DNA of 64,000 bases, from positions 49,034 through 113,033 of the forward strand of contig JAISWO010000029.1 of assembly GCA_031271045.1 (NCBI GenBank), in the 5' to 3' direction. This stretch comes from Tannerellaceae bacterium. GTDB taxonomy: Bacteria; Bacteroidota; Bacteroidia; Bacteroidales; Tannerellaceae. Of this stretch, positions 1 through 64,000 are shown piece by piece. Each line of letters opens with the position of its first letter. Position 1 is the stretch's first letter. The translations under genes were made by a program, and so were the position numbers. Below the pieces are notes generated by a model. The model was given only the letters and a program-made list of their open reading frames with translations. It made no database searches and was not told where the DNA came from.

Positions 1-1041
1 AAACTGCGCCGCTCCCTCGATGACAAACGGGCGGAGACCGTCTCGCTCGCCTACGCCCGGACGCATCCTCCCCGGATAGACTGGGCCGGCTACCGTCCCG
101 TCCGTCCGTCCTGCCAGGAGGGCGTACAGCTCATTCACCTCCCGGTAGAAACACTCCGGCCGTATATCAATTGGAAATTCTTCTTCCTCGCCTGGAAACT
201 GAGCGGACACTATGCCGGCATCGCCGCAACGGATGCTTGCATCGCCTGCCGCACATCCTGGCTGGCCGGCTTCCCCGCCGAAGAACGCGCCAAGGCGGAA
301 GAAGCCTTGAAGCTTTATACTGATGCGACCCGCTTGCTCGACCGTCTCGCCGCAACCAACATCCGTTGCTGCCAAGCTCTGTACGGCTTCTTCCCTGCGT
401 ATAGCGAAGGCGACACGATCGTGCTGCCGGATGGCAACCGCCCCGCCTTCCCCATGCTGCGACAGCAGACACGCAGGGAAGACGAGGCGTACAAATCCCT
501 GGCTGATTATATCCTCCCTCTGTCCGAAGGACGTACGGACTACATCGGCGCCTTTGCCGTAACCGCCGGAGCAGGCATCGAACCGCTTCAACAAGCCTTT
601 GAGGATGATGGCGACACTTATTCCTCCATGCTCCTGCAAAGCCTGACCGACCGCTTAGCCGAAGCCTCCGCCGAATATCTCCACGAGAAGGTACGCCGCG
701 AGTATTGGGGCTATGCGCCGGACGAATCATTCAGCGTAGGCGAACTTTTCCAGGTAAAATATAAAGGTATACGTCCCGCCATAGGCTATCCCTCCCTACC
801 CGACCAGTTGCTGAATGTAAGCTTAGACGCGCTGCTGGACTTCTCGCGGATCGGCATACGTTTGACCGAGAATGGCGCCATGCATCCGACCGCTTCGGTC
901 AGTGGCCTGTATATCGCCCATCCCGAATCCTCCTACTTTATGATCGGCGCTATCGACGACGAACAATTCTTCGACTACGCCCGCAGGCGAAACCTCAGCG
1001 AAACCGACGCCCGGCGAGTACTTAGTAAAAACCTACAATAA
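1..1041 (+). CDS. metH: Methionine synthase (B12-dependent), C-terminal activation domain, 5'-truncated by window edge
   Basis: Frame 1 is open from base 1; motifs REYWGYAPDE, KGIRPAIGYPSLPDQ, ENGAMHPTASVSGLYIAHPESSYF typical of the MetH activation domain. Confidence 0.93.
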   Translation, partial: KLRRSLDDKRAETVSLAYARTHPPRIDWAGYRPVRPSCQEGVQLIHLPVETLRPYINWKFFFLAWKLSGHYAGIAATDACIACRTSWLAGFPAEERAKAEEALKLYTDATRLLDRLAATNIRCCQALYGFFPAYSEGDTIVLPDGNRPAFPMLRQQTRREDEAYKSLADYILPLSEGRTDYIGAFAVTAGAGIEPLQQAFEDDGDTYSSMLLQSLTDRLAEASAEYLHEKVRREYWGYAPDESFSVGELFQVKYKGIRPAIGYPSLPDQLLNVSLDALLDFSRIGIRLTENGAMHPTASVSGLYIAHPESSYFMIGAIDDEQFFDYARRRNLSETDARRVLSKNLQ

Positions 1042-1052
1042 TAACTCAATAG

Positions 1053-1685
1053 ATGATCGACTTTATAACTGTTTGCGACTATACCGGCACCTTTGCCTTC
1101 GCCATCAGCGGTATCCGCCTGGCATCCGCCAAGCAATTCGACTGGTTCGGCGCTTATGTGGTAGGCATCGTCACAGCCGTCGGCGGAGGAACCGTCCGCG
1201 ACATTCTGCTCAATGCAACTCCGTTCTGGATGGAGCAGCCTTCGTACCTGATCGTCTCGGGGCTGGCCCTCTTGTTTGTGATCGCTTTCAGGAAATACGT
1301 CATACGGCTGAACAATACGTTTTTTATCTTTGACGCCATCGGTCTGGGACTGTTTGTCATCGTAGGCGTTGTCAAAACGTTGGACTACGGCTTCCCCATG
1401 TGGGTGGCCATCGTGATGGGAACCATTACCGGCTCGTTCGGCGGTATGATGCGCGATATTCTGATCAACGAAGAGCCTTTGATTTTCCGCAAAGATATCT
1501 ACGCCCTGGCGTGCGTATTCGGCGGAGTGGCTTATTACGGCTGCACTTTGCTGGCCATACCTTCGTCGCTGGCGCAATTTATCTCCGCCATCAGCGTATT
1601 CATCATCCGTATCCTGGCCGTTAAGTACCACATCAGCGTTCCGGTGCTGAAAGGCGAAGAAGATCCGCTGAACAGGAAGAAATAA
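1053..1685 (+). CDS. Trimeric intracellular cation channel (TRIC/UPF0126) family membrane protein
   Basis: Two related hydrophobic repeats with GGGTVRDILL and GGMMRDIL motifs. Confidence 0.85.
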   Translation: MIDFITVCDYTGTFAFAISGIRLASAKQFDWFGAYVVGIVTAVGGGTVRDILLNATPFWMEQPSYLIVSGLALLFVIAFRKYVIRLNNTFFIFDAIGLGLFVIVGVVKTLDYGFPMWVAIVMGTITGSFGGMMRDILINEEPLIFRKDIYALACVFGGVAYYGCTLLAIPSSLAQFISAISVFIIRILAVKYHISVPVLKGEEDPLNRKK

Positions 1686-1716
1686 AATATATCTATATCA
1701 TTATACATATATTCTG

Positions 1717-1749
1717 TTTGACGGATATCGTATATTCTTTTTACCTTTG
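1717..1749 (+). promoter_or_regulatory. Bacteroidetes-type promoter upstream of dps (TTTG-N21-TACCTTTG)
   Basis: TTTG at 1717-1720 and TACCTTTG at 1742-1749, ~50 bp before the dps start. Confidence 0.55.
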
Positions 1750-1799
1750 CATCGGATAAAAAAAGAAAAGAATAAGAAAACACTAAAAAATAAAGCAAT

Positions 1800-2288
1800 A
1801 TGAAAACATTAGATTATCTCCATTTGGATGCTTCCAAAGCAAGTAAAGTGATTGCAGCTCTGCAACAGTTATTGTCCAACTACCAGTTGTTCTACACCAA
1901 CCTGCGCGGGTTTCACTGGAACATCAAAGGACACGGCTTTTTCGTACTTCACAGCAAATTTGAAGAACTGTATGACGATGCGGCCGAGAAGGTAGATGAA
2001 ATAGCCGAACGTATCCTTATGCTGGGAGGAGAACCGGTCAGCGCTTTCAGCGAATACCTGAAGACTTCCCGGATCAAAGAAATCACCGGCGTCTCGTGCG
2101 GCGACGAAGCGCTGAAGAATGTCCTCGACACTTACGGCCTGCTGATCGAAGAAGAACGCGCCCTGCTGTCGCTTGCCTCCGACGCCAAAGACGAAGCAAC
2201 CGTTGCCCTGATGAGCGACTATCTTAAAGGACAGGAAAAAACCGTCTGGATGTTGGTTGCATTCTCGTCGGGCGATTGCAAGAAATAA
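1800..2288 (+). CDS. dps: Dps family DNA-protecting/ferritin-like protein
   Basis: LLSNYQLFYTNLRGFHWNIKGHGFFVLHSKFEELYDDAAEKVDEIAERI ferroxidase-region motif. Confidence 0.93.
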   Translation: MKTLDYLHLDASKASKVIAALQQLLSNYQLFYTNLRGFHWNIKGHGFFVLHSKFEELYDDAAEKVDEIAERILMLGGEPVSAFSEYLKTSRIKEITGVSCGDEALKNVLDTYGLLIEEERALLSLASDAKDEATVALMSDYLKGQEKTVWMLVAFSSGDCKK

Positions 2289-2333
2289 CGACCATACAAA
2301 CTAAAGACTTTCTTCATAATTTATTTTAATACA

Positions 2334-2375
2334 TGGGGGGGCGTTACGGAATTTCCGTGCGCCCCTTCTGTTTTT
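2334..2375 (+). terminator. Rho-independent terminator-like hairpin after dps
   Basis: GGGGCG..ACGGAATTTCCGT..CGCCCC followed by a T-rich tract. Confidence 0.5.
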
Positions 2376-2419
2376 ACGTAAAATGACTACATTTGCCCAG
2401 AATCGCAAATATCAACTCT

Positions 2420-3859
2420 ATGTTAGACAAACTATTCAAGAAAAAAGACATTGCAGCTATCCTGCGGGAAGCCTCCCAATCGAACGGAGGACTGAAGCGT
2501 AACCTGACCGCTACGAACTTAGTGACGCTCGGAATCGGAGCCATCGTGGGAGCGGGCATCTTTGTCATCACCGGGCAGGCGGCCGCCGAATATGCAGGGC
2601 CGGCGCTGACTATCTCGTTCATAATCTCGGCCGTCGCCTGCGTACTGGCCGGGCTGTGTTATTCCGAATTTGCCGCCATGATCCCTGTGTCGGGCAGCGT
2701 ATATTCGTATTCTTATGCCACGATGGGCGAATTGCTGGCCTGGTTTATAGGCTGGACGCTTGTGCTGGAATATCTCTTTGCCTGTTCTTCCGTTGCGGTG
2801 GGATGGTCGGGTTATATGCTGAGCCTGTTTGATAGCTGGGGAATCAGCTTGCCACCGCAGATCGCGCAGTCGACGTTCTATTACGACAACGGCGTCTGGG
2901 GATGGACGGGGAGTTTGTTGAATCTTCCGGCTGTCTTTATCGTGGCCGTCGTCTGGGCGTTGCTCATGGGCGGCATCAAACAGTCGGCTGCGATCAATAA
3001 CGTGATCGTTATTATCAAGATTTCGGTCATCCTGCTCTTCATCGGCTTCGGCCTTTCGCACATCGACACGAGCAATTATACACCCTATATACCGGCGAAT
3101 ACCGGCGAGGCGGGACATTTCGGATGGAGTGGTATCCTGCGTGGCGCCGGCATTGTCTTCTTTGCCTTCCTCGGTTTCGATGCGCTATCGACGGCCGCCC
3201 AGGAAACGCGCAATCCGCAACGCGACATGCCTCGTGGCATACTGATTTCGCTCTTAGTCTGCGCCGTCCTCTATATGTTGGTAACGACCGTACTCACCGG
3301 CATCGTCCGTTACGACGAACTAAGCGTGCCGGCACCCATCGCCCTGGCCATCGACCGGGCAGAGGGGCTGACCTGGCTCAGTCCGCTGATCAAACTCGGC
3401 GCTATCGCCGGCCTTAGCTCCGTCATCCTGGTAATGAGCCTGGGGCAGTCGCGCATTTACTATGCCATTGCCAAAGATGGCCTGCTGCCCCCCGTGCTCG
3501 CACGTGTGAATCCCCGCACGGGGATTCCACAGAACGCCACGATCCTGGCCAGTTGCGCGACGGGGATCATTGCCGGGCTTTTCCCCTTGCAGGTGCTGAA
3601 CGAGTTGGTGAGCATCGGCACGCTGCTGGCGTTCACGATCGTCTGCGTTTCGGTCGTCATCCTGCGCCGGACGCGGCCGGAATTGAATCGTCCGTTCAAG
3701 ACGCCCTTCTCGCCCTACCTGCCTTTGCTGGGCGCGGCCATCTGCGTGATCCAGATGATCTTCCTTCCCGGTGCAGCCTGGGTTCGTTTGATTGGCTGGA
3801 CGATCATCGGATTGGTTATCTACTTCCTTTATGGCATCAAGCACAGCCACCTGAGGTGA
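2420..3859 (+). CDS. APC family amino acid permease
   Basis: ORF 2393-3859, likely start MLDKLFKKKD; GIGAIVGAGIFVITGQAAAEYAGPA signature and ~12 hydrophobic helices. Confidence 0.92.
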   Translation: MLDKLFKKKDIAAILREASQSNGGLKRNLTATNLVTLGIGAIVGAGIFVITGQAAAEYAGPALTISFIISAVACVLAGLCYSEFAAMIPVSGSVYSYSYATMGELLAWFIGWTLVLEYLFACSSVAVGWSGYMLSLFDSWGISLPPQIAQSTFYYDNGVWGWTGSLLNLPAVFIVAVVWALLMGGIKQSAAINNVIVIIKISVILLFIGFGLSHIDTSNYTPYIPANTGEAGHFGWSGILRGAGIVFFAFLGFDALSTAAQETRNPQRDMPRGILISLLVCAVLYMLVTTVLTGIVRYDELSVPAPIALAIDRAEGLTWLSPLIKLGAIAGLSSVILVMSLGQSRIYYAIAKDGLLPPVLARVNPRTGIPQNATILASCATGIIAGLFPLQVLNELVSIGTLLAFTIVCVSVVILRRTRPELNRPFKTPFSPYLPLLGAAICVIQMIFLPGAAWVRLIGWTIIGLVIYFLYGIKHSHLR

Positions 3860-4009
3860 GGCGACCGGTACCTGGTCGTGGCAAGCGGGGGAATTTCTCC
3901 GGACTTCCGTCATCTTACCGGCGGCGTTTATGTCCCGGCTTTGGACGACGGAGGTTGCGCTCCGGACAAGTATAGAATCATTCTGAGACAAGAATATAGT
4001 CGTTCATTT

Positions 4010-4410
4010 GAAGGCGTCGCACAATGTGTGACGCCTTCGTTTTGCTCCGGATGTTGGCGTCTGCAAGGAGGGACACCAACGTTTTTACTATTTTCTGCCA
4101 GCACACCATGTGTGACACCAACGTTTGGCTCCGGACCTTGGCGTCTGCAAGGGGCGAAAGCAACGTTTTTATTATTTTTTGACGTCGCGCAATGCGTGAA
4201 ACTAACGTTTTGCTCCGGATCTTGACGTCTGCAAGGGGAGAAAGCATTGTTTCTTTCGCTTTTTACCTGTCACGCAATGCGTGAAACCGAAAAATCAGGG
4301 CAAACGTTGGTGGCACGCATTGTGGCTGGCAGAAAATAGTAAAAACGTTGGCGGCACACATTACGGGACGGTAAAAACCGGGGGCAAACGTTAGCGTCCC
4401 GCACTGTTGG
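4010..4410. repeat. Imperfect ~84-bp tandem repeat array with units in both orientations (array A)
   Basis: TGYGTGA anchors at 4025, 4109, 4193 and 4278 (spacing 84, 84, 85); 'ccaacgtttttactattttctgcca' at ~4076-4100 recurs reverse-complemented at ~4329-4352. Confidence 0.85.
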
Positions 4411-4444
4411 ATATCTTTAAAAAATATAAAAGAAGACGCTGTGG

Positions 4445-4476
4445 TTTGTTTTTATTTAATTATAGCGGTACATTTG
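4445..4476 (+). promoter_or_regulatory. Bacteroidetes-type promoter (TTTG-N20-TACATTTG)
   Basis: TTTG 4445-4448, TACATTTG 4469-4476, upstream of CDS 4514. Confidence 0.55.
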
Positions 4477-4513
4477 TAGAGAATTTTTCAACCCAAACAA
4501 AAAATAAACTGAT

Positions 4514-5674
4514 ATGAAGAAGGTACGCAAATTTATCCGACTCGTTCGACGCCTCCGCAATGGCGATCACTACGAATTCTACAGAGAAATTATCAAGCTC
4601 TTAGTGAGATTTGAAGGCAAACTGGGAGACTTGCTCAAGCTAATGCTCGTCCTCAAAACGGTCTTCCAAAAAGAAGACGAGATCTTCAAACGCAACGCCC
4701 GCGCCGAAGAAACGCCCGGGATCGGCGATACTGACCAGCAACGGATGACGGTCTTCCGGCGCATCAAACTGCACGTCGACGCAGCACACTACAATAAAAA
4801 TCCCGCCGAAGTGGCCGCCGCCGAAGCGCTCGACTATGTGATCAACAACTACAAAAGCATCCCCTCGACGTCCTTGACACAGGCCAGCGCGCTGATCGTC
4901 AATCTGATTCAAGACCTCCGTTTGCCTAAGTACGCCACCCACATCGCCACCCTCGACCTTACGGAAGCCGTCGACGACCTCGAAGCCGCCAACAACGCCT
5001 TGGAAGAAATCCTCTCCGAACGCGAACACAGTCAGGGCAGCGCCCAACGCATCGGCAATATGAAGACCGCCCGCCCGAATACCGACGTAGCCGGCGGTAA
5101 CCTTGCCGATGGCCTCAATATTTTCTACCTTCTGGCCAAGCTCAACGGTCGGACCGCCTACATGGAAGCCTTAGGCGAAATCATCGACGGCATGAACGAC
5201 ATCATTATCTATTATGAAAAGAAATACGCTCATATCGGCGGCGGCGGCAGCTCCAAACCCGACGATGAAGATGATGATGACGAAGATGACGACGGCGACC
5301 TTACGCCTTCCTTCTCCATCGCCGCCCAGGCCGTGACGGATGGTTCGACGATGTACGTCACCTTGACGAATCCCGACTCCGCAGCCGACCTCTTCGCCGA
5401 AGCCGTCGGCGCCACCCTCGTCCTCCTGCTCGACCCCGAAGCCGGCGTCACAGCCTTCGACCTCTTTCCCATCACCGGCCTTGAAGTCCTGCAAGAAGGC
5501 GACACAGAGAAACCCGTCGGCCTGAAAGTCGGCCCGCAAGCCAACAGCACATTCGACGTCCCCACCTACAACGCCGGCCCCTGCACCGCCTGGGTCGAGA
5601 AGGACGACGTCGTCCTCGCCAACCTTACCGGCGCCTTCTACCCCGGAAGCATCACCGAAGGCAGGAAGCAATAA
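4514..5674 (+). CDS. DUF6261-like protein with acidic linker and extra C-terminal beta-rich domain
   Basis: Helical N-terminal half resembling Bacteroidales DUF6261 proteins; DDEDDDDEDDDGD linker then ~130 aa beta-rich region. Confidence 0.55.
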   Translation: MKKVRKFIRLVRRLRNGDHYEFYREIIKLLVRFEGKLGDLLKLMLVLKTVFQKEDEIFKRNARAEETPGIGDTDQQRMTVFRRIKLHVDAAHYNKNPAEVAAAEALDYVINNYKSIPSTSLTQASALIVNLIQDLRLPKYATHIATLDLTEAVDDLEAANNALEEILSEREHSQGSAQRIGNMKTARPNTDVAGGNLADGLNIFYLLAKLNGRTAYMEALGEIIDGMNDIIIYYEKKYAHIGGGGSSKPDDEDDDDEDDDGDLTPSFSIAAQAVTDGSTMYVTLTNPDSAADLFAEAVGATLVLLLDPEAGVTAFDLFPITGLEVLQEGDTEKPVGLKVGPQANSTFDVPTYNAGPCTAWVEKDDVVLANLTGAFYPGSITEGRKQ

Positions 5675-5701
5675 CAAAGACCTCCTTCCGGAACAACAAC
5701 C

Positions 5702-5738
5702 GCCCGGAGAAGTAACCCATACTTCTCCGGGCTTTTCC
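5702..5738 (+). terminator. Rho-independent terminator
   Basis: CCCGGAGAAGT-aacccat-ACTTCTCCGGG followed by cttttcctt. Confidence 0.75.
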
Positions 5739-5853
5739 TTTATATATACCCAATCGCACATACCATACTCCGACAGGAAGATTCCTCTCCTTCCGGAAAC
5801 TTTTCCTATCTTTGCAGCCATTAAAACAAAATATAAAGAAGTTCTTTTATACA

Positions 5854-6780
5854 ATGATAAATAGAATACTGATACGTATCAAGATCCTTCAGATCGTCTA
5901 CGCTTATTACCAGAACGGAAACAACGATCTGAAAGCAGCAGAAAACGAACTGCTCTTCAGTTTGCGCAAAGCCTACGACCTGTACCATTACCTCCTGCTT
6001 CTCATCATTGACCTTACAAACCTTCACGAACGGCAATTAGACAGCCGCAAACATAAATACATGCCCACCGACGAAGATCTTCATCCCAACATGCGACTCG
6101 TAAATAACCGCTTTGCACAGCAATTGAGCCGAAACGAAGACTTACAACGCTACATAAGCGAATACAAAATATCATGGATCAACGATCCCGACTTCCTCCG
6201 AAGCACCCTGGATATAATCCTCTCCTCCGACCTCTATACCCAATACATAGAAAATCCCGACGATTCGTACGAAACAGACAAAACATTCTGGCGCGAAGCT
6301 TTCAAGAAATGCATCCAAAGGAACGATTACGTCGCCGACTACCTGGAAGACAAAAGCATCTTCTGGAACGATGATATGGAAACCATCGGAGCCTTCATAC
6401 TGAAAACCATCAAACGCTTCAGGGAAGAAGAAGGCAGCAAGCACATGCTCCTGCCTATGTTCAAAGACGAAGAAGACCGCCTGTTCGCCGTCAAGCTGTT
6501 TCGCGAAACCCTCTTGCACGGCGTAGATATCCGCCAACGCCTGAGCCATCACATCAAAAACTGGGATGTCGAACGCATTTCCAACATTGATATGATCATC
6601 ATGCAGATCGCCCTGACCGAGATACTAACCTTCCCCTCCATCCCGGTAAGCGTCAGCCTGAACGAATATATCGACACCGCCAAATACTACGGCACCCCCA
6701 AAAGCGGCGTATTCATCAACGGCATATTAGATGCCGCCGTAGAAGAACTGAAAAAAGAGAAGGTGTTATTCAAAGACTGA
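5854..6780 (+). CDS. nusB: Transcription antitermination factor NusB
   Basis: MINRILIRIKILQIVYAYYQ N-terminus and NIDMIIMQIALTEILTFPSIPVSVSLNEYIDTAKYYGTPKSGVFINGILD. Confidence 0.92.
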   Translation: MINRILIRIKILQIVYAYYQNGNNDLKAAENELLFSLRKAYDLYHYLLLLIIDLTNLHERQLDSRKHKYMPTDEDLHPNMRLVNNRFAQQLSRNEDLQRYISEYKISWINDPDFLRSTLDIILSSDLYTQYIENPDDSYETDKTFWREAFKKCIQRNDYVADYLEDKSIFWNDDMETIGAFILKTIKRFREEEGSKHMLLPMFKDEEDRLFAVKLFRETLLHGVDIRQRLSHHIKNWDVERISNIDMIIMQIALTEILTFPSIPVSVSLNEYIDTAKYYGTPKSGVFINGILDAAVEELKKEKVLFKD

Positions 6781-6919
6781 CTCTTGAATTAGTGATGAAA
6801 AAAAGGTCTGAAAAACAAAAAAACGATTCTTTCTGAGTAATTCAGACAACTTATCATTACTTTTGACCTCGCGTTACACATATTATATATACCAACAAAC
6901 AAATAAAACAAAATAAAAA

Positions 6920-7246
6920 ATGATGAACTTACTGAGTATTTTACTGGATGCCGCCCCGGCAACGACAGGCGGCAATGCGTCAGGCGGCCTGGTTAGCTTC
7001 CTGCCGATCATAGCCATCGTGGTTATATTCTATTTCTTTATGATTCGCCCGCAGCAAAAGAAACAAAAAGACATCCGCAAAGCCCGCGAAGCTATGAAAC
7101 CCGGAGATAAAGTGGTAACAGCCGGCGGAATCTTTGGGCGCGTGAAAGAAATATCGGAGCATTATATGGTGCTCGAAATAGCCGAAGGAGTCCGGATACG
7201 CATAGACAAAGGCTCTGTCTTTGCCTCGGCAGAAGACGCGAAATAA
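6920..7246 (+). CDS. yajC: Preprotein translocase subunit YajC
   Basis: FYFFMIRPQQKKQKDIRKAREAMKPGDKVVTAGGIFGRV. Confidence 0.95.
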   Translation: MMNLLSILLDAAPATTGGNASGGLVSFLPIIAIVVIFYFFMIRPQQKKQKDIRKAREAMKPGDKVVTAGGIFGRVKEISEHYMVLEIAEGVRIRIDKGSVFASAEDAK

Positions 7247-7258
7247 CCCCCCTTCGCC

Positions 7259-8266
7259 ATGATACGACTTGATAGCCTGTCGCACATATTCAAGTCTGTC
7301 CACAGGGAGACTAAAACTTTCTTTCCCCACTTTCGGTGGAAAGAAGTTTTAATCTTTCTGTTTTTTTTCTGCCTCTCCTTCGTCTTCTGGGCACTGCAAA
7401 GTATGCAGCAAGAGTACGAGATACAATTACAAATCCCCGTCCATTACAAAGAAATGCCCCCCGATATGGCCTTCGTACATACCCCGCCCTCCAGGATAAA
7501 CGTCCGCATCCGCGACAAAGGCAGCATATTGCTCAACTATACGCTGGGACAGTCGGGCGCCTCCCTCGACGTCGGTATGCAAGAGACGCATTTTCTGTCC
7601 GATAGCGCCCTCCGGCTGTCGGAAAACGACCTCGAAGGAATGATCGCCAAGCAACTGATCCCCACAACTCACCTGCTTGGCTTCGAACCTCGGCAGATCA
7701 TCGCACCTTACAGCAAACTGAGAAAAAAGAAACTCCCGGTCTACTTCGATGGCAACATACGTACAGAGCCCGGTTTTCAGGTATCCGGCGACATCATCGT
7801 CTCCCCATCCACGACCGAAGCGTACGCTCCGGACCTTGTCCTGGCAACCATCACATCAATACCAACCGTTTATACGGAAATAAAAAAGGGAAACAAAACA
7901 ATTACCCGTAAATTAAAACTCCGCAAAACCGACGGAGTGACGTTCGACCCTGATGTCGTGTCGGTGACGATACCTATCGAGGAATATACACAAAAGACAC
8001 TCGAAATACCCATCTTGTGCAAACAGATCCCGGCAGGCTATGCCATCCGTATGTTCCCGTCAGTAGTGAGAGTGACCTGCAATGTTCCCCTTTCACTTTT
8101 TAAAGATTTGTCGGAAAAAGATTTTGCCGTCGAAACACTCGTCGCCAACCCGGAAGACAACGCATCGGGTATGATCCCCTTGCGCTTAACCCGCAAACCG
8201 GACTGGATGGACCGCGTCTCCCTTTCGCAAGATTCCATAGAATTTATCCTGGAACAAAATAAATGA
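7259..8266 (+). CDS. YbbR-like domain-containing protein
   Basis: N-terminal TM (FFFCLSFVFWALQS), YbbR-like repeats, located between yajC and coaE. Confidence 0.85.
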   Translation: MIRLDSLSHIFKSVHRETKTFFPHFRWKEVLIFLFFFCLSFVFWALQSMQQEYEIQLQIPVHYKEMPPDMAFVHTPPSRINVRIRDKGSILLNYTLGQSGASLDVGMQETHFLSDSALRLSENDLEGMIAKQLIPTTHLLGFEPRQIIAPYSKLRKKKLPVYFDGNIRTEPGFQVSGDIIVSPSTTEAYAPDLVLATITSIPTVYTEIKKGNKTITRKLKLRKTDGVTFDPDVVSVTIPIEEYTQKTLEIPILCKQIPAGYAIRMFPSVVRVTCNVPLSLFKDLSEKDFAVETLVANPEDNASGMIPLRLTRKPDWMDRVSLSQDSIEFILEQNK

Positions 8267-8847
8267 TGAAAATAGGCTTGACAGGCGGAATAGGCAGTGG
8301 AAAGTCAATTGTTTCCTCCCTGCTGGAAGTGATGGGTATACCTGTCTACGACGCAGATGCCGGAAGTAAACGCCTGACGATTACCTCTCCTTTGATACGG
8401 CAAGGACTGATCGGTTTATTTGGCGAAACCATTTACCGGGGTGACGCTATCGACCGCAAGCGCCTTGCAGCCTGTATCTTTAGCGATCCGGAAATGCTCA
8501 AGCGCGTCAATGCGATCATCCATCCCGAAGTAAGCCGTCATTTCCTTGACTGGGCAGATAGGCAGACCTCATCGTCCGGCATTTGCGCGATTGAGACGGC
8601 CATCCTTTTTGAATCGGGTTTCAACCGCCTTGTCGATCTCTCTCTCATGGTAACCGCTCCCCTGGAGAGGAGGATCGAACGCGTCATGGCCCGCGATGGA
8701 GCCACCCGCGACGAAGTCCTCCACCGGATAAAAAACCAATGGCCCGACGAGGTCAAAAAAACATATGCTTCTTACATTATATACAATGAGGAACGTCAGG
8801 CTCTGATTCCACAGCTAACGGCCTTCCTTGCCGGTCTCCGGCGATAA
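8263..8847 (+). CDS. coaE: Dephospho-CoA kinase
   Basis: MMKIGLTGGIGSGKS P-loop and YDADAGSK; 4-bp overlap with the upstream gene. Confidence 0.95.
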   Translation: MMKIGLTGGIGSGKSIVSSLLEVMGIPVYDADAGSKRLTITSPLIRQGLIGLFGETIYRGDAIDRKRLAACIFSDPEMLKRVNAIIHPEVSRHFLDWADRQTSSSGICAIETAILFESGFNRLVDLSLMVTAPLERRIERVMARDGATRDEVLHRIKNQWPDEVKKTYASYIIYNEERQALIPQLTAFLAGLRR

Positions 8848-8882
8848 TCCGACGATAATTTCTTTTACAGCTCCTCACCCTT

Positions 8883-9716
8883 TCAGGAATGATAAGCCAG
8901 CAAACCCGGCATGGGTGTCAGTTCGATACGCTCTATATGGATGGACAATGAGCGGGCCGCATCCCTGAGCACCGGTTGATAATAAAAGGCTATCGAACCG
9001 GTAAAATGCACCGGATAGGCTTCGAAATCCGCATACTGCATAACATTGCGAACAAAAAAGCTTCGGAATCCTTTATACACGAGCTCGTATATGGCCGGTT
9101 CATGGATGTTTTCAAACAAGAAACGGGAGAGCGTGGCCAGATAGCGATTGGGAAATGGTTGCCGATACACACGCTCCAGAACGTCTTCCGCCGTCACGTT
9201 GTACTGACTCATGAATTTATCAATCAGATGAGCAGGCAACTGATTCTTCAGACAGCCGCTTAGTAATAGCCTGCCCAGTACGGCGCCGCTACCTTCATCG
9301 CCCAGGATGTAACCTAACGGGGAGACATTGCTAATAATCGCCCGCCCATTATACAGGCAGGAGTTGGAGCCTGTTCCAAGTATGCAGGCAATGCCCGGCT
9401 GCTGCCGGCATAAAGCACGAGCAGCTCCCGTCAGGTCACTATAAACTTCAATAGAGGCAGGTAAAAACAGAGAAAGGGCGTCGTATATGACTTGCTTTTT
9501 TGCCGGCGAAGTACAACCGGCGCCATAAAAGTACACAGCTTCAATATCAAAACCTTTAATAGAAGGAAGCAGATCAGCTTCCATGTCTTGCCTGATTTCT
9601 TTAGATGTTTGGAAATAAGGGTTTATTCCTGTCGAAAAAATCTGTTGTACAGTTTTTTTTCTGTCAGCAACGCACCACTGGGTTTTTGTTGACCCGCTGT
9701 CAGCTATCAATATCAT
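8883..9716 (-). CDS. BadF/BadG/BcrA/BcrD-type ATPase / N-acetylglucosamine kinase-like protein
   Basis: MILIADSGSTKTQWCV phosphate-1 motif, GTGSNSCLYNGR, GYILGDEGSGAVLGRLLL. Confidence 0.88.
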   Translation of the reverse strand: MILIADSGSTKTQWCVADRKKTVQQIFSTGINPYFQTSKEIRQDMEADLLPSIKGFDIEAVYFYGAGCTSPAKKQVIYDALSLFLPASIEVYSDLTGAARALCRQQPGIACILGTGSNSCLYNGRAIISNVSPLGYILGDEGSGAVLGRLLLSGCLKNQLPAHLIDKFMSQYNVTAEDVLERVYRQPFPNRYLATLSRFLFENIHEPAIYELVYKGFRSFFVRNVMQYADFEAYPVHFTGSIAFYYQPVLRDAARSLSIHIERIELTPMPGLLAYHS

Positions 9717-9811
9717 CCTTGTCTGTTGTTAAACAAGGCAAAGATAGCTATATTCCCCAAAAAAAGAGAGAGAGTTCGAAAGGTTAGCGCAGATGAATCA
9801 GTCCGGTTCGT

Positions 9812-10693
9812 TCAGAGAGTTTGTGTAGACATATATGGATCTGATTCAGCATGATGCAGCCGTCTCACTAATTCGGTCGGCGTACACCCGAATTGTTGTT
9901 TGCAAAACCGTGTAAAATGGGTTGCAGAGTTAAAATTGTACTTCCTCATCACATCGCTGAATGTCGAATCCGGTTCGGATAAACTGTTGCGTACGTGCTT
10001 TGCTTTTTGTTTGAGTATCCATTGATGGGGAGAGGTGCCAAATTCTTCTTTGAATTTGTTATCGAAGTTCGTCCTTCCCATTCCCGATAAATGCGCCAAC
10101 TCATCTATATGATGAATCTTGAGATAATTATCCATGATCAGAGTCCTGAAATCAAACGATTTGCCGATGATCGGATAAAACAGATTGGCTAATTCCTCTT
10201 TCGGATACTGCGTATGCAGGATAAGGAATAATTCCTGATGTTTTATCTCGTGCAAATGGGCATAGTTGATGTTCTTTTGCAGATATAAAATAAGTAAGTC
10301 AAAAAACTCAATTAAGGGCGTCCGAAAGGGAAGGGCTTCGAATTTGTGCGTAATATTGGGTGAAAGTCTCCAATATGATTGGAAAGCATTTTTCTCACAA
10401 GACGTCTTAAGTGCAAAAAACGAGAATACAACCATTTTACATGGTTCGATCGTTGTTATCAAGGCATTGGACAACTTGGGAAAAAAGACAAATTCATTTT
10501 GGCCGATGGGTTGATTCCTAAATTCGTTGTAATCGGCCCGTGCACTTCCTTCCAATAGAAAGATGAGATAATGCAGGTCTTTATGTTTGAAAGAGAAAGA
10601 TGTTTTACTTTCTGCTTCAACATATTTAAACCCTGCCCGCATGTCGTTAGAGCTGTTTGCTAATCGCTCTTCAAAATAAACTGAATTAATCAT
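9812..10693 (-). CDS. AraC family transcriptional regulator
   Basis: C-terminal double HTH: LSGMGRTNFDNKFKEEFGTSPHQWILKQKAKHVRNSL...FNSATHFTRFCKQQFGCTPTEL. Confidence 0.88.
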   Translation of the reverse strand: MINSVYFEERLANSSNDMRAGFKYVEAESKTSFSFKHKDLHYLIFLLEGSARADYNEFRNQPIGQNEFVFFPKLSNALITTIEPCKMVVFSFFALKTSCEKNAFQSYWRLSPNITHKFEALPFRTPLIEFFDLLILYLQKNINYAHLHEIKHQELFLILHTQYPKEELANLFYPIIGKSFDFRTLIMDNYLKIHHIDELAHLSGMGRTNFDNKFKEEFGTSPHQWILKQKAKHVRNSLSEPDSTFSDVMRKYNFNSATHFTRFCKQQFGCTPTELVRRLHHAESDPYMSTQTL

Positions 10694-10898
10694 TTCTTTT
10701 TTCTGATAAATTTATAATAATAATTACTTCTATACTTATTGTTTTTAAGCTGTACATAGAAAATGTAATAAATAAGAATCAGATTTATTCTTTTCTGCAT
10801 ACTCTAGCTGTAAAACATTGCAAATGTATAGAGTTCGTGGTAATTTTACGTTTTCAAAAACCGTAATAGTGTTTACAATTTTGATAAAAGGTACTTTC

Positions 10899-11750
10899 TT
10901 AATCATTTTGCGTTAGTCTTTTTCTTAATTCGGAAGGCGTGCAACCGAACTGTTGCTTACAGAAGCGATTCAGGTGTGTAAAAGAATTAAAGTTGTACTT
11001 ATTCATAATGTCGTTTAGTGTGTTTTCCGGCTCTGACAGACTAAAATAAACGTGTTTAGCTTTTTCTTTTAAGATCCATTGCAGGGGAGTCATTCCAAAT
11101 TCTTTCTTGAACTTCATATCGAAATTGCCTCTTCCCATGTTCATTTTTTTCGCCAGTTCATCCACATTATTGACCGTAGGGAAATATTGCATAACCCGGT
11201 TTTTGAAACCAAGTGATTGCCCTAAGATAGGATAGAACAGGCCGGCTATCTCTTTTTTATTATACAGTTCGCTCAATAGCAGGAATAGCTCTTGAAATTT
11301 CAGCTTGCACATAAGTTCGGATTTTATGCCTTTTCTCAGGTATTCAGTGAATAAAAGTATGTATTCGTTCAGTATATCGTGTATTGGAACAGGAGCAAAG
11401 GTGAATTGGATCAAAGAACGTATGGCGGTATAAATCCGAAAGTTCAGCTCGTTGTAAATGGGTTGCAGGGATTCGAAAGAGCAAACCAGCAGGTCCGATG
11501 GAGTAAGAATTGTCAGGGCATACCGGACGGATTTAGGGAATAAGAATAATTCTCTGTTTTTTACTTTTATGGACTGAAATTCATTGTATTGTGCCGACAA
11601 ATCTCCTCTTGTCAGAAAAACCAGATGATTTATTTCCGAATCCAAATTGCAGAATTTTTCTCCGTCATCAACATCATAGTTTTTAAAACAGATACCTTCT
11701 GTTGTGGTATAGCTGTTGAACATGGCACTTATGTACGATAAACTTTTCAT
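10899..11750 (-). CDS. AraC family transcriptional regulator (paralogue)
   Basis: MNMGRGNFDMKFKKEFGMTPLQWILKEKAKHVYFSL...FNSFTHLNRFCKQQFGCTPSELRKRL. Confidence 0.88.
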   Translation of the reverse strand: MKSLSYISAMFNSYTTTEGICFKNYDVDDGEKFCNLDSEINHLVFLTRGDLSAQYNEFQSIKVKNRELFLFPKSVRYALTILTPSDLLVCSFESLQPIYNELNFRIYTAIRSLIQFTFAPVPIHDILNEYILLFTEYLRKGIKSELMCKLKFQELFLLLSELYNKKEIAGLFYPILGQSLGFKNRVMQYFPTVNNVDELAKKMNMGRGNFDMKFKKEFGMTPLQWILKEKAKHVYFSLSEPENTLNDIMNKYNFNSFTHLNRFCKQQFGCTPSELRKRLTQND

Positions 11751-11843
11751 CCATTAACTTTTGGCGTTTATGCAAAAGTAGGAAAAATCTTTTTATTATG
11801 CAATCCGAAAGTGCCGGTGATATGTGAATTATGTGTTCAAATG

Positions 11844-11872
11844 TTTGAATTGATAAATATGTCGTATATTTG
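11844..11872 (+). promoter_or_regulatory. Candidate Bacteroidetes promoter (TTTG-N17-TATATTTG)
   Basis: TTTG 11844-11847 and TATATTTG 11865-11872 upstream of CDS 11909. Confidence 0.4.
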
Positions 11873-11908
11873 TGTCGTTTAATTGTGTGATAGTTATAAA
11901 TTCATTTT

Positions 11909-12793
11909 ATGGAAAATTTATTTTATATAGAAGATCACGTGTCTTGTCACAGGTATAAATCTGATTTTCAGACAGGATTCAAGTGTGCCACAATCAAAAA
12001 AGGCTCGACTTTAGAGAAGTTGAGCGCTGCTTGCAACCATCTTTTCCTTCTCAAGGAAGGAGAGCTACGTATCCGTCGTGAAGAATACGCTCCACGTAAA
12101 ATCCGGAAAGAAGAATGTATATTGATCCCCAAAGGGACAAAAATGTCTTGTGAAGCGCTGGAAGATTCCGTTTTATTGGTGATGTCATTTGATGTTTTGC
12201 AACACATATGCGACAAAGCCATGCTGCATTCTTACCAGTCTATGCGTGATCAGGTAGAATACAATTTCATTCCTACTCCGATTCGATATCCCTTGACGTC
12301 CTTTGTTGATTTGCTCATAGGTTATCTTAAGGGTGGAATCGATTGTGAGCATTTACATGAGATAAAGGAAAAAGAATTTTTTCTTGTCTTGCGTAGATGT
12401 TATTCCAAAGAAGAAATCCTACATCTATTGTATCCTATTATCGGAGTTTCGGATTTTAAAGGTTTTATTCTGCAAAATTATCTGAAAGTAGAAAGTGTCA
12501 CCGAGTTGGTAGATAAAGCAGGAATGAAACGGACGGCTTTTGACATGAAGTTTCGCGAAACATTCGGCACGTCGCCGCGCCAATGGATACTTAGTCAGAT
12601 CGCCCGGCATGTCCGCTATAAAGCTATGGACCCTGATGTCACCCTTCGGGAACTTATCAATGAATTTAAATTTCATTCCGCTACTCATTTTTGCCGGTTT
12701 TGCAAACAGCAGTACGGCTGCACACCAGGTGAATTGTTGAAAAAATCGAGGTTCGAGCAAGAAAAAAACGCAAAAAAAACGCATGTTGATTAA
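11909..12793 (+). CDS. AraC family transcriptional regulator (paralogue)
   Basis: AGMKRTAFDMKFRETFGTSPRQWILSQIARHVRYK...FHSATHFCRFCKQQYGCTPGELLKKS. Confidence 0.88.
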   Translation: MENLFYIEDHVSCHRYKSDFQTGFKCATIKKGSTLEKLSAACNHLFLLKEGELRIRREEYAPRKIRKEECILIPKGTKMSCEALEDSVLLVMSFDVLQHICDKAMLHSYQSMRDQVEYNFIPTPIRYPLTSFVDLLIGYLKGGIDCEHLHEIKEKEFFLVLRRCYSKEEILHLLYPIIGVSDFKGFILQNYLKVESVTELVDKAGMKRTAFDMKFRETFGTSPRQWILSQIARHVRYKAMDPDVTLRELINEFKFHSATHFCRFCKQQYGCTPGELLKKSRFEQEKNAKKTHVD

Positions 12794-12981
12794 TTTGTAA
12801 ATAAAAACGTTTTGAAAAATGATTATTGCATAAAAAAATGCTATACCTTTGCCCGTGATAAACAAACAAAAGACAGAATAAATAACTTAACAGGAAAACT
12901 CTTTACTAAACATAGAGAGGGCTAATGTCAAAAGATAGAATTAGAAAAAAAAATAAAACAACTAGACTAACCAGAGAGAAA

Positions 12982-13557
12982 ATGAAGAGGATCTACGTCT
13001 TAATAATTGTTGCAATAGTAATTGTTTTTCCGGTGGCGGTACACAGTCAAACCGTAGCCGTGAAGACAAATCTATTGTATGATGTGACGAGCACGATAAA
13101 TTTAGGCCTCGAGATGGGGATGTCTCCTAAATGGACATTGGAGTTGCCTGTCAATTATAATCCCTGGGAATTTGGAGAATACCGTAAAATAAAGCACTGG
13201 CTGATTCAACCGGAAGCGCGTTATTGGTTTTGTAAGAGTTTCAACGGACAATTTATTGGTTTCCATGCACACATAGGCGGTTTCAACGCGGGAGGACTCG
13301 AATTGGGTGGAGTCAAATTTGGCACATTGACTGACTATCGGTACGAAGGAACTTTATATGGTGGCGGACTTTCTTACGGCTATCATTGGGTACTGAATAC
13401 GAGGTGGAGCATTGAAGCAACTCTCGGCGTAGGGTATGCTCTCATGGACTATACAAAATATGACTGTGTGACTTGTGGGAAAAAAGAAAAAAGCGATACC
13501 CGCGACTATATCGGACCGACGAAAGCCGGCATAAGCCTTATTTATATAATCAAATAG
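12982..13557 (+). CDS. DUF3575 domain-containing outer-membrane-type protein, first gene of fimbrial locus
   Basis: ORF 12925-13557 with likely start MKRIYVL; signal peptide, VAVKTNLLYDVTSTINLGLEMGMSPKWTLELPVNYNPWEF. Confidence 0.8.
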   Translation: MKRIYVLIIVAIVIVFPVAVHSQTVAVKTNLLYDVTSTINLGLEMGMSPKWTLELPVNYNPWEFGEYRKIKHWLIQPEARYWFCKSFNGQFIGFHAHIGGFNAGGLELGGVKFGTLTDYRYEGTLYGGGLSYGYHWVLNTRWSIEATLGVGYALMDYTKYDCVTCGKKEKSDTRDYIGPTKAGISLIYIIK

Positions 13558-13570
13558 AAAGTACGCAATT

Positions 13571-15064
13571 ATGAAAAAGATTATATATAAATGTATCGCA
13601 TTGTTGTTGGTCTTGACGGGTTGGATACCTGTAGAGGCGCAAACCGTTTATGACGGGCAGATCCCTGTAAAAATACAGCGCCTGCGACAAATGGACGATT
13701 CGGTTCAGGTTTCCATTGATTTCGACCTTACCGGCCTTTCCGTAGCCTCGGAACGTTATCTGACATTGACGCCCGTCCTTACCAATACAAAAGGAAAAGA
13801 ACATAAACTGAAAAATATTCGTATCAACGGCAAACAGCAGCAGAAGGCTTTTGTGCGCGAGGTGGAATTGAACGGACTGCAACGGCAGGTTGCCAGTGCG
13901 CACCATTCCGTGATCGGGTTAAACAAGGAGACTCGCGACATATTCCATTATGTGACCACTACTGGCTTTGAGAGTTGGATGCAGGAGGCGCAAATGATCG
14001 TATTGAGCGATCTGTGCGACTGCGGTGGAGAGACAAGGCAACAGCTTTCGGATAAAATTGCCGACCGTGTGATTCTGGACGGAACACAGCCTTATCGCGT
14101 CTTGCCGAATGTGGCTTATATACGTCCTGAAGTCGAAACGGTGAAATCGCGTAGCGAGTCGAGCGACATATTCCTCGATTTCCCCGTGTCGCAAACGGAA
14201 ATTGATCCGAGATTCGGCAACAACCCTCGCGAACTGGCGAAAATAGAAACCATTATCAGCGAAATACGCAAGGATGCCAATGTGCGGGTAACGGGAGTTT
14301 CCATTGCCGGCTTTGCATCGCCCGAAGGCGAGATTACGTTCAACAACGAACTTTCGCGCGGAAGGGCGGAATCCTTACGCAATTATCTGGCTTCGCGTAG
14401 CGGTATTCCTCCACAGCAGTATCGCTTAGGTAACGGAGGGGAAGATTGGGATGGATTGGCACGTATGATACAAGGGATGAGTAATTTCGGACCTAAGGAA
14501 ACGGTCTTGTCTATCATTCGATATTACAACAACCCGGCGGAGCGGAAAGATCGGTTGAAGGCTTTGGACGGAGGCCGATTGTGGGAATGGATGCTGAATG
14601 AGCTTTATCCGAGACTGAGACGTGTTGTGAGCCGTATTGAGTACACAGTGCGCGGGTTTGACGTAGAGGAAGCGAAGCAAATCATCCAGACGCGGCCGCA
14701 ACAACTGAGTTTGAATGAAATGTTTTCGGTGGCAAACACCTATGAAGAGGGGACTAAGGAGTTCGGTGCTGTATTCGAAACGGCCGTGCGCGTATTCCCC
14801 AATGATCCGGTAGCGAATCTGAATGCAGCCGCGTCGGCGCTGTTGGACAAAGATCTGACGAAGGCAGAACGCTATCTGCAAAAAGCGCAGCGCAATACCC
14901 CGGCCTACTACAACAATCTGGGCGTATTGAATATGATGCAAAACAACCTGGCGCGTGCAAAGAACTTATTCCAGCGCGCAGCGGAAGGGAATCTGGAGAT
15001 TGCTTTGAAGAATCTGGAAGAAATTAAGAAGAAGGAGGAAGCCGATCGACTGTTGACAAATTGA
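13571..15064 (+). CDS. DUF3868 / OmpA-like domain protein with TPR-like C-terminus (fimbrial locus)
   Basis: Signal peptide, N-terminal YDGQIPVKIQRLRQMDDSVQVSIDFDL; OmpA-like VSIAGFASPEGEITFNNELSRGRAESLRNYL; C-terminal YYNNLGVLNMMQNNLARAKNLFQRAA. Confidence 0.78.
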   Translation: MKKIIYKCIALLLVLTGWIPVEAQTVYDGQIPVKIQRLRQMDDSVQVSIDFDLTGLSVASERYLTLTPVLTNTKGKEHKLKNIRINGKQQQKAFVREVELNGLQRQVASAHHSVIGLNKETRDIFHYVTTTGFESWMQEAQMIVLSDLCDCGGETRQQLSDKIADRVILDGTQPYRVLPNVAYIRPEVETVKSRSESSDIFLDFPVSQTEIDPRFGNNPRELAKIETIISEIRKDANVRVTGVSIAGFASPEGEITFNNELSRGRAESLRNYLASRSGIPPQQYRLGNGGEDWDGLARMIQGMSNFGPKETVLSIIRYYNNPAERKDRLKALDGGRLWEWMLNELYPRLRRVVSRIEYTVRGFDVEEAKQIIQTRPQQLSLNEMFSVANTYEEGTKEFGAVFETAVRVFPNDPVANLNAAASALLDKDLTKAERYLQKAQRNTPAYYNNLGVLNMMQNNLARAKNLFQRAAEGNLEIALKNLEEIKKKEEADRLLTN

Positions 15065-15180
15065 CGATGATCACGTCGCAACTGCAATAAATATGAACAT
15101 TATTAACTGCAACAAACAATTATATGCGTATTAACAAAAAAAAGAGAGATTAATTTTATTGTATTACTAATTTAAATCAA

Positions 15181-16737
15181 ATGAAAATGAAAAGATTATT
15201 TAAATTTTTTGCTGTGGCTGCTATTATAGCAGTAGGTTTCACAGGATGTTCCAGTGAAACACCAATTGACGACGACCCTCAGAATGGTTCGATTATCGGT
15301 TCTGATGAGGAAGATGGTGAGCTTACGTATGCAAGCTTTAGGTTTAGTGCAAGCAGTGCCGGCGCTACAAGGTCGGTTGATGCTGCCGGTGGTGAAACGA
15401 CGTTGGCTCTTACAGAGTATCGTGTATTGATTTACAGAGGAGATAATACTTTGGAAATAGATACGGCCATTGCTATAGCGGGTGACTCTATGCTGACGAT
15501 ACCGGTTTACTCCGGATCGAAAAAACTCTTTGTTATAGCAAATGGAGGGACAACCACTGCAATTCTGAGTGTGCCGGCGAAGGGAACGACAACATTGAAT
15601 ACTTATGCCGGATTGAATAATGCGTTTGTTCTGACTACAGGATCACCAAATCCGACTGATTTTAGCAGTCATACTCTTTTGTATGGTACAAATGGCAGTA
15701 AGTTTATCTTTTCCAGTGATGTGAAGACCGCTACGAAGGATTTCAAACCGGGTATAAGCGCGGCTGAGTCGAAAGTCCCAGGTAGTGATAATTTCTTCAA
15801 TGTGGGACTGGACAGGTTGGTTGCCAGAGTTGCCGTTACCAAGACGGATCCTTCTAAGCCCACAGGTTCGACAGCAACTGCGGGAATCATAGTCCAGGAC
15901 TCCACAGGTCGTATTGATCCTGCTACCGTTCAGTATCACCTTTGGAACATAAACAAGGCCGTATATCCTTTCCAGAATTACAACGCATCCAATGTGCTGG
16001 TAACTCCTTATGGTGATGCTGCATCTCCGTTTGAAAGTTATTACCTTAGGAATCAAGGCGAAGGTAGCAGTAACAATTATATCGCTATTGCAACCAGAGG
16101 AGCGAACCCGCCGGCAACTTCAGCTTATCGCTACGTGACTGAAAATGTGCCTACTACTGCGTATGGAGGTAATACCACTTATGCAGAAGTCGAAGCTGTC
16201 TTCCTTCCGGTTGTAGGGAAGTATGTGGACGCCGTGATTGGTTATAATGAAGCAACCTCCACGTTTTCTCCTGTAAAAGCTACCGCTGACCAGACGACAG
16301 CAACAGACCTGTACAAGTTCATCCAAGCAGGAGTCTTAGGGCTTGAACCAGGGACTATATTGGGCGGAAGTAGTGCATTGCTTTTAGCAAAAAAAGTGGT
16401 TTACCATTTGGTGAATCCTAGTACACCGCCTAAAACGAACTTATCAGATTATACGAGCCTCGTCGCCGATGCTGACGTTCTAACATACTTCGACAAATAT
16501 ACCGGAGGTAAAAGTTATTATCGTTTGAACTTTGGGGAACAAAATGGCCAGTATATTAATTACGGCATAAAACGTAACTACTATTATGATGCAAATATTA
16601 CAGGTTTCAATACCATTGGCGCTAATGAACCCGGTGATTTATTGGAAGATGGTACACCTCTGGGTGGTATAACCAACATAACTGTACATATTATCATCCG
16701 TGACTGGACAGGCAAGGAAATGAATGTAATTATTTAA
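15181..16737 (+). CDS. Mfa1-like fimbrillin, putative major subunit lipoprotein
   Basis: Lipobox GFTGC; fimbrillin-like beta-rich sequence; C-terminal YGIKRNYYYDANITGFNTIGANEPGDL. Confidence 0.8.
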   Translation: MKMKRLFKFFAVAAIIAVGFTGCSSETPIDDDPQNGSIIGSDEEDGELTYASFRFSASSAGATRSVDAAGGETTLALTEYRVLIYRGDNTLEIDTAIAIAGDSMLTIPVYSGSKKLFVIANGGTTTAILSVPAKGTTTLNTYAGLNNAFVLTTGSPNPTDFSSHTLLYGTNGSKFIFSSDVKTATKDFKPGISAAESKVPGSDNFFNVGLDRLVARVAVTKTDPSKPTGSTATAGIIVQDSTGRIDPATVQYHLWNINKAVYPFQNYNASNVLVTPYGDAASPFESYYLRNQGEGSSNNYIAIATRGANPPATSAYRYVTENVPTTAYGGNTTYAEVEAVFLPVVGKYVDAVIGYNEATSTFSPVKATADQTTATDLYKFIQAGVLGLEPGTILGGSSALLLAKKVVYHLVNPSTPPKTNLSDYTSLVADADVLTYFDKYTGGKSYYRLNFGEQNGQYINYGIKRNYYYDANITGFNTIGANEPGDLLEDGTPLGGITNITVHIIIRDWTGKEMNVII

Positions 16738-16754
16738 TTTCTACCTGTACTGAC

Positions 16755-16808
16755 GAAGAAAAGAGAGAGGGGAGGGCTTCTCTCCTCTCTCCCTCTCTCT
16801 TCTCTCTT
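16755..16808 (+). terminator. Polypurine/polypyrimidine hairpin, possible attenuator
   Basis: gagaggggag-ggcttct-ctcctctctc stem followed by a CT-rich tract, directly after the fimbrillin stop. Confidence 0.45.
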
Positions 16809-16878
16809 ACATGAACAACTTTACACATGATACTCTAAGTTCTTTTTTGAAATGAGAATGAGATCTTCAGCAAATCCT

Positions 16879-17076
16879 GACGCAAGCCGCGTTAGCCCTA
16901 ACGGGAGTCGCGTTAGCCTTAACGCAAGCCGCGTTAGCCTTAACGGGAGTCGCGTTAGCCTTAACGCAAGCCGCGTTAGCCTTAACGCAAGCCGCGTTAG
17001 CCTTAACGCAAGCCGCGTTAGCCTTAACGCAAGCCGCGTTAACCTTAACGGGAGCCGCGTTAGCCTTAACGCACGG
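16879..17076. repeat. 21-bp tandem repeat array, about 9 copies (array B)
   Basis: Unit ACGCAAGCCGCGTTAGCCTTA with alternation to ACGGGAGTCGCGTTAGCCTTA; lies between fimbrillin and anchor genes. Confidence 0.93.
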
Positions 17077-17133
17077 ATTGTGAGCGGGGATGAAGGATTC
17101 GTTATTTACTATTTACACAATTAATTAAGCTGT

Positions 17134-18171
17134 ATGAAACCGATAAATTTTTGTAGGATTAAGAGGGTCGCCGCCATCTGCCTGATATGTCTTCTGTCGT
17201 CCGTAATGCCGGGATGTATCCAGGATGATTTGTCGGTGTGCGGATTACGTGTTATGCTCCGGTACGCAGAGCGGAATGCGACGCAGGATGTTAACAGGTT
17301 CGCATCGGATGTAAAGCAAGTTAGCTTGTTTATTTTTGATGCGGAAACAGATCTTTTCTTAAGTGAGCAATCGGCGACCGTTGATCAGATGATAGACAAT
17401 TGTATGTTGAGCCTCAATGTTTTCCCCGGCGATTATCATTTTGTTGCCTGGGGCAATGTGGCTGAAGATTATGAGTTTGAGCCCTTTATAAAAGGCCAGA
17501 CCACCCTGGATGAAGCGATCATCACATTGAAAGCTCAGAACAATATGGTGGATGAATATCCCGACGATTTGTATTTTGGCTCCAAGACCTATACCGTATT
17601 ACCGGATTTGCAGGCAAATCAGCAGATTGTCATTGATCTGGTAAATAACACGAAGCGGATTCATGTCATTGCCACAGGACTGTATGATGAGAATTCCATC
17701 CTGGAAGAAGATCCGCAAAACCCCACCTTCCGCGCCGAGATCAGTTCCAGGAACGGGAGATATACATTTGATAATAACCCTGACCCCACGGGGGGACAGT
17801 ATACTTATATACCTCGCGAACGTTTTGAAGTGATTACCGAAGGAGGAGATGAAGAAGGAGCTTTGCTTTCCGACTTTGTTGTCCTGCGCGAAACAAGCAT
17901 CAAAGAAGCCACCAATTCGTCTTTGCGGATTTATCATCGCGGCAATACCCGCGCCGGCGGAGAAGGAGAAGAGGAATTTTACAGCGTATCACTCACCGAT
18001 CTGCTGCTTATTGTAGCATCTTTGGAAGAAACTACGATCGAAAACAAGGACGAATTCACCCTCAATATATTTATCAACAAGACGAATGGTAGCGTTACAA
18101 TCCGAGTCAATGAATGGACTCCTGTTCCTGTTCCCGGTGGTGAATTTGGTAACGGCATCTTAGGCTATTAA
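17134..18171 (+). CDS. FimB/Mfa2-family fimbrial subunit (anchor-like lipoprotein)
   Basis: Lipobox VMPGC followed by IQDDLSVCGLRVMLRY; Mfa2-like VSLFIFDAETDLFL. Confidence 0.82.
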   Translation: MKPINFCRIKRVAAICLICLLSSVMPGCIQDDLSVCGLRVMLRYAERNATQDVNRFASDVKQVSLFIFDAETDLFLSEQSATVDQMIDNCMLSLNVFPGDYHFVAWGNVAEDYEFEPFIKGQTTLDEAIITLKAQNNMVDEYPDDLYFGSKTYTVLPDLQANQQIVIDLVNNTKRIHVIATGLYDENSILEEDPQNPTFRAEISSRNGRYTFDNNPDPTGGQYTYIPRERFEVITEGGDEEGALLSDFVVLRETSIKEATNSSLRIYHRGNTRAGGEGEEEFYSVSLTDLLLIVASLEETTIENKDEFTLNIFINKTNGSVTIRVNEWTPVPVPGGEFGNGILGY

Positions 18172-18190
18172 CCGTAAATACATCATAGAT

Positions 18191-19579
18191 ATGAAGAGAA
18201 ACCTAATATACATCTTGCTCTCCGGAGTCTTGCTCGGAATGGCAGCCTGTTCTTCGGAGGAGATCCGGAAAGAACCAAAGCCGGACGAAGAGCCTTATGA
18301 GGGCGAAACAGTCCCGGTGGAGATCCCGCTCCAGACCCGTGCGGTCAATGACGGTAATCCGGAAAATGTAATAACAAACGCCCGCCTGATCGTTATTAAA
18401 GGGACAAAAATAACGAACAACAAACCGTTCACCATCTCAACACACAATTACACGAACGATAGCGTGCATGTGTACGACCTTATACCTGTCGGGGCGATTG
18501 AGCTTTTTCTCATCGTAAACGAAAAGACGGAATGGAATTTGGCCTCCCTCACGATAGGCACGACTTGCCTTCCAAACGATTTTGAACGGAGAATACTGTC
18601 GCATGCCTCCATGCCGATCGTAGATGCCACTCATCCGATACCGATGTACCGGCAATACCGGAATCTGATTGTATCGCCAACGAGCCAACTATCAATCAAC
18701 GGCACGCCGGTTACCGATATGGGGGTGGTGGAACGCCTGTATGCGAAAGTAACCCTTCGCCTAAGCTCCATATTTGCGGAACTGGCCAATGGAGGAGAAC
18801 CGATTCAGTTGGATAGTATGTCCATCCGTTCGATACCCAAATATTCCTATTTCGGCCCCCGCCATCTGTATCAGGAAAATGCGAACACAAACTATTTCGA
18901 TAGCCCCCGCACCCACCGCACGGCGGCTTATGAGGTTGATAACGCCCATTTCCTGGATACGATCGTCTATTACGTGCCGGAACATAATGTCTTTTATCCT
19001 GCACATGCCACGTACCTGGCCGTTAAGGTTAGTCTGAAAGACAATACGGACGTCGACCAGCAAGTGGAATATAAAATAGTGGTTGGCGACGGCATCACAA
19101 CCTGCACCAACGACTCCATGCTGAACGGCATGCAGGGCGGCGTATTGCCGTTGACGAATCTGTTCATTACCCGCAATACCCACTATCACTTTACCGCAAA
19201 AATAGTGAGCTTCGACATACGGGGAGAACAGGAGATCGAAATACGTCCGCAGATATTAGCCTGGAATGAAGTCGCTCTTCCTGTTGAATTCAATGATTAC
19301 ATTTTTCAAGTTTCGCAGAATGAGTTTTCGCTTGCTTCAGGCACTGCCGTGAACGGTATCATTTTGAATGTACTCACCGACCACCCGAATGGCTGGACTG
19401 CAACGACGACGAACCCCACCAGGATTCCGCTGGTTATATCCTCCGGAACAGGTGTGCAAGGCGCCGGAGATTGTTTAAAGTTCAATTATAACGGCGCCGC
19501 GATTACGAATCCGGCAGCGGATACCATAAAGGTGCAAGTCGGAAAAGTGACCAAGCATATTGTAGTTAAAAATTTGTAG
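18191..19579 (+). CDS. Fimbrial minor-subunit-like lipoprotein
   Basis: Lipobox GMAAC; beta-rich fimbrillin-like sequence; position within the fimbrial operon. Confidence 0.65.
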   Translation: MKRNLIYILLSGVLLGMAACSSEEIRKEPKPDEEPYEGETVPVEIPLQTRAVNDGNPENVITNARLIVIKGTKITNNKPFTISTHNYTNDSVHVYDLIPVGAIELFLIVNEKTEWNLASLTIGTTCLPNDFERRILSHASMPIVDATHPIPMYRQYRNLIVSPTSQLSINGTPVTDMGVVERLYAKVTLRLSSIFAELANGGEPIQLDSMSIRSIPKYSYFGPRHLYQENANTNYFDSPRTHRTAAYEVDNAHFLDTIVYYVPEHNVFYPAHATYLAVKVSLKDNTDVDQQVEYKIVVGDGITTCTNDSMLNGMQGGVLPLTNLFITRNTHYHFTAKIVSFDIRGEQEIEIRPQILAWNEVALPVEFNDYIFQVSQNEFSLASGTAVNGIILNVLTDHPNGWTATTTNPTRIPLVISSGTGVQGAGDCLKFNYNGAAITNPAADTIKVQVGKVTKHIVVKNL

Positions 19580-19621
19580 TTAAGAAATTAGTTTACACAG
19601 ATAAGAAGGGGAGAGAGAGAA

Positions 19622-22081
19622 ATGAAAAGATTGAAAAGATTGAATGGATGGTATGTATGTTGGTTGTTGTTACTTACGGCGGCTTGCAGTACGGAAGAGA
19701 CTCTGCTTGATCCGACGACAAGATCCGGATCGGATGTAACTATCCGGATTACTTTCCCGGAGGCGGTGCAGACTACGCGCGCCATCACGGCAACCGACGA
19801 AAACAAGGTGACGCATGTGGATCTTCTCGTCTTTACCGACGATGGTAACACCAACTTCCTGGACGATAAGTTTGCTTATAAAATAGCGGTCAATTCCGGT
19901 ATAACCGGCACAGGGGCGGAGAAATCGTTTACCGTTCCTTTGGAAAACATGACGTCTGCCAGACAACGGATCGTGCTTCTGGCCAATTTGCCGGCAGCCT
20001 TGAGGACAACTGTAATAGACGTTTTGGATGATTCCGATGTCGGAGTCACTACGATGAAAAGCATTATCGGCCAACTCCGGTACACAGGCGCTCCCTGGCG
20101 GACAGCTCTTACGTCGGGCAATTTCACGGCCTTTCCCATGTTCGGCCAGATGTTTGAATATAAACAGATCGACCACGATCATCAAATCACCACTCCGATT
20201 GATATCAATATGATACGTTCCGTAGCGAAGATTGATGTTGGAGTCGACATCGGCGGCTCGGCGCAAGGGTTTGGTACGGTTTTCTCGATTAATAAGATTT
20301 ACCTGTGCAACGCGAGCGATTCGGGATATGTAGCGCCGCATGACGATTATATACGACAAACGCCGGAACAAACGCTTATCGGGAAAACCAACGTAGCTGC
20401 TACCCGTACCGGTGATATTGAGTATACTTTCCCGTCCGGGAGGGACTTCTTTAATTCGATCTATGTGCCGGAGACCGACTCTCTGATCGTAGTGGGGACA
20501 GACAGCATCAAACCGGCTTACTTGGTGGTTGACGCACAGTATAAGGGAGTACAACGTTTTTACCGGATTGACTTCACGAAGGATGCGAAATATGTCCCCT
20601 TGTTGAGAAATCATAAATACGTGGTTAATATCCTGGGAATACGAGCCGATGGATACGCAACACTTGCGGAGGCTAAAAACGCGCCGCTGACAACACTGAA
20701 TTTCGAAGTCATCCTCGATGGCAACTCTAATATCAACGACATTTCGGCCTATACGATAGGTGATCAACTTCAATATATCTTGGGAGTGAGCGTCAACGAA
20801 TTGATTTTCGATTGGGAGAATAACTGGATCGGCAAGCCTGCAACAGGCGGATCGGCCTATTACACCGTGAGAGTCTTTTCTACATACAACAACGGGGAAT
20901 GGGCTGTCGAGTACACGCCTTCCGGCCTTACGGCTACCAAACAGTCGGCTACCGAATTGCGCATCTCCTCAAATAATACGAACCATACCGGCGTAGAAAG
21001 ACCGGCATTGCTCAACGACTCCGTACGGATCAGGGCCGGATTCCTCACCAAGGGCATCTCCGTACGTCAAACGGGAGGAGCGAACAGCGTCGTAGCCAAA
21101 TTTGCCAATGGCGCTACGACGGCGACCGTCCGCCTGCCGCTGGGCTTGGTCAATGCAGCCCGCCCCTATGCGTTCAGCGGGAAAACCATCGACGCATTCG
21201 GCGATAGCATTTTATGGCAGGAAAGTGGAACCGGTGTGACCTTCACAGCCAGCCTGTCAAACGGAACGCCTGCATGGCAACAATATATCACTGTGACGGC
21301 AACCGTTCCCAATGCCGCGGCCAATAAATATGCCAATGCCGTCGTTGCTCTTACCTGGGAAAGTGCGGGAGACGTCGGGTCGGTCGGAAGCGAAGAACCG
21401 CGCGACGTGGTCTGGAGCTGGCATATCTGGACAATGCCCGAAAACTTTGAAACGACTTATACTTCGGGAGGAGACGTCAATGCCGACTTCCATAATCCCA
21501 ACCAGGGATTACTGATGAAGCGAGTATTGGGTAAAGGCGCAGCCAGCCATCTGGGGCTATTTTATCAATGGGGGCGTAAAGATCCTTTCACCCGTAGCCT
21601 GGATGGAATTACCCCGGCCATCTTCCATGACACACCCGTAGTTGTGGCTGACAATCTTGCCAATGCCATCCGTTTGCCTTCGACCTTCTACAGAGGCACC
21701 AGCGCTTCGGACTACGACTGGTATGGAACGACGCACAACAATACCCTTTGGAGCGACTCTCCAGAGCCGGGCACAAAGACTTTCTATGATCCCTGTCCCG
21801 AAGGCTGGCGCGTACCACCTCACTATACGGATCCAGCCCTTTCCCCCTGGGCAAACGAAACCAATCTTGTTCGGGCGGAATACGCCAATGGATATATTCC
21901 CTTTGTGGGTGTCGCGGTGGGCAGTGGATACCTCTGGACGGCCTCAGTCCACGATAACATTACGTCTCGTTGGGTGGCTATACCCTCCTCTCCCGGATCA
22001 CCGATTTCTCATACCAATTCCCTCGGTAGAGCTGGCGGCCTGTCGGTGCGGTGTGTCAAAGATTTGAAGCGTAAATATTAA
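19622..22081 (+). CDS. Fimbrial tip-like lipoprotein with C-terminal FISUMP-like domain
   Basis: Lipobox LLTAAC; C-terminal LGLFYQWGRKDPF...FYDPCPEGWRVPPHYTD...LSVRCVKD. Confidence 0.7.
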   Translation: MKRLKRLNGWYVCWLLLLTAACSTEETLLDPTTRSGSDVTIRITFPEAVQTTRAITATDENKVTHVDLLVFTDDGNTNFLDDKFAYKIAVNSGITGTGAEKSFTVPLENMTSARQRIVLLANLPAALRTTVIDVLDDSDVGVTTMKSIIGQLRYTGAPWRTALTSGNFTAFPMFGQMFEYKQIDHDHQITTPIDINMIRSVAKIDVGVDIGGSAQGFGTVFSINKIYLCNASDSGYVAPHDDYIRQTPEQTLIGKTNVAATRTGDIEYTFPSGRDFFNSIYVPETDSLIVVGTDSIKPAYLVVDAQYKGVQRFYRIDFTKDAKYVPLLRNHKYVVNILGIRADGYATLAEAKNAPLTTLNFEVILDGNSNINDISAYTIGDQLQYILGVSVNELIFDWENNWIGKPATGGSAYYTVRVFSTYNNGEWAVEYTPSGLTATKQSATELRISSNNTNHTGVERPALLNDSVRIRAGFLTKGISVRQTGGANSVVAKFANGATTATVRLPLGLVNAARPYAFSGKTIDAFGDSILWQESGTGVTFTASLSNGTPAWQQYITVTATVPNAAANKYANAVVALTWESAGDVGSVGSEEPRDVVWSWHIWTMPENFETTYTSGGDVNADFHNPNQGLLMKRVLGKGAASHLGLFYQWGRKDPFTRSLDGITPAIFHDTPVVVADNLANAIRLPSTFYRGTSASDYDWYGTTHNNTLWSDSPEPGTKTFYDPCPEGWRVPPHYTDPALSPWANETNLVRAEYANGYIPFVGVAVGSGYLWTASVHDNITSRWVAIPSSPGSPISHTNSLGRAGGLSVRCVKDLKRKY

Positions 22082-22093
22082 CTACTTCTTATT

Positions 22094-24106
22094 TTGAAAA
22101 CAATGAATAAATATCTCTTAATATTATCCGGTTTGTTGGTTTTTTCAGGTGCAACCTTGAATGCACAAGCTGTCTACAACAAAGGAAAACTTTATGTAGG
22201 ATCCTCTTCAACGAACGCAAATTTGTATATCAAAGGACACTTGCGGATGACTGGGAGCGGATATATTGCTCATGAAGGAAAAACGGTGTTGACCGGCGAT
22301 TTGATCAACGACGTGACAGCGAATACGGTCTTTAGTACCCGGAACGGTTCGTTCGAGTTCAGAGGTGATAATGCCCAGCAAATACGGGGAACGGCCAATA
22401 AGGCGACAAGTTATGTTACGTTCCCCAATACGGTGATAATCAACAATAAGAACTCCAACGCCGCGAATACGACCGTTACGATTGATCCCTCCAAGGGGAT
22501 CACGGTCAAGAACCTGACGTTCACGCGCGGCAGGTTGGTGGTCGAGTCCACAGCGCGTATGGAGGGAACGCAGCGGGTAACGGATATTGCTCATCTTTAT
22601 GCAGAAACGGGTGGAACTATTGTCTATAAGCATGGACAGAGTGATCCGGTGAACGAAGGAGCCGTTCAAGTCAATTTAGCTATGGGCGACAATTGGAACA
22701 ACGGACGTATGGTCGGATTTTCATCCCCGTTCAAGAATATATATGCTGATTACTTTTTCTTCAATTTCCTTGCCAAGCCCGACACAACCGGCCTCTATGC
22801 GCGGACGAATGACTTTTGGATAAAAGATCCCAAGGTCTCCTTGCCGGCCGGTCGCGGTTATTTCATGGGTCAGGGATTGGTGCCTTGGGGTGACTCTTAT
22901 TATATGGAGACGCTCAACCCGGCTTATGCTTCGGCACAATATGCAGATGCAGCGAAAGACATTTTCATTTTCGCCCGTCGCTTTGCACCAGCCTCATTTA
23001 CAAGTTTTGTGGCTGCCGCTTATGGGAATACCGTTCCTTTTGAAGGAGAAGAGTTAAATACAGGCAATGTGACGGTGGCATTGTCTCAAGGTTATAATTT
23101 TTTGGGCAACCCGTTCCTGACGCCTTTAGATCTGAAGGAATTATTCGGTACGCCTTCTACCTCTACGTGGGGGGCTGCTGTAACGGACCTGGAGCGTACG
23201 GTATATAAGCTGACATCAGGTCATGCCGAGTATCTTCCAAACCGCGAGTTTGAGTTTGGTACTACGTATCTGAATGCTCAGGCAGTAGGAGCGACTACTT
23301 CCGATACAATTGCCCCTATGCAGATGTTTGTTGTCCGTAAGACGACGGCTGGAAATGCTAATTTTATTATTCCGGCCTCCAAGCGAGTGCAGGCTTCCTT
23401 CCCTCACCTGAGGAGCGAGACCGCGCCAGTGGTAGATGAATTGCTCATTGAAACGCAGGATGGTTTGACTGGCGATTTTGACCGTCTGTGTGTAGTATTC
23501 CGGAACGGCGCCTCTTTGTTGGCTAACGACCGCTACGATGCCGTTAAACTGTTTAATCATACAGGCGGCGTCAACCAGATATATACCCGTTCTTCCGACA
23601 ATAGAAATTTGATAACAAATGTAATACCATCCAACACAAAGAGTATGGTCATGTATCTTGAACCTTCCGCACGGCCGCAGGAAGTCACTTTGCGCGCCAG
23701 CCGTATACAGTCGATTTCGTCCGTTCCTCAAGTAGTGCTCGAAGACCGTCAAACGGGGAAGGTCACGAACCTGAAGCAAACATCCGTTTATCGTTTCCAA
23801 TCGTCTCCTTCCGACAGAACAGACCGTTTTGTCCTGTATTTCAGGGATGCCCCTACGGCTGTCGACGAGATCTACTCACCCGTTTTCCGTGCCGGTTACG
23901 AATCAGGCGGTATTGGTGTGTATGGCTTGAAAGACAGTTGGATCGGACGTGACGCTTTGGTGTACGATATGTTAGGTCAATTGCTTTACCGCAGTAAGGT
24001 TATTCAAGCGCCGTCTATGCGGATCGAAAGAAGTTTGTCTAAAGGTATCTATATGGTTAAAATAGCGGGAGAAAACACAGTTGCAGCCAAATTCCTTGTA
24101 AAATAA
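22094..24106 (+). CDS. Surface protein with T9SS type A C-terminal sorting domain
   Basis: Signal peptide; C-terminal IGRDALVYDMLGQLLYRSKVIQ...LSKGIYMVKIAGENTVAAKFLVK. Confidence 0.75.
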   Translation: MKTMNKYLLILSGLLVFSGATLNAQAVYNKGKLYVGSSSTNANLYIKGHLRMTGSGYIAHEGKTVLTGDLINDVTANTVFSTRNGSFEFRGDNAQQIRGTANKATSYVTFPNTVIINNKNSNAANTTVTIDPSKGITVKNLTFTRGRLVVESTARMEGTQRVTDIAHLYAETGGTIVYKHGQSDPVNEGAVQVNLAMGDNWNNGRMVGFSSPFKNIYADYFFFNFLAKPDTTGLYARTNDFWIKDPKVSLPAGRGYFMGQGLVPWGDSYYMETLNPAYASAQYADAAKDIFIFARRFAPASFTSFVAAAYGNTVPFEGEELNTGNVTVALSQGYNFLGNPFLTPLDLKELFGTPSTSTWGAAVTDLERTVYKLTSGHAEYLPNREFEFGTTYLNAQAVGATTSDTIAPMQMFVVRKTTAGNANFIIPASKRVQASFPHLRSETAPVVDELLIETQDGLTGDFDRLCVVFRNGASLLANDRYDAVKLFNHTGGVNQIYTRSSDNRNLITNVIPSNTKSMVMYLEPSARPQEVTLRASRIQSISSVPQVVLEDRQTGKVTNLKQTSVYRFQSSPSDRTDRFVLYFRDAPTAVDEIYSPVFRAGYESGGIGVYGLKDSWIGRDALVYDMLGQLLYRSKVIQAPSMRIERSLSKGIYMVKIAGENTVAAKFLVK

Positions 24107-24211
24107 AAATTTTTGTCATACTTTTGGACACCTTTCAATGTGTGGATGATGATAGATAAGAGGGATGATAATGAATGAGTGTTTACCATTGTATGACAAA
24201 TATTAAAGCCA

Positions 24212-25075
24212 ATGAATTACAAATTTGCTATAAAAGAACCGCTTTCGTTAAGGCTGTATTCACCAGCTCTACCGACAGGCTTTCGATTTCGTGAATTGGA
24301 GCAGGGGCATGTGTGGGGGGCAACAAACAAAGACTATCATCATTTATTCTTCGTATTGGAAGGTGATGCTGTTATCAGTTGTAATGAATTTACCAACCGT
24401 GCGATACATGCTGGAGAATTTATCCTTATTCCGATTGCAAGCGATATGATATGTAAGGCATTGTCTCCTTGCCGTATTTTGCTTTTCAGCTTTGAACAGT
24501 TTTTCCATCTTTCCGATCGGGATTATGTGCATGAAATCTGCGATATTGCATTGGGCATGACCTATGATTTCGTGCCGGCTACGATTCGTCAACCGCTGGA
24601 TAAATTCCTTTCCCATATCCTTTTGTATTTCAAACAAGGAATGAACAAACCCATCCTGCACGACATCAAACATATCGAACTGTCGATCATCCTGCGCTCT
24701 TTTTATACCAAAGAAGAAGTAGCGGCGATCTTCCACCCCATCGCCGGTAAAGCCATTGACTTCAGGATAGAAGTTATGCGCAACTATCGTAAAGTGGCGC
24801 ATGTGGACGATCTGGCCGCCTTGTTTGATATGGAAAAAAGAACCTTTGGACGGCAGTTCAAAAACGAATTTGGCATGTCGCCCTATCAATGGATTCTGAA
24901 CCAGAAAGCCAAGCATGTACGTTTCAGTTTGATTGAGTCGAAACAAACCTTGGATGCGATACGGAAGGAACATGGTTTTAAATTCCCGGGGCATTTCACC
25001 CGCTTTTGCAGGGAGCAATTCCAGACGACCCCTTCCAAGTTAGTCCGCAGTCTTCGCCCTCCGAAGATAAAATAA
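24212..25075 (+). CDS. AraC family transcriptional regulator (paralogue)
   Basis: FDMEKRTFGRQFKNEFGMSPYQWILNQKAKHVRFSL...FKFPGHFTRFCREQFQTTPSKL. Confidence 0.88.
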   Translation: MNYKFAIKEPLSLRLYSPALPTGFRFRELEQGHVWGATNKDYHHLFFVLEGDAVISCNEFTNRAIHAGEFILIPIASDMICKALSPCRILLFSFEQFFHLSDRDYVHEICDIALGMTYDFVPATIRQPLDKFLSHILLYFKQGMNKPILHDIKHIELSIILRSFYTKEEVAAIFHPIAGKAIDFRIEVMRNYRKVAHVDDLAALFDMEKRTFGRQFKNEFGMSPYQWILNQKAKHVRFSLIESKQTLDAIRKEHGFKFPGHFTRFCREQFQTTPSKLVRSLRPPKIK

Positions 25076-25128
25076 TCACATCATTCCCGGCTTATTCCTT
25101 AAGCCCGACGTTCTATGTCGCGAAACAT

Positions 25129-25172
25129 TTGTGCGACACCCTCAAAATCTTTTTATGAGAGTGTCGCACATT
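25129..25172 (+). terminator. Hairpin terminator-like element
   Basis: TGTGCGACACCCTCA-aaatcttttta-TGAGAGTGTCGCACA, 15-bp arms with one mismatch, followed by ttttgctttt. Confidence 0.6.
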
Positions 25173-25491
25173 TTGCTTTTGGTGCACCTGAGGGCATCAA
25201 ACTCACGTAAAAAAGACACTTTTTCTGCATCACTTGAGGCACAAGGCTAAAATTATTTTTTAAAAACAAACTATTACTTATGAAAAACAGACATGTGTAT
25301 TTTTTTTAACTAATATTGCCTTTTTTCTCCAATACTTTTACTATATTTGCGGCAATAATAATGACACTGATAAATATGATCAGGCAAGAAACACATGAAA
25401 ACAAACATTGACCGTTTTTTCTGTTTTCAAGTGAAGTCTATTATGAAAGGTTTTTATGGATAGAAGAAATGTATTAAAATAGAAGAAAAAT

Positions 25492-27741
25492 ATGAAGAAA
25501 TGGAGCATTTGTAGTTTAGCTTTATTGATGACAGCCTGTGCTTCGGACGAATTGCCGGTACCTGATCCGGTTCAGCTTCAATCGTCTGACGTGTTGACCA
25601 TCCGGATTTCGTTTCCTGAAGCAAAGGTTGCCACAAAAGCGATAAGTTCTGCCGACGAGAACAGGATAGACAGTTTGCGCATTTTTATTTTTACTGATGC
25701 AGGATCACCTGGAGTAGACCCTGCCGATGTGTTAGCCGATGTAATAGCTGTACACAGAGATAGCATCAAGAAAGACGTACCACCCTTGAGAGCTATGGTC
25801 GCTGTGAAAACTCTTCCCAAACAACGTTTCGTATTGGTGGCCAATATGCCCACAAACCTTGTTAACGCCTTAAACCTGCAATTGGGAGTCACAACAGAAA
25901 CACAACTTATCGAACAACTGAAGTTCTCTGCCTCCGACTGGCAGCCTGCAGGGGGACTGACGTCGAGCAATTTCAAACCCTTTCCTATGTGGGGAAAAAC
26001 CGGTTTTTATACCACCCTACCCGATTTGCCCGGGCATATTGACGTGGAGATGACACGCACCCTGGCCAGAATCGAGGTCGGAGTGGATATCAATAATCCG
26101 GCGGCAGGCGATCCGGCTCTGGGGTTTGGACATATATTTACGATAGACAGCGTATATGTATGCAATGTGAACGACTCGGCTTATATCGCTCCCAACGGAA
26201 CGATAAAAAGCAAAAAAGTAGATATCGGATACCGCTTCCCTGCGGACGATCTGATCCTGACTCGAAGCATCTATGTCCCCGAAACCGACTCCTTGATACT
26301 GGGCGCTTCCAATGATACCATTCACCGGCCGCCTTATGTGATACTCAAAGCGAGTTATTACAACGGGAACCCCTATTATTACCGTATCGACTTTTCACTC
26401 GGCGATAAGTATAGACCCTTGCTGCGCAATTATAGCTATACATTTAATATTACCGGCATACGTACCGTAGGATACGAGACGCTGGAAAAAGCCAAAAACG
26501 CCCCCATCCTTCCGCTTAACCCCAATCTGGTTCTCAGCGGAGAAGCAACGTCGATAACGCGTAACATCAACGACATTGTTTATCGCGACAACTATTGGCT
26601 GGGATGTGAAGCGACGGAAGTAAAGGCTGATTGGAACACTACGGACATCCCCGTGATGGTGAGTACTTCCTATCCGGGTGGTTGGAGTGCAGAGAAAGTC
26701 TCCGGATCCAGCGACTTTTCTGTTAATAAAGCAGGGGATGTTCTACATGTCGTGTGCGCCAATCGCAATACAACAGGACAGCCTCGTACAGCAAAGTTAA
26801 AACTCACGGCCGGGACGCTCACACAATATATAAATGTAACGCAAAGCCCCGGCTCGCACACCTATGTGATGCAGAGGGGGCTAGGAATCACGATCCCCTT
26901 GGCGTCGGCTAATATAGATGGGGTGAACCGGTCGGCTCAGATTGCGACTGTAAAATACGCCTATCGGGGATCGAATCCTTCCATCAATCCAAGTATAACG
27001 AGTTTCCCCGACGGCGTTATTACTATTCCTGGTAACAGTTGTAACCTTTTGGGAAATATCACTGTTTTCGCTTACAACAGCGCCAATCAGGCATTGTGGT
27101 CCTGGGTCATCTGGGTAGTGGATACCAACATTAAATTCGAAGATTCCGGTAATCAAAAATATTACAACGGATATACCTTCATGGATCGCAACCTGGGGCA
27201 TTTTGATTCTTATGGTTACGACAGTTGCTTATATTACCAATGGGGACGGAAAGCTCCGATAACTCCAATATATCCCAGCCCCGCTCCGTCCAATATGACT
27301 GCTGCGGAAGTGACGAAATACCCGGATTCATTCTTTACGGCTACCGCTGCGCAATCGTTCGACTGGATGACGGCAGGTCAGAACAACAACCTCTGGACAA
27401 CCATCGACGGCGAAAAAGGCATGTGGGATCCCTGTCCCTTCGGATGGCGCGTGCCTCCGGCCGAGAATAATGAAGCTTCGCCCTGGAATGGCTTTGTGAA
27501 CGGGACTTATATGGCGGTCGAGGCGCTTTCTTTCGGCGGATACAACGGGATCGACGGTAGCAAATCGACTTCTTTCCTGCGCCCCGTATGGGGAGCCTCC
27601 GCACGCGGCATCGACGCCTATGTCTATGATGCCGGCGCAGGCGTTCATCGACAGGCTCACCGTGCCGACGCCTATCCTATCCGGTGCATACGCGACGCCA
27701 AGCGGCAGGGCGCCACCCTGATCTGGAAGTTACCCTCGTAA
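25492..27741 (+). CDS. Fimbrial tip-like lipoprotein with C-terminal FISUMP-like domain (paralogue of 19622-22081)
   Basis: Lipobox LMTAC; shared LTIRISFPEAKVATKAISSADENRIDSLRIFIFTD; C-terminal LYYQWGRKAPI...WDPCPFGWRVPP...IRCIRDAK. Confidence 0.7.
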   Translation: MKKWSICSLALLMTACASDELPVPDPVQLQSSDVLTIRISFPEAKVATKAISSADENRIDSLRIFIFTDAGSPGVDPADVLADVIAVHRDSIKKDVPPLRAMVAVKTLPKQRFVLVANMPTNLVNALNLQLGVTTETQLIEQLKFSASDWQPAGGLTSSNFKPFPMWGKTGFYTTLPDLPGHIDVEMTRTLARIEVGVDINNPAAGDPALGFGHIFTIDSVYVCNVNDSAYIAPNGTIKSKKVDIGYRFPADDLILTRSIYVPETDSLILGASNDTIHRPPYVILKASYYNGNPYYYRIDFSLGDKYRPLLRNYSYTFNITGIRTVGYETLEKAKNAPILPLNPNLVLSGEATSITRNINDIVYRDNYWLGCEATEVKADWNTTDIPVMVSTSYPGGWSAEKVSGSSDFSVNKAGDVLHVVCANRNTTGQPRTAKLKLTAGTLTQYINVTQSPGSHTYVMQRGLGITIPLASANIDGVNRSAQIATVKYAYRGSNPSINPSITSFPDGVITIPGNSCNLLGNITVFAYNSANQALWSWVIWVVDTNIKFEDSGNQKYYNGYTFMDRNLGHFDSYGYDSCLYYQWGRKAPITPIYPSPAPSNMTAAEVTKYPDSFFTATAAQSFDWMTAGQNNNLWTTIDGEKGMWDPCPFGWRVPPAENNEASPWNGFVNGTYMAVEALSFGGYNGIDGSKSTSFLRPVWGASARGIDAYVYDAGAGVHRQAHRADAYPIRCIRDAKRQGATLIWKLPS

Positions 27742-27787
27742 CATAACATCAATTGTACGGTTCTAAACTAATTTAAATCAAAAGGAA

Positions 27788-30700
27788 ATGAGAAAATTGA
27801 TTCATCTAAAAAAGATATTATTATCATCGGTTCTATTTTTAAGCCTTTCGCCCTTCGCTTCCGGGCAAATGCTCCGAGATGCGCCGGGGTATCTCCGGAC
27901 AGAAGATATCACCGCTTGCTTTACTTATATGGGAGCCGTGAATTTTACCTCGGGCTACCGGTTCAGGACGCAGTATAGTTCAGCTACAAGTAACAGAATG
28001 CAGGGGTTCTCTATCCCTTTAGTGGCTGATCTGGATCATGACGGATACCCGGAAGTCATTGGCTTAGGCGTTCCTGATAATCATACAACTAATTTACATG
28101 GGGACTACACTGGTATCCAGATCTATAATGGACGGACGGGGGCCTTGTATAGCAAACTCACCTGGCCAGATCCTGCAACTGGTACCTATACACATTACGG
28201 TTATCACGGTTCGCCGGCTCCTATGACGCTTGTCGATTCCGACAGAGATGGGATAGTGGAACTAATTATGGCCTTCCCTAATGGTGGGGGGAACAGTGAT
28301 TATCATTGTACTTTAATGTCATATCTGTTGGTGCCACAAAAAACGAACGGAGTGACAACCAGCTACACCATGACACGGAATCTCAACTGGCCGTCTACTC
28401 CCCCCAAATACAATCTGGGAGGAAATAATAACTCATCGCAAATTGAGTATGAAAAGCCGCTGCCCACAGTGGTCGATCTGGACGGGGACGGAACTCCTGA
28501 AGTAGTTGTATACAACAAAGTATATAATGCTAAAACAGGTGCACCTTTAATGGTATTTGAATACCTGAATGGTCCGGATGCAGCGCATCCAACAGCTCAT
28601 GTGGGCTATGATCACGAAGCTACTCTTTATGACGACTATCTTGGGTTTAACTACGTCTATGATATTGACTTGGATGGCATTTATGATGTGGTAGCCGGAG
28701 GAAAGGTGTATAGAATAACGAAGCCCTCCGGGTTTAATTACACCACCATTACCGCGTCAGGTGTTGGGGATGGACGTACGGGGGTAGCGGATATTAATGG
28801 AGACGGTCTGCCGGATGTAGTAACAGTCTCAAGAGTGAGTGGAAGTCAGGTTAAAACTACGGTATGGAATCCGGGGTTTTTTCGGATGACAGAATATGGG
28901 CCTTCCGGCGTACCGATATTAGACGGATCGGGAAACTTCATACGCAATGCGACTCCTTATCCTTATATCATGGCAAATGTGACGTTTCCATTGACCCATG
29001 GTAATGTTACCGGATCTAATTCGTACGTATTTATAGGGGATATTGATGGCCGGCCGCAGACAGGGGGTGACGGGAAGATCCATCGTTTGCCTGAAATAGC
29101 CATATTAGCAGGAAAATATACTTACGGAGGCTTGGTACGGCATCCCAATATTGCAAATATAAGTACCGCAGATGGGGGTATCTCAAGCGCCACCTCCGGT
29201 ACAACAAACGGTGAAGGAGCCCTCGTGGCACTTACATGGGATGCCGCCGCCGCTCATGCAACCGATAACAATGTGAACAACCGATTGAAATTGTCGTTTA
29301 TTTTAGAACATAATGACCGTTCTGATAATACCGGATTTACCATGTTTGACTTTGACAACGATGGGAAACAGGAAATATGCTACCGGGATATGGAAACGTT
29401 GCGGGTTATCAAAGCAAAGCAGCCCTATGTTCCGATAAGCTATACCCATGGGGCTAATCCCGATGTTATTTTGTTTAAGGAAGATGTAAGATCGTATACC
29501 GGTTTTGAATATCCTGTTATAGCTGATATAGACAATGATGCGTCTGCTGAAATAGTAGTGATGGGACAAGATCAGGGCGGCGAAACTCAGACCCGCGGAT
29601 ATATTTATGCGGTAGGCGCTACCGGCGATAAATTCGCCCCGGCGTTACCGATATGGAACCAATATATGTACGATCCGTTTAAGATAAAGGCAGACAGCGT
29701 GACGACTCCTATCGGGCCGGCGGTCAACCGGCTGGATCCTGTATTTACTCTCCGCCGCGAGATAAAAGACGAACAAAACCAGGTGATAGACATTGTGGAC
29801 AGTTTTCAGCTCTTCAATGGCACATTGCAGCAAGTCCCTTATTTCACGGCCCAAACGCCCAGCTCGCCGGAACAGAAACTAAAGTTCGAGCCGATCGTTT
29901 ACAAAACAGCGGCCTTTGTGCTGGATACCAAAGAGACGAATATGAGCCTCAGACCTAAGATTGTGACGGTAGGAGCAAATAACTATGCGGAAATCTCCAT
30001 CGGTAACTGGGACATTGCCAAGACAGATGTCCCCGCCACTACACCTATCGCCGTGTACAGGAACAACGTGATTTCGCAAACCACATTTGTAAACAAGTAT
30101 TCCTTGAACAGCGCAAGCCTGCTGCATGAGACTTCGCCCGGAAGCGGAACCTTTGCCGCTCCTACAACTTCCTTTACCGGCCTTGCGCCCGGCGATACGG
30201 TCCGGATCCGGATACCTGTACCGGATGCAAACGACGTCTATTGGGTGAGGCTGGCCGACGATAGCGGAGGGGATCCCTGGGTGTGGCGCTTCGGCCTGGA
30301 CGCCGACCCGCTGGGAACGGAATCGAATCCCGTACTCGGCATAGGCGTAGGCCGCCGTCAGTACCGCGATTGCGACTGGAAAGACCAGAGTACGCGCGTG
30401 TCGAAATACCAGTCGTTCGACGATGCCGCTACCGTACAGGAGTTTCATTCGATAAAGATCTCTATCCTGGACAACGACTATCTCCCCGATGTCGCCCCCA
30501 ATGATTTCTATGACGGATTAGTCATTACGGACGACAGTATTTCCCTGCAACCGCAAGCAGGTTATCTGACCTATTCGGGGACGGGGCACAATGCGGCGAT
30601 AACCTATCACCACGATGCCCGCAATGTGTTGACCACCGGCATCGACTCGTTCGAATATACGTTCACCTTCCGGAATCCGGAATACAATCCTGTCCAGAAT

Positions 30701-32737
30701 ACGACGACGTCGGCGAAGGTCTACATCTACGTGCTCGAAAGCGCGACAGGCGGATTCTCGGCCTGCAACAACAGCACGACGACCGTCACACTGGCGCATA
30801 AGCCGCTGGGCTCACCGGGCGTACAGTTCAGTTGGTTCGACGAAGACGGAGAGACGCCAATGGGAACGGGCCTTTCGCGAACCATCCAGATGGGAGAGGC
30901 CGACTCTGTGTATATGATCCACCCAATTGTGAAAACAGGGCCTTACACTTCGGTGGACTTCCCCAACGGCAAACTGACCGTAACCTTAGTCAATCCCCTC
31001 GAGACGGCGACGATGCGGTGGACCGGACTGGTCGACCGCAACTGGAAGAATCCGGGTAACTGGGTCGAGGTCAAGGCCTCCTATGAATCGCCGGCCAGAT
31101 TTGCGCCTACGATCTGCGTCGACGTGATCATTCCCTCCGGGGCGACGAATTATCCGGAACTCTCCGACACGGTACAGTGCAAGGCCATCGTCATGCAAGA
31201 CCGGGCCATGCTCAAGAATCCGCACGTGCTTAAGTACAGCAAAGCCGCCGTCGAAATCAAGCTGACGACCGTCGAAAGGGACCGATTCATCATGTGGTCG
31301 GCGCCGCTGAAGAATATGTGGTCGGGCGACTACTTTGTGACCCGGCGAAGCGACGGCAAACCCAATTGGGGAGATACCTACATGATGTTCTTCCAGATGA
31401 AGAACCCCGATTATGCATCCGCGGTCGATTCGGTCTACACCATGACGGCGACTACCGGCCGGCCGAATACCACGCTGGGGCTGGGCAAATCGTTCAACTT
31501 CCGCCTGACGGCCACGGCGCTCAACCGGGATTCGATCTTCTCCTTCCCGCGAACCGAAACTCAATACATCGACGACAATAACACCAGTTACAATGTTGAC
31601 AGGGCAAACAGCAACCGCTTCGTCACCGACGGCGTCCAGGTTGCCGCCGATAAAACGTTTGAGTTCACCGTCCTCAATACGGCCGGAACGGGCGTCTACC
31701 CGCGCATCATACAAGTCGCCAATCCATACCTGGCCTGGCTCGACGTTAGCAAATTCCTTGCCGGCAACAGCACGGTGCTCGAGACCAACGGCTATGTTGC
31801 CTGGAACGGCGACATCAATTCCGACCTGGTGTCGTTCTATACCGGATCCCTGCAAAACCAGTTGCGATACTGGATACCGACCGACAAGCAGTCCATCACA
31901 GGCGTGCCGACCGGTATGATCCCGCCCCTGAAGTCCTTCTTTGTGATACGCAAAAGCGGAACACAGGCGCAAACGAATGTCTTGAAGATGTCGGCTGCCT
32001 GGACCACCACCTACGAGGGCGTGACGAATCCTTACAGCCTGAGGGCGGCAACGGAAGAGACGGCTATGCTGCGCATCAAGGCAACACAGGGAAGCAAGAA
32101 CAGCTCGGCAATCCTGCATTACAATCCCGAAGCGCATGCTTACTACGATGGCAAGGAAGATGTCACACGGCTTTTCTACGACGAAATACCCCTGGCTGTC
32201 TATTTCCTGACGCCCTGGAAAGATGCCCTGGCGATTTATTCCGATGCCGATTTCTCGACTCGTAATACAAACCTCGGACTGCGCGTGCGCGATGCGGGGG
32301 AAGTGACGCTGGAATTTTCGGGTATGGAGACTTTCGGGCACGATGTGTGGTTGGTCGACAAGGTGGCCGGTAAGGAAGTGAACCTGCAACAGGAGAACTC
32401 CTACGCCTTCACCGTCGTCAAGGCCGGCCGCGACGCTCTCGAACTGAACGATCGCTTCACTATCCGCTCACGATTCACCGGCAACGGACTGATCACCGGC
32501 AACGAACCCTCGCCCGCCGTCCTGCCTCAGTGGAACGTCTCCGCTCAGGATCGTTACATACGGATCCAATCCTCCTCGACAATCAGTCAATTGTTCATAT
32601 ACGATGTAATGGGCGCCCTGGTCTATCGTGCGAACGCCCCCTTCAATCATTTCCGCGTTCCTGTAAGCCAGGGCCTCTACATCGTCAAAGCGCTTCTCGA
32701 CAATGAATACAAAGTAGAGAAAGTGTTTGTGAAATAA
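27788..32737 (+). CDS. Large (1649 aa) surface protein with FG-GAP/VCBS-like repeats and T9SS type A C-terminal sorting domain
   Basis: Repeated DLDHDGYPEV, DLDGDGTPEVVV, DINGDGLPDVVT, DFDNDGKQEI, DIDNDASAEIVV; C-terminal ISQLFIYDVMGALVYRANAPFNHFRVPVSQGLYIVKALLDNEYKVEKVFVK. Confidence 0.82.
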   Translation: MRKLIHLKKILLSSVLFLSLSPFASGQMLRDAPGYLRTEDITACFTYMGAVNFTSGYRFRTQYSSATSNRMQGFSIPLVADLDHDGYPEVIGLGVPDNHTTNLHGDYTGIQIYNGRTGALYSKLTWPDPATGTYTHYGYHGSPAPMTLVDSDRDGIVELIMAFPNGGGNSDYHCTLMSYLLVPQKTNGVTTSYTMTRNLNWPSTPPKYNLGGNNNSSQIEYEKPLPTVVDLDGDGTPEVVVYNKVYNAKTGAPLMVFEYLNGPDAAHPTAHVGYDHEATLYDDYLGFNYVYDIDLDGIYDVVAGGKVYRITKPSGFNYTTITASGVGDGRTGVADINGDGLPDVVTVSRVSGSQVKTTVWNPGFFRMTEYGPSGVPILDGSGNFIRNATPYPYIMANVTFPLTHGNVTGSNSYVFIGDIDGRPQTGGDGKIHRLPEIAILAGKYTYGGLVRHPNIANISTADGGISSATSGTTNGEGALVALTWDAAAAHATDNNVNNRLKLSFILEHNDRSDNTGFTMFDFDNDGKQEICYRDMETLRVIKAKQPYVPISYTHGANPDVILFKEDVRSYTGFEYPVIADIDNDASAEIVVMGQDQGGETQTRGYIYAVGATGDKFAPALPIWNQYMYDPFKIKADSVTTPIGPAVNRLDPVFTLRREIKDEQNQVIDIVDSFQLFNGTLQQVPYFTAQTPSSPEQKLKFEPIVYKTAAFVLDTKETNMSLRPKIVTVGANNYAEISIGNWDIAKTDVPATTPIAVYRNNVISQTTFVNKYSLNSASLLHETSPGSGTFAAPTTSFTGLAPGDTVRIRIPVPDANDVYWVRLADDSGGDPWVWRFGLDADPLGTESNPVLGIGVGRRQYRDCDWKDQSTRVSKYQSFDDAATVQEFHSIKISILDNDYLPDVAPNDFYDGLVITDDSISLQPQAGYLTYSGTGHNAAITYHHDARNVLTTGIDSFEYTFTFRNPEYNPVQNTTTSAKVYIYVLESATGGFSACNNSTTTVTLAHKPLGSPGVQFSWFDEDGETPMGTGLSRTIQMGEADSVYMIHPIVKTGPYTSVDFPNGKLTVTLVNPLETATMRWTGLVDRNWKNPGNWVEVKASYESPARFAPTICVDVIIPSGATNYPELSDTVQCKAIVMQDRAMLKNPHVLKYSKAAVEIKLTTVERDRFIMWSAPLKNMWSGDYFVTRRSDGKPNWGDTYMMFFQMKNPDYASAVDSVYTMTATTGRPNTTLGLGKSFNFRLTATALNRDSIFSFPRTETQYIDDNNTSYNVDRANSNRFVTDGVQVAADKTFEFTVLNTAGTGVYPRIIQVANPYLAWLDVSKFLAGNSTVLETNGYVAWNGDINSDLVSFYTGSLQNQLRYWIPTDKQSITGVPTGMIPPLKSFFVIRKSGTQAQTNVLKMSAAWTTTYEGVTNPYSLRAATEETAMLRIKATQGSKNSSAILHYNPEAHAYYDGKEDVTRLFYDEIPLAVYFLTPWKDALAIYSDADFSTRNTNLGLRVRDAGEVTLEFSGMETFGHDVWLVDKVAGKEVNLQQENSYAFTVVKAGRDALELNDRFTIRSRFTGNGLITGNEPSPAVLPQWNVSAQDRYIRIQSSSTISQLFIYDVMGALVYRANAPFNHFRVPVSQGLYIVKALLDNEYKVEKVFVK

Positions 32738-32778
32738 GAAAGAAAGAAATTTCCCCGACAGGGAGACCCCATGCTCCG

Positions 32779-32849
32779 AAATGACGAGTAACAAGTACCG
32801 GAATTTATGTAGTTAATAATGTTCGCCGGCCAACTTGTACTCGTCATTT
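32779..32849. other. Long imperfect inverted repeat
   Basis: AAATGACGAGTAACAAGT (32779-32796) pairs with ACTTGTACTCGTCATTT (32833-32849) with one bulge. Confidence 0.7.
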
Positions 32850-32970
32850 GTCGTTTTCCCGCCTCCCCTTCCCCTACCCTTCCCCGGCCTCTCTCCCCTC
32901 CGTTTCCCGTTTGTTCGTTACAAAGCCGTCGCCACCCCCACCCATTTCTTCGCAAAAATCTTCCCTGCCA

Positions 32971-33008
32971 CCTTTGGAAAAGCTTATTTTGTCACAGCAC
33001 ATTTCAAC
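32971..33008. repeat. Solitary unit related to the 42-bp arrays at 36.6-37.2 kb
   Basis: cctttggaaaagcttattttgtcacagcacatttcaac versus junction unit ctttggaaaagcctaatttatcgtagcacacttttcaac. Confidence 0.75.
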
Positions 33009-33037
33009 GGATTTAAACCATGACCATTGTTTCTTTA

Positions 33038-33607
33038 TCAGTCGTTGAATTTTTGTCCCTTTATCTCTTTAATAAAGTCAATGAGCACAATATTCTTAGC
33101 CTTATAGTCAATAAGTAGTTTCCTAATTCTATCAACTTTCCCCTTGAAAGTTTTATCTTGACTCTCTTTTATATAAGAACCGTCCATAGGGAAAAACAAA
33201 TTTTTAGCAAGTTCTATTATCTCCAGATCATTTGCGCCAGCTGTAACTGTAACATAATCAATATAATTGTTAATTGCTTGTTTATAATCTTTTATTCTTG
33301 TCTTTCTTGATAGATGATTGATTATTCTTTGTTGAAGATAAAAAGCCATTATGCCAAAAACAAATCCAAGTAATGCGCCTAAAATAACTCCTGCATATTT
33401 TTCGTTCCATGTTTCTTTCTTTTCAGACATTGTGTCTTCAACTTTCAAGATGACATATTTATCTTTTATCAAACATCCATTCTCTACAAGGGTATCCATA
33501 TTACAGGCGTTATTGTTAAATGTAGCATTAACTATTACACTGTCATTTGAAGTGGCATTACACTCAAAAAGACAAAGACAGGTGACAAATAATACCCTGA
33601 GTATCAT
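33038..33607 (-). CDS. Hypothetical single-TM protein, second gene of operon with P-loop NTPase
   Basis: N-terminal hydrophobic signal-like segment, TM YAGVILGALLGFVFGIMAFYL, cytosolic-looking charged C-terminus; starts 6 bp after the NTPase stop. Confidence 0.7.
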   Translation of the reverse strand: MILRVLFVTCLCLFECNATSNDSVIVNATFNNNACNMDTLVENGCLIKDKYVILKVEDTMSEKKETWNEKYAGVILGALLGFVFGIMAFYLQQRIINHLSRKTRIKDYKQAINNYIDYVTVTAGANDLEIIELAKNLFFPMDGSYIKESQDKTFKGKVDRIRKLLIDYKAKNIVLIDFIKEIKGQKFND

Positions 33608-33613
33608 AAACTA

Positions 33614-35737
33614 TTAAATATTAAATATTGATTGAATTTTAGTTTCTATTTTCGCCCTCTCATCATCTATCCCTGCAAAATATGCCTCAATATTTGAAGT
33701 AAATGCCGAAATGGTTCCTCCAGAATTTATTGCTTTTAATTCGCCTTTAATATTTTTGATTATGTCTTCCATATTCGGCAATTCAATTTTAAGCATATCT
33801 AAGTTATCATAGACATCACTATATTTATTCTTTTCGTACTCTAATGCTGTTTTCAATAATGTCAAAAAATAAATAACAGATCGTCCTTTTTCTTTTATTA
33901 ATTTTCTTGCTGTACTTGAATATTCTTCTCCCTGAAATAAGAGATATGAATACCCTATGGATTGGTTTAATTTATAAAAATCAGCTTGATGCAGTATGTC
34001 GGGAAGGGGCAATAAATTATCATCAATCATTAATTGTAGATAATAAAACTTGAAAACCATTTCGTTTATAATGGTTGCCCCCTTTATTGATGTTTTTAGC
34101 GTTAGTTTATCGCTTTCATCTCTGATATATGTTTTTTTTACCTCTATAATGTTAGATTGATTTGAATCAGTTAGAGTTTTCAATATCATATCTATATATT
34201 TTTTCTCGTATATTTTATCTTTTCCTGTTGTGCTAAAAGTATCATAAATATCTTCAATAGTAGTTTCTATATTTTTAGATGTTCGTATATCTATAAATTT
34301 AATAATGAAATACTTTAGCCAATATGTGATTGGTTTAAAATGTTCGGCATTATAATTCATAAAAACATTAGTAATGACTGAACGATGGTCAGAATATAGT
34401 TGATATCCATGTAAAATAAAAGCCATTAACCCCACCGGTTCATTTTTTAAAAATCGGGCTGTATTAAAATAAGATATGTAACTGTAATTATTTAGATACT
34501 CCATCATCTCTCTCAATCCAAAATTAGTTAAACGTTGGATTGTAGCAATGAGATTGATACTCCTTTCCGTTTCCCCTGTATTAGGTTCTAAATAGTTAGC
34601 AATCTTTGTAATATGTTCTTTTATTTTTCCTTTTTTTTCATCATCGTATTGTGTATCTATTAAATCATTAAGCATTGTGAATCTTTTCGACAATATATCG
34701 TCCCATTTGTACTCTTTTATTATATAAGGATCACAAGTTGTATAAACATTAACGTGCGAAGTCCCCACCCCCATGTTTTTTGATTTTATGTACTCAAATG
34801 TATCTTTTCTCATCACGAATAACATATTTGCATATAATGAATCAAAGTATTCATCGAGATTTTTCACAAAAAACTTCACCAAATCGTCAATTTGTTTAGT
34901 TACTTCTCTGTTTTCTTCAATATCAAAAAAGTTGAGTTTTGATTTGTGATAAATAAAATCAATATTGTCTATCAATAATGCTAATTTCATATCATGCTTA
35001 TCATGTATATATGTGATAATTCTACTAAAATTGCTTTTTCGCTCTTCTTTAGAATTTTTATCTATGCGCTCTAATGTGTCAATATAGCTGTTCAAAGTCC
35101 TATCATTTGTCAATAACTGATCAAAATTCTTACGAACTATGGCTATAAACTTTACAATGATATAGCTTGCAATACTTTCAGTAGTTTCATTTTCTTGATT
35201 TTCAACATCAATTCTAATAAATATCAATTTGTCTTTATATTTAGAAAACTTTTTTGAAATCAAATAGTTGATAAAAGCAGTTTTGCCTACCCCAACATTT
35301 CCCAGCAGGAACGAAATCTTATTCTTATTTGCATTTTGTTTATCCAAAAACACATCTTCCATAAAAGCTTCTATACCAATTCTCTCAGGTGCTCCTTCTC
35401 TTTTAATATCAGCTTCATTGTAATATTGATTATAAAACTTTTTTGCTAATTCTGGATTTGTGTTTTTCTCATTATTATCATAATACGCCGCAGGATGTCC
35501 CTTGAACACATCTTTTATCAATTTTTCTGTACTTTTCAATATGTCTCCATCTTTCAATGGAGGACGCTCAATTGAAATAGTATGCTTGTTATCCTCTTCT
35601 CTTCTGTTAAACTGAAGATATTCACTTCTATTATCCATATTCATATTATTATTATTCATATTATCTATATTCAAATTTGTCGCACCTTTATTTGGTATCA
35701 CATGTGGCCTTTTGCCTACTTTACCCTTTTTCTTCAT
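33614..35737 (-). CDS. Large P-loop NTPase of unknown function (candidate defence-type ATPase)
   Basis: Walker A GNVGVGKT (FLLGNVGVGKTAFINYL), Walker B-like LALLIDNIDFIY, VMRKDTFEYI sensor-like region; low-complexity Asn-rich N-terminus. Confidence 0.75.
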   Translation of the reverse strand: MKKKGKVGKRPHVIPNKGATNLNIDNMNNNNMNMDNRSEYLQFNRREEDNKHTISIERPPLKDGDILKSTEKLIKDVFKGHPAAYYDNNEKNTNPELAKKFYNQYYNEADIKREGAPERIGIEAFMEDVFLDKQNANKNKISFLLGNVGVGKTAFINYLISKKFSKYKDKLIFIRIDVENQENETTESIASYIIVKFIAIVRKNFDQLLTNDRTLNSYIDTLERIDKNSKEERKSNFSRIITYIHDKHDMKLALLIDNIDFIYHKSKLNFFDIEENREVTKQIDDLVKFFVKNLDEYFDSLYANMLFVMRKDTFEYIKSKNMGVGTSHVNVYTTCDPYIIKEYKWDDILSKRFTMLNDLIDTQYDDEKKGKIKEHITKIANYLEPNTGETERSINLIATIQRLTNFGLREMMEYLNNYSYISYFNTARFLKNEPVGLMAFILHGYQLYSDHRSVITNVFMNYNAEHFKPITYWLKYFIIKFIDIRTSKNIETTIEDIYDTFSTTGKDKIYEKKYIDMILKTLTDSNQSNIIEVKKTYIRDESDKLTLKTSIKGATIINEMVFKFYYLQLMIDDNLLPLPDILHQADFYKLNQSIGYSYLLFQGEEYSSTARKLIKEKGRSVIYFLTLLKTALEYEKNKYSDVYDNLDMLKIELPNMEDIIKNIKGELKAINSGGTISAFTSNIEAYFAGIDDERAKIETKIQSIFNI

Positions 35738-35833
35738 ACATTCTCAAAAATTACGTATAACATATTGATTTATATTTTTTCTCCAAATCGTATATATATA
35801 GCCTAAAACGTATATACCTTTAGGGTAAAACGC

Positions 35834-36215
35834 TTATATCTTTTCGTATTTCAGATTTTTCTGCATTTCCTTAATGTCAATACCCGGTCTGAAAACGACC
35901 TTGCTGTCTTTGATTAACGAAGCGTTGAACTTCGCTTCGGTTTTCCGCGCCTTCGCTGCTTACGCTTACCTGAAACGCGCCGAAATCGCCCAAACGGACA
36001 AGCTTGCCTTCAGCGAGGTTTTGTACAAGCACTTCGGTCAATGCCACCAATACCGCCTGCGTATCGGCAGGGCTAACAGTGCTTCGCGCCGCAATTTCTT
36101 TGCCCAACGCGCGCAATGTCGTGTCGCCCGCACTTTTCGCATTGGCGCACCATTTCTTTTGTTGCTGGGGTTGCAACGGATTTCCCCTTTCGCTTACAGT
36201 GTATCTTACTGCCAT
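35834..36215 (-). pseudogene. HU-like DNA-binding protein gene, frameshifted
   Basis: LSKEIA-like N-terminus through GDFGAFQVSVSSEGAE, then the frame shifts at the A4 run (+ strand TTTT 35941-35944); the other frame continues EAKFNASLIKDSKVVFRPGIDIKEMQKNLKYEKI*. Confidence 0.82.
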
Positions 36216-36295
36216 AGCTCTAATTTTTTAAGAATGAAACATCTAAAATTTGAAAGTGTAAAAGTACGAAAAGATTTGGATTATTCGCAAAAAAT

Positions 36296-36606
36296 ATTAC
36301 GTATGGAATTTTTCGGGTTGAAACGCCCGCCCAATGCCTTTAATTGGTCTTTGGGTGCGGTATCCGTAATAATCCGTCATGGAATCACTTTCATCTTCGT
36401 GCAGTTCCGCCACGATTACCGCCTTTGCATTTTCGGGAATTAGTGTTTTCAGCCGTTCCCGTCCATGGCTCGTAACCGGTCGTCGCGTTCCTGCTCTTTT
36501 TGCCGCGCCTCCTGTTCTTCCCGTGCTTTGTACTCCGCCTCGCTGTAAAGTGCAAAAAGCTCGAAAGCATCCATAAATTGGAGGTTTTCATCATCGTAGT
36601 AACAAT
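36296..36606 (-). pseudogene. Decayed Bacteroidales mobile-element 'fusion protein'-like gene
   Basis: Frame fragments DENLQFMDAFELFALYSEAEYKAREEQEARQKEQERDDRLRAMDGNG*, RLKTLIPENAKAVIVAELHEDESDSMTDYYGYRTQ, KDQLKALGGRFNPKNSI lie in different frames. Confidence 0.65.
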
Positions 36607-36936
36607 TATACTTTCTTTGGAAAAGCCTAATTTGTCACAGAACATAATTATACTTTCTTTGGAAAAGCCTAATTTATCGTAGCACATAGTTGTACTTTCT
36701 TTGGAAAAACTTAATTTGTCGCAGAACATAATTGGGCTTTCTTTGGAAAAACTTAATTTGTCGCAGCACATAGTTGTGCTTTCTTTGGAAAAACTTAATT
36801 TGTCGCAGAACATAATTGTACTTTCTTTGGAAAGGCTTAATTTGTCGCAGCACATAGTTGTACTTTCTTTGGAAAAGCTTAATTTATCGCAGAACATAAT
36901 TATACTTTCTTTGGAAAAGCCTAATTTATCGTAGCA
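36605..36936. repeat. 42-bp tandem repeat array, 8 units (array C), alternating A/B unit types
   Basis: CTTTCTTTGG at 36611, 36653, 36695, 36737, 36779, 36821, 36863, 36905; units alternate GAACATAATT / GCACATAGTT. Confidence 0.95.
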
Positions 36937-37160
36937 CACTTTTCAACTACTCTCAGAAGACCTCTATTTGTCATAGCACACTTTTCAACTACTCTCAGAA
37001 GAGCTCTGTTTGTCGTAGCACACTTTTCAACTACCTTGAGAAGAGCTCTGTTTGCCGTAGCACACTTTTCAACTACTCTGAGAAGAGCTCTGTTTGTCGT
37101 GGCACACTTTTCAACTACCTTGAGAAGGGCTCTGTTTAGAGTAGCACATTTTTCAGCCAT
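36937..37160. repeat. 42-bp tandem repeat array, about 6 units (array D), in phase with array C
   Basis: CACTTTTCAAC (last copy CATTTTTCAGC) at 36937, 36979, 37021, 37063, 37105, 37147; shared core TTTGTCGTAGCACA. Confidence 0.95.
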
Positions 37161-37423
37161 GGCAAAGGTGTTACGTTGGCGATAAGTTTTCTAAAAAGCA
37201 ACGAAAACAGGAAGGAACGGAAGGGCGGAAACAAATCAGGTGAGCTTGTTCTTCGCCTCCGTAACGGCGGTTCAACCGGATCTTTCAAAAGAACACCTCG
37301 CCCGCCCCCCGTCGCAAACCGGAGTTCCGTTGCCGGAGAAAAAGAAATGACCGGAACGCTTTCCTGAATTGAAATAAATGCCCTATATTAGCCGCCGCAA
37401 TTTTTAATTACTAAGCAGATAGA

Positions 37424-38371
37424 ATGAAAGTAATAGATTTTAATACTATAAAAAAGCTAAGTATATCTCCTGTACAATGTGTGAAATGGGTAGAAGAGGC
37501 GTGCAGGGCGAAATACGAGGCTAAGTTGCCGCCCAAAATCAGCATCAAATTAGATGGACAGGTATTTTTCAACACCATGCCTGTCTACCTGCCCGGCAAA
37601 GAACGATTCGGCGTGAAAGTCGTCTCCCGCTATCCCGGACGGACGCCCTCCTTGCAGGCCGACATCCTCCTGTTCGATACGCAAAGCGGTCAAACGCTCG
37701 CGCTGATGGATGGAAGCTGGATCACCGCTATGCGTACCGGCGCCGTGGCCGCCCTCGCCATCCGGACGCTGCAAACGCCCGCGGCGCGCGAATACGCCTT
37801 CCTGGGGCTCGGAAATACGGCCCGGGCCACGCTCCTGTGCCTGCTCGCGATCGCAGCAGACACGCCACTCCACATCCGCCTGCTGGCCTACAAGGGGCAG
37901 GAAAATGCGTTCCGCGAACGCTTCGCCGCCTGTCCGCAACTGACGTTCTCCGTCTACCACTCGGCCGGAGAACTGATCCGGGGAGCCGACGTTGTCGTCT
38001 CCTGCGTAACGGCCGCATCGGAAGTTTTCGCCCCCGACGAGGTTTTCAAGGAAGGTGTCTTAGTCGTGCCGGTGCATACGCGCGGCTTCCAGAACTGCGA
38101 CCTGTTCTTCGACAAAGTCTATGCCGACGATACGAACCACGTGAAGGATTTCCGCTATTTCGACCGCTTCCGCCGCTTCGACGAGTTCCATAACATCCTG
38201 CTGGGCGCCAACAAAGGCCGCGAAAGCAAGCTCGAACGTATCCTGGCCTACAACATCGGCATCGCCCTGCACGACATCTATTTCGCCGCCGAAATATTCG
38301 CCCTCGCAGAACAACTGGCCGACCCCGCAGAGATACAAACGACAACAACAACCGATAAATTCTGGGTCTGA
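37424..38371 (+). CDS. Ornithine cyclodeaminase / mu-crystallin family protein
   Basis: GVKVVSRYPGRTPSLQADILLFDTQSGQTLALMDGSWITAMRTGAVAALAIRTL, FLGLGNTARATL. Confidence 0.88.
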   Translation: MKVIDFNTIKKLSISPVQCVKWVEEACRAKYEAKLPPKISIKLDGQVFFNTMPVYLPGKERFGVKVVSRYPGRTPSLQADILLFDTQSGQTLALMDGSWITAMRTGAVAALAIRTLQTPAAREYAFLGLGNTARATLLCLLAIAADTPLHIRLLAYKGQENAFRERFAACPQLTFSVYHSAGELIRGADVVVSCVTAASEVFAPDEVFKEGVLVVPVHTRGFQNCDLFFDKVYADDTNHVKDFRYFDRFRRFDEFHNILLGANKGRESKLERILAYNIGIALHDIYFAAEIFALAEQLADPAEIQTTTTTDKFWV

Positions 38372-38404
38372 TCACAAATAATAAACAACAAACAACATAC
38401 AGAT

Positions 38405-39718
38405 ATGAAAATAGCTATTGTAGGAACCGGATACGTAGGCTTGGTCACCGGTACGTGCTTCGCAGAAATGGGCACCGAAGTGTATTGCGTCGACGTGGAT
38501 CGGCAGAAGATAGAAAACCTCAAACAAGGCATCATGCCGATCTACGAACCGGGGCTCGAAGAAATGGTCAACCGCAACCATCAGTCCGGGCGCCTGATCT
38601 TCACCACCGACCTGAAGGATTGCATCAACGACATCGAAGTCCTTTTCTCGGCCGTAGGAACGCCGCCCGACGAAGACGGCAGCGCCGACTTGAAGTACGT
38701 CCTGGAAGTAGCCCGCGAAGTGGGACGGACGATGAATCATTATCTCTTAGTCGTGACCAAGAGCACCGTCCCCGTCGGTACGGCGCAGAAAGTAAAGCAA
38801 GCCATCGCCGAAGAGCTCGCCCTGCGCGGCGCAGACATCGAGTTTGACATCGCCTCCAACCCGGAATTTCTCAAGGAAGGAGCAGCCATCAAAGACTTCA
38901 TGAGCCCCGACCGCGTCGTCGTAGGCATCGAATCGGAAAGGGCCGAGAAATTGATGAGCAAGCTTTACCGACCCTTCCTGCTGAACAACTTCCGCGTCAT
39001 CTTCATGGACGTCCCCTCGGCCGAGATGACCAAATATGCCGCCAACGCTATGCTGGCAACGCGCATCAGCTTCATCAACGACATCGCCAACCTCTGCGAG
39101 ATCGTCGGCGCCGACGTCAATATGGTACGCAAAGGCATCGGCTCGGACGCCCGCATCGGCAGCCGTTTCCTCTATCCCGGATGCGGATACGGCGGCTCCT
39201 GCTTCCCCAAAGACGTCAAAGCGCTCATACAAACAGGTCGCCAGAATGGGTACGCCCTGCGCCTGCTGCAAGCCGTCGAAGAAGTGAACGAAGACCAGAA
39301 AGGCATCCTGTTCCGTAAACTGGAAAAACATTACGACGGCAAACTGCAAGGCCTGCACGTTGCCTTGTGGGGCCTGGCCTTCAAACCCGAAACCGACGAT
39401 ATGCGCGAAGCTCCTTCGCTGGTACTGATCGAAAAGCTGCTGGCTGCCGGCTGCACAGTGCGTGCCTACGATCCCATCGCCATGCAGGAAGCAGAACGGC
39501 GCTATGACGGCCGGTTCTATTATGCCAAAGATATTTACGACGCCGTTGTAGATGCTGACGCCCTGATCTTAGTGACCGAATGGAAAGAATTCCGGCTACC
39601 TTCCTGGCCGGCTGTCAGGAAACTGATGAATACCCCTCTGCTGCTGGACGGCCGCAACATCTACGAAGCCGCCGAACTGGAAGAGAACGGCTTCATCTAT
39701 CATTGCATCGGACGCTGA
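38405..39718 (+). CDS. ugd: UDP-glucose 6-dehydrogenase
   Basis: MKIAIVGTGYVGLVTGTCFAEMG, FLYPGCGYGGSCFPKDVKAL, GLAFKPETDDMREAPS. Confidence 0.95.
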   Translation: MKIAIVGTGYVGLVTGTCFAEMGTEVYCVDVDRQKIENLKQGIMPIYEPGLEEMVNRNHQSGRLIFTTDLKDCINDIEVLFSAVGTPPDEDGSADLKYVLEVAREVGRTMNHYLLVVTKSTVPVGTAQKVKQAIAEELALRGADIEFDIASNPEFLKEGAAIKDFMSPDRVVVGIESERAEKLMSKLYRPFLLNNFRVIFMDVPSAEMTKYAANAMLATRISFINDIANLCEIVGADVNMVRKGIGSDARIGSRFLYPGCGYGGSCFPKDVKALIQTGRQNGYALRLLQAVEEVNEDQKGILFRKLEKHYDGKLQGLHVALWGLAFKPETDDMREAPSLVLIEKLLAAGCTVRAYDPIAMQEAERRYDGRFYYAKDIYDAVVDADALILVTEWKEFRLPSWPAVRKLMNTPLLLDGRNIYEAAELEENGFIYHCIGR

Positions 39719-39746
39719 CCCCATCGGTACGCATCCCGGAGCCGGC

Positions 39747-41075
39747 TCAGAGATAGGGGAACTCGATGATCTCGGGAAAATCCGGCTCGTCAGACGGGAT
39801 ATAAGCCCCAAAGAAGGTGAGATACACCTTCTTTTCGTTTGTGTCGATAGCATAGATGTGGAAGCTATTGCTGGTGATACTGTTTTCGGCGCGTTGGACC
39901 CGGTTATACAGTATCCCGATTTCGCTGGGCGCCTGGTTGGTGCAGAGGATCATCTTCTGGGGAGGAAGGAAGGATGATCCGGCGTCGACATCGAAGAGCG
40001 CAAAGCTGTGCGCATGACCGCCGAGGTAACAGATAAACTCGCCGGAAGCGTTACTGAAATCAAAGGCCGCCCGTATACCTTCGCGCTCGGGATGGAGCTT
40101 ATTGGGATAGGTTTTATTGATCGGCGAACGGGTGCGGAAGGCTTCGATGATATGCGGTATCATGCCCCACGAATGTACGTAGTCGCCGTCGCAGAGATAC
40201 GACGACAGCCCTGTCGCTTTGCTCATCCCTCCCCATATACTGCGCTGGAGGGGAAAATGCGTCAGGATAATCACACTGTGTCCCTCTGTCATTCCTTCCC
40301 TGAGCGCCACGTTCCCCAGCCAGTCGATCTGCTCTTGCGAAAAGATGACGTAGTGCAACGTATTATATTCGGCGCCGGGCTGGTCTAACATATCAAGCGC
40401 GATGAAGCGGACGACGCCTCCCTGCGGGTTGGGCACGTCGGCATAGTAATAGCTTTTGTTATCCTCCGGCGTGTGCAGGGTATGGTTCGTATGTCCGCGG
40501 ACAGCCAAAGCCAGCTCGGAGGAAAAGAGGTGATCGCTTTCCCATTTGGTCTCGGAGGTAATGTTCGAATCGTGGTTGCCGTAGCAGGAGAAGGTCGGCA
40601 CGTTGTTGTCCTGGTACAGGAAATGGAAGAAGGCCGACATGGAGAGGCGGGCGGCGGCGAGGTTGGTACTGCCGATGTGATCGCCGGTTTCCACCATCGC
40701 ATTGATGCGCAATTCCCGCTGGTTGGCAAAGGTAACGGACTCAATCAGGTTGTTGGGATGCGCGTAATGATTGCCAATCGACCAGGCCGAGAGATGAGGG
40801 TCGGATATGTGCACCAGCTTGAAGCGTTCGACGGGATGGAGCGTATCGGCGCGGTTATACATGATGGAGGCTAAGCGTCGCGTGGCATAGCTGTTGTTGA
40901 GTTCATAATATGGCGAACTGTCGTTGCGCAAGGAGCGCAAGAGGATCTCTGCGTCGGGATTATGATTGTCTTTTTCGCATCCCACCGGCAAGCCGGCAAG
41001 AAAGAACAGACAGAAGGCATACGCCTTGATATGTTTTAAAACGTGGTTCATAATGTTAGCAATCACTTTTATCAT
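39747..41075 (-). CDS. Metallophosphoesterase (calcineurin-like), lipoprotein-type N-terminus
   Basis: HISDPHLS, ETGDHIG, YGNHDSN, ILTHFPL, GGHAHSF metal-binding motifs; LPVGC near the N-terminus. Confidence 0.88.
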   Translation of the reverse strand: MIKVIANIMNHVLKHIKAYAFCLFFLAGLPVGCEKDNHNPDAEILLRSLRNDSSPYYELNNSYATRRLASIMYNRADTLHPVERFKLVHISDPHLSAWSIGNHYAHPNNLIESVTFANQRELRINAMVETGDHIGSTNLAAARLSMSAFFHFLYQDNNVPTFSCYGNHDSNITSETKWESDHLFSSELALAVRGHTNHTLHTPEDNKSYYYADVPNPQGGVVRFIALDMLDQPGAEYNTLHYVIFSQEQIDWLGNVALREGMTEGHSVIILTHFPLQRSIWGGMSKATGLSSYLCDGDYVHSWGMIPHIIEAFRTRSPINKTYPNKLHPEREGIRAAFDFSNASGEFICYLGGHAHSFALFDVDAGSSFLPPQKMILCTNQAPSEIGILYNRVQRAENSITSNSFHIYAIDTNEKKVYLTFFGAYIPSDEPDFPEIIEFPYL

Positions 41076-41141
41076 TTACAGCCCCAAATATAAGCAGAAA
41101 AGTCGGAGAAGAAATGAAGAAGCGGTTATTTTGCGACCCTC

Positions 41142-41288
41142 TCATTTCCTCTTCGCTGCCGGGCATTTGCCGCATCCGTCGCAAGGCGATTGCGGACGTT
41201 TGCGCGCCCGGATCAGGCGAACGATCCGGCGAACGACATATCCGGCCGTCGCAAGCCCGATCAGTATAACTGCTACTTCCTGCCACAT
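41142..41288 (-). CDS. FeoB-associated Cys-rich membrane protein (48 aa, absent from the supplied ORF track)
   Basis: MWQEVAVILIGLATAGYVVRRIVRLIRARKRPQSPCDGCGKCPAAKRK*, immediately downstream of feoAB. Confidence 0.85.
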   Translation of the reverse strand: MWQEVAVILIGLATAGYVVRRIVRLIRARKRPQSPCDGCGKCPAAKRK

Positions 41289-41305
41289 GATATTTTATAT
41301 CTTCG

Positions 41306-43702
41306 TCACAATCCGAACATAACACTCCCCGCCCGGTAGACAACGAACGACACGATCCATGCCAACAGACAGGTATAGACGATGACAAACACGCCCCATT
41401 TCCACGAGCGGGATTCCTTGGCGATGGCCGTCACCGTAGCAATACAGGGGAAATAGATCAGCACGAACAGCATCAGGCAAAGCGCCGTCAAAGGCGAGAA
41501 GACCGGCAAGCCGTCCGGGCCGGCATCGTTGCGGAGATGGTTGTAAACAGCCTGTTTCTCTGCGTCCGTCTCTGCTTCCTTGCCGATGTACAGTATGTTC
41601 AGCGTACCGACCACCACTTCTTTAGCGGCCATACCGGAGAGCAGGCTGACGCTTGCTTTCCAGTCGAAGCCCAACGGGGCAAAAACCGGCTGGATGGCTT
41701 GTCCGATTTGTCCGATATAAGAGTTCTGCTGGCGGACGGAGGCGTCGGGCTCGTCGGGCTGGAGGGGAAAATAACCCAGGAACCAGACGATGATCGAGGC
41801 CGCCAGGATGATGCTGCCCATCTTGCGAAGGTATTGCTTACCCTTTTCCCACATGTGGATCAGGATCGACCGGACCGTCGGCATACGGTATGGAGGCAGT
41901 TCCATGACAAAGGGCACATCTTCGTCGTTAAACAAAAAACGTTTGAACAGTCGCGCCATCACAACCGCCAGCAGGATCCCCGTGCCGTAAAGCGCCAGCA
42001 TGACGAGGCTTGCCTTCTGCGGAAAGAACGCCGCAGTAAACAGTAAATACACCGGCAGGCGGGCGCTGCAACTCATCAAAGGATTGACAAGCATCGTGAT
42101 CATGCGGCTGTTGCGGCTTTCGATCGTACGCGAAGCCATGATCGCCGGCACATTGCAACCGAAGCCCATCACTAAAGGGATGAACGATTTACCGTGCAGG
42201 CCCATCTTGTGCATGATCTTGTCCATGATGAAAGCTGCCCGCGCCATATAACCCGAATCTTCCATGAACGAGATGAAGAGGTAAAGGATCAGGATATTGG
42301 GAAGGAAGACGATGACGCCGCCCACACCTCCGATGATGCCGCCAACAAGGAGATCTTTCAACGGACCGGATGGCATGGTTCGATGCACCAGGTCGCCTAT
42401 CCAGCCGACAGCGCTCTCGATCCATTCCATCGGGTAAGCGCCCAGGCGGAAGGTGGCCTCGAACATCAGCCACATGAAAAGAATGAAGATCGGGAAACCC
42501 AGCACCTTGTTAGTGACAAAGAGGTCGATGATCTGCGTGCTTTTCATCCGTTGCAGTTTTCCGGGTTCGAATGTCTCGCGCAGAGCGCCTGAGATAAACC
42601 CGTAACGGGCGTCGGTAAACGCCGTCTCGGTATCTTCCTTCAGGATACTTTCTATTTGCGTTGCCTGCTCGTCGCCTTCCTTCAGTACGAGGTTTCCGCC
42701 CGGCAAGCGGGCGACGAAGGCGTTCATCTCAGGGTCGCCCTCGAGCAGTTTGATGGCGAGGTAGCGTTTGGACAGTCCCTTGTCGAGGTGGCAGTGATCC
42801 CTGAGCGACCGGCGGATGAGGGTGATGCCCTTTTCGAGGTCTTCGCCGTAGTTGATATGGATATGGCGCAGGACAGGGTCGGTTTCTTCATACACCTGGA
42901 TGACGCGCCCGAAGAGTTCGCGGATACCGGAGCCGGTTTTGCTGACAGTCGGCACGATGGGTGCGCCGATCATACGGGCCAGCGATTCGTGGTCGAAGCG
43001 GTCGCCTCTCTTCTGTATTGCGTCGTACATATTGAGGGCGATGACCATGCGCAGGTCCATATCGATCAGTTGGGTGGTGAGGTAGAGGTTGCGCTCCAGG
43101 TTCGAGGCGTCGACTACGTTGATGACAACGTCGGGGTGTTCTTCGTTCAGGTGACGGCGCACATAGCGTTCTTCGGGCGAATAGGCGGAGAGGGAATACG
43201 TCCCCGGCAGATCGACGATGCGGAACGTATAGCCATCCTGGCGGAAGACGCCGTCTTTGGCGTCTACGGTGACGCCACTATAATTCCCCACGTGCTCGTG
43301 CGAGCCGGAGGCATGGTTGAAAAGCGTTGTCTTGCCGCTGTTGGGGTTCCCGACCAAGGCAACATTGATGGTCTTGCCTTTTTCGATGGCTATGGATTCG
43401 AGGCGCTCCGCAGGCGAGGAGCCGGCAAAGCCGGAGGGACGGTTGCCGGAGGCGGAGGCAAGTTCCCGGGCGAACTCCGCATGGCTGAGGATTTCGATAA
43501 GGGCTGCCTCACTACGGCGCAGGGATACGTCATAGCCCATTATCTTGTAATGGATCGGGTCGCGTAGTGGTGCATTCTGGATGACCTCTACTTCTTTTCC
43601 GCGGATGAATCCCATCTCGATGATACGTTTGCGAAAGCCTCCGCGGCCCGTCACCTTGACGACGACTCCCTTTTCGCCCGTATGGAGTTCTGATAATTTC
43701 AT
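41306..43702 (-). CDS. feoB: Ferrous iron transport protein, FeoA-FeoB fusion
   Basis: Likely start MKLSELHTGEKGVVVKVTGRGGFRKRIIEMGF (FeoA); GNPNSGKTTLFN, DLPGTYSLSAYSPEE, MGFGCNVPAIMASR (FeoB). Confidence 0.95.
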   Translation of the reverse strand: MKLSELHTGEKGVVVKVTGRGGFRKRIIEMGFIRGKEVEVIQNAPLRDPIHYKIMGYDVSLRRSEAALIEILSHAEFARELASASGNRPSGFAGSSPAERLESIAIEKGKTINVALVGNPNSGKTTLFNHASGSHEHVGNYSGVTVDAKDGVFRQDGYTFRIVDLPGTYSLSAYSPEERYVRRHLNEEHPDVVINVVDASNLERNLYLTTQLIDMDLRMVIALNMYDAIQKRGDRFDHESLARMIGAPIVPTVSKTGSGIRELFGRVIQVYEETDPVLRHIHINYGEDLEKGITLIRRSLRDHCHLDKGLSKRYLAIKLLEGDPEMNAFVARLPGGNLVLKEGDEQATQIESILKEDTETAFTDARYGFISGALRETFEPGKLQRMKSTQIIDLFVTNKVLGFPIFILFMWLMFEATFRLGAYPMEWIESAVGWIGDLVHRTMPSGPLKDLLVGGIIGGVGGVIVFLPNILILYLFISFMEDSGYMARAAFIMDKIMHKMGLHGKSFIPLVMGFGCNVPAIMASRTIESRNSRMITMLVNPLMSCSARLPVYLLFTAAFFPQKASLVMLALYGTGILLAVVMARLFKRFLFNDEDVPFVMELPPYRMPTVRSILIHMWEKGKQYLRKMGSIILAASIIVWFLGYFPLQPDEPDASVRQQNSYIGQIGQAIQPVFAPLGFDWKASVSLLSGMAAKEVVVGTLNILYIGKEAETDAEKQAVYNHLRNDAGPDGLPVFSPLTALCLMLFVLIYFPCIATVTAIAKESRSWKWGVFVIVYTCLLAWIVSFVVYRAGSVMFGL

Positions 43703-43824
43703 GTTTGTAAATAAATTTAGGTCACAAAGATATGATATTATGCGTCTGCGCTCAATACCTAAAAATAGGTATTGTTTTTTTCTTATATTTGCCCTCAATT
43801 AAAGCACCTAAAAGAATTCGTATT

Positions 43825-44277
43825 ATGAACAAGAATCCCAAAATCCATCCCCTGGGTCTCCTCCTGCTCGTGACCGGGCTTATGTTCTCTGCATGGGGAC
43901 AGGGGCAGGCGCAACAGGCATCCCTCGCCGGAACGTGGACCGTCCGACAGGTTACAATGCAACAGACGGTCGACAACAAGACTTCTTTCCAAACCTTCAG
44001 CGGAACAAGCTCCCTGCAAAGCTTCGTCGAACGCCCCCGCGTGATTGTCATTACGGCAGATAGCCTCACGTTTCGCTACGACAAACGTAGCGAAGCAGGT
44101 CCCTACCGCGTCGAAGGCAACCGCCTGGCAGTACAGCTCGTTACCCAACCCTGCGAGTACGCCTGGCAGATAAACGCCAACGGCGAACTGATCCTCAACC
44201 GCACCGTCAACTACGTGATCAACGACCAAACGACCCGCAAGGTCAAGGACGAGTACATCATCTATGCCCGCAAATAA
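43825..44277 (+). CDS. Secreted lipocalin-like small protein
   Basis: Signal peptide; LAGTWTVRQVTMQQTVDNKTS...IVITADSLTFRYDKRSEAGPYRVEGNRL; paralogue at 46418. Confidence 0.6.
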   Translation: MNKNPKIHPLGLLLLVTGLMFSAWGQGQAQQASLAGTWTVRQVTMQQTVDNKTSFQTFSGTSSLQSFVERPRVIVITADSLTFRYDKRSEAGPYRVEGNRLAVQLVTQPCEYAWQINANGELILNRTVNYVINDQTTRKVKDEYIIYARK

Positions 44278-44306
44278 GCCACCTAACCCTTTCACACTCT
44301 CACATA

Positions 44307-46265
44307 ATGAAACAATATATCCTGTTTCTTACCCTGGCATTGCTTGCATTTGCCCCGGTCGCCACGGCGCAGGTATCCACGCAGGGTACCGACTTCTACG
44401 TCGCCTTCGGGCGTAATGCCAAATACGAAAATGTCGCCCTTACTTTCCAGATAAGAATCGTCGCCACACAGGCGGCAGACGTCACCCTGACCTTCAAGGC
44501 CGGCATTCCTGCCGTCAACCTGACTATCGACGCCGGCGAAGTGTACACCTATCAACTGAGCAATGTGCAACGGGACAGCGTCTATTCGGGCGACACCGGC
44601 ACGTCCAACCGCTCGCTACGTATACAATCAACCACACCGGTCTCCGTCTATGCCCTCAACCAAAGATCTGCAACCACTGATGCTACCAACCTCTTGCCTG
44701 TCGACAACCTGGGGACGGATTACTACCAGATCTCATACATCGGAGTAAATACTAATTTTGCGGACGGTTACGAGGTGGTCGCTACACAAGACGGTACGAA
44801 TATTTACGAAGACGGAACCTGGATGGCCACGCTCGACGCAGGGCAGGTCTATGCCGCCTACTATCACGGCGCAGACCTGACCGGAAGTCATATCACCTCC
44901 GACAAACCCATTGCCCATTTCGTGACCAACGATTGCACAAACGTACCCACCACAGCCGGGGCTTGCGACTGCCTCTTCCAGCAGACGGTTCCGGTCAATG
45001 CCTGGGGGAATACCTTCCTGGTGCCCGTCACACGACGCGGACGGGAGCGGATCCGCATCGTCGCCTCGCAGGATAATACGACCGTCTCCCAGACTGGAGG
45101 CGTCATCAAGACCGACGGCGGAGGCGGGGCGCAGAATCCGACTAATACGGCTTCCTTCGTCCTCAATGCCGGGCAGTATGCGGAGTTTGAGATTACCCTG
45201 GCCGGCGGAGGGGGTTATGTCACTGCCGACCGGCCCGTCGCAGTGGCTGCCTACCTGACCGGAACAACCTATTCCGGCCTGACTGTCTCAAACGGCGACC
45301 CGGCCATGGCCTGGGTCTCGCCCATCGAACAGACAATCAACGGGGCCGCCATCGCTCCCTTCGCTCCCTTAGGGACGACGAACCTGAACGAACATCACGC
45401 GCTGATTGTGACTGCCACCGCTACGCGCGACCAGACTACCGTGGCCATCGGTACGGCTCCGCCCGACACGCTCTCAGAAGGCACCTGGACGACCGGCAAC
45501 GGGACGGCCGGCAGCGCCTTGTCCTTCTACTCAATGCCGCTGACGGACTGGACGGCGTCTTATTATTTTGCCAACCCCAACGGGCTGGTCGTTATGGGAT
45601 ACGGATTGGGAAGCGCCGAGTCGTACTACTATCTGGCCGGAGCCTCGACGCGCAACCTCGACGTGGCTTTCTACGTCAACGATGTCCATTACCAGGATGT
45701 CGACGGGGAGGTGTTCTGCGAGCCACAGTCGTTCGCTTTCCGCGCCGCCATACAGTATGCCATGAGTACGACGCCAGGCTATCTCCGGTGGTACATCAAC
45801 GGAACGGAGATGCTTATGGCGCGCGACCTCCTGGAGTGGAACTACACCCTCCCGCCGGCCACATACGAAATTGAGGTGAGCGTACTGGACCTGCAAAACC
45901 AGACGCACACGATCTCGACCACCTTCACGGTCAATTCCCCCCTCGCGCCCGGCGTCATCGGCACGGAACAGGTCGTCTGCACCGGTACAGCCCCGGCAGC
46001 GCTGACTCTCACAACACCTCCGAGCGGAGGGGCAGGGGTCTACACCTATCAGTGGCAAACGAGCGCCGACGGCGTTACGTGGACGGACATTCCGGGCGCA
46101 ACCCAGGCATCCTATACGCCCGACGCCCTGACGTCGACCACCTACTTCCGCCTTGCGGTCACCAGCGGCACGTGCGGCACGGAGGCGACGGCGCCGGTTC
46201 TGATCACGGTCAGCAGTTGCGTCATGCCGGTCAACCCCCACCTGCGCTCGCAGGTCATGCCCTGA
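44307..46265 (+). CDS. IgGFc-binding-protein-like surface protein with Ig-like C-terminal repeats
   Basis: Signal peptide; VSTQGTDFYVAFGRNAKYENVALTFQIRIVATQAADVTLTF; YTYQWQTSADGVTWTDIPGATQASYTPDALTSTTYFRLAVTSGTC. Confidence 0.7.
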   Translation: MKQYILFLTLALLAFAPVATAQVSTQGTDFYVAFGRNAKYENVALTFQIRIVATQAADVTLTFKAGIPAVNLTIDAGEVYTYQLSNVQRDSVYSGDTGTSNRSLRIQSTTPVSVYALNQRSATTDATNLLPVDNLGTDYYQISYIGVNTNFADGYEVVATQDGTNIYEDGTWMATLDAGQVYAAYYHGADLTGSHITSDKPIAHFVTNDCTNVPTTAGACDCLFQQTVPVNAWGNTFLVPVTRRGRERIRIVASQDNTTVSQTGGVIKTDGGGGAQNPTNTASFVLNAGQYAEFEITLAGGGGYVTADRPVAVAAYLTGTTYSGLTVSNGDPAMAWVSPIEQTINGAAIAPFAPLGTTNLNEHHALIVTATATRDQTTVAIGTAPPDTLSEGTWTTGNGTAGSALSFYSMPLTDWTASYYFANPNGLVVMGYGLGSAESYYYLAGASTRNLDVAFYVNDVHYQDVDGEVFCEPQSFAFRAAIQYAMSTTPGYLRWYINGTEMLMARDLLEWNYTLPPATYEIEVSVLDLQNQTHTISTTFTVNSPLAPGVIGTEQVVCTGTAPAALTLTTPPSGGAGVYTYQWQTSADGVTWTDIPGATQASYTPDALTSTTYFRLAVTSGTCGTEATAPVLITVSSCVMPVNPHLRSQVMP

Positions 46266-46288
46266 GAACCCCGCGGCAAAAGAAAAAC

Positions 46289-46326
46289 AACCCCCGGCAC
46301 TCCACAGGTGAGCGCCGGGGGTTTGT
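46289..46326 (+). terminator. Rho-independent terminator
   Basis: aaCCCCCGGCac..tgaGCGCCGGGGGttt. Confidence 0.65.
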
Positions 46327-46417
46327 GCATAAGGGCTTCGCTTAAACTCCATGGTGTTGTATATTCTGGATATATTCTTTACATTTGCCGCAATAAACTC
46401 AAATAAAGAATTACTTC

Positions 46418-46903
46418 ATGAACAAGAACAAAAACAAAAAATTCTATTTCCTATGCCTCGTCCTCCTTCTGGCAGGTCTCTCGTCCCACAGCAGTGGACA
46501 ATCGCTGGAGATGTTTTTAACCGGGACGTGGATCGTCCGCCAAGACTCGGTGCAGAAGACGACTGACAATGTAAATTCTATTCAAAACTTTACCGCCACA
46601 AGTCGGATGAATGGCTTAGCCGGACGGCCCCGCTCTATCGTCATTACGCCCGACAGCCTCACGTTACGCTACGACGGTTACAGCGAAAGCGGTCCTTACA
46701 GCATTGAAGGGAACTGTCTGTGGTTCCAATTCGACCTCCGCCCTTGCGAGTTCACCTATTACCTGACCGGCGACGGCGGTTTGATCCTGAGCAGCACGGG
46801 CGACTACACGATCGACGACCTGATGACCGGCAAGACTGAGGATCCTTACACCATCTATGCCCGGAAGCAAGAGACACAAACTTCTGATACGGTTTATCCA
46901 TGA
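46418..46903 (+). CDS. Secreted lipocalin-like small protein (paralogue of 43825-44277)
   Basis: LTGTWIVRQDSVQKTTDNVNSIQNFTATS...IVITPDSLTLRYDGYSESGPYSIEGNCL. Confidence 0.6.
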   Translation: MNKNKNKKFYFLCLVLLLAGLSSHSSGQSLEMFLTGTWIVRQDSVQKTTDNVNSIQNFTATSRMNGLAGRPRSIVITPDSLTLRYDGYSESGPYSIEGNCLWFQFDLRPCEFTYYLTGDGGLILSSTGDYTIDDLMTGKTEDPYTIYARKQETQTSDTVYP

Positions 46904-48861
46904 AAAAGTACACCTTGTTTCTCGCCCTGACATTCCTGTCCTTCGCCCAGGCCGCCCGGGCACAGGTCTCTACACAGGGAACGGACTTCTACGTCGCCTT
47001 CGGACAAAACCTCAACACGGCGTCGGCCGGCCTTACCCTTACGATACGGATTGTGGCTACACAGGATGCGGATGTCACGCTTACGTTCAATGCGAACAGT
47101 TCGACAATCTCCAACATTCACCTCAATGCAGGGGAAGTGCGTACCATAGTCCTGGATGCTACCCAAAGAGCGAATGTGTATTCCAATTCTACCGGCACGA
47201 ACTCGAACTCGCTGCGCGTACAGTCTACCTCCCCGGTTTCTGTCTATGCCCTCAACGATGTGCGTGGTAGTGCGGATGCGACCAATGTATTGCCTGTCCC
47301 TACCCTGGGGACGGAGTATTACCATTTTTCATACCCCGGAACCAGCGGCGCCGATGGGTACCTGGTCATTGCCACCGAAGCCAATACGACGGTTTATGAG
47401 GGCAGCACGCTGATGGCTACCCTGGATGCCGGACAGGTCTATGCAAACTATGGCTCCACCAATGCGACCGGGAAACACGTCACCTCGAATCATCCGGTGG
47501 CCTATTTCATTGCCTGCAACTGGACCACGATAACTTCCGGCGTGTGTTGCGGCGAAGGTTTGTACCAACAGATGGTACCGGTCGACGCCTGGGGGAATAC
47601 TTTCTTAGTGCCCGTCACCCTCCGCGGAATAGAACGGGTACGCATCATCGCCTCGCAGGACGGAACCCAGATATCCCAGACCGGAGGCGTCATCAAGACC
47701 GACGGGGGGAGCGGAGCGCTGAACCCCGCCAATGGCAATTCCTTTACGCTCAACACCGGTCAGATGGTGGAACTTGAGATCCGCCTCACTACCGGGGGGT
47801 GCTATATCACGTCCAACAAGCCCATCGGTGTGGTGTCGTACTTAGTGGGAGCGAATTATACCGGCCTGACCGTCTCGAAAGGAGACCCGGCTGTGGCCTG
47901 GATCCCGCCCATTGAACAGACCATCAACGCGGCCGCTATCGCGCCCTTCGTGCCGGGAGGGACGTCCTTATTGGACGAGCATCACGTCTTGATTGTCACC
48001 CCGACGGTTACGCGCGACCTGACCACCGTGACTATCGGAGGCTCCAGTACGCCTGCCGCCCTTTCGGGGGGAACCTGGACCACCGGCAACGGAACGGACG
48101 GAAGCGCTTATTCCTTCTACTCCCTTCCGTTGACCAATACCACTGACGCGTACTATTTCACCAATCCCTTCGGTTTGTTCGCCTTGGGATACGGACTGGG
48201 ATACATTACAGGATGGGGCGAGTCGTACTATTACATTGCCGGATCCTCCCTCCGCAAGCTGGATGCGGCTTTTTATGTCAATGACGTCCATTACCAGGAC
48301 ATCGACGGGCAGGAGGTTTGTTCCTCATCGCTCCATTTCAACGCCGTCACACAATATGCCATGAGTTCGACGCCCGGTTACCTCCAGTGGTACATCAATG
48401 GAGCGGAGGAGACCGCCGCCCGCGACCTCCTGGAATGGGACAAAACCCTCGCGCCGGGCACCTACACAGTCGAAATGCGTGTGCTCGATATGCAAAACCA
48501 GACGCAAACGATTTCCTCTACCTTCACCATCAGTTCCGTCCTCACTCCCGGCACCGCCGGCCCGGCACAAGTCGTCTGCACCGGTACCGCGCCCCAGGCG
48601 CTTGCCCAGACGACGCTTCCCAGCGGTGGAACCGGCTCGTACACCTACCAGTGGCAAACGAGCGCCGACAATGTGACGTGGGGGAATATCTCCGGCGCAA
48701 ATGCGACGTCCTATACCCCCGGCGTTCTGACATCGAACGCCTATTTTCGCCTCTTAGTCATCAGTGGCACGTGCGGCAGGGAGGCGACGGCACCGGTCCT
48801 GATCTCGGTCAGCAACTGCGTCATGCCGGTCAACCCCTACCTGCGGACTGTGATTCATTAA
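46900..48861 (+). CDS. IgGFc-binding-protein-like surface protein (paralogue of 44307-46265)
   Basis: VSTQGTDFYVAFGQNLNTASAGLTLTIRIVATQDADVTLTF; same C-terminal CVMPVNPYLR tail. Confidence 0.7.
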   Translation: MKKYTLFLALTFLSFAQAARAQVSTQGTDFYVAFGQNLNTASAGLTLTIRIVATQDADVTLTFNANSSTISNIHLNAGEVRTIVLDATQRANVYSNSTGTNSNSLRVQSTSPVSVYALNDVRGSADATNVLPVPTLGTEYYHFSYPGTSGADGYLVIATEANTTVYEGSTLMATLDAGQVYANYGSTNATGKHVTSNHPVAYFIACNWTTITSGVCCGEGLYQQMVPVDAWGNTFLVPVTLRGIERVRIIASQDGTQISQTGGVIKTDGGSGALNPANGNSFTLNTGQMVELEIRLTTGGCYITSNKPIGVVSYLVGANYTGLTVSKGDPAVAWIPPIEQTINAAAIAPFVPGGTSLLDEHHVLIVTPTVTRDLTTVTIGGSSTPAALSGGTWTTGNGTDGSAYSFYSLPLTNTTDAYYFTNPFGLFALGYGLGYITGWGESYYYIAGSSLRKLDAAFYVNDVHYQDIDGQEVCSSSLHFNAVTQYAMSSTPGYLQWYINGAEETAARDLLEWDKTLAPGTYTVEMRVLDMQNQTQTISSTFTISSVLTPGTAGPAQVVCTGTAPQALAQTTLPSGGTGSYTYQWQTSADNVTWGNISGANATSYTPGVLTSNAYFRLLVISGTCGREATAPVLISVSNCVMPVNPYLRTVIH

Positions 48862-48881
48862 GGTTTGTGTGTGGTCGGACA

Positions 48882-48924
48882 ATAAGCATCCCCCGTCGCT
48901 CTTGGGTAAGAGTGGCGGGGGATT
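48882..48924. repeat. 43-bp direct repeat copy 1, forms terminator-like hairpin
   Basis: ATAAGCATCCCCCGTCGCTCTTGGGTAAGAGTGGCGGGGGATT, identical to 50251-50293. Confidence 0.95.
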
Positions 48925-49043
48925 TATTCCTTATGCATCTCAATAAAGAGGAAAAAATGAGCCTTTATTGAAAAAATAGCTGCAATATGTTGGCAAATAA
49001 ATTTTTATTGCTAAATTGCGGCGTTTTTTGGGAATAATGTGTA

Positions 49044-49568
49044 TTGAACAAAACTGTTTACATGAACAAGAATTACATTAAATTGATAGTCGGGTTGCTG
49101 TCCGCACTTTGGGTCGGCGCTATCTTGACGTTTGCTTATCCTCAGGCTTTCAGTTGTATTGTTCTGCAAGGCGATGTTTCATGGTGCTCTTGGGTTCATT
49201 CTTTGAAATTAGAAACCCGCACCTCATTCATCGTTAACGTGGGAATTGTAACTATGCTCCTCTTTGATTACTTTGTATCAAGGTCTAGGTCTAGGTATGA
49301 CGGCAAGAAGGTGCTCACGGTTGTTTTCTCAGTCGCTTTTTTAAATCTCTTATTAACGATTGCAATTTATATGTTCGCAACTGTACGTGGAGATTTGCGA
49401 TCTGAACTTATTTTATCGATAAGCCTTGTGATATTTCTACTTTCGCTTATCACACAGAAGTTTCTGGCAATAAAGTGTGAGTTTCGCCCCATAGAACTGG
49501 CGACACTACCTCCAAGTAAGGTTGCACACACACCACACAACCTCCAAGTAAGGTTGCCCCTGATATAA
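49044..49568 (+). CDS. Hypothetical multi-pass membrane protein
   Basis: Four hydrophobic segments (LIVGLLSALWVGAILTFAY etc.); no family recognised. Confidence 0.6.
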   Translation: MNKTVYMNKNYIKLIVGLLSALWVGAILTFAYPQAFSCIVLQGDVSWCSWVHSLKLETRTSFIVNVGIVTMLLFDYFVSRSRSRYDGKKVLTVVFSVAFLNLLLTIAIYMFATVRGDLRSELILSISLVIFLLSLITQKFLAIKCEFRPIELATLPPSKVAHTPHNLQVRLPLI

Positions 49569-49607
49569 GTAAATAAAGAATAAATAATAAATAAACAGGA
49601 TTTGAAT

Positions 49608-50120
49608 ATGGAAGTATTAGCATTGTTATTACCATTGTCACTTTTAGCAGGCGCGTTTCTCGTGGCTTTCATTGGTAAACAGAGTGTTCGTTATGTGCAA
49701 GCAGGTAATATTGACGATGTCCACGCCGAAGATACGCCAAAACAGGTTGATATCTTTGATACCTTTACTTACAAAGGCACACATGTAAACCGGAAGGATT
49801 ATGACGTTAGGGTGGTAAGTGGAAATTGCATGTGGCAGAGAAAAATTCGCTCCGGCGACATTGTATTTATACGGAAAATCGAAGACGACGAGGGTAGAAG
49901 ATCTATTCAGCCGGGCGATGTTTTACTTGTCAGATCCAATTTTGGAGATAAGTTGCGGGAGTTTTACGCTTGGATAGGCGAGGGCAAGGATAGGATAGAT
50001 ACGTTTCGCTATTTAGATGATGGCTCGATTAGGCATACGAACCAGGATGATAGCCCTGGTCCTTTAGGCCGCCCATTATCGGATGTTATCGGTAAAGTCG
50101 AATACTGTAAGCACTACTAA
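49608..50120 (+). CDS. Membrane-anchored S24/LexA-signal-peptidase-fold-like protein
   Basis: N-terminal TM; VVSGNCMWQRKIRSGDIVFIRKIEDDEGRRSIQPGDVLLVRSNFGD resembles the S24/S26 beta-fold, without an obvious catalytic Lys. Confidence 0.4.
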   Translation: MEVLALLLPLSLLAGAFLVAFIGKQSVRYVQAGNIDDVHAEDTPKQVDIFDTFTYKGTHVNRKDYDVRVVSGNCMWQRKIRSGDIVFIRKIEDDEGRRSIQPGDVLLVRSNFGDKLREFYAWIGEGKDRIDTFRYLDDGSIRHTNQDDSPGPLGRPLSDVIGKVEYCKHY

Positions 50121-50148
50121 ACGTCAGGGATATACTCCATTACCGTTT

Positions 50149-50191
50149 CCTCAGCAAACATCTCGATCTTCTGTGTTGCTGAGGTTTTTTT
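50149..50191 (+). terminator. Rho-independent terminator
   Basis: CCTCAGCAA...TTGCTGAGG followed by TTTTTTT. Confidence 0.8.
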
Positions 50192-50250
50192 ATGCCCAAT
50201 TATATAACTCTACGAAAGCCAGGCACTTCAATATGGTGGAATAATGGTTT

Positions 50251-50293
50251 ATAAGCATCCCCCGTCGCTCTTGGGTAAGAGTGGCGGGGGATT
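50251..50293. repeat. 43-bp direct repeat copy 2, forms terminator-like hairpin
   Basis: Identical to 48882-48924. Confidence 0.95.
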
Positions 50294-50323
50294 GTTATAT
50301 TATATATAATGTATGGCGGCGGC

Positions 50324-51001
50324 TTAGACGGAGTTGCCGGTGTACTCGTCGACGGTGTAGTTGAGGAAGCGGGTGAAGGGGAGTAAGATCTTGTAAGAGG
50401 CGGCGGCCTGGTCGATCCAGTCGTCGGCAAGGAAGAAGGCGTCGGGCTTGGGAGTACTGACGCAGAAGTCTTTGTGGCGCAGTATCTCGCCGTGCTCGAA
50501 ATCCGGAGGGAAGCCGGCCGGCATACGTTTTAGCGTCTCGCCTTCGAGCGTGGAATAGAGCGCACGGAAGGAAGGGTTCTCGATGATAGCGAGAAATTCG
50601 TCAATGTGGTCGTAGATGTCTTGCCGCACCATCTTCAGTAGTTTCGGGTCGGGCATCCAGAGGCCGCCGGAGAGGAATGAGTTGCCGGCTTCGAGATGGA
50701 GGTAGTATCCGCTACGCGGGCTGTTGCGCCCTCCCCTTGCAGCGATGTAGGCGCCGATATGGGTCTTGTACGGCAGTTTGTTGGGCGAGAAGCGGATGTC
50801 GCGGTAGATGCGGAACAGGCAGTCTTTGGCTTCTATGCCTGCTATTTCTTCGTCGAACAGGGCAATGCGGTCGATCAACTGTTGGACGATCGCGAGATGT
50901 CCTTTCTTCAGGGCGTCGTAGCGTCCTTTGTTTTGCTGGAACCAGTCGCGATTGTTGTTCTGTTCCAGTTCTCGCAGAAATTCTAATAGATGCTTTATCA
51001 T
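50324..51001 (-). CDS. DUF2461 domain-containing protein
   Basis: FLRELEQNNNRDWFQQNKGRYDALKKG...DIRFSPNKLPYKTHIGAYI...SGYYLHLEAGNSFLSGGLWMPDPKLLKMVRQDI. Confidence 0.9.
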   Translation of the reverse strand: MIKHLLEFLRELEQNNNRDWFQQNKGRYDALKKGHLAIVQQLIDRIALFDEEIAGIEAKDCLFRIYRDIRFSPNKLPYKTHIGAYIAARGGRNSPRSGYYLHLEAGNSFLSGGLWMPDPKLLKMVRQDIYDHIDEFLAIIENPSFRALYSTLEGETLKRMPAGFPPDFEHGEILRHKDFCVSTPKPDAFFLADDWIDQAAASYKILLPFTRFLNYTVDEYTGNSV

Positions 51002-51079
51002 AGTGGCAAAGGTATGAAAAGATTCAATGTGGAAGGTAGAGCCGGGAAAAACACTATCTTTGGTGAGTTTTTTCCCTGT

Positions 51080-52957
51080 ATGAAGAAAAGAAGAAGACGA
51101 TCTCGACGACGCATAAAGAATTTTTTCACCTCTGCTATCATTACTTTGCTGGCTGTGGCTTGTTTGTGGCTTGTTGTAACCTTTGCCGCAAGGCGCTATG
51201 CGATGCGGAAGCTTCAGGCCATAGAGAAGCAGTACAATTTCGATATCCGTTACCGTTCGGTATCGCTGACGGGCTACAATAAGCTCCGGATCGAAGGCTT
51301 TACGGTGGCAGCCAACCGGTCGTCGCTATTGCTGTATGCCCAGTCGTTTGTGATCAAAGCCAACCTGTGGAACTCGTCGTTCTCCAGGGAGGATATTGAG
51401 GGGTTCGAGATCGAACAGTTGCATATCCGTTACAACCCTCCGGCCAAACGCGCAGGCGGGACGACCGACTATGCCTCGTGCATCGAGCAGGCGCTGGAAA
51501 AGACAGCCTCCCTCTTCCCTTATCTGCCGCCGGACGTTTGGGTGCACGATATCCATATCTCATATCAGGAGAAGAAGGACGTAGAGCATACCTTTTATAT
51601 ACCCCAACTCCGGATGACCGGCCATCGCTTCGTGGCCGAGATGCAGGACGCTGACGACGAACGCAGGACGTGGATATGCGGGGGGACGTACCAGACAAAT
51701 CCCGCGAGGCTAAGCCTGCGCATGTATGCCAAACAGCCGGGGAAAGTCACCCTCCCCTGGGTGACGGATTATACCGGGGCGACCGTACGGTTCGACACCC
51801 TGGCCATAGACCTGAAGGCGAAGAGGAACCCCGACGGCGTCGAGGTCATTCAAGGCAAAGCCGGCGTAAAAGGACTGTCGCTCCATCATGCAAGCCTCTC
51901 GTCAGACACTCTTCAGGTGGGCAAAGGCTATATCAATTACAGACTGTTTGCGGGGAGGGATTTCCTGGAATTAGATAGCAGCGCCACAACTGTCCGCTAC
52001 AACCGGCTCCGGTTTAATCCCTTTGTGAGGATCGAAAAGAACCGCAAGTGGCGCGTAAGGCTTGCCCTGGATACGAACGAGTTCCCGGCCGACGACCTGT
52101 TCACCTCCCTGCCCCGCGGTGCGTTCGGTAATCTGGAAGGGCTACGGGTGAGCGGTACGCTCGCCTGGCATGTTTTGCTGGATGTTGATATGGCCAGAGT
52201 GCCCGACCTGGTCTTCGAGTCGGTGGTCCGCCCGCGCAACTTCAGCATCGTGAATTACGGGCATACAGACCTCCGGAAGATGAGCCGCCCCTTCCTGCAC
52301 GTGATCCGCGATGGTAATCAGATTGTGCGGCACTTCGAGGTAAGCAGTCGCAATCCGGCCTTCCGACCCATTCACACCATCTCGCGCTACCTGCCGATGA
52401 CGATTATGCACGGCGAGGATTTTGCGTTCTACCATCACCGGGGCTTCTATCCGCAAGCCTTCCACAAGTCGCTGGTCGAGAATATCGAGTCGGGCCGTTT
52501 CCTGCGAGGTGCAAGCACCCTGACGATGCAGGTGGTGAAGAACGTCTTCCTCAATGCCGACAAGACCCTTGCCCGCAAACTGGAGGAGATACTGATCGTT
52601 TGGTTGATCGAGGACAACCGGCTGACTTCCAAGTCCCGTATGATGGAGGTTTATATGAACATTATCGAGTGGGGGCCTAATGTCTATGGGATAACCGAAG
52701 CCGCCCGCTTTTACTTCGCCAAAGATCCATCTGCCCTGACGTTGAGCGAATGTATTTTCCTTGCTTACATTATTCCTTATCCCAAATACCTGCGGAGTCA
52801 CTTCAACGGACTGCGTCCGAAGCCAGCCTATTACGAGTTTTTCCACGATGCCGTCAGGCGCTTGCTTCAGCGGCAGGCCATCACGCCGGACGAAGCTGCC
52901 CGGACTCATCCCGACCTGGCGTTCAGAGGGCCTGTGATTGAGTACCTGACACGGTAG
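51080..52957 (+). CDS. Membrane-anchored monofunctional peptidoglycan glycosyltransferase (GT51) with long N-terminal extension
   Basis: HGEDFAFYHHRGF, GRFLRGASTLTMQVVKNVFLNADKTLARKLEEILIVWLIE, MEVYMNIIEWGPNVYGITEAARFYF. Confidence 0.88.
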   Translation: MKKRRRRSRRRIKNFFTSAIITLLAVACLWLVVTFAARRYAMRKLQAIEKQYNFDIRYRSVSLTGYNKLRIEGFTVAANRSSLLLYAQSFVIKANLWNSSFSREDIEGFEIEQLHIRYNPPAKRAGGTTDYASCIEQALEKTASLFPYLPPDVWVHDIHISYQEKKDVEHTFYIPQLRMTGHRFVAEMQDADDERRTWICGGTYQTNPARLSLRMYAKQPGKVTLPWVTDYTGATVRFDTLAIDLKAKRNPDGVEVIQGKAGVKGLSLHHASLSSDTLQVGKGYINYRLFAGRDFLELDSSATTVRYNRLRFNPFVRIEKNRKWRVRLALDTNEFPADDLFTSLPRGAFGNLEGLRVSGTLAWHVLLDVDMARVPDLVFESVVRPRNFSIVNYGHTDLRKMSRPFLHVIRDGNQIVRHFEVSSRNPAFRPIHTISRYLPMTIMHGEDFAFYHHRGFYPQAFHKSLVENIESGRFLRGASTLTMQVVKNVFLNADKTLARKLEEILIVWLIEDNRLTSKSRMMEVYMNIIEWGPNVYGITEAARFYFAKDPSALTLSECIFLAYIIPYPKYLRSHFNGLRPKPAYYEFFHDAVRRLLQRQAITPDEAARTHPDLAFRGPVIEYLTR

Positions 52958-52995
52958 ACTTATCCCCCGGTATACCTATCCCCCGCAGGCTATTA

Positions 52996-53850
52996 CTATT
53001 TCACGTGCTGGAAGTCGATCCTCACTTTCGTGCCTTCGTGCAAGACCGACGAGATGCTCACCTGGGCGCCGTAAACGCGCAGGATATGCACCGACAGGCT
53101 TAGCCCGATGCCATTGCCGGCGTATTCACGCGTATTGGTTGCCCGGTAAAAGGGTTGGAAGATACGGTTCAGTTCTTCCTGAGGGATACCGATGCCCTGG
53201 TCTTTAATCTCCAGCACACTCCCCCGGAGGCGTATCTCGACCATCTTGTCGCCCGAATACTTGAGGGCGTTGCCGATAATATTGCCCAAAGCCGTCTCCA
53301 GCAACTGTGGGTTCATATCCAGCATAAAGGCGAAGTTGTCGGGGGAGAACAGGATACGTTTCTCCAGGAATTGCATGATAAAGTCGGCCAGGATGATCGT
53401 CCGGGAGGCTGTTTTGAGGATCTCATCCTCCCCTTTGGAAAGGAACATCAGGCGTTTCATCAACTGGATGATGCGTTGCGCCTCGGAAGCAATCCGCCGG
53501 AGGGAAGCCTGGTATTCGGAAGGAGAACGTTCTTTCATGAGGCTGATTTCACATTCTCCCTGTATGGCCGTCAGGGGATTGTTCAGCTCATGGGAAGCAT
53601 TGCTGATGAACGACTTTTCGCTTTGGTAAGTGCTTTCGATCCAGGCCGTCATCTCGTTCGCATATCGCCGGGCCACCCCATAAACCAGGAGGGCGTTTAT
53701 CAGCAGGAAAGCAACCGGCAGCCCGATCCCATACATCAACGGCATCTGCGGGAAAAGGACGATAAGCAGGTAAAAGAGTATCGAAACGACGGCTATCACT
53801 CCCACGGTGATATACGTATAACGGTATGCTATTTTCTTGCCCGGCATCAT
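52996..53850 (-). CDS. Sensor histidine kinase
   Basis: Two TM segments; FISNASHELNNPLTAIQGECEISL H-box, NIIGNALKYSG, IKDQGIGIPQEELNRIFQPFYRA, GNGIGLSLS. Confidence 0.93.
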   Translation of the reverse strand: MMPGKKIAYRYTYITVGVIAVVSILFYLLIVLFPQMPLMYGIGLPVAFLLINALLVYGVARRYANEMTAWIESTYQSEKSFISNASHELNNPLTAIQGECEISLMKERSPSEYQASLRRIASEAQRIIQLMKRLMFLSKGEDEILKTASRTIILADFIMQFLEKRILFSPDNFAFMLDMNPQLLETALGNIIGNALKYSGDKMVEIRLRGSVLEIKDQGIGIPQEELNRIFQPFYRATNTREYAGNGIGLSLSVHILRVYGAQVSISSVLHEGTKVRIDFQHVK

Positions 53851-54527
53851 GCTTCTATCCTGTAACCGATTCCGGAGACGGTCTGTATCAGTTTCCTGTC
53901 GGCCCCCTTGTCGATCTTGGCCCGGAGGTAATTGATGTAAACATCCACGACGTTCATATTGCGGTCGGCTTCCTTGTCCCAAACCTCTTTGATGATGCTT
54001 TGGCGGCTAAGGGCGGTTCCGGAGTTGAGCATCAGGTATTCGAGCAGCCGGTATTCGCGAATGGTAAGATCAATCGGACGACCGTTGCGGACGGCGCGAT
54101 GATTGTCAGGTTCCAACACCAGGTCGCCGCAGCAAAGACGCCCCTTAGCCTGCGTCACTCCGCCCTTGGTCCGCCGCAGAAGCGCCTGTATGCGGGCTTC
54201 CAGCTCGGCAAAGCTGAAAGGCTTCACGATGTAATCATCGGCTCCGGCCTCCAACCCCTTGACGATATCGTCCGTCGTACCCAAGGCCGTAAGCATGATC
54301 ACCGGGGAGGCATACCCGTACGTTTGCCTGTACCGGCGGCACAGCTCCAGCCCGTTCATCCGGGGCATGATGAGATCGAGTATCAGCAAATGGAACGACT
54401 CCGTCGCCGCCATCTCCCAGCCCGCCACGCCATCGTATGCCGTCAGGACGCTGTAACCCGCCTCCCTCAGCCCCCGTTCGATGAAAGAAGCGATATTTAT
54501 TTCGTCTTCAACCAAAAGTATCTTCAT
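53847..54527 (-). CDS. OmpR/PhoB-family response regulator
   Basis: MKILLVEDEINIASFIERGL, LLILDLIMPRMNGLELCRRY, winged-helix C-terminus LTIREYRLLEYLM; 4-bp overlap with the kinase. Confidence 0.95.
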   Translation of the reverse strand: MKILLVEDEINIASFIERGLREAGYSVLTAYDGVAGWEMAATESFHLLILDLIMPRMNGLELCRRYRQTYGYASPVIMLTALGTTDDIVKGLEAGADDYIVKPFSFAELEARIQALLRRTKGGVTQAKGRLCCGDLVLEPDNHRAVRNGRPIDLTIREYRLLEYLMLNSGTALSRQSIIKEVWDKEADRNMNVVDVYINYLRAKIDKGADRKLIQTVSGIGYRIEA

Positions 54528-54648
54528 GCAATGTATATAATATATGTATGTATGGGATTCAGCCTCCAAATGTACTATAATTTGCGCGTTTAAGCTTCTG
54601 TCCCCCTCTCATTGTGCCGGATGCAAGCCCCGCTCTGTGAGGCAGCTC

Positions 54649-54806
54649 AACTATTCCCATAGTTCGATATGAACTATTCCAATAGTTCGATGTCAACTAT
54701 TCCAATAGTTCGATGTGAACTATTCCAATAGTTCGGTGTCAACTATTCTAATAGTTCGATGTCAACTATTGGAATAGTCGAGGTTAAACTATTAGAATGG
54801 TTGAGG
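54649..54806. repeat. 23-bp palindromic tandem repeat array, 7 units (array E)
   Basis: AACTATT starts at 54649, 54672, 54695, 54718, 54741, 54764, 54787; unit contains AACTATT-CC-AATAGTT. Confidence 0.95.
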
Positions 54807-55270
54807 TACGCAACAGCGCGCAAGCTTGAGTTGAAGCAGGGAGAAGGCTTTGCTGCCTCCACCTCTGCGCAGAGCGTAAGCCAACCGGCGCAATTTATAT
54901 TCGCTCAGAAAACATTTTAATGAGAATCATTGCTTATCCGAAGAAAAAGCACTTAATTTACGTCGATTTTCGACAGAAGCGCGGGCGTATACGATCCGGG
55001 GGTGTCGACAGAAGAAGAAGAGGAGGAGGATTTCAAAAGAGAAGCAACACTCCACAAATTTATGATTGTTAGATGTAGAGATTGAGTAAACAGTTCTTTT
55101 TCAAAGAAAGGACGAATCGCTTTGTCTCGTCTCGTCGGCATGTGATACATTGGCATACATTTTTTCTATTTTTCTTCTATTTTTCTACTTTCTATTTTTC
55201 CATGAAAGTGTAGGTGCGTCTGCATCTGCACTTTTTTCGTACATTGTCGGCCAATAAACAAGGATTGAAG

Positions 55271-55741
55271 ATGAAAAGGTGGTTATTGCTACTTGTTTTT
55301 AGTGTGCCCTGTGCGGAAACAGTTCATGCACAGTGGACGTCCGAAGATTCGGTATGGCTTCAGGACGTATTGTCGGGCAAGAAAGAATTGCGTCTGAGCC
55401 CGGAGGCGAAGAATATCCTCGGTTCAGGCAACTTGCTTCGTTCGCTTATCAGCAAAGACTTTTCCGAATATCTGGAGCCCGATGAAGGGGGAGTGGGCCG
55501 GATAGCTGTGCCCCCGGCTGTCCTCATACGGCAGGGCCTGGACGAGAAGTTACCCATTGACAAGATTAACAGAGCGGCTTTCGGTACCCCTGCAGAGGCG
55601 AAGGAGCCGCCCATACGTCTGTCCGGCGCCGGCGCCTCGGTCTCGGTCGACATCGAAGGCGCCTTGAGGCAGTTGTTCATACCCTCCGAACGGGCCAAGG
55701 CCCGCAACCGCCGGAATGCAAATGCGTGGAAGTATTACTGA
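55271..55741 (+). CDS. DUF4858-like secreted protein
   Basis: Signal peptide MKRWLLLLVFSVPCAETVHAQ; SEDSVWLQDVLSGKKELRLSPEAKNIL. Confidence 0.6.
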   Translation: MKRWLLLLVFSVPCAETVHAQWTSEDSVWLQDVLSGKKELRLSPEAKNILGSGNLLRSLISKDFSEYLEPDEGGVGRIAVPPAVLIRQGLDEKLPIDKINRAAFGTPAEAKEPPIRLSGAGASVSVDIEGALRQLFIPSERAKARNRRNANAWKYY

Positions 55742-56451
55742 CGTCCGTACACCCGGGTGCCGACCGGCTCTCCGGCGAGGACCTTCATCAGGTTGCCCGG
55801 CGTATCCATGTTGAAGACGACAATAGGGAGGTTGTTTTCTTTGCACATAGCAGTGGCGGTCAGGTCCATCACCTTCAATCCCCGGAGGTAGATCTCGTCG
55901 AAGGTGATGGAGTCGAAGCGGAGGGCGGTGGGATCCTTTTCAGGGTCGGCCGTATAGATACCATCCACGCGGGTACCTTTGAGCATCACATCGGCTTCGA
56001 TTTCAATAGCCCGCAGCGAGGAGCCGGTATCGGTGGTAAAGAAGGGATTGCCCGTCCCGGCTGCGAGGATGACGACGTATCCGTTTTCCAGCAGTTCAAT
56101 CGCCCGGTATTTGTTGTAGAACTCAGCAATCGGTTCCATACGTATGGCGGTGAGCACTTTGTTTTTCACACCCTGAGCAGCGAGTACGGAGCTTAGCCCC
56201 AGTGCATTGATGACGGTAGCGAGCATCCCCATCTGATCTCCTTTGACGCGGTCGAAGCCCCGTCCGGAGCCGCTGAGCCCGCGAAAGATATTGCCGCCTC
56301 CGATGACGATAGCCGTCTGGACGCCTTCGATTGTTGCCTCCTGTATTTGCCGGGCATACTCGCTCAGTTTATTCTCATCTATTCCGTATTGCTTATCACC
56401 CTGAAGTGACTCTCCGCTTAGTTTTAGCAGGATTCGCTTGTAAATTGCCAT
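55735..56451 (-). CDS. pyrH: UMP kinase
   Basis: MAIYKRILLKLSGESLQGDKQYGID, IVIGGGNIFRG, DQMGMLATVINALGL, GTGNPFFTTDT. Confidence 0.96.
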   Translation of the reverse strand: MAIYKRILLKLSGESLQGDKQYGIDENKLSEYARQIQEATIEGVQTAIVIGGGNIFRGLSGSGRGFDRVKGDQMGMLATVINALGLSSVLAAQGVKNKVLTAIRMEPIAEFYNKYRAIELLENGYVVILAAGTGNPFFTTDTGSSLRAIEIEADVMLKGTRVDGIYTADPEKDPTALRFDSITFDEIYLRGLKVMDLTATAMCKENNLPIVVFNMDTPGNLMKVLAGEPVGTRVYGRQ

Positions 56452-56552
56452 TTGTAAACCGTTTTTTTCTGTGATATTGTAATATTGTTTGCGCAAAAGT
56501 ACTACTTTTGCCTGCATCGTTTGTGTTTGCAACTATCTTAATTTATATATCA

Positions 56553-57053
56553 ATGAATTCAAATTCAAATTTGCAAAGGTTCTGGTTGGTAGCATTGCGC
56601 TTACTGATAGGCTGGCACTTCTTGTACGAAGGTCTTGTTAAAGTGTTGAATCCGAAGTGGACCTCGTTAGGTTACTTGATGGATTCGCAAGGTTGGTTCG
56701 CTTCCGTGTTTCATTCGATGGCGAGTAATGCGGGCACGCTGAGCGTGATTAATTTCCTCAACGAATGGGGTCTTGTGCTCATTGGATTGAGCCTGATCCT
56801 GGGTTTACTGACGCGCTTGGGATGTATCGGCGGCATCTTGCTGCTGCTGCTTTACTATCTGTCGCATCCTCCGTTTATCGGCTCGGAAGAGCTGTTTATG
56901 ATGCCCCGCGAAGGCTCTTACCTGTGGATAGACAGGAACCTGATCGAAATTGCGGCGTTGGCGACGCTCTATGTCTTTCCTACGTCCAAGACGTTCGGAC
57001 TGGACGGCCTTCTTGGGAACTTATTAAAAAACAAACCTACTCAATCGCATTGA
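56553..57053 (+). CDS. DoxX family membrane protein
   Basis: LRLLIGWHFLYEGLVKVLNPKWTSLGYL; four hydrophobic helices. Confidence 0.85.
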   Translation: MNSNSNLQRFWLVALRLLIGWHFLYEGLVKVLNPKWTSLGYLMDSQGWFASVFHSMASNAGTLSVINFLNEWGLVLIGLSLILGLLTRLGCIGGILLLLLYYLSHPPFIGSEELFMMPREGSYLWIDRNLIEIAALATLYVFPTSKTFGLDGLLGNLLKNKPTQSH

Positions 57054-57055
57054 TC

Positions 57056-58699
57056 ATGTCGGAAGAAAACAAGAATCAACAGGAGCAGCCCGCTTCGTCC
57101 GGGCGCAGGAGCGCAATCAAGGCGCTTGTCTCCGTCCCGGCGCTGGGCGCTATGGCTTACGGAGTGTATAAAAAGACACAGTACGACCGTTCGCGGCGTA
57201 ACCTGGGCGATCTGTTCAGGCTCGAACCCACAACACCCCCGTCGGCGCAGGAAATAAAGCCGGACGGACGCACAATCCGCTTAGGAATCATCGGCTATGG
57301 CATCCGGGGCAAGCAATTGCTCAGGGCGGCAGGTTTTGCCGAACCTTCGCTGATCGACACGTGGAAGGAAGCTGCACGCCTCAGTTCGAAAGACACCCGT
57401 TACAAAGATTACCTGGAGCAGGAAGGCTTGAACGTAACAGTGACGGGCGTATGCGACATCTTCGACACCTATGCCGAGGCAGCCATCCTGTCAGGCTCCA
57501 ACATCCACCGCGAAGGTAGCGACGGGACATTCGGACCGCAGCCCAAGCGCTACCGGTATTACAAAGATCTGCTGGCAGCCGACGACGTCGACGCCGTGAT
57601 CATCGCCGCACCCGACCACTGGCACGGTACGATGGCAATGGACGCCGCCCGCGCAGGCAAGCACGTTTACTTAGAAAAGCCCATGTCGTGGACCGTTCCC
57701 GAAACCTATATGATCCGCGACGTGGTCAAACAAAGCGGCATTACATTCCAGTTCGGCCACCAGGGACGACAAACCGACAGCTACCTCAAAGCCAAGCAGA
57801 TTGTCGATAAAGACATCCTCGGCGCCATCTCTCTGATCGAGGTATGCACCAACCGCAACGACCCCAACGGAGCCTGGGTCTATCCCATCCACGAAACGGC
57901 CAATCCGCAGACCATCGACTGGCGGCAGTTCGAGGGCGACGACGACCGGGTGAAGGAATATCTCGACTATATGCAATCGCAAGGATTGGCGCGTTACGTA
58001 GGGCCGGAGCCCCGCGACCGGTTTAGCCTGGAACGCTTCTTCCGCTGGCGGTGCTGGTGGGATTACAGTACGGGACTGAGCGGCGACCTGCTGACGCACG
58101 AATACGATGCAGTGAACCAGATCCTGGGCGTGGGCATCCCTCATTCGGCCACTTCGTCGGGAGGGGTCTACTTCTTCAAAGACGGACGCACCGTACCCGA
58201 CGTCTTGCAGACTTCCTTCGAGTTCCCCGACCGGAGCCTCACCATGCTTTACAGCGCTACGCTGGCCAGTCAACGCTCGCGCGGGAAAGTCTTTATGGGA
58301 CACGACGCCTCGATGGAGCTCTCCAGCTCGCTCATCGTAAAGGCCGACCCCCGCTCAACGCGCTACGCCGACCAGATTGCCAAAGGAATCATCAAACCCG
58401 ATACCCCGCTGATCACCTACATCCCCGGACAGGAAAATGTCGACGCCGTCAGTTCGGCCACCGAACTGTATTTCGCCCAGCGAGGCCTCCTCTATGCCTA
58501 CGTCAACGGCAAACGTTACGACACAACCTACCTCCACATCCGCGAATGGGTCGAATGTATCCGCAACGGCGGCACGCCCAGTTGCGACATCGACGCAGCC
58601 TTCGAAGAAGCCATCACCGCCCACATGGGCACGCGCGCTTATCTGGAAGGACGCACCATGTACTGGGATAAAGACAAGGAAGAGATCGTACGAGGCTGA
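57056..58699 (+). CDS. Gfo/Idh/MocA family oxidoreductase with Tat-like N-terminus
   Basis: RRSAIKALVSVPALGAMAYG; AAPDHWHGTMAMDAARAGKHVYLEKPMSWTVPETYMIRD. Confidence 0.9.
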   Translation: MSEENKNQQEQPASSGRRSAIKALVSVPALGAMAYGVYKKTQYDRSRRNLGDLFRLEPTTPPSAQEIKPDGRTIRLGIIGYGIRGKQLLRAAGFAEPSLIDTWKEAARLSSKDTRYKDYLEQEGLNVTVTGVCDIFDTYAEAAILSGSNIHREGSDGTFGPQPKRYRYYKDLLAADDVDAVIIAAPDHWHGTMAMDAARAGKHVYLEKPMSWTVPETYMIRDVVKQSGITFQFGHQGRQTDSYLKAKQIVDKDILGAISLIEVCTNRNDPNGAWVYPIHETANPQTIDWRQFEGDDDRVKEYLDYMQSQGLARYVGPEPRDRFSLERFFRWRCWWDYSTGLSGDLLTHEYDAVNQILGVGIPHSATSSGGVYFFKDGRTVPDVLQTSFEFPDRSLTMLYSATLASQRSRGKVFMGHDASMELSSSLIVKADPRSTRYADQIAKGIIKPDTPLITYIPGQENVDAVSSATELYFAQRGLLYAYVNGKRYDTTYLHIREWVECIRNGGTPSCDIDAAFEEAITAHMGTRAYLEGRTMYWDKDKEEIVRG

Positions 58700-58704
58700 G
58701 CTTC

Positions 58705-60054
58705 CTATCCCAAGGCTTCTTTCATTATCTCGCTCACAGTGGGATGAGGGAAGATGCACGAGGCCAGCTCGCCGGCCTTCATCCCCCGCCCGATGGCGAT
58801 GGAGGCAATCGTAATCAGCTCCGACGCCGGATTCCCAACCAAGTGGACACCCAGCAGGGTCTCGTCCTCGGCCAGGAGCATCTTACACATACCGGTCCCC
58901 ATCTCATTCTCCGCCACGAAACGTCCGGAGAATGTCATGGGGACTTTCCGTACCGTATAAGGCCGCCCTTCTTCACGTAGCACCTCCTCGGTAGCGCCCG
59001 CCCCGGCAATCTCAGGGTTCGTATACACAACGGCCGGTATGGCGTGGTAACTCATCGCCACAGGCTCCCTCCGTCCAAGGATATGGGCAACGGCAGTTTC
59101 GGCTTCGGCCACAGCCGTATGCGCCAGCATGGAACGCCCCGTTATATCGCCACAAGCATAAACACCGGTCACGGACGTACGCATAAACGCATCCACGCAG
59201 ACGCCGCCGTTCTTCGTCTCCAAGCCGAGCGTCTCCAAGCCGAAGCCTCGCAGGACAGGCCTGCGACCGACGCTCGCCAACGTCTTCTCGCCACGCAGGG
59301 TAAACGTCCCGCTCGACCCGGCCACTTCCACCAGCCCGCCATCCACGCCCGTCACACGGCATCCGGTATGGAACGCGACACCCCTCCGGGTATACTCGGC
59401 GCGCAGCATAGCCGCCGCCTCACGATCCATCCCCGGCAGTATCTCGTCGAGCATTTCGACCACGCTCACTTCCGTGCCCAGGCTGTTGAAGAACGAAGCA
59501 AACTCCATCCCAATGACGCCTCCCCCGATAACAACCAGCGACGCCGGCATTTCTTTGGCCATCAGCGCTTCGCGGCTCGTCCAGCAAGTCGCCACCTCCA
59601 GCCCGGGTATAGGGGGAATGAACGTCTCCGACCCGGTGCAAAGAATCAGCCTGTCGGCCTCATACAGCTCGTCACCTGCGGCAATCGTCAGCGTCCCTCC
59701 ATCCCGGCCTTGTATCCGGGCTTCAGCCTGGACAACGGCGACACCCGCCTCGCTCATCAGCGTACGGATACCTGCCGTCAACTTCCGTACGACCTTTTGC
59801 TTGCGCGCCATGATCCGGCCCAGGTCGAAGGATACGTTCTCCGCCCCGACGCCGTACTTAACGGCTCCTTTGGCTGTGTCGAACATTTTGGCGGAATAAA
59901 GGATCGTCTTGGTGGGTATACACCCTTCGTTCAGGCATACGCCTCCCAGGGCGTTCTTTTCAAAAAGAATGGTGGAGCGTCCGGCCGCCCCGGCCTTTTG
60001 GGCGGCGGTATATCCGGCCGGCCCGCCCCCGATAATAGCTACATCGTATTTCAT
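58705..60054 (-). CDS. lpdA: Dihydrolipoyl dehydrogenase
   Basis: MKYDVAIIGGGPAGYTAAQKAG, GGVCLNEGCIPTKTIL, ACGDITGRSMLAHTAVAEAE, HPTVSEIMKEAL. Confidence 0.94.
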   Translation of the reverse strand: MKYDVAIIGGGPAGYTAAQKAGAAGRSTILFEKNALGGVCLNEGCIPTKTILYSAKMFDTAKGAVKYGVGAENVSFDLGRIMARKQKVVRKLTAGIRTLMSEAGVAVVQAEARIQGRDGGTLTIAAGDELYEADRLILCTGSETFIPPIPGLEVATCWTSREALMAKEMPASLVVIGGGVIGMEFASFFNSLGTEVSVVEMLDEILPGMDREAAAMLRAEYTRRGVAFHTGCRVTGVDGGLVEVAGSSGTFTLRGEKTLASVGRRPVLRGFGLETLGLETKNGGVCVDAFMRTSVTGVYACGDITGRSMLAHTAVAEAETAVAHILGRREPVAMSYHAIPAVVYTNPEIAGAGATEEVLREEGRPYTVRKVPMTFSGRFVAENEMGTGMCKMLLAEDETLLGVHLVGNPASELITIASIAIGRGMKAGELASCIFPHPTVSEIMKEALG

Positions 60055-60329
60055 CCTATTTCAAATTTTTGCGCTAAGGTAAGCATTTCGCGAAAAATCC
60101 CTCCCCTTCTCCCGCCACCCTTGCACACTTCGACGCTCCCCCCAGTCCAGAGCCGAGGGGATTTCATGCTCCGTTCCGCCATGAAGCAAAATCGGAAGTT
60201 CTTCATTTTCCTGCGACAGGTATTAAGTATCTCGGAAATCTTTTTTTGACTATCCACCGGCTTTACTCCTGCATCATGCAAACAACCCTCAAGAATATGA
60301 TATGGTATAAAACATGTATAAAACTGTTG

Positions 60330-60630
60330 CATGTTTTTGATCCGAAAAAACATCATCGGCATAAAACAGCGTGGTACTAATTGAATAAATCTACAGTATG
60401 AAAGCGCTTTAGGAAAATCTCTTTGCATGCTTGAAATTTTGAAGTCTCCAAAGTGATACATTAGCAGAATTGTGATGATTTCACTCTCGGACATATCGCA
60501 GGAACGATTACGGTGGCGTATGCCGTTTTCCGGTAATTTTTGGAGTTTTTTTACTTCTTCGTTGATTTTTTGCAAAATTCATCCGTAATACAGACATCTC
60601 AGTAATTTCGTCGTTAGTGAGCATAATTGG
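60330..60630 (-). pseudogene. IS982-family transposase remnant
   Basis: LTNDEITEMSVLRMNFAKNQRRSKKTPKITGKRHTPP in one frame, RNRSCDMSESEIITILLMYHFGDFK...KALSYCRFIQLVPRCFMPMMFF in another; internal deletion. Confidence 0.75.
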
Positions 60631-60784
60631 ATTTTTTATCTTATCTTGTTGATTTTCATTTATAAAGACAATAATCATTTTTCAATTATGTGACTTTACA
60701 ACCCTTTTTGGGGATTCCCTTATCCAAAACACAGGTTATTATGGACAGCACGGACGAGGAAGTCGTGTGAGCAAAGCCAGGGCT

Positions 60785-61118
60785 GCATGGCAGGAAGCTA
60801 CGAAGAGGTTGTCAGCTTTCTTGATACATTCTCCTACCGTGTGCGTAAAGACACGTTTGTCATACTGGGGCCATCGTCCACCGCAATCATCAAATACGGG
60901 AATTGAGGACTATCTGGTAGAAAAGAGGACTGTTCCTTTTCTATCTGCCTCCGTATTCCCCGCACCTGAATATTGCAGAAACACTCTGGAGAATATTGAA
61001 GGGAAAATGGATCAGACCTCCGGATTATGTGAGTACAGACAATCTCTTCTACAACCACCAACAGGGCCTTGGCGGCGGTTGGAAATAGACTGTTCACTAA
61101 CTACTCTCATATTGTCGC
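60785..61118 (+). pseudogene. IS630-like transposase remnant (DDE C-terminal part)
   Basis: VVSFLDTFSYRVRKDTFVIL, then after frameshifts LFLFYLPPYSPHLNIAETLWRILKGKWIRPPDYVSTDNLFYN. Confidence 0.75.
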
Positions 61119-61214
61119 TTAATTTTGATTGCTTACTTATTATTGTTATCCTTACTCATCGGGATTGTAGCGGGAATAATAATATAAGCGGTGCGGAATC
61201 CGCCTTTCACCCTG

Positions 61215-61913
61215 TCATTGAAAAGATAGGTAGGGGGACAGGCGGACACGGTCGGCATCGGTAAATTCTTCCATCAGATGCAGGTCCTCCCATCCGTCGA
61301 GGCGGCCTTTGCGGCGGCTTAATTGGTGGAGGAGGCGGGCTTGTTTGTAACTGATGTAAGGATGCCGCGACAGGGTGTCGGAGGGGAGATAATTGACAGG
61401 CAATTTTGCGATAAAGGATGTATCGGCGTAAAACCATTTCTGAAGGGAGAGGAAGCGTTCTTCGTCTATTCCATCTATTCCATACACTTCCCTGAGTTGC
61501 TCGACGGAATAAAAACCGCCCAGCAGGGTTCGGTATTTCACAATACGGTGAGCAAAGACACTTCCTATACCGGGTACTTTCTTCAGCGTTACCGTATCTG
61601 CCGTGTTCAATTCGACGATGCTTCCGGCCGGAAATTTCTCCGTGCGGACAACCGCTTGAGGTTTTCGGCTGGGCAGGGGTTTGTGACGGTTTGAACGCAA
61701 CGCAACAAGGCGTTGGGTTGTATCTATGGGTATGGGAAGCGGAGCGTTCTCCGGTTGCACAATGTAGCGAAATTGCGTTTCAGCAACGCTGTCTTCCTGG
61801 ATTTTGTCACGAAAGACCAGCAAGATGCTTCCGATGGTAATCAACAAAAGCAACAGCACCAAAGCCTGCCTTTCTCCTTTTGAAAAATATAAAAAGTCGC
61901 GCCAATCAATCAT
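61215..61913 (-). CDS. Helix-hairpin-helix (ComEA-like) protein
   Basis: TM near the N-terminus; VELNTADTVTLKKVPGIGSVFAHRIVKYRTLLGGFYSVEQLREVYGID. Confidence 0.88.
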   Translation of the reverse strand: MIDWRDFLYFSKGERQALVLLLLLITIGSILLVFRDKIQEDSVAETQFRYIVQPENAPLPIPIDTTQRLVALRSNRHKPLPSRKPQAVVRTEKFPAGSIVELNTADTVTLKKVPGIGSVFAHRIVKYRTLLGGFYSVEQLREVYGIDGIDEERFLSLQKWFYADTSFIAKLPVNYLPSDTLSRHPYISYKQARLLHQLSRRKGRLDGWEDLHLMEEFTDADRVRLSPYLSFQ

Positions 61914-62011
61914 ATAAAGTCTTTTTCGATGTGTAATAGTTTGTTTTTGAATCTCTGGGGCGCAAAATTATGAAATTGAATGAAGGTGTGCAAATTTTTG
62001 TGATAAAACTT

Positions 62012-62223
62012 CAGGGCTGACGCATCTAATTTTTTTAGAAGTTTAATAAGGTATTGGTTATCCCATCCGGCTTTTAATCGTTATCCTCCTAACTCCGACT
62101 TTTGTTGTTTTCTCATTTTTAAGCAGGTTCAAAGCGATGCGGTTCAAGATAGAATAATTTTTGTGAAGTAAACCTGCTTCTTTTCCGAGTAAACTGCAAA
62201 TAAATTTAGAAGCGTCAGCCCTG
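62012..62223 (-). mobile_element. MITE-like internally deleted ISAs1-family derivative
   Basis: TIRs CAGGGCTGACGCATCTAA / CAGGGCTGACGCTTCTAA; flanks GATAAAACTT (62002-62011) and GATAAAACAT (62224-62233); interior encodes ILNRIALNLLKNEKTTKVGVRR (ISAs1 C-terminal-like). Confidence 0.82.
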
Positions 62224-62363
62224 GATAAAACATCCACCTTATGTGTCATATTCGGCAAAAGGCAACAGACAAAAATAGCCTGGAGATTTATTAATTGAAT
62301 TATAACGCTTTTCTTTGCAAAAACTTCTTTGTGTGTTATATTTGTGCTCTATTTAAATGCGTT

Positions 62364-63251
62364 ATGTATAGTATATGTAAAAACCTGTTTATCGGGACCT
62401 GCTTCTGGATGGGCGTTACGGCAGCGACGGCGCAGAACAGTCCGATATTGTTGTTCCCGGGCCAAGCTCCCGGAGAAATAACCCAATTGACGGAAAGAGC
62501 CGACCGTGATGGCGGAACAACAGGCGGGGAATCCGTACTCCGCATCATGAACGTGAGCGAACCTACCGTCACGTATTATCCCGCCCCCAAAGACATCGCC
62601 TCTGGAGCCGCCGTCGTGGTCTGCCCCGGAGGTGGATACAACCTCCTGGCTTACGACCTGGAAGGCGACGAAATATGCACGTGGCTGAACGAACTGGGTG
62701 TTACCGCCGTCTTGCTCAAATACCGCGTGCCGCGCCGCGAAGGACGCGAAAAACATGAAGCTCCGCTGCAAGACCTCCAACGCGCCATCGGCTATGTGCG
62801 TGCTCATGCCGGAACCTATGGCATCGACCCAGAACGCATCGGCGTGATAGGTTTCTCGGCCGGGGCACACCTCGCGGCTACGGCAAGCAATAACTTCGCA
62901 CGCCGCACGTATCCGCCCGTCGATGCGTCGGACAGGGCAAGCTGCCGGCCAGACTTTTGCGTACTGGTTTATCCGGCCTATCTGGATGCGGATACGTTCC
63001 GCATCGCGCCGGAGTTGAAAGTCTCTCCGCAGACTCCCCCTACCTTGCTCATACAGGCCGAAGACGACAAATCGTACATCAATAGCAGCCTCTTCTATTA
63101 CTATGCACTGAAGGAAGCCGGCGTACCGGCCTGGATGCACCTGTACAGCAAAGGTGGTCACGGATACGGCTTGCGCGACACCGGTACCATGGTAAACGAA
63201 TGGGTCAACCGGGTCGAAGACTGGCTGCGCGCAACCGGCGTCATCGAATAA
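62364..63251 (+). CDS. Secreted alpha/beta hydrolase (acetylesterase-like)
   Basis: Signal peptide; AAVVVCPGGGYNLLAYDLEGDEICTWLNELGVTAVLLKYRVP, IGVIGFSAGAHLAAT, KGGHGYGLR. Confidence 0.88.
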   Translation: MYSICKNLFIGTCFWMGVTAATAQNSPILLFPGQAPGEITQLTERADRDGGTTGGESVLRIMNVSEPTVTYYPAPKDIASGAAVVVCPGGGYNLLAYDLEGDEICTWLNELGVTAVLLKYRVPRREGREKHEAPLQDLQRAIGYVRAHAGTYGIDPERIGVIGFSAGAHLAATASNNFARRTYPPVDASDRASCRPDFCVLVYPAYLDADTFRIAPELKVSPQTPPTLLIQAEDDKSYINSSLFYYYALKEAGVPAWMHLYSKGGHGYGLRDTGTMVNEWVNRVEDWLRATGVIE

Positions 63252-63661
63252 AACTCGACGCTATACCGAAAAATCTTGTGATTTCGGAAAATTTGTCTAC
63301 GTTGAGTGTACAACAAAATCCCTCTATAGAACAAATTGTCTGTTATTCAAAATATTATAGCAAGAAAAGAGGAGAAAAAGAAAACGGTTATAAGTTTGTG
63401 GTTGAAAACAAAAAACAAATATTATAACCCTTTGCCCTATGGACACAAGCAAAAATACAGGAAATATTTGAGAAATGTGCGGAAACAGTTATAAAAATGT
63501 CTTTCGCCAGAAAAGTTGACTCCCCAAAGAGTTAAAGATGCATTTCCTGACTTCATCACTTTTCCAGCGCCATTGAATGGCGTTATTGGGAATGAGACAG
63601 TTAGCTACGTTTCAAAGGAGGCGCAGGGAGGCGCAAGCGGAAAAATGCGTATTTTTGTCCC

Positions 63662-64000
63662 ATGCATGTACGCAGGAAAAAGAATCGTTCAGGAACAATC
63701 AGCGTTGTAGTTGTCAGTAAGGCTCATGGCAGATACCGTGAAATCAAGGGTTTCGGAGCATCCGATTCTGAAGAAAAGATTTCAGCCTTGGTTCAGGAGG
63801 CGGAAAGTTGGCTTCGCAGTTATGAAGGTCAGCAGGATTTAGATTTCGAAGACTTCAAAGGACGAGAGTTGGAAGAGACCAAGCGCGTCATTGACAACAT
63901 GGATGCCGTACTGATTAACGGAACGCAATTACTTTTAAACCTGATTTACGACAGCACTGGCTTCAATCGTATCCCTGATGAGATCCTGCGCCACCTTGTC
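63662..64000 (+). mobile_element. IS1634/IS4-type transposase, N-terminal part, truncated by window edge
   Basis: Open frame MHVRRKKNRSGTISVVVVSKAHGRYREIKGFGASDSEEKISALVQEAESWL...NLIYDSTGFNRIPDEILRHLV to the last base. Confidence 0.7.

Follow-up and report, generated by a model that had tools for sequence, protein, structure and literature searches.

A mobile two-gene cassette pairing an ATPase of predicted Orc/Cdc6-NLR class with a putative exported single-pass membrane protein: a candidate defence system from a Tannerellaceae bacterium

P-loop ATPases of the STAND, AVAST (Avs) and bacterial NACHT type follow their core with a lid and a winged helix, and the swapping of effectors around a single ATPase is typical of STAND-type defence families. 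Orc1/Cdc6 proteins, encoded by archaeal and eukaryotic replication genes, likewise combine an AAA+ core with a lid and a winged helix. PARIS joins an ATPase to a partner in a two-gene cassette that travels as mobile-element cargo (AriA/AriB; PMC9122126, see also there on effector swapping), as do other ATPase + partner systems of prophage and satellite hotspots. In RADAR, an anti-phage system of two genes, the ATPase RdrA combines a Cdc6/NLR-like AAA+ core with a helical C-terminal domain and has the deaminase RdrB as the product of its partner gene; RdrA resembles Cdc6 and the plant NLR ROQ1 and carries a four-helix insertion after its second and third strands (PMC9994260).

The gene pair reported here bears some likeness to each of these and, as a preliminary description of the locus had supposed, matches no named family in the libraries. 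In Pfam and NCBIfam its ATPase scores under all curated cut-offs, and from PADLOC (2023 version) it draws P-loop-level matches alone, none convincing; its partner has no Pfam or NCBIfam match at cut-off and no convincing match in the same PADLOC version. The pair lies in a 64,000-nucleotide stretch of a Tannerellaceae genome (hereafter the window; assembly GCA_031271045.1, contig JAISWO010000029.1, positions 49,034 to 113,033), where the same description had read a 707-aa ATPase followed 6 bp downstream by a 189-aa protein with an N-terminal signal-like segment and one transmembrane (TM) helix. The open reading frames, their lengths and their coordinates proved right, and the motifs and hydrophobic segments could be placed as follows.

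33614..35737, minus strand: ATPase gene, 707 aa (ORF call, homology)
35279..35302, minus strand: Walker A, GNVGVGKT, residues 146-153 (alignment)
34958..34984, minus strand: Walker B, LALLIDNID, residues 252-260 (alignment)
34088..34333, minus strand: predicted winged-helix region, residues 469-550 (AlphaFold2, moderate confidence)
33608..33613, minus strand: intergenic gap, 6 bp
33038..33607, minus strand: partner gene, 189 aa, signal-like N-terminus and one TM helix
33335..33391, minus strand: partner TM helix, residues 73-91 (hydropathy peak, KD 2.29)

Predicted fold of the ATPase and its described counterparts

The two nucleotide-binding motifs agree with the STAND pattern of a GxxGxGK[ST] Walker A and an acidic Walker B (GNVGVGKT and IDNID, respectively). 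G146, G149, G151 and K152 of the former are invariant in a four-member core alignment, as are D257, N258 and D260 of the latter, which opens the Walker B-like segment LALLIDNIDFIY (ATPase residues 252-263). AlphaFold2 modelling of the ATPase (eight sequences; pLDDT 68, pTM 0.69) predicts a disordered N-terminus (residues 1-60), an AAA+ core (~110-340) with a helical lid, a winged helix (~469-550) and a helical C-terminal domain (~600-706). The predicted winged helix has pLDDT values mostly of 66-91, and contains a W-L-K motif at residues 473-475; Foldseek aligns the model to Orc/Cdc6 proteins and NLRs. Residues 186-248, which follow the second core strand and precede Walker B, are modelled as four helices, and the C-terminus as ~100-150 aa of plain helices. 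No catalytic domain was seen in this tail, no C-terminal repeat family was found in Pfam up to E 1, and none of the eight family ATPases has a TM segment.

Sequence searches of solved structures returned generic P-loop matches only, and the nearest Pfam families remained well under their thresholds (nSTAND_NTPase5, 15.4 bits vs a cut-off of 34; NACHT, 18.3 vs 26.7, Chlorobiaceae relative). Foldseek placed Orc/Cdc6 proteins at the top of the solved matches to the ATPase model (1fnn, E 2.2e-5), followed by RADAR RdrA (8hrb, E 1.5e-4), NLRP3, NOD2, Apaf-1, CED-4 and the Avs5 SIR2-STAND protein; since TM-scores by query were modest (0.2-0.3), these matches assign a fold class and not membership. 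Against viral structures, Foldseek gave generic AAA matches only. As modelled, the protein falls into the Orc/Cdc6-NLR (STAND-like) class of AAA+ ATPases and would be cytosolic.

The comparison with RADAR extends beyond the Cdc6/NLR-like core to the helical C-terminal domain, the presence of a second gene and the four helices that the window model places where the RdrA insertion is described. The window system differs, however, in that its second gene encodes a putative exported single-TM protein and not a deaminase, and in the winged helix predicted in its ATPase. RdrA was not matched in PADLOC by any of the eight members up to E 1 and was absent from the PDB profile search, and no RdrB adenosine deaminase was read in the six neighbourhoods. 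With the STAND, Avs and NACHT proteins the ATPase would share, as modelled, the order of P-loop core, lid and winged helix; it departs from them in lacking both a Pfam STAND or NACHT match at cut-off and detectable C-terminal repeats (TPR, WD40 or LRR), and in that the candidate effector is encoded by a separate gene. From Orc1/Cdc6, the best solved-fold match, it is set apart by an identity of 11-12%, by its additional helical tail and N-terminal extension and by its operon with a membrane protein; a profile search reached Cdc6 (2qby) at E 0.067, over the P-loop region only. The KAP P-loop NTPases are distinguished by inserted TM helices, and Pfam gave no KAP match. Thus, of the earlier suggestion of a STAND/KAP-type protein the STAND-like P-loop ATPase stands, whereas the KAP assignment does not, and STAND-sensor repeats are not detectable. 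PARIS resembles the pair in layout and carriage, but the AriA model matches a single family member at E 0.51 and the window partner is not a DUF4435 protein.

A further likeness to the STAND and Avs systems, that modules swap around one ATPase, emerges from an 834-aa 'hypothetical protein' of Klebsiella, Serratia and Enterobacter plasmids (WP_047062017.1). It has a homologous ATPase core (24% identity; profile score of 26.8 bits vs 3.7 for the best of 200 shuffles), but in place of the membrane partner it has an HSDR_N-like, nuclease-like region N-terminal to the core (restriction enzyme N-terminal domain; weak match, E 0.004). PADLOC (2023) gave weak generic matches only, and the protein is a second candidate conflict protein. 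One gene of this type occupies positions 5095-7599 of locus L024 (NZ_CP138703.1), and such genes occur on conjugative IncF plasmids.

Family members, the partner protein and its pairing with the ATPase

Eight ATPase members were collected from ~1,870 genome searches together with scans of genomes and viral contigs. Among 397 Bacteroidota genomes there was one full-length relative (L026; 32% identity, E 1.3e-62), in a Chlorobiaceae MAG from a class other than that of the window. Alignments led to a prophage contig (L029) and to a divergent copy (L028) lying where a prophage ends, and further members were found in a Nitrospirae MAG (L032), in Desulfoluna limicola (L033), on an Ignavibacteria contig (L034) and in another genome from the sample of the Desulfoluna phylum (L054). 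Single-protein searches of plasmids, phages, genome contigs and viral contigs yielded no relative. The window's own genome was the only positive at family level (1/125), at order level (among 394) and in a class-level profile search (among 389); one of 98 genomes was positive in the class to which the Chlorobiaceae relative belongs, and the Desulfoluna phylum gave two positives among 297. The family is very rare, with members in about one of every several hundred genomes or in fewer still.

Several candidates were set aside. The tblastn matches in G040 and G205 fell inside a beta-propeller-like protein and an ABC-type permease, respectively, the similarity of G945 and G1106 was limited to the P-loop surroundings of unrelated ATPases, and weak P0002 matches in the family were short and contained stops or lay in unrelated frames. 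The member count leaves out G713 (Bacteroidota search) and similar matches of 25-29 bits from the Desulfoluna phylum search.

Downstream DNA could be read for six main-branch loci (the Bacteroidales window, Chlorobiaceae, Nitrospirae, Desulfoluna, L054 from the same phylum as Desulfoluna, and the prophage), and in every one of them the next gene lies on the same strand and encodes a single-TM protein. The gaps are +6, -20, -31, -17, -11 and 0 bp: the genes are 6 bp apart in the window and overlap by 11-31 bp or abut in the relatives. The divergent L028 has no TM gene of at least 60 aa directly downstream, and L034 stops at its contig end. In nine loci, 137 ORFs reach a length of 130 aa or more; four of these combine a hydrophobic N-terminal segment with a single TM further along, and all four are partners. 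The Desulfoluna partner joins them as a fifth when it is read from its likely start.

These observations bear on whether the two genes adjoin by chance, are decayed or arise from faulty annotation, a reading that we regard as barely credible. It could appeal to the in-frame stops in the ATPases of L032 and L054 (two of the six paired), which may reflect accessory-gene turnover and decay or assembly error. The window genes are intact, though, the alignments are full-length, and recurrence of the pairing in several phyla already refutes chance; that both window genes are real follows also from the full-length relative with the same partner layout in another class. The two genes are a single horizontally mobile, translationally coupled cassette, in agreement with their earlier description as a two-gene operon in an accessory island. 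The pair is found together, its neighbours vary and are not in core synteny, and no match to a housekeeping family came to light.

The window partner has an N-terminal hydrophobic segment (residues 1-19, hydropathy), a short extracytoplasmic part of ~50 aa and, after the TM helix, a C-terminal stretch of ~98 residues predicted to form a helical domain, which is probably cytosolic because a positively charged stretch follows the helix. Its AlphaFold2 model (pLDDT 56) was too poor for structure search. Pairwise partner matches link the window with L032 (E 3.4e-5), L032 with L033 (2.7e-8), L026 with L033 (2e-6) and L029 with L032 (1.5e-4); the cytosolic domain of the window partner alone bears only a weak similarity to the others, scoring 18.2 in hhalign vs 13.75 for the best of 50 shuffles, with a probability of 2.6%. 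The case for homology of the window partner therefore combines TM and cytosolic similarity with topology and gene position. Five of the six partners read as a signal peptide followed by a periplasmic part, a TM and helices in the cytosol; the L054 partner begins with the TM. Gene 2 is predicted to encode a protein that is exported and crosses the inner membrane once, with an extracytoplasmic part that varies between loci and a helical domain in the cytosol.

The architecture of the partner raises the question of the direction in which a signal would pass. The membrane protein might be an anchor, or a sensor whose extracytoplasmic part registers what happens at the envelope, for instance the adsorption of a phage or its injection, with the ATPase, through its winged helix and helical tail, as the output. 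In four of the six partners a signal peptide accompanies an extracytoplasmic domain of ~100 aa, which can be aligned among L026, L032 and L033; this would suit such an arrangement, as would the winged helix predicted in the ATPase. The extracytoplasmic part is, however, ~50 aa long in the window and absent in L054, hence dispensable, and the ATPase tail has no visible catalytic domain; we consider this direction rather unlikely. That the TM and cytosolic parts persist where the extracytoplasmic part is shortened or absent favours a core consisting of the ATPase and a TM-anchored cytosolic domain, and slightly favours the partner as effector over an envelope sensor. For a signal running from the ATPase to a membrane effector, the chances are close to even, if perhaps a shade under.

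Genomic setting and mobility

In the window, the pair forms part of an AT-rich island (GC 0.28 for the ATPase gene and 0.31 for the partner gene vs 0.50 for the rest of the window, in keeping with the AT-richness described before), bounded by the end of a fimbria-like locus and, on its other side, by an ornithine cyclodeaminase-like gene. Its other features are the following.

35877..36215, minus strand: intact HU-like DNA-binding protein, 112 aa (Pfam HU-HIG), 139 bp upstream of the ATPase gene
36216-36600, minus strand: remnant frames interrupted by stops, between the HU-like gene and the repeat array
32972..33013, plus strand: lone 42-bp repeat copy, far (left) side of the island
36604..37155, plus strand: 42-bp tandem repeat array of ~13 copies, near (right) side

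The HU-like gene was not seen beside relatives of the pair and therefore probably lies outside the system. Decayed mobile-element genes had been proposed as neighbours; a broken frame is indeed present upstream, its longest piece without a Pfam match, whereas the HU-like gene is intact and no integrase or transposase adjoins the pair. Nor is there a known defence gene beside the window copy. The array consists of two unit types (8 + 5.5 copies) with ~14 bp common to both, and the repeat was found nowhere else in the genome with up to three mismatches allowed. With the island inside or beside the array and one copy stranded on the opposite side, the layout suggests that the island was inserted into the repeats or that the array expanded alongside it. 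An empty site was not found in congeners, in which the 1649-aa neighbour has other genes next to it and UDP-glucose dehydrogenase matches begin downstream of the cyclodeaminase gene. No RNA family was found in the region. The window is otherwise rich in tandem repeat arrays, further examples being 4038-4288 (84 bp period), 16880-17073 (21 bp) and 54647-54807 (23 bp).

The adjoining stretch, 9812-32737, resembles a Bacteroidales fimbria-type locus. It encodes fimbrillin-like lipoproteins, an OmpA/DUF3868 protein and a protein with a BACON domain, together with three AraC-type regulators and an FG-GAP protein of 1649 aa, which at its C-terminus bears an apparent likeness to a type IX secretion sorting domain. 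The proximity of the window copy to this locus would accord with a stress or envelope-homeostasis module bearing no relation to phages, a role with which the annotation alone is compatible; the extreme patchiness of the pair, its shifting neighbours and its prophage and tRNA-site locations fit conflict genes better and make such a module quite improbable.

Most pairs reside in prophages, integrative elements or beside tRNA genes, and in all six the GC content is 15-24 points lower for the pair than for the remainder of the locus. The Desulfoluna pair has ParA/ParB genes on one side and an XRE + ImmA/IrrE pair on the other, in a neighbourhood with a tyrosine integrase and a D5-type primase. The L029 pair adjoins an S24-type repressor on a viral contig that also carries a cytosine methylase, L026 lies beside tRNA-Val, L054 beside tRNA-Leu with an integrase fragment, and the divergent L028 near tRNA-Ser and tail genes; the stretch read for the Nitrospirae locus holds no mobile-element gene. 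The tRNA-Val-side island of the Chlorobiaceae genome also contains an AT-rich 308-aa gene (L026 5683-6609) that adjoins transposase genes and has no Pfam or PADLOC match; a HEPN identity considered for a neighbour in L026 was dropped for want of a Pfam match.

Patchy carriage as mobile cargo on prophages and integrative elements is characteristic of the defence class. It might also be expected of element housekeeping, in which a membrane-tethered Orc/Cdc6-like ATPase would serve replication, partition, copy control or transfer of the element, and the nearest solved folds, the Orc/Cdc6 initiators, point the same way as the location on integrative elements. The elements differ from one another, however, and are themselves equipped with ParAB or a primase (L033); HU excepted, no element gene surrounds the window copy, and the AT-rich cargo position and the membrane partner also speak against such a role. 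We judge element housekeeping improbable, and non-defence roles as a whole to lie on the unlikely side, whereas defence of some kind is probable.

Proposed mode of action and meaning

The reading that we prefer, at a probability of about 0.5, is that the pair is an anti-phage or anti-mobile-element switch in which the ATPase drives the partner as a membrane effector. The observations establish the pairing, the order of the genes, their topology, mobility and rarity, and the fold class; a physical association of the two proteins, a defence function, a trigger and the partner's role as effector are inferred. At rest, the ATPase would be held in one nucleotide state and docked on the cytosolic domain of its partner; an infection signal would cause nucleotide exchange and oligomerisation of the ATPase; oligomerisation would in turn cluster the membrane protein, and the clustered partner might then damage or close down the cell membrane. 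It is possible, although at somewhat less than even odds, that the cassette represents a new family of membrane-coupled immune switches, in which the enzyme effector of an RdrA/NLR/Cdc6-like AAA+ ATPase has given way to a membrane protein that is exported, spans the membrane once and is translationally coupled to the ATPase. Such a family would be carried as rare mobile cargo in at least three or four phyla.

No paper describing this gene pair was found in the open-access literature, and the system has probably been missed so far because it is rare, divergent in sequence and located outside classical defence islands. The recurring pair provides ready material for tests, with an intact copy at positions 7677-10500 of L033, in the complete isolate genome of Desulfoluna limicola. 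Were the proposed switch borne out, a bacterial NLR/Cdc6-type ATPase would be linked directly to a membrane protein that is exported, an arrangement that can be likened to membrane-acting plant and animal receptors.
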